From DAOVGU01 sp030637775 [NCBI: bacterium] (GTDB taxonomy: Bacteria > Ratteibacteria > UBA8468), in contig DAOWFY010000108.1 of assembly GCA_030637775.1 (NCBI GenBank), positions 1 through 10,376 of the forward strand: 10,376 bases of DNA, in the 5' to 3' direction. Shown in pieces: positions 1 through 10,376 of the stretch (its first letter is position 1; each line of letters opens with the position of its first letter). Below the pieces are notes generated by a model. It was not told where the DNA came from and searched no databases. It saw nothing but the letters and a program-made list of their open reading frames with translations. The translations under genes were made by a program, and so were the position numbers.

Positions 1-957
1 CCCACTTGAATGCGGGCAAGGCGTACGTGTACTATGGTTCATCTTCCGGTCTTTCATCAGTGGCTGACTGGACCTCCTCTGGTGATGACCAGCAGGATGC
101 CTGCTTCGGCTCCAGTGTAGCCACGGCCGGGGATGTAAATAAGGATGGTTACTCAGATGTGATTGTGGGAGCAAGCCACTTTGATAGCGCCTCCCACTTA
201 AATGCGGGCAAGGCATATGTCTACTATGGTTCCTCCTCCGGTCTTTCATCAATGGCTAACTGGGACTCCGTTGGTGACGACCGGGCGGATGTCAACTTCG
301 GCTCCAGTGTAGCCACGGCAGGAGATGTAAATAGGGACGGCTACTCCGATGTCATTGTAGGAGCAGAAGATTTTGATACCACCAATACAGAGGCGGGCAA
401 GGCGTACGTGTACTATGGTTCATCTTCCGGTCTTTCATCAGTGGCTGACTGGGACTCTGTTGGCGATGACCAAGCAAGTGCCTACTTCGGTTACAGTGTT
501 TCTACGGCAGGAGATGTGAACAAAGACGGTTACTCAGATGTGATTGTGGGAGCAAGCCACTTTGATAGCGCCTCCCACTTGAATGCGGGCAAGGCGTACG
601 TGTACTATGGTTCATCTTCCGGTCTTTCATCAGTGGCTGACTGGACCTCCTCTGGCGATGACCAGGCGGATGCCTATTTTGGCTACAGTGTGGCAACAGC
701 AGGGGATGTGAACGGAGACGGTTACTCCGATGTGATTGTGGGAGCAAAGGCATATGTCTACTATGGTTCCTCTTCCGGTCTTTCATCAGTGGCTGACTGG
801 AACTCTGTTGGCGATGACCAGGCGAATACCTACTTCGGCTTCAGTGTTTCTACAGCAGGGGATGTGAACGGAGACGGTTACTCCGATGTGATTGTGGGAG
901 CATACGGTTTTGATACCGCCACCGCCTCAAATGAGGGCAAGGCATACATCTATTATG
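1..957 (+). repeat. Tandem in-gene repeats encoding FG-GAP units
   Basis: Five direct repeats can be anchored on the Gly-Asp-Asp codons at 81, 273, 462, 654 and 810, giving periods of 192, 189, 192 and 156 bases, all multiples of three. Identity at DNA level is high: positions 1-82 equal 574-655 without a mismatch, and 147-199 equal 528-580. The fourth unit is 36 bases shorter and lacks the twelve codons that join the VGA strand to KAYVYYG in the other units. Such identity, including at silent sites, indicates recent duplication or gene conversion. Confidence 0.9.
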
Positions 958-2231
958 GTTCGCCACTATACCCACCCAGGAATGTGAAACTTCGGGTAAG
1001 GGATAAAGCAATTGATGTCACCTGGGAACACAACCCGGGCAATCCTTATCCTGTAGATAAATATAAAATTTATTATGATACCTCCTCCGGATGGCCCTAT
1101 GCCTATTCGCTTGAGGTGGACTATTCCTACAACTGGGCAGAACTTACCGACCTTACCAATACCGATACTTACTTCGTCTCAATGACGGCAGTGGTAAGTG
1201 GGGTAGAGAGCGATATCTCTTATGAGCAAGTGGTAAATCCAGGCCCGGCAGATACCACCGTTTACTGCAATATCACCGGGGGCACCACAAGCAGCGCCTA
1301 CATGATGATTTCCACTCCGGTAGAGCCAGAGGATACCTCTATCAGTGCCGTTTTCGAGGACGATCTTGGTCCTTACGATAATACCCAATGGCGAGGCTTT
1401 CACTGGCAAGCGGGTGATGAGGCGTATGAGGAGATAACCTCAACGACCAATATTGGTGGCCATGAAGGTCGAGTACCTGTAGTTGGATATTCCGGCTGGC
1501 TGATCAGCCGCAATGATGTCACCATCGATGTTACCGGCTGCAGATACGACCACAATAATACCCGGGACCATAAAATTCACTTACAGCCAGGCTGGAACCA
1601 GATTGGCTGCCCCTTTAACTTCAGAGTAGCCTGGAGCGATGTTGAAGTCACCGCTAAGGGATATTCTATATACAGCGCTGATGATTCTACCAATCCCCTC
1701 TGCGGCGATATTGCCTGGGGCTGGTATGATGGTGCATATTGCCAGGTCGTAAATCTTGCGCCAACCCATGGCTGCTTTGTCTATAATAAAATCTCCGATC
1801 ACATCACCCTTGTCGTCCCGCATATAGAAGCAGAAGTTTCTGGAGAAGACTATACTACAAGCCAACTTAAGACCGATTATAATCTCAAGAGCGTCCCCTC
1901 TTACAGAGAAGGAGAGGAGCCCTGGAAATCACCTCCAGATCCACCCGCTGTACTTTTAGGAGAAACTTCCAATATTTCTGGTGGAGGTGGTGGTGGTTGC
2001 TTCATCGCCACCGCCGCCTTTGGCACGCCTATGGCAGAAGAGATTAGGGTATTGAAAGAATTCAGAGATAAACATTTATTCACCAATCCTTTAGGGAGGG
2101 CCTTTATTAAACTTTACTATCGGAATTCTCCTCCGATTGCTGACTTTATCAGGAATAAACCTATTCTAAGGGCGATCGCGAGAGTTAACCTTAAACCTTT
2201 AATCTGGCTTAGCCGGTTGGTGACAAATTAG
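1..2231 (+). CDS. FG-GAP repeat surface protein with fibronectin III-like domain and C-terminal CFI box (5' partial)
   Basis: Probable secreted or surface-exposed protein; the 5' end lies outside the window. The frame is open from position 3. The TTG at 6 falls inside a repeat unit (HLNAGKAY, also seen at 197 and 578), so it is not the true start and no signal peptide can be seen. Counting from position 6, residues 1-320 are five FG-GAP units, each carrying a DVNxDGYSD loop, the Ca2+-binding type found in integrin alpha-chain propellers. Residues about 320-410 look like a fibronectin type III domain (DVTWEHN, YKIYYD). Residues about 415-640 are Cys/Trp-rich with GWLISR and PGWNQIGCPF motifs that I cannot assign with certainty. 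A GGGGGG linker precedes CFIATAAFGT (Cys665) and a basic/hydrophobic tail, matching the C-terminal domain I recall as CFI-box-CTERM. It is likely involved in adhesion or the cell surface. It ends before a terminator, so it is transcribed apart from the downstream operon. Confidence 0.85.
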   Translation, partial: HLNAGKAYVYYGSSSGLSSVADWTSSGDDQQDACFGSSVATAGDVNKDGYSDVIVGASHFDSASHLNAGKAYVYYGSSSGLSSMANWDSVGDDRADVNFGSSVATAGDVNRDGYSDVIVGAEDFDTTNTEAGKAYVYYGSSSGLSSVADWDSVGDDQASAYFGYSVSTAGDVNKDGYSDVIVGASHFDSASHLNAGKAYVYYGSSSGLSSVADWTSSGDDQADAYFGYSVATAGDVNGDGYSDVIVGAKAYVYYGSSSGLSSVADWNSVGDDQANTYFGFSVSTAGDVNGDGYSDVIVGAYGFDTATASNEGKAYIYYGSPLYPPRNVKLRVRDKAIDVTWEHNPGNPYPVDKYKIYYDTSSGWPYAYSLEVDYSYNWAELTDLTNTDTYFVSMTAVVSGVESDISYEQVVNPGPADTTVYCNITGGTTSSAYMMISTPVEPEDTSISAVFEDDLGPYDNTQWRGFHWQAGDEAYEEITSTTNIGGHEGRVPVVGYSGWLISRNDVTIDVTGCRYDHNNTRDHKIHLQPGWNQIGCPFNFRVAWSDVEVTAKGYSIYSADDSTNPLCGDIAWGWYDGAYCQVVNLAPTHGCFVYNKISDHITLVVPHIEAEVSGEDYTTSQLKTDYNLKSVPSYREGEEPWKSPPDPPAVLLGETSNISGGGGGGCFIATAAFGTPMAEEIRVLKEFRDKHLFTNPLGRAFIKLYYRNSPPIADFIRNKPILRAIARVNLKPLIWLSRLVTN

Positions 2232-2364
2232 CGAGGCTAAAAGCCTCGCACTACATTTGAGTCTATGTAGTGCGAACCTGTTGCTACAAGCTTAACCTGA
2301 AAGACTAATTACGCATATTGCTACTAAAGTTAGCGTATAGCATAGTGTCGCAGTTCAGGTTCGC
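2231..2364. repeat. Nested palindromic intergenic element (REP/MITE-like)
   Basis: Several inverted repeats overlap here. GCGAGGCT (2231-2238) pairs with AGCCTCGC (2242-2249) over a three-base loop, starting on the last base of the upstream stop codon. TCGCACTACAT (2246-2256) pairs with ATGTAGTGCGA (2265-2275), sharing bases with the first hairpin so that the two exclude each other. GCGAACCTG (2272-2280) pairs with CAGGTTCGC (2356-2364), enclosing TACGC (2310-2314) with GCGTA (2333-2337). AACCTGAA (2294-2301) could instead pair with TTCAGGTT (2354-2361). No U-tract follows the first hairpins, so they are not terminators by themselves. No coding potential was seen. It may be a dispersed element or a structured 3' UTR. 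Confidence 0.6.
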
Positions 2365-2367
2365 TAA

Positions 2368-2402
2368 AGGAGTAATCTTTTTAAGGTTGCTCCTATTTTT
2401 TT
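2368..2402 (+). terminator. Intrinsic (Rho-independent) terminator of the FG-GAP gene
   Basis: A 12-bp stem, 2368-2379 with 2383-2394, closes a TTT loop and contains two G-U pairs. It is followed by A and then seven T (2396-2402). This is the classical intrinsic terminator layout on the + strand. It separates the FG-GAP gene from the downstream operon. Confidence 0.85.
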
Positions 2403-2429
2403 GACCAACTCTACCTTTTTTGCTATACT
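2401..2429 (+). promoter_or_regulatory. Sigma70-like promoter of the GAF-pilB-partner-switch-mla operon
   Basis: The -35 box TTGACC (2401-2406) and -10 box TATACT (2424-2429) are separated by exactly 17 bases. Each differs from the consensus at one position. The -35 box begins inside the T-tract of the preceding terminator. The expected transcription start is near 2435-2437, only a few bases before the ATG codons at 2438 and 2441, so the mRNA would be leaderless or nearly so. Confidence 0.7.
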
Positions 2430-2437
2430 AAAGGGAA

Positions 2438-3328
2438 ATGATGGATAGAACCAAGGAGTTAGAAAAGGAAAACCAGAGGTTGAAAAGAAGGAATGAACTT
2501 CTGGGTAAGGTTATCCAGCGGCTGAACTCTACCCTCCAATTACCGGTGGTGATGGAGTATGTGATTGGGGAGGTAACCAAAACCATCAAAGCGGTAACCA
2601 GCACCATTTATACCATTGCCAAGGATGGGAAGATTGAGTTTTCCTATATCTATGGGGCAAAGGAAGAGATAAAAAAGAGACTGCAGAAGATGCGATTGGA
2701 ACCCGGCCAGGGGATTGAGGGCAAGGTAATAAAGACGGGTCAATCTTACATTTCTCTGGATACTCAGGATGATCGCGATTTCTATAAAGGGATCGATAAA
2801 GAGATCGGGTTTAAAACCAAATCGCTTATCTGTGTTCCCCTAAAGGTTAAGGATGGGATTATTGGTGCTCTTCAGGTGATTAATAAGGAAGGCGAGGATG
2901 AGAAATTTAATCAAGATGATGTTGAATTATTGGAGGAGATTGCCAGCCATGCCGCATTAGCCATCAGGAATGCTCAATTGTACCAAGAGGTAGAAAATTG
3001 GCGGGAGTTTAATGAGGCGATTATCGAGAGTATCAATGAGGGGGTTTTTGTTGTTGACCGGGCGCTAAAGGTTATTACGGGAAACAATGGCTTAGAGGAG
3101 CTGAGCGGTGGGCTCTATACCAAGGAATATTTGAAAGGAAGGGAAGCCCGGGAAATCTTTCCTTATTTAAATTTAGAGTCTGTATACAGGGAAGTTTTTC
3201 AAAGCGGGAAGGTCTTCCAGCAGTCAAGTACCGGAGGAAGGCTTCTCAATTTTAAGTTCATTCCCCGCAAGAGCAAAAATGGAGAGGTAGAGGAGATTAT
3301 CGTCCTGGTAAATAGGGCCTCAGAATAA
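2438..3328 (+). CDS. GAF-PAS sensor protein without an output domain
   Basis: A 296-residue cytoplasmic protein, first gene of the operon. Residues 1-28 are a charged coiled coil (KELEKENQRLKRRNELL). Residues about 29-185 form a GAF domain, with GQGIEGKV, a GFKTKSLICVPL strand and IGALQVINK, followed by the usual signalling helix AIRNAQLYQEVE. Residues about 190-296 look like a PAS domain (IIESINEGVFVVDR, then the last strand EEIIVLVNR). No kinase, GGDEF, phosphatase or DNA-binding domain follows, so it probably works through protein contacts. The start is ATG 2438 or the adjacent ATG 2441. The sequence AAGGGA (2431-2436) is better spaced for 2441 but overlaps the likely transcription start. 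The GAF domain closely resembles that of the phosphatase encoded at 5049-6353. The stop codon overlaps the pilB start by one base, suggesting translational coupling. The ligand is unknown. Confidence 0.8.
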   Translation: MMDRTKELEKENQRLKRRNELLGKVIQRLNSTLQLPVVMEYVIGEVTKTIKAVTSTIYTIAKDGKIEFSYIYGAKEEIKKRLQKMRLEPGQGIEGKVIKTGQSYISLDTQDDRDFYKGIDKEIGFKTKSLICVPLKVKDGIIGALQVINKEGEDEKFNQDDVELLEEIASHAALAIRNAQLYQEVENWREFNEAIIESINEGVFVVDRALKVITGNNGLEELSGGLYTKEYLKGREAREIFPYLNLESVYREVFQSGKVFQQSSTGGRLLNFKFIPRKSKNGEVEEIIVLVNRASE

Positions 3329-5046
3329 TGGCGCTATATCAAAAACAAAAAACCCTTACCGATATCCTGGAGGAAGAGGGTCTTTTAAACAAAAAACAGA
3401 TTGAGGAATTAACCGAGGAGACCCTCCGTAAGAAAAGAAAAAAGGGAGAACTGTTCAAGACTTTAGTGCAGAAGTATGGACTGAAAGAGGAAGATCTCGC
3501 TTACTCCCTGGCCAAGCAGTTTGGTTGCCCCTATTTCGATCTTAAGAAGCATAAGGAAAAACCTGAGGCCGAACTCTTAAAGAAGATACCAAAATCCTGG
3601 GCGAAACGTCATCTTGCCCTTCCCCTGAAAGTTGAGAATAATGAGCTTACTATAACCATGGCCGATCCCACCAATATTTTGGTCCTGGATGAATTAGCGG
3701 TCAGAACAGGAATGAAGATTCAGAAGGTGGTAAGTACCTCTTCAGATATTTTAGAGGCCATTGAGACTTTCTATTTAGGAAAGAGTGCGGTTGACATCGG
3801 CGAGGTTATGGAGGAAATCGATGCCCGCTATCTCCAGGTGGAAAAAATCGAGATCGAGGATAAGGATGTTACCGAGGAGAGTGCCCCGATCGTCAAATTA
3901 GTAAATAGCTTTATCGCTGAGGCCAGGAAAAGAGGGGCCAGTGATGTTCATATTGAGCCCACAGAGACGGGAATGATTGTTCGCTATCGCATCGATGGAA
4001 TTCTAAAGGATATCTATAATATCCCCAAGCATGCCCAGAATGCACTTATCAGCCGGGTTAAGATTATGACCGATTTAGATATTGCCGAGCACCGCCGACC
4101 CCAGGATGGGAGAATTAACTTCAAAAAGTATGGCAATTTGGATATTGATCTTAGGGTAGGTATCAGTCCTATGCTTTACGGAGAAAAGATTGTGATGAGA
4201 ATTCTGGATAAGGCAGTAAGCATTATGAATCTGGATCGCATGGGTTTTTCCCAGGATAATTTGGAGAGGTACCGGGCGATGATCCACAAACCTTACGGAA
4301 TGATTCTTCATGTGGGACCAACAGGAAGCGGCAAAACCACCACACTCTATTCAGCATTAAGTGAGATAAATTCCCGGGATGTCAACATTCAAACTGCCGA
4401 AGATCCGGTCGAGTATACCCTTTCCGGCATCAATCAACTTCAGGTCCGGTCAAATATCGGGGTTACCTTTGCCAGTGCTCTGCGCTCCTTTCTCCGACAG
4501 GACCCCGACATCATCATGGTCGGGGAGATCAGGGATTTCGAGACAGCCCAGATTGCCGTTGAGGCTGCGCTCACCGGCCATTTAGTCTTTTCCACTCTTC
4601 ATACCAATGATGCGGCGGGAACGGTGGTTCGGCTCCTGGATATGGGGATCGAGCCCTTTTTGGCTGCATCTTCAATCCTCTGTGTCGTTGCCCAGAGGTT
4701 GGTAAGAAGAATCTGTGAGAGTTGTAAGGTCAGCTATCTCGCGACCAAAGAGGAACTGGCAGGTTTGGGTTTGACAATCAAGGAAGATAAGATAAAACTT
4801 TACAAAGGAAAGGGCTGCCCTGACTGTGATGGAACCGGCTATAAGGGTCGTTTAGGCATCCATGAGGTTTTAACAATGAATGAGGAACTCAAAAACCTTA
4901 TCCTGAAAAGAGCCTCCAGTGATGAGATCAAGGAGGAGGCAATGAGGTCCGGGATGAAAAGTCTCTATGAGGATGCTTTGGTTAAAATGGCTTCAGGCAT
5001 CACCACCCCCCAGGAGGTAATGAGGGTCACGATGGAGGCCGTTTAA
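3328..5046 (+). CDS. pilB: Type IV pilus/type II secretion assembly ATPase (PilB/GspE family)
   Basis: A cytoplasmic hexameric ATPase that powers pilus extension or pseudopilus assembly. At 572 residues it has the usual length. Residues about 1-150 are a MshEN/T2SSE N-terminal domain (LTDILEEEGLL, FGCPYFDL, MADPTN). In this domain the residues I associate with c-di-GMP binding are not obvious. The ATPase core contains a DVHIEP strand, the RIDG segment, Walker A GPTGSGKT (330-337), Walker B DPDIIMVGEIRD (from 392) and the His box STLHTNDA. The zinc-binding tetracysteine motif is CESC (463-466) plus CPDC (497-500), which marks PilB/GspE and is absent from retraction ATPases such as PilT. The ATG overlaps the upstream stop (TAATG). 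No pilin, PilC or secretin gene is in the window, so PilB versus GspE cannot be decided from context. It is unusual in sitting between two GAF signalling genes. Confidence 0.93.
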   Translation: MALYQKQKTLTDILEEEGLLNKKQIEELTEETLRKKRKKGELFKTLVQKYGLKEEDLAYSLAKQFGCPYFDLKKHKEKPEAELLKKIPKSWAKRHLALPLKVENNELTITMADPTNILVLDELAVRTGMKIQKVVSTSSDILEAIETFYLGKSAVDIGEVMEEIDARYLQVEKIEIEDKDVTEESAPIVKLVNSFIAEARKRGASDVHIEPTETGMIVRYRIDGILKDIYNIPKHAQNALISRVKIMTDLDIAEHRRPQDGRINFKKYGNLDIDLRVGISPMLYGEKIVMRILDKAVSIMNLDRMGFSQDNLERYRAMIHKPYGMILHVGPTGSGKTTTLYSALSEINSRDVNIQTAEDPVEYTLSGINQLQVRSNIGVTFASALRSFLRQDPDIIMVGEIRDFETAQIAVEAALTGHLVFSTLHTNDAAGTVVRLLDMGIEPFLAASSILCVVAQRLVRRICESCKVSYLATKEELAGLGLTIKEDKIKLYKGKGCPDCDGTGYKGRLGIHEVLTMNEELKNLILKRASSDEIKEEAMRSGMKSLYEDALVKMASGITTPQEVMRVTMEAV

Positions 5047-5048
5047 CT

Positions 5049-6353
5049 ATGGAAGAAGTGAAAGAACTGAAATCCTTGAAAAAAAGGCTGGCCAATCTTT
5101 CCAGCATCATCAAGGTGAATGAGATTATTAATTCCACCCTGAACCTCAAGGAGTTGTTGGCAACAATTATGGAAATTTCCCAAGAGGTGATGAGGGTAGA
5201 GGCTGCCTCTTTGATGCTCAAGGATGAAAAGACAGGAGAATTGATCTACGAAGTTGCTTTAGGAGAGAAGGGTGAAGAGATCAAGGAAAGGTTCAGATTA
5301 AAGAAAGGCCAGGGAATTGCCGGCTGGGTTGCGGAAAAGGAGAAACCCCTTTTGGTCCCTGATGTTAGAGAGAATCCTCGTTTTGACAATCGCATCGATC
5401 AAGCCACTGGATTTAAGACAAGATCTATTTTGGCTGTCCCGATGAAGGTGAAGGGGAAGCTCATTGGTGTTTTGGAGGCAATTAACCCTCTAAAAGAGCC
5501 TTTTGGAGAGGAGGAGATAGAGCTTTTTACGACTTTTGCTAACCAGGCGGGGATTGCCATTGAGAATGCTCGTCTCCATCAGTTTCTTTTAGATAAGCAA
5601 AGGGTGGAGGAGGAGTTGCGTATCGCCAGATTAATTCAGAAGAATATCCTTCCCAAAAAATATCCAATAGTGAAAGGAACCGAATTCTGGGCACGAAATA
5701 TCCCCGCTGAAGGAATCAGTGGGGACTTCTATGATTTTATTGAACTGTCCCCAGAGGAGATTGGTATTGTCATTGGCGATATCTGTGGAAAGGGCATCCC
5801 CGCAGCCCTGTCTATGGCCAAAACCATCGGTGATTTTCGTGTGGTGGCTTCCCTTCATAATCGGGTGGCTTCCCTTCCTGAAAAATTGAGCAGAACAATG
5901 ACCACGATGAATAACATCCTTGCCGAAGGAAGTACTTTGGGTCTATTCGCCACCCTTATCTATTCAGTTCTCAACACAAAGAAGGGAACTTTAACCTATG
6001 TCAATGCTGGCCATCCCCTCCCTCTAATCAGGCACCAGACGGCTGAGATAGAATTGCTGAATGGCAAAAAAGGGTTGCCGTTAGGGATTTTTTCCGGTCT
6101 TTCTTTCGAAGAAGAAGAAATCAAATTGAAGGAAGGGGATCTTCTCCTTCTCTATACCGATGGATTGGTTGAGGCAAGAGGAAAGGAGGGGAGAAGATTT
6201 TCTACGGAGATACTCTATAAATTAGTAAAGGAAGGTCCGAATGATGCCGCCGGTCTGGGGGAGGAGATAGTTCAGAAAATAAAACTCCTCTCACTTGGTA
6301 AACCACCCTCCGATGACCTCACCGTAGTGACGATTAAGGTAAATAAACTGTGA
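5049..6353 (+). CDS. GAF domain PP2C-family serine phosphatase (RsbU/SpoIIE-like)
   Basis: Predicted Mn2+/Mg2+-dependent phosphatase that removes phosphate from a STAS anti-anti-sigma protein in a partner switch. It has 434 residues. An N-terminal coiled coil precedes a GAF domain (about 30-175: GQGIAGWV, GFKTRSILAVPM, IGVLEAINP). A linker helix (RIARLIQKNILP) leads to a PP2C/SpoIIE catalytic domain at about 215-434. Metal-binding aspartates are present in GDFYDF (Asp226), GDICGKGIPAA (Asp244), LYTDG (Asp371) and DDLTVV (Asp422/423); NAGHP starts at 319. The domain therefore looks active. The start is ATG 5049, two bases after the pilB stop, with GGAGG at 5034-5038 inside pilB as ribosome binding site. 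The stop overlaps the next gene as GTGA. The GAF domain presumably controls activity; its ligand is unknown. Confidence 0.92.
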   Translation: MEEVKELKSLKKRLANLSSIIKVNEIINSTLNLKELLATIMEISQEVMRVEAASLMLKDEKTGELIYEVALGEKGEEIKERFRLKKGQGIAGWVAEKEKPLLVPDVRENPRFDNRIDQATGFKTRSILAVPMKVKGKLIGVLEAINPLKEPFGEEEIELFTTFANQAGIAIENARLHQFLLDKQRVEEELRIARLIQKNILPKKYPIVKGTEFWARNIPAEGISGDFYDFIELSPEEIGIVIGDICGKGIPAALSMAKTIGDFRVVASLHNRVASLPEKLSRTMTTMNNILAEGSTLGLFATLIYSVLNTKKGTLTYVNAGHPLPLIRHQTAEIELLNGKKGLPLGIFSGLSFEEEEIKLKEGDLLLLYTDGLVEARGKEGRRFSTEILYKLVKEGPNDAAGLGEEIVQKIKLLSLGKPPSDDLTVVTIKVNKL

Positions 6354-6802
6354 AGAATATCCAGAATATCAGACTTTCCCTTCCCAGCCATCCAAGATTT
6401 TTAAGTGTCATCAGAATGGCTATTTCTCAGGTGGCCGGGGGAATGAGATTTGATGAAGAGGAGGTTAAAAATATAGCTTTAGCCGTTGACGAAGCTTGCA
6501 CTAACGTGATTAAATATGCCTATCAGAGTAAGCATAATAAGAAAATTATTTTAACGGCCACGGTTAAGAGGGATAGGCTGGTGGTAACCATCAGAGATTT
6601 TGGCAAAAAGTCCAATCCTGAAAGTTTTAAGCCTCGACCTTTAAAGAAGGTAAGACCAGGGGGATTGGGCCTTTACTTTATTAAGAAGATTATGGATGAG
6701 GTTAAGTATGATACCTCCTCTAAATTAGGCACAACGCTTCGGTTAATTAAATATAAAAATGAAAATAGAAGAAAGAAGAGAAAAGGATGTGGTTATCGTT
6801 GA
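6350..6802 (+). CDS. RsbW/SpoIIAB-like ATP-binding serine kinase (anti-sigma factor family)
   Basis: A GHKL-fold kinase of the partner-switch type, expected to phosphorylate the STAS protein encoded next. It has 150 residues, the normal size. The N-box DEACTNVIKYAY (Glu48, Asn52), G1 motif IRDFGK (Asp83) and G2 motif GGLGLYFIKK (from 104) form the ATP site, and GTTLRLIKY ends the fold. The start is GTG at 6350, overlapping the phosphatase stop by four bases (GTGA). A short AAGG lies about ten bases upstream. The last 15 or so residues (basic, KNENRRKKRKG) are encoded in a 44-base overlap with the STAS gene and lie beyond the usual domain end. No sigma factor gene is nearby, so its binding target may be something else. 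Confidence 0.9.
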   Translation: MKNIQNIRLSLPSHPRFLSVIRMAISQVAGGMRFDEEEVKNIALAVDEACTNVIKYAYQSKHNKKIILTATVKRDRLVVTIRDFGKKSNPESFKPRPLKKVRPGGLGLYFIKKIMDEVKYDTSSKLGTTLRLIKYKNENRRKKRKGCGYR

Positions 6803-7097
6803 CCTTTCAGGAGAGGTTGACTTCTATAATTCCTCGAAAGTCAGGGAAAAATTCATCAATTTAGTCAAGCAGAAAAGAAAAGCAATATTAATAAACCTTG
6901 GTGAAGTAACCTATATTGATAGTTCTGGCCTGGCGACATTGATCGAACTAATGCAAAAGCTAAATGGATATGGCGGTAAATTAAAACTTACCGGGTTAAA
7001 CCAATCGGTCAGAAATATTTTTGAGGTTTCTAAATTAATAGATGTCTTCTCCATTTACGAGGAGGAAGAGGAGGCTTTAAAGACATATAACCGATGA
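6759..7097 (+). CDS. STAS domain protein: anti-anti-sigma factor (RsbV/SpoIIAA-like) or MlaB-like Mla subunit
   Basis: A 112-residue single STAS domain. It starts with the typical strand VVIVDLSGEVDF and carries YIDSSGL with Ser55/Ser56, the site phosphorylated in SpoIIAA and RsbV. It ends with LTGLNQSVRNIFEVSKL and an acidic tail. ATG 6759 was chosen because it gives the standard STAS N-terminus. No good Shine-Dalgarno precedes it, so translation is probably coupled to the kinase gene. Two readings fit the context. Upstream are the phosphatase and kinase that act on such proteins. Downstream, mlaE starts inside its stop codon (ATGA), and in known Mla systems a STAS protein, MlaB, binds the ATPase MlaF. 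It could serve both roles. Assignment to the STAS family is secure; the choice between roles is not. Confidence 0.88.
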   Translation: MKIEERREKDVVIVDLSGEVDFYNSSKVREKFINLVKQKRKAILINLGEVTYIDSSGLATLIELMQKLNGYGGKLKLTGLNQSVRNIFEVSKLIDVFSIYEEEEEALKTYNR

Positions 7098-7885
7098 GAA
7101 ATTTCTGTGGTTATTTAGGGCGAAGTTTAAATTTAGCCTTAAGACATTTAGGCAGCATCCTTTCTCTCTTTCGGCAGGCCCTCTACTGGATTTTTATCGC
7201 TCCCTTCCGCGGTAAACCGGTAAATAAGAAAGATTTCATTGGCCAGTTAGAACTGATTGGAGTAAAATCCCTCCCGATTGTTAGTTTTGTTTCTTTCTTC
7301 TTCGGTATCACTCTGGCGATGCTTACTGCCTATCAGTTAAGAATCTTCCAATCGGAGATCTTAGTGGGCGCTTTAGTTGGAGTATCGTTTTCCCGGGAAT
7401 TAGGCCCTTTGCTTACAGCCATTGTGGTAGCAGCAAGGGTAGGAGCAGCGATGACGGCTGAACTGGGAACAATGAAGGTCTCCGAGGAAATAGATGCTTT
7501 AGAGACGATGGCCATCAGACCGGTTCGCTTTCTCATTGCCCCCAGACTTTTGGCCATTTTGATTATGCTTCCCTGTTTAACCATCATTGCCAATATTGTC
7601 GGAATTTTAGGGGGTTATCTCATCGCCAAACTTAGCTTAGGACTTGATACCTATTACTATTTCTCTCAAACCTTTAAGGCAATGGAGGCAAAGGACCTCT
7701 TTACCGGACTCATCAAAAGTTTCTTTTTCGCCGGAATTATTGGAATGGTCGGCTGCTACCAGGGATTTATTGTCAGAGGGGGGGCCGAAGGGGTGGGAAG
7801 GGCAACTACCACCTCGGTGGTCAGTTCCATTTTCCTGATCATTGTTACTGACTGTTTCTTTAATGCTTTGTTCTATTTTATTTAA
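7094..7885 (+). CDS. mlaE: MlaE-family lipid transport permease
   Basis: Inner-membrane permease of the Mla (MCE) phospholipid transport system, normally a dimer that binds MlaF in the cytoplasm and MlaD in the periplasm. It has 263 residues, the normal length. An amphipathic N-terminal region (about 1-50) precedes hydrophobic segments near 58-80, 90-115, 150-182, 203-228 and 238-263. The family signature EEIDALETMAIRP with the following APRLLA lies near 130-152, and FSRELGPLLTAIVVAARVGAA is also characteristic. The ATG overlaps the STAS stop by four bases (ATGA), which argues for translational coupling and a functional link. Confidence 0.93.
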   Translation: MRNFCGYLGRSLNLALRHLGSILSLFRQALYWIFIAPFRGKPVNKKDFIGQLELIGVKSLPIVSFVSFFFGITLAMLTAYQLRIFQSEILVGALVGVSFSRELGPLLTAIVVAARVGAAMTAELGTMKVSEEIDALETMAIRPVRFLIAPRLLAILIMLPCLTIIANIVGILGGYLIAKLSLGLDTYYYFSQTFKAMEAKDLFTGLIKSFFFAGIIGMVGCYQGFIVRGGAEGVGRATTTSVVSSIFLIIVTDCFFNALFYFI

Positions 7886-7888
7886 CAA

Positions 7889-7905
7889 AGGGGTCAGTGA
7901 CCCCT
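7889..7905. repeat. Palindrome between mlaE and mlaF
   Basis: AGGGGTCA (7889-7896) and TGACCCCT (7898-7904/5) form a near-perfect palindrome around a single G. It fills most of the 28-base gap between mlaE and mlaF. Its left arm, with the preceding AAA, is the only Shine-Dalgarno-like sequence (AAAGGGG, 7887-7893) before mlaF, and lies about 20 bases from the ATG. It resembles dispersed palindromes of REP type, but only one copy is visible here. Confidence 0.65.
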
Positions 7906-7913
7906 ACCATGCC

Positions 7914-8711
7914 ATGATTATTGTAAAGAACTTAGTTAAGAGCTTTGATAACCGAAAGATCCTTGATAACATTAATCTGAAAATAGAGAAGGGAAAAATT
8001 ACCGTAATTATGGGGGGTAGCGGCTGCGGCAAGAGTACGCTTTTGAGGCATCTGATTGGATCGATAAGACCCGATAGTGGTGAAATCCTTATTGCCGGAG
8101 AAGACATTACCAAAATGGACGAGGATTCCTTAGACAACTTAAGGAAAAGATTTGGCATGCTTTATCAAAGCGGGGCCCTCTTTAATTCAATGAGTGTCGG
8201 CGAAAATGTTGCTCTTCCTTTAAGGGAACATGCCAAACTCGACAACAAAATCATTGAGATAATAGTTAAAATGAAGTTGGAACTTGTTGGTCTCACCGGC
8301 TTCAAGGATCTTTTCCCCTCTCAGATAAGTGGGGGAATGAAAAAGCGAGTGGCTCTGGCAAGGGCGCTTGCTTTAGATCCGGAAGTAGTCTTTTATGACG
8401 AGCCAGGCGCAGGCTTAGATCCAGTTACCCGAGCTGCGATAGATAAGTTGATCATCGACTTAAGCAAAAAATTAAATATTACCTCTGTCGTGGTGACCCA
8501 TGAGATGAAGAGCGCATTCTCGATTGCCAACAAAATCGCAATGCTCCATGAAGGAAAAATCATTATCTATGACTCGGCAACCGAGATTAAAAATTCTCAA
8601 AATGAGGTTGTGCAACAATTTATTGCTGGTTCTCCCGAGGGACCTCTCACGCGGCGCCGCACCGGCAAAGAATATCTTGTAACTCTGACTGGTGTAAGTA
8701 AACACAGATGA
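7914..8711 (+). CDS. mlaF: MlaF-family ABC transporter ATPase
   Basis: Cytoplasmic ATPase that energises the MlaE permease. From ATG 7914 it has 265 residues. It contains Walker A GGSGCGKST (34-42), the Q-loop LYQSGALF, the signature ISGGMKKR (Ser139), Walker B VVFYDEP (Asp162, Glu163) and the H-loop VVTHEM (His196). The MKKR variant of the signature region is typical for this family. ATG 7914 gives the normal start MIIVKNLVKSF. The frame is open further upstream to an ATG at 7842, but that extension would overlap mlaE and encode unrelated residues partly from the palindrome. The C-terminal residues after GPLTRRR (about 20) look like a non-conserved tail. Confidence 0.93.
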   Translation: MIIVKNLVKSFDNRKILDNINLKIEKGKITVIMGGSGCGKSTLLRHLIGSIRPDSGEILIAGEDITKMDEDSLDNLRKRFGMLYQSGALFNSMSVGENVALPLREHAKLDNKIIEIIVKMKLELVGLTGFKDLFPSQISGGMKKRVALARALALDPEVVFYDEPGAGLDPVTRAAIDKLIIDLSKKLNITSVVVTHEMKSAFSIANKIAMLHEGKIIIYDSATEIKNSQNEVVQQFIAGSPEGPLTRRRTGKEYLVTLTGVSKHR

Positions 8712-8712
8712 A

Positions 8713-8791
8713 TGTGGAAATATCAAGGTCTGAAGACCTTTCCCACAATACCCCTGATTTAATCAGGGGGTGGGAGGCATCTCCTGATGCC
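8713..8791. repeat. Three consecutive hairpins between mlaF and mlaD
   Basis: The 104-base gap holds three inverted repeats in a row. The first is AAGGTC (8725-8730) with GACCTT (8735-8740) over a TGAA loop, and TGTGG (8713-8717) pairing with CCACA (8743-8747) outside it. The second is CCCCTGATT (8751-8759) with AATCAGGGG (8761-8769). The third is GGCATC (8776-8781) with GATGCC (8786-8791). None is followed by a T-tract, so they are not intrinsic terminators. They may be repeat elements or mRNA structures that tune mlaD expression. Confidence 0.65.
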
Positions 8792-8815
8792 GATAAGAAA
8801 TAGAGGAGAAATATT

Positions 8816-9556
8816 ATGGCTGAATATTTGAAGTCGGAGATCAAATCAGGGATAATGATCGTTAGCTGCATATTAATTTTGGTTGTCCTTATCTTCTTAG
8901 TGGGAGGATTAGAGCTCTTTAAGAAAGAATCTTCCTATAAAATTTATTTTAAGTCAATTGCCCAACTGGGGGAAGGTGCTCCCGTTACCTTTGCCGGTCA
9001 TAAGATAGGGCGAATAAAATCAATCGCTATTATCCCGGAAAAGGATAAACCGGTTGAGATTATCATCAGCCTGCCTTCAAAGATAGAGATCAGGGCCGAC
9101 TCCTTAGCGGAAATTAAGGCCACCGGAGTAATCGGCTTAAAATGCTTGAGTCTCTCTCCCGGCTCTAAAGATGCGCCGGTTCTTCCTTCCGGAAGTATTA
9201 TCAAGGAAAAAGAACCGCTGGACATTCAAGAGATTATCAATGCTGCCGGCAGCTTAGGAGATAATGTAGCCGAGACAATTGCCTCCATTAAAGCAACCTC
9301 TGATAGATTTCGCTCCGTAGCCGAGAAAGTTGATGATGCTAAATTAGGTCAATTATTGAAAAATATTAACATCATGGTTGAGGAAAACAGAGAAGATATC
9401 AGGGAGATAATTAAGAATTTAAAAGATACTACTGCCAATGCCAGGGAGTTTACGGCGATCATTAAGAAACGTCCCAGTCGGCTCATCTGGAGAACCAGGG
9501 AACGGAGAGAGAGAAAAACGGAAATAGAAAAGCTAAGGAGGCCCAGAGTACCATGA
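8816..9556 (+). CDS. mlaD: MlaD-family MCE domain protein
   Basis: Inner-membrane-anchored periplasmic substrate-binding protein of the Mla system; MCE proteins form hexameric rings that pass lipids. It has 246 residues. One N-terminal transmembrane segment (about 13-33, IMIVSCILILVVLIFLVGG) is followed by an MCE domain at about 38-120, with GAPVTFAGHKIGRI near 53-66 and ATGVIGLKCLSL. The rest is helical (ETIASIKATSDRFRSVAEK and EDIREIIKNLKDTTANA) and ends in a basic tail with RPSRLIW. The start ATG 8816 has AGGAG at 8804-8808, seven bases upstream, the best ribosome binding site in the operon. The stop overlaps the lipoprotein start as ATGA. Confidence 0.93.
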   Translation: MAEYLKSEIKSGIMIVSCILILVVLIFLVGGLELFKKESSYKIYFKSIAQLGEGAPVTFAGHKIGRIKSIAIIPEKDKPVEIIISLPSKIEIRADSLAEIKATGVIGLKCLSLSPGSKDAPVLPSGSIIKEKEPLDIQEIINAAGSLGDNVAETIASIKATSDRFRSVAEKVDDAKLGQLLKNINIMVEENREDIREIIKNLKDTTANAREFTAIIKKRPSRLIWRTRERRERKTEIEKLRRPRVP

Positions 9557-10368
9557 AAGGTAAAAATAGGGACACATCCCATTTTTTGAGACACTTCCCT
9601 ATCTGTCTGTGCAGAAAAATTAGGATGTGTCCCTATTTTTTGGCTTTAGCATTTTTAGCCGGTTGTGCTTCCGCGCCCCATATTATTAAATATGAAATTG
9701 AACCTCCTGAGGAAAAAATTGAAAAGGATATCGGTATCGCCGTTTTGGCCTTTACCGATAAAAGACCCTCTGAAGAAAAGGAGGGCTTAAAAGGAAAATT
9801 GCTGATCTTCAGCACAAGGGATAAGAACTTTGCTCAGCCACCCGCGATTATGATTCCCCAGCACCTAACCAAGGAGTTAGTAGCCTGGGGTCTCAGGGCA
9901 GAGGATGTTTCTACCCGAGAAGAGGCAGGGACTGCTGATTATAGAGTTGAAGGAGAGCTTTTGCATTTTCAGGCGGTTATCAAACTGAATAAGGCCACCT
10001 TTATTCCTTACTTAGGCAATATCACTACACTGTGGGCAAAGGATGAGTTTGTTATTACCCTTTCCATGCGGGTAAAACTGTTCCTCAAAAATTCTGATGA
10101 ACCAATTTTTGATGAAGAATTTGATGTTTCCGAAGATTTAAAATTACCCACCGGTCTCCTCAATCTTGCCCGCTACAAACGCGGTCTTCGCCATAAACTA
10201 AAAGTTCTTGACCTGGCCACAGGAGAGGTTTTGGCTAAAGTTCGGGAGCGAATCATTCAGGAGACTCGGAAGTTTCCTTCAGCGGCACGTTTGTCAGTCC
10301 CAGCGAGGCTGACTGCACTCTCGTTCCTCCTCGCTCATCCTTCGGATACCGTGCCCGCTCGTCGGTAA
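9553..10368 (+). CDS. Putative lipoprotein of the Mla operon
   Basis: A 271-residue predicted lipoprotein. The lipobox is LAGC with Cys38, preceded by the hydrophobic run YFLALAFLAG. The mature part begins with an Ala/Pro-rich segment and a strand-rich domain (IGIAVLAFTDKRPSE, DYRVEGELLHF, VITLSMRVKLFLK) of the kind seen in periplasmic auxiliary lipoproteins of MCE transporters or YajG-like proteins. I cannot place it more precisely. ATG 9553 overlaps the mlaD stop (ATGA), the expected start in this operon. However, residues 4-29 are encoded by an inverted-repeat element (9562-9640), giving an unusually long, charged N-terminal region before the hydrophobic core. An internal ATG at 9625 would shorten it to a signal lacking basic residues. 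The last 32 or so residues, from PSAARLSV on, are encoded in a GC-rich stretch that looks foreign to the gene. Confidence 0.75.
   Translation: MKGKNRDTSHFLRHFPICLCRKIRMCPYFLALAFLAGCASAPHIIKYEIEPPEEKIEKDIGIAVLAFTDKRPSEEKEGLKGKLLIFSTRDKNFAQPPAIMIPQHLTKELVAWGLRAEDVSTREEAGTADYRVEGELLHFQAVIKLNKATFIPYLGNITTLWAKDEFVITLSMRVKLFLKNSDEPIFDEEFDVSEDLKLPTGLLNLARYKRGLRHKLKVLDLATGEVLAKVRERIIQETRKFPSAARLSVPARLTALSFLLAHPSDTVPARR
9562..9640. mobile_element. MITE/REP-like inverted-repeat element inside the lipoprotein 5' end
   Basis: An 18-base perfect inverted repeat, 9562-9579 (begins AAAAATAGGGACAC) with 9623-9640, flanks 43 bases that themselves hold weaker inverted repeats (ATTTTT at 9581 with AAAAAT at 9615; AGACA at 9589 with TGTCT at 9604). 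The 79-base unit has no coding capacity of its own and no clear target duplication. Its structure fits a small non-autonomous transposable or REP-type element. It lies between the ATGA start and the lipobox region of the lipoprotein and leaves the frame open. Confidence 0.6.
10281..10359. repeat. GC-rich palindromic segment at the lipoprotein 3' end
   Basis: AGCGGCACG (10281-10289) pairs with CGTGCC plus GCT (10350-10359, one bulged C), enclosing a smaller hairpin of CAGC (10301-10304) with GCTG (10308-10311). The span is visibly richer in G+C than the preceding gene and encodes the last residues of the lipoprotein. No T-tract follows. It may be a dispersed repeat that replaced the original 3' end. 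Confidence 0.4.
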
Positions 10369-10376
10369 CAAGGCAC

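Follow-up and report, generated by a model that had tools for sequence, protein, structure and literature searches.

A kinase-STAS pair encoded beside an MCE-type ABC lipid transporter suggests control of transport by partner switching

Introduction

In MlaFEDB of E. coli, an MCE-type ABC transporter is paired with MlaB, a small STAS protein. In the portions of the published accounts that we draw on, the MlaFE complex cannot be isolated without MlaB and a T52A substitution abolishes ATPase activity (PMC5016091), whereas T52E weakens binding to MlaF, and MlaB is a minimal STAS protein without the fifth strand and the last helix (PMC7367683). How MlaB is regulated is an open question there; phosphorylation was proposed, but phosphorylation of Thr52 was not seen (PMC7367683), and phosphoregulation of MlaB is likewise a guess in PMC5016091. 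As the authors of PMC7367683 themselves point out, T52A retains binding but kills ATPase activity, which is hard to reconcile with simple phosphoregulation. They also report that overexpressed MlaF rescues an E. coli mlaB knockout, which we count against a switch. Neither source, in these portions, names a kinase for MlaB. Fusions of STAS to MlaE have already been reported (PMC1810536, PMC5016091, both as excerpted).

Partner switches such as SpoIIAA-SpoIIAB-SpoIIE and RsbV-RsbW-RsbU bring together a SpoIIE phosphatase, a HATPase_c_2 kinase, and a STAS protein with a DSSG motif. Other outputs are described, in the accounts excerpted here, for two related systems. SypE of Vibrio fischeri is a regulator that acts on the STAS protein SypA, and what it controls is biofilm formation rather than a transporter. 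A single SypE polypeptide includes both a kinase and a phosphatase part. The SiaA-SiaB-SiaC-SiaD system of Pseudomonas aeruginosa is a phosphorylation pathway in which a small partner protein controls an enzyme, a diguanylate cyclase, rather than a sigma factor; we compare it by description and not by SiaC fold or phosphosite. In the open-access literature searched, we found no description of a kinase-STAS-mla module.

Results and Discussion

Gene order at the locus

The window, meaning the whole stretch of 10,376 nucleotides that we analyzed, contains the following features, all on the + strand.

2438-3328, +: GAF and PAS protein (domain matches), a neighbor and possible further input
3328-5046, +: GspE/PilB-like ATPase with an MshEN domain, separated from the downstream phosphatase gene by 2 bases
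5049-6353, +: GAF and SpoIIE (PPM) serine phosphatase, proposed sensor and signal input (Pfam SpoIIE 7e-45, GAF 2.6e-23)
6350-6802, +: HATPase_c_2 serine kinase, RsbW/SpoIIAB-like, GTG start (Pfam 5.1e-30)
6759-7097, +: STAS protein, proposed phosphorylatable MlaB-like subunit (Pfam STAS 1.8e-24)
6921-6923, +: Ser55 codon, proposed phosphorylation site within the STAS DSSG (alignment, motif conservation, model)
7094-7885, +: mlaE, permease (PF02405 2.6e-79; TIGR00056 above cut-off)
7914-8711, +: mlaF, ABC ATPase, ATG start (best NCBIfam model MlaF PRK11831, 2.1e-77, below cut-off)
8622-8708, +: MlaF C-terminal extension with Tyr254 (8673-8675) and Leu258 (alignments; predicted helix)
8816-9556, +: mlaD, MCE domain (PF02470 3.3e-15)
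9553-10368, +: putative lipoprotein, overlapping mlaD by 4 bases, without a Pfam or NCBIfam match

The initial annotation described phosphatase, kinase, STAS, mlaE, and mlaF genes with overlaps of 4, 44, and 4 bases and then a gap of 28, and the ORF coordinates agree exactly, with the ATG at 7914 taken as the mlaF start (the listed ORF begins at an upstream TTG, 7842). The row extends beyond 8711, where that annotation ended, to mlaD and the putative lipoprotein, and so holds a complete MCE-type ABC transporter set of MlaE permease, ABC ATPase, and MCE protein. MlaF scores 260 of 441 bits to its best model, and its best PDB matches include MlaF chains. All four proteins miss the E. coli-type equivalog cut-offs (MlaB NF033618, MlaD TIGR04430, MlaE NF033619, and MlaF NF008809). 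The E. coli order is different: mlaB is last in mlaFEDCB, and the 11 annotated features of that stretch include no kinase or phosphatase. Scans for promoters and terminators gave nothing beyond the level of shuffled sequence.

The kinase-STAS pair precedes mlaE in many phyla

Conservation of this order in relatives had been set beforehand as a check. Indeed, of 80 named MlaE loci, those closest to the locus of the window, 66 have a kinase-STAS pair upstream of mlaE, in Nitrospinota, Acidobacteriota, Calditrichota, KSB1, Thermodesulfobacteriota, Hydrogenedentota, Omnitrophota, and other phyla. The 14 loci without a detected HATPase were all kept in the denominator, including two cut at a contig edge (L055, L122) and one with a broken STAS frame (L107). 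A SpoIIE phosphatase is also present in 42 of the 66 kinase loci; the other 24 have no same-strand SpoIIE upstream (the contig ends there in 3), which counts against a switch. The same order is found in 22 of the best 30 kinase loci of a 386-genome sample, the best 30 of more than 100 kinase matches having been examined as loci; the window and two relatives from its family are among the 22, and there is some overlap in genomes with the named set. Chance adjacency of switch and mla genes is ruled out by this recurrence across phyla.

A kinase and a STAS protein, often with a phosphatase, thus stand before lipid pump genes in many phyla, which suggests that transport is turned on and off by phosphorylation of a pump subunit. 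We consider it likely that the locus encodes a partner switch acting on an MCE-type ABC lipid transporter rather than on a sigma factor, with transport off when the STAS protein is phosphorylated and on when it is not. The initial annotation had hypothesized that reversible STAS phosphorylation switches lipid transport. Our results support this reading, in which phosphorylation and its effect on transport are hypotheses.

Kinase and phosphatase

The best NCBIfam model for the kinase is RsbW (97 of 145 bits), and a profile of 51 module kinases matches RsbW 6m36 at 5.6e-27 and SpoIIAB at 1.5e-15. Residues E48, N52, D83, G105, and G107 are invariant in all 51 (alignment A6, comprising the window and 50 of the 52 loci of the STAS alignment, with L067 and L118 left out); the intact N-box and glycine motifs place the protein among the HATPase_c_2 serine kinases of partner switches. 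Similarly, the phosphatase belongs with the SpoIIE/PPM enzymes by its conserved Asp residues: those at 371, 422, and 423 occur in every one of the 43 module phosphatases aligned, and those at 226 and 244 in 40 of the 43. We take these residues to bind metal.

The GAF domain proposed earlier as the signal input is present in the window phosphatase, but as one sensor among several: depending on lineage, module phosphatases carry GAF, HAMP, PAS, or FHA and GAF domains. GAF, SpoIIE, and HATPase form a single fused protein preceding STAS-MlaE in 5 of the 22 kinase loci of the genome sample, an architecture that resembles SypE.

STAS protein and acceptor site

The STAS protein exceeds the cut-off of the anti-sigma antagonist model TIGR00377, reaches only 29.2 of 90 bits with the MlaB equivalog model, and scores far nearer SpoIIAA, RsbV, and TM1442 than MlaB. 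Its AF2 model (pLDDT 93.3) matches SpoIIAA with a Z score of 19.3 over 112 residues; MlaB chains were not among the 50 matches listed in this fold comparison, which excludes nothing. In the model, Ser55 is the first residue of helix 2, as expected of the phosphorylatable Ser of a partner switch, and it aligns with E. coli MlaB Thr52. We take SpoIIAA Ser58 to be the same position. The earlier description of the protein as MlaB-like holds for the Ser at the Thr52 position and not for the fold, which is that of full SpoIIAA, with a strand at 98-100 (the fifth strand) and a last helix at 103-108, unlike minimal MlaB. Because of these two elements and the closer resemblance to SpoIIAA, RsbV, and TM1442, it cannot be taken for granted that the protein docks as E. 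coli MlaB does.

DSSG is conserved in 66 of 66 kinase-linked STAS proteins (alignment A5 holds 52 of these and the window, near-duplicates removed). The residue after DSSG-L, position 59, is Ala in all 66 and in E. coli MlaB but Gly in 14 of 16 other partner-switch STAS proteins, which come from 12 loci collected for their kinases and not at random. Module STAS proteins also depart from these at position 63, where they have Glu. The residue at position 59 is Ser rather than Ala in P. aeruginosa MlaB, which counts against the switch.

Alternatively, the STAS protein could be a constitutive structural MlaB-like subunit, with the kinase and phosphatase acting elsewhere, or the kinase merely binding STAS, and no phospho-switching of transport. 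E. coli has MlaB with no kinase reported in the portions of PMC7367683 and PMC5016091 cited. Further, because kinase-less STAS proteins beside or fused to MlaE exist, STAS can serve a transporter without a kinase. The STAS gene adjoins mlaE in 74 of the 80 loci and is fused to it in the other 6, from Binatota/Myxococcota (L101, L112, L121, L123, L126, and L127). The five fusions scanned match Pfam STAS or STAS_2 with E up to 3.3e-4 (L127 was outside the scan). Like the module proteins, the fusions tie STAS to the permease, but no kinase was found upstream and DSSG is lost in all six (RSLD, NSLE, TSLE, SGLD, and NGLE twice). A kinase-less STAS adjoining in G057 has likewise lost the motif (DGAG). 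In L179, the kinase-less STAS next to mlaE is its own reading frame and not part of a fusion. Two observations count against the switch here: Ser nonetheless aligns with the acceptor in 3 of the 6 fusions, and DSSG is kept in 6 of 8 unfused kinase-less STAS proteins (2 at a contig edge, 1 broken). A purely structural role nevertheless seems unlikely to us, given that DSSG and the catalytic residues are invariant wherever the kinase is present, that the fused kinase-less forms have lost DSSG, and that no other STAS protein was found in the genome as a possible target of these two enzymes. Both Pfam STAS models find a single STAS gene in the genome, which is 83.5% complete, and its single SpoIIE and HATPase_c_2 matches are also at the window locus; the second mlaB that would have spoken against the original hypothesis was not found.

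MlaF tail and a second transporter

In alignments, MlaF Tyr254 and Leu258 are equivalent to Tyr261 and Leu265 in the C-terminal extension of E. coli MlaF, residues by which that protein docks on MlaB. Position 254 is Tyr in 29 and Phe in 2 of 31 MlaF proteins, and position 258 is Leu in 26, Ile in 4, and Val in 1 (alignment A7, the window and 30 hand-picked from 61; L064, a fragment with a zero-length tail, is counted among the 61 and left out of the 60 of a later alignment). A tail helix is predicted at residues 251 to 259 with modest confidence. These residues and helix, together with the Ala59 common to E. coli MlaB, are indirect signs that favor a STAS-MlaF contact.

The genome encodes a second transporter set, dnaB-mlaE-mlaF-mlaD, without STAS, whose MlaF lacks the tail and the docking residues; on these grounds we rejected the idea that the STAS protein serves this second system. 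MlaF of L004 and L021 is also long-tailed, though no STAS lies in the stretches examined, which counts against the switch. On the MlaE tree (without L001, L010, and L025, which duplicate the window, L048, and L049), STAS linkage and the MlaF tail shift together on one branch, so the two are not independent replicates in this set; a comparison of independent pairs yielded only 1 pair, under a tail criterion set after the tails had been viewed. The kinase-linked clade does not include E. coli MlaE, which sits on a long branch of unsure placement.

Proposed mechanism

We propose that the STAS protein regulates MlaFED as an MlaB-like subunit. Its Ser55 would be phosphorylated by the HATPase kinase, and phospho-STAS would fail to dock on MlaF at its helical subdomain and C-terminal extension, shutting off ATPase activity and transport. 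On sensing a signal through GAF, the SpoIIE phosphatase would strip the phosphate from STAS, which could then dock on MlaF and turn transport on. Kinase and MlaF may share one helical face of STAS and, because they use the same face, would compete for it. The effects of MlaB loss and of the T52E and T52A substitutions in E. coli serve as a precedent for this model.

With somewhat less assurance, we think it probable that a large, many-phyla clade of MCE-type ABC lipid transporters is gated post-translationally by its own partner switch, in which the kinase-STAS pair is fixed and the sensor-phosphatase exchangeable. Partner switching would then be a general control of lipid traffic, the MlaB-type Ser/Thr a phosphosite, and its kinases those described here. 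Beside the transporter, these loci encode a candidate kinase along with a candidate phosphatase and sensors of several types, so the idea of phosphoregulation is directly testable. If correct, an ABC transporter is switched by a dedicated kinase-phosphatase pair via a docked STAS subunit, partner switching gains a membrane transport output, and envelope lipid traffic in many uncultured phyla is a signaled process.

Sigma factors in the genome

The resemblance of the STAS protein to SpoIIAA, RsbV, and TM1442 and of the kinase to RsbW and SpoIIAB would also suit an ordinary anti-sigma-type switch on transcription, in which the transporter genes would be neighbors on the same transcript or targets. 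The genome does encode four Sigma70_r2 proteins, all of which were scanned. Two, one RpoD-like and one of group-2 type (L130, small), match the SigB/F/G model, but below its cut-off, and the best matches of the other two are ECF-type models. Unlike the loci of the SpoIIAA and RsbV switches, the window has no sigma factor gene among its ORFs or in the domain scan, and ABC lipid transporter genes come next; a local sigma-factor circuit was rejected on this basis. With the constant attachment of STAS to mlaE, by adjacency or fusion, and the departures at positions 59 and 63, we judge transcriptional control improbable as the function of the pair, and favor the transporter as its output.

Neighboring genes

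It is very unlikely that the kinase-STAS pair controls another nearby product, such as a PilB/GspE motor or a nucleotide-signaling enzyme: the GspE gene with MshEN just upstream here also precedes the module in G001 (L032), where a CHASE2-cyclase gene lies downstream, and SiaABC, as excerpted, offers a precedent in regulating the diguanylate cyclase SiaD, but GspE is not upstream in G002 (L034) and the partner conserved across phyla is mlaE-mlaF-mlaD. The GspE gene is probably a neighbor within the genus, outside the switch. At the other end of the row, the putative lipoprotein gene adjoins mlaD in G001 and G002 too.

The gene row and its switch parts

The window is one entire contig (G000:C161) of G000, a 1.40-Mb draft genome that is 83.5% complete. 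It contains the following genes.

first in row, truncated by contig start, + strand: FG-GAP repeat protein
second, after the FG-GAP protein, + strand: GAF+PAS protein
third, directly before the phosphatase, + strand: GspE/PilB-like ATPase
5049-6353, + strand: GAF+SpoIIE phosphatase
6350-6802, + strand: RsbW-like HATPase kinase
6759-7097, + strand: STAS protein
7094-7885, + strand: mlaE
7914-8711, + strand: mlaF
8816-9556, + strand: mlaD
9553-10368, + strand: putative lipoprotein without a Pfam or NCBIfam match

The spacings claimed in the initial annotation are exact: from phosphatase to mlaE the genes overlap by 4, 44, and 4 bases, and a 28-base gap then precedes mlaF. Pfam identifies the phosphatase sensor as GAF. 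In the 83.5% complete G000, the STAS, SpoIIE, and HATPase_c_2 models each have a single Pfam match, all in this row, and STAS_2 finds the same STAS gene. There are two mlaE genes; the second sits in a dnaB-mlaE-mlaF-mlaD row (L002, G000:C170), a locus in which no STAS was found. Four proteins match Sigma70_r2: an RpoD-like protein and a small protein of group-2 type, both scoring below the SigB/F/G cut-off, and two whose best matches are ECF-type models. Because G000 is incomplete, a further copy of the STAS, SpoIIE, HATPase_c_2, mlaE, or sigma genes may be missing from the draft.

Several smaller features accompany these rows. The mlaF-mlaD gap (8712-8815) holds an inverted repeat, CCCCTGATTTAATCAGGGG, with no T run after it. 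A counterpart of the lipoprotein (9553-10368) also adjoins mlaD in the module loci of the family relatives G001 (L032) and G002 (L034), and an ABC_trans_aux domain protein (PF03886, Pfam) lies downstream of mlaD at another locus (L036 3479-4216). Upstream, window 1-2231 and L034 8739-9767 each encode a surface-type protein that ends in a Gly run plus CFIATAAFGTPMAEE and then a basic tail, alike in the two; this end resembles the CFI-box C-terminal domain, and the window copy has FG-GAP repeats. The STAS-less mlaE lies directly behind the replicative helicase gene dnaB (Pfam DnaB) in G000 (L002) and in another sampled genome, G003 (L035, G003:C148); in G001 the position of dnaB is taken by a 476-aa frame (L033, G001:C113).

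Conservation of the kinase-STAS-mlaE order

Named GTDB genomes were scanned with an alignment of the module MlaE, yielding 80 loci, the best 80 of at least 548 confirmed relatives; these are nearest to the window's MlaE and not representative of all MlaE. Of these best 80 loci, 66 carry a same-strand HATPase of module type ahead of mlaE; STAS adjoins mlaE in 74 and is fused to the MlaE N terminus in the other 6. All five of the six fusion STAS parts scanned match Pfam STAS or STAS_2 (E ≤ 3.3e-4), four above the curated cut-off. Of the 14 loci without a detected HATPase, two (L055, L122) are truncated by a contig edge, and a third (L107) has a broken STAS frame. In the 66 kinase-linked loci, the kinase and STAS domains are a median of 29 bases apart. 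A same-strand SpoIIE lies upstream in 42, within 600 bases of the kinase in 39; 24 have none, and in 3 of these the kinase is at a contig end.

By the names in the records, the 66 comprise 22 Nitrospinota, 9 Acidobacteriota, 8 KSB1, 6 Calditrichota, 5 Thermodesulfobacteriota, 4 Hydrogenedentes/Hydrogenedentota (one named Abyssobacteria), 2 Omnitrophota, 1 Glassbacteria, one each named Chlamydiae, Deferribacteres, and Emcibacteraceae, and 6 other bacteria. The Emcibacteraceae MlaE (L072) is nearly identical to Nitrospinota MlaE and has a zero-length branch inside Nitrospinota in the MlaE tree, which makes the name doubtful; the contig is probably misnamed or misbinned. Unusually long MlaD-like frames of 1143 aa (L103 7593-11021) and 869 aa (L115 7704-10310), from UASB270 and KSB3, adjoin kinase-less STAS-mlaE-mlaF and are possibly multi-MCE proteins.

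Switch residues and sensors

The STAS motif DSSG, whose Ser55 is the proposed phosphorylation site, is present in 66/66 kinase-linked proteins. The eight unfused STAS proteins without a detected kinase have DSSG (6, including the edge cases L055 and L122 and the broken L107), DSAG (1), and DTAA (1). The six kinase-less STAS-MlaE fusions have lost it (NGLE twice, RSLD, NSLE, TSLE, and SGLD), with a Ser aligned to the acceptor position in 3 of 6. A separate STAS frame beside a kinase-less mlaE in another genome, G057 (L179), reads DGAG. Kinase residues E48, N52, D83, G105, and G107 are invariant (51/51 aligned), E48 and N52 belonging to the catalytic N-box, and each of five phosphatase Asp residues is conserved in 40-43 of the 43 sequences aligned. 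Ten module phosphatases were scanned for sensors: four have GAF (L052, L083, L099, L106), three FHA and GAF (L105, L108, L125), two HAMP (L075, L086), and one PAS (L100). Judged from sequence, this variety is as would be expected of exchanged input on a constant kinase-STAS-transporter core.

Signs of possible STAS docking on MlaF

The window STAS scores higher against TM1442, RsbV, and SpoIIAA than against MlaB, and its family profile reaches MlaB of P. aeruginosa (8.9e-6) and E. coli (1.8e-4). Its AlphaFold2 model (pLDDT 93.3) shares the additional strand and helix of SpoIIAA and matches that protein with Z 19.3 (1.7 Å, 112 residues); Ser55 begins helix 2. Three features of the aligned proteins point to STAS docking on MlaF: the MlaF tails, the MlaF columns that separate linked from unlinked proteins, and STAS Ala59.

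From Phe236 on, the kinase-linked MlaF tail has 19-36 residues in 60 of 61 proteins, the exception being a fragment (L064). Position 254 is Tyr in 29/31 and Phe in 2/31, and position 258 is Leu in 26, Ile in 4, and Val in 1 of the same number. Window Tyr254 and Leu258 align with E. coli MlaF Tyr261 and Leu265, which lie in the MlaB-MlaF groove according to PMC7367683. The tail is modeled by AlphaFold2 as a helix (251-259) with modest confidence. Of 24 MlaF proteins whose 1.5-kb flanks contain no STAS, 20 carry a tail of 2-16 residues; longer ones occur in L005 (19), L012 (22), L004 (36), and L021 (35), and no STAS was seen around L004 and L021 in the 14-16 kb read. The second, STAS-less MlaF of G000 ends without a tail. 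At the thresholds used, 18 columns set 60 linked apart from 24 unlinked MlaF, including Tyr254, Leu258, and positions 116, 117, and 121; in the predicted model the last three lie on helix 111-124, which is taken to be part of the helical subdomain carrying MlaB. STAS position 59 is Ala in 66/66 module proteins and in E. coli MlaB, Gly in 14/16 from other partner switches, and, unlike in the module, Ser in P. aeruginosa MlaB.

A quick MlaE tree without bootstrap unites all STAS-linked rows in one clade (SH-aLRT 99); STAS linkage and the MlaF tail thus change on a single branch. E. coli, which has both STAS and tail, falls outside this clade; its branch is long and its position uncertain. It is a second instance of STAS with a tail, not a statistic.

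A candidate switch on lipid transport

PMC5016091 reports that the E. coli MlaFE complex is not isolable without MlaB and that MlaB T52A abolishes ATPase activity. PMC7367683 reports that T52E weakens MlaF binding, that T52A retains binding with ATPase activity gone, and that MlaF, when overexpressed, can substitute for MlaB in cells. Carried over to the module, these data would most likely make unphosphorylated STAS docked on MlaF the state with transport on; the kinase would phosphorylate Ser55 and turn transport off, the sensor phosphatase would restore it, and kinase and MlaF would compete for one STAS face. The direction could be reversed, and since T52A binds without ATPase activity, Thr52 may have a role beyond blocking docking.

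Phosphorylation of MlaB is raised as a hypothesis in two eLife papers, PMC7367683 and PMC5016091, and no kinase for it is named in the excerpts of either. PMC1810536 notes STAS genes as well as STAS-DUF140 fusions within mce clusters and nowhere uses the word phosphatase; the word MlaB is absent from PMC8256260, a review of STAS-only proteins. The open-access search found no publication joining MlaB, STAS, and "partner switching" or joining MlaE and SpoIIE, and earlier reports are possible. Partner switches whose output is not a sigma factor, such as those of SypA and SiaC, are already known; none with an ABC transporter as its output turned up in the open-access literature searched.

Distribution around the window's class

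A second sample of 386 genomes was drawn both from near the window's lineage and from the domain at large. The module-kinase profile matches at E ≤ 1e-22 in 73/386, and loci were fetched for the 30 best kinases, one per genome. STAS and mlaE directly follow the kinase in 22 of these 30 loci and are absent there in 8; the window and its two family relatives are among the 22, which overlap in part with the named-genome set. In 5 of the 22 (L145, L149, L151, L153, L155), GAF, SpoIIE, and HATPase form one protein, as confirmed by Pfam. Reading 12-16 kb at twelve of the 22 showed kinase-STAS-mlaE-mlaF in 12/12 and also an mlaD match in 11/12. In one sampled module (G039, L039 6689-7541), mlaE occupies two overlapping frames, an assembly error or a true frameshift.

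In the 386-genome sample, G000, G001, and G002 are the only members of the window's class with a kinase at this threshold. Apart from G001 and G002, 14 class members had their mlaE neighborhoods read, and no STAS was found within 1.5 kb of mlaE in these or in G003; transfer may therefore have brought the module into the window's family. In G001, the nearest relative, STAS and mlaE keep their order and are separated by 281 bases rather than overlapping (L032 5345-5625); by eye, a repeat-like sequence with inverted segments is inserted there. Downstream of the module, G001 encodes a CHASE2 and adenylate/guanylate cyclase protein (Pfam; L032 150-2162) and G002 a frame similar to it by eye (L034 1820-3814), which suggests a wider signaling cluster.
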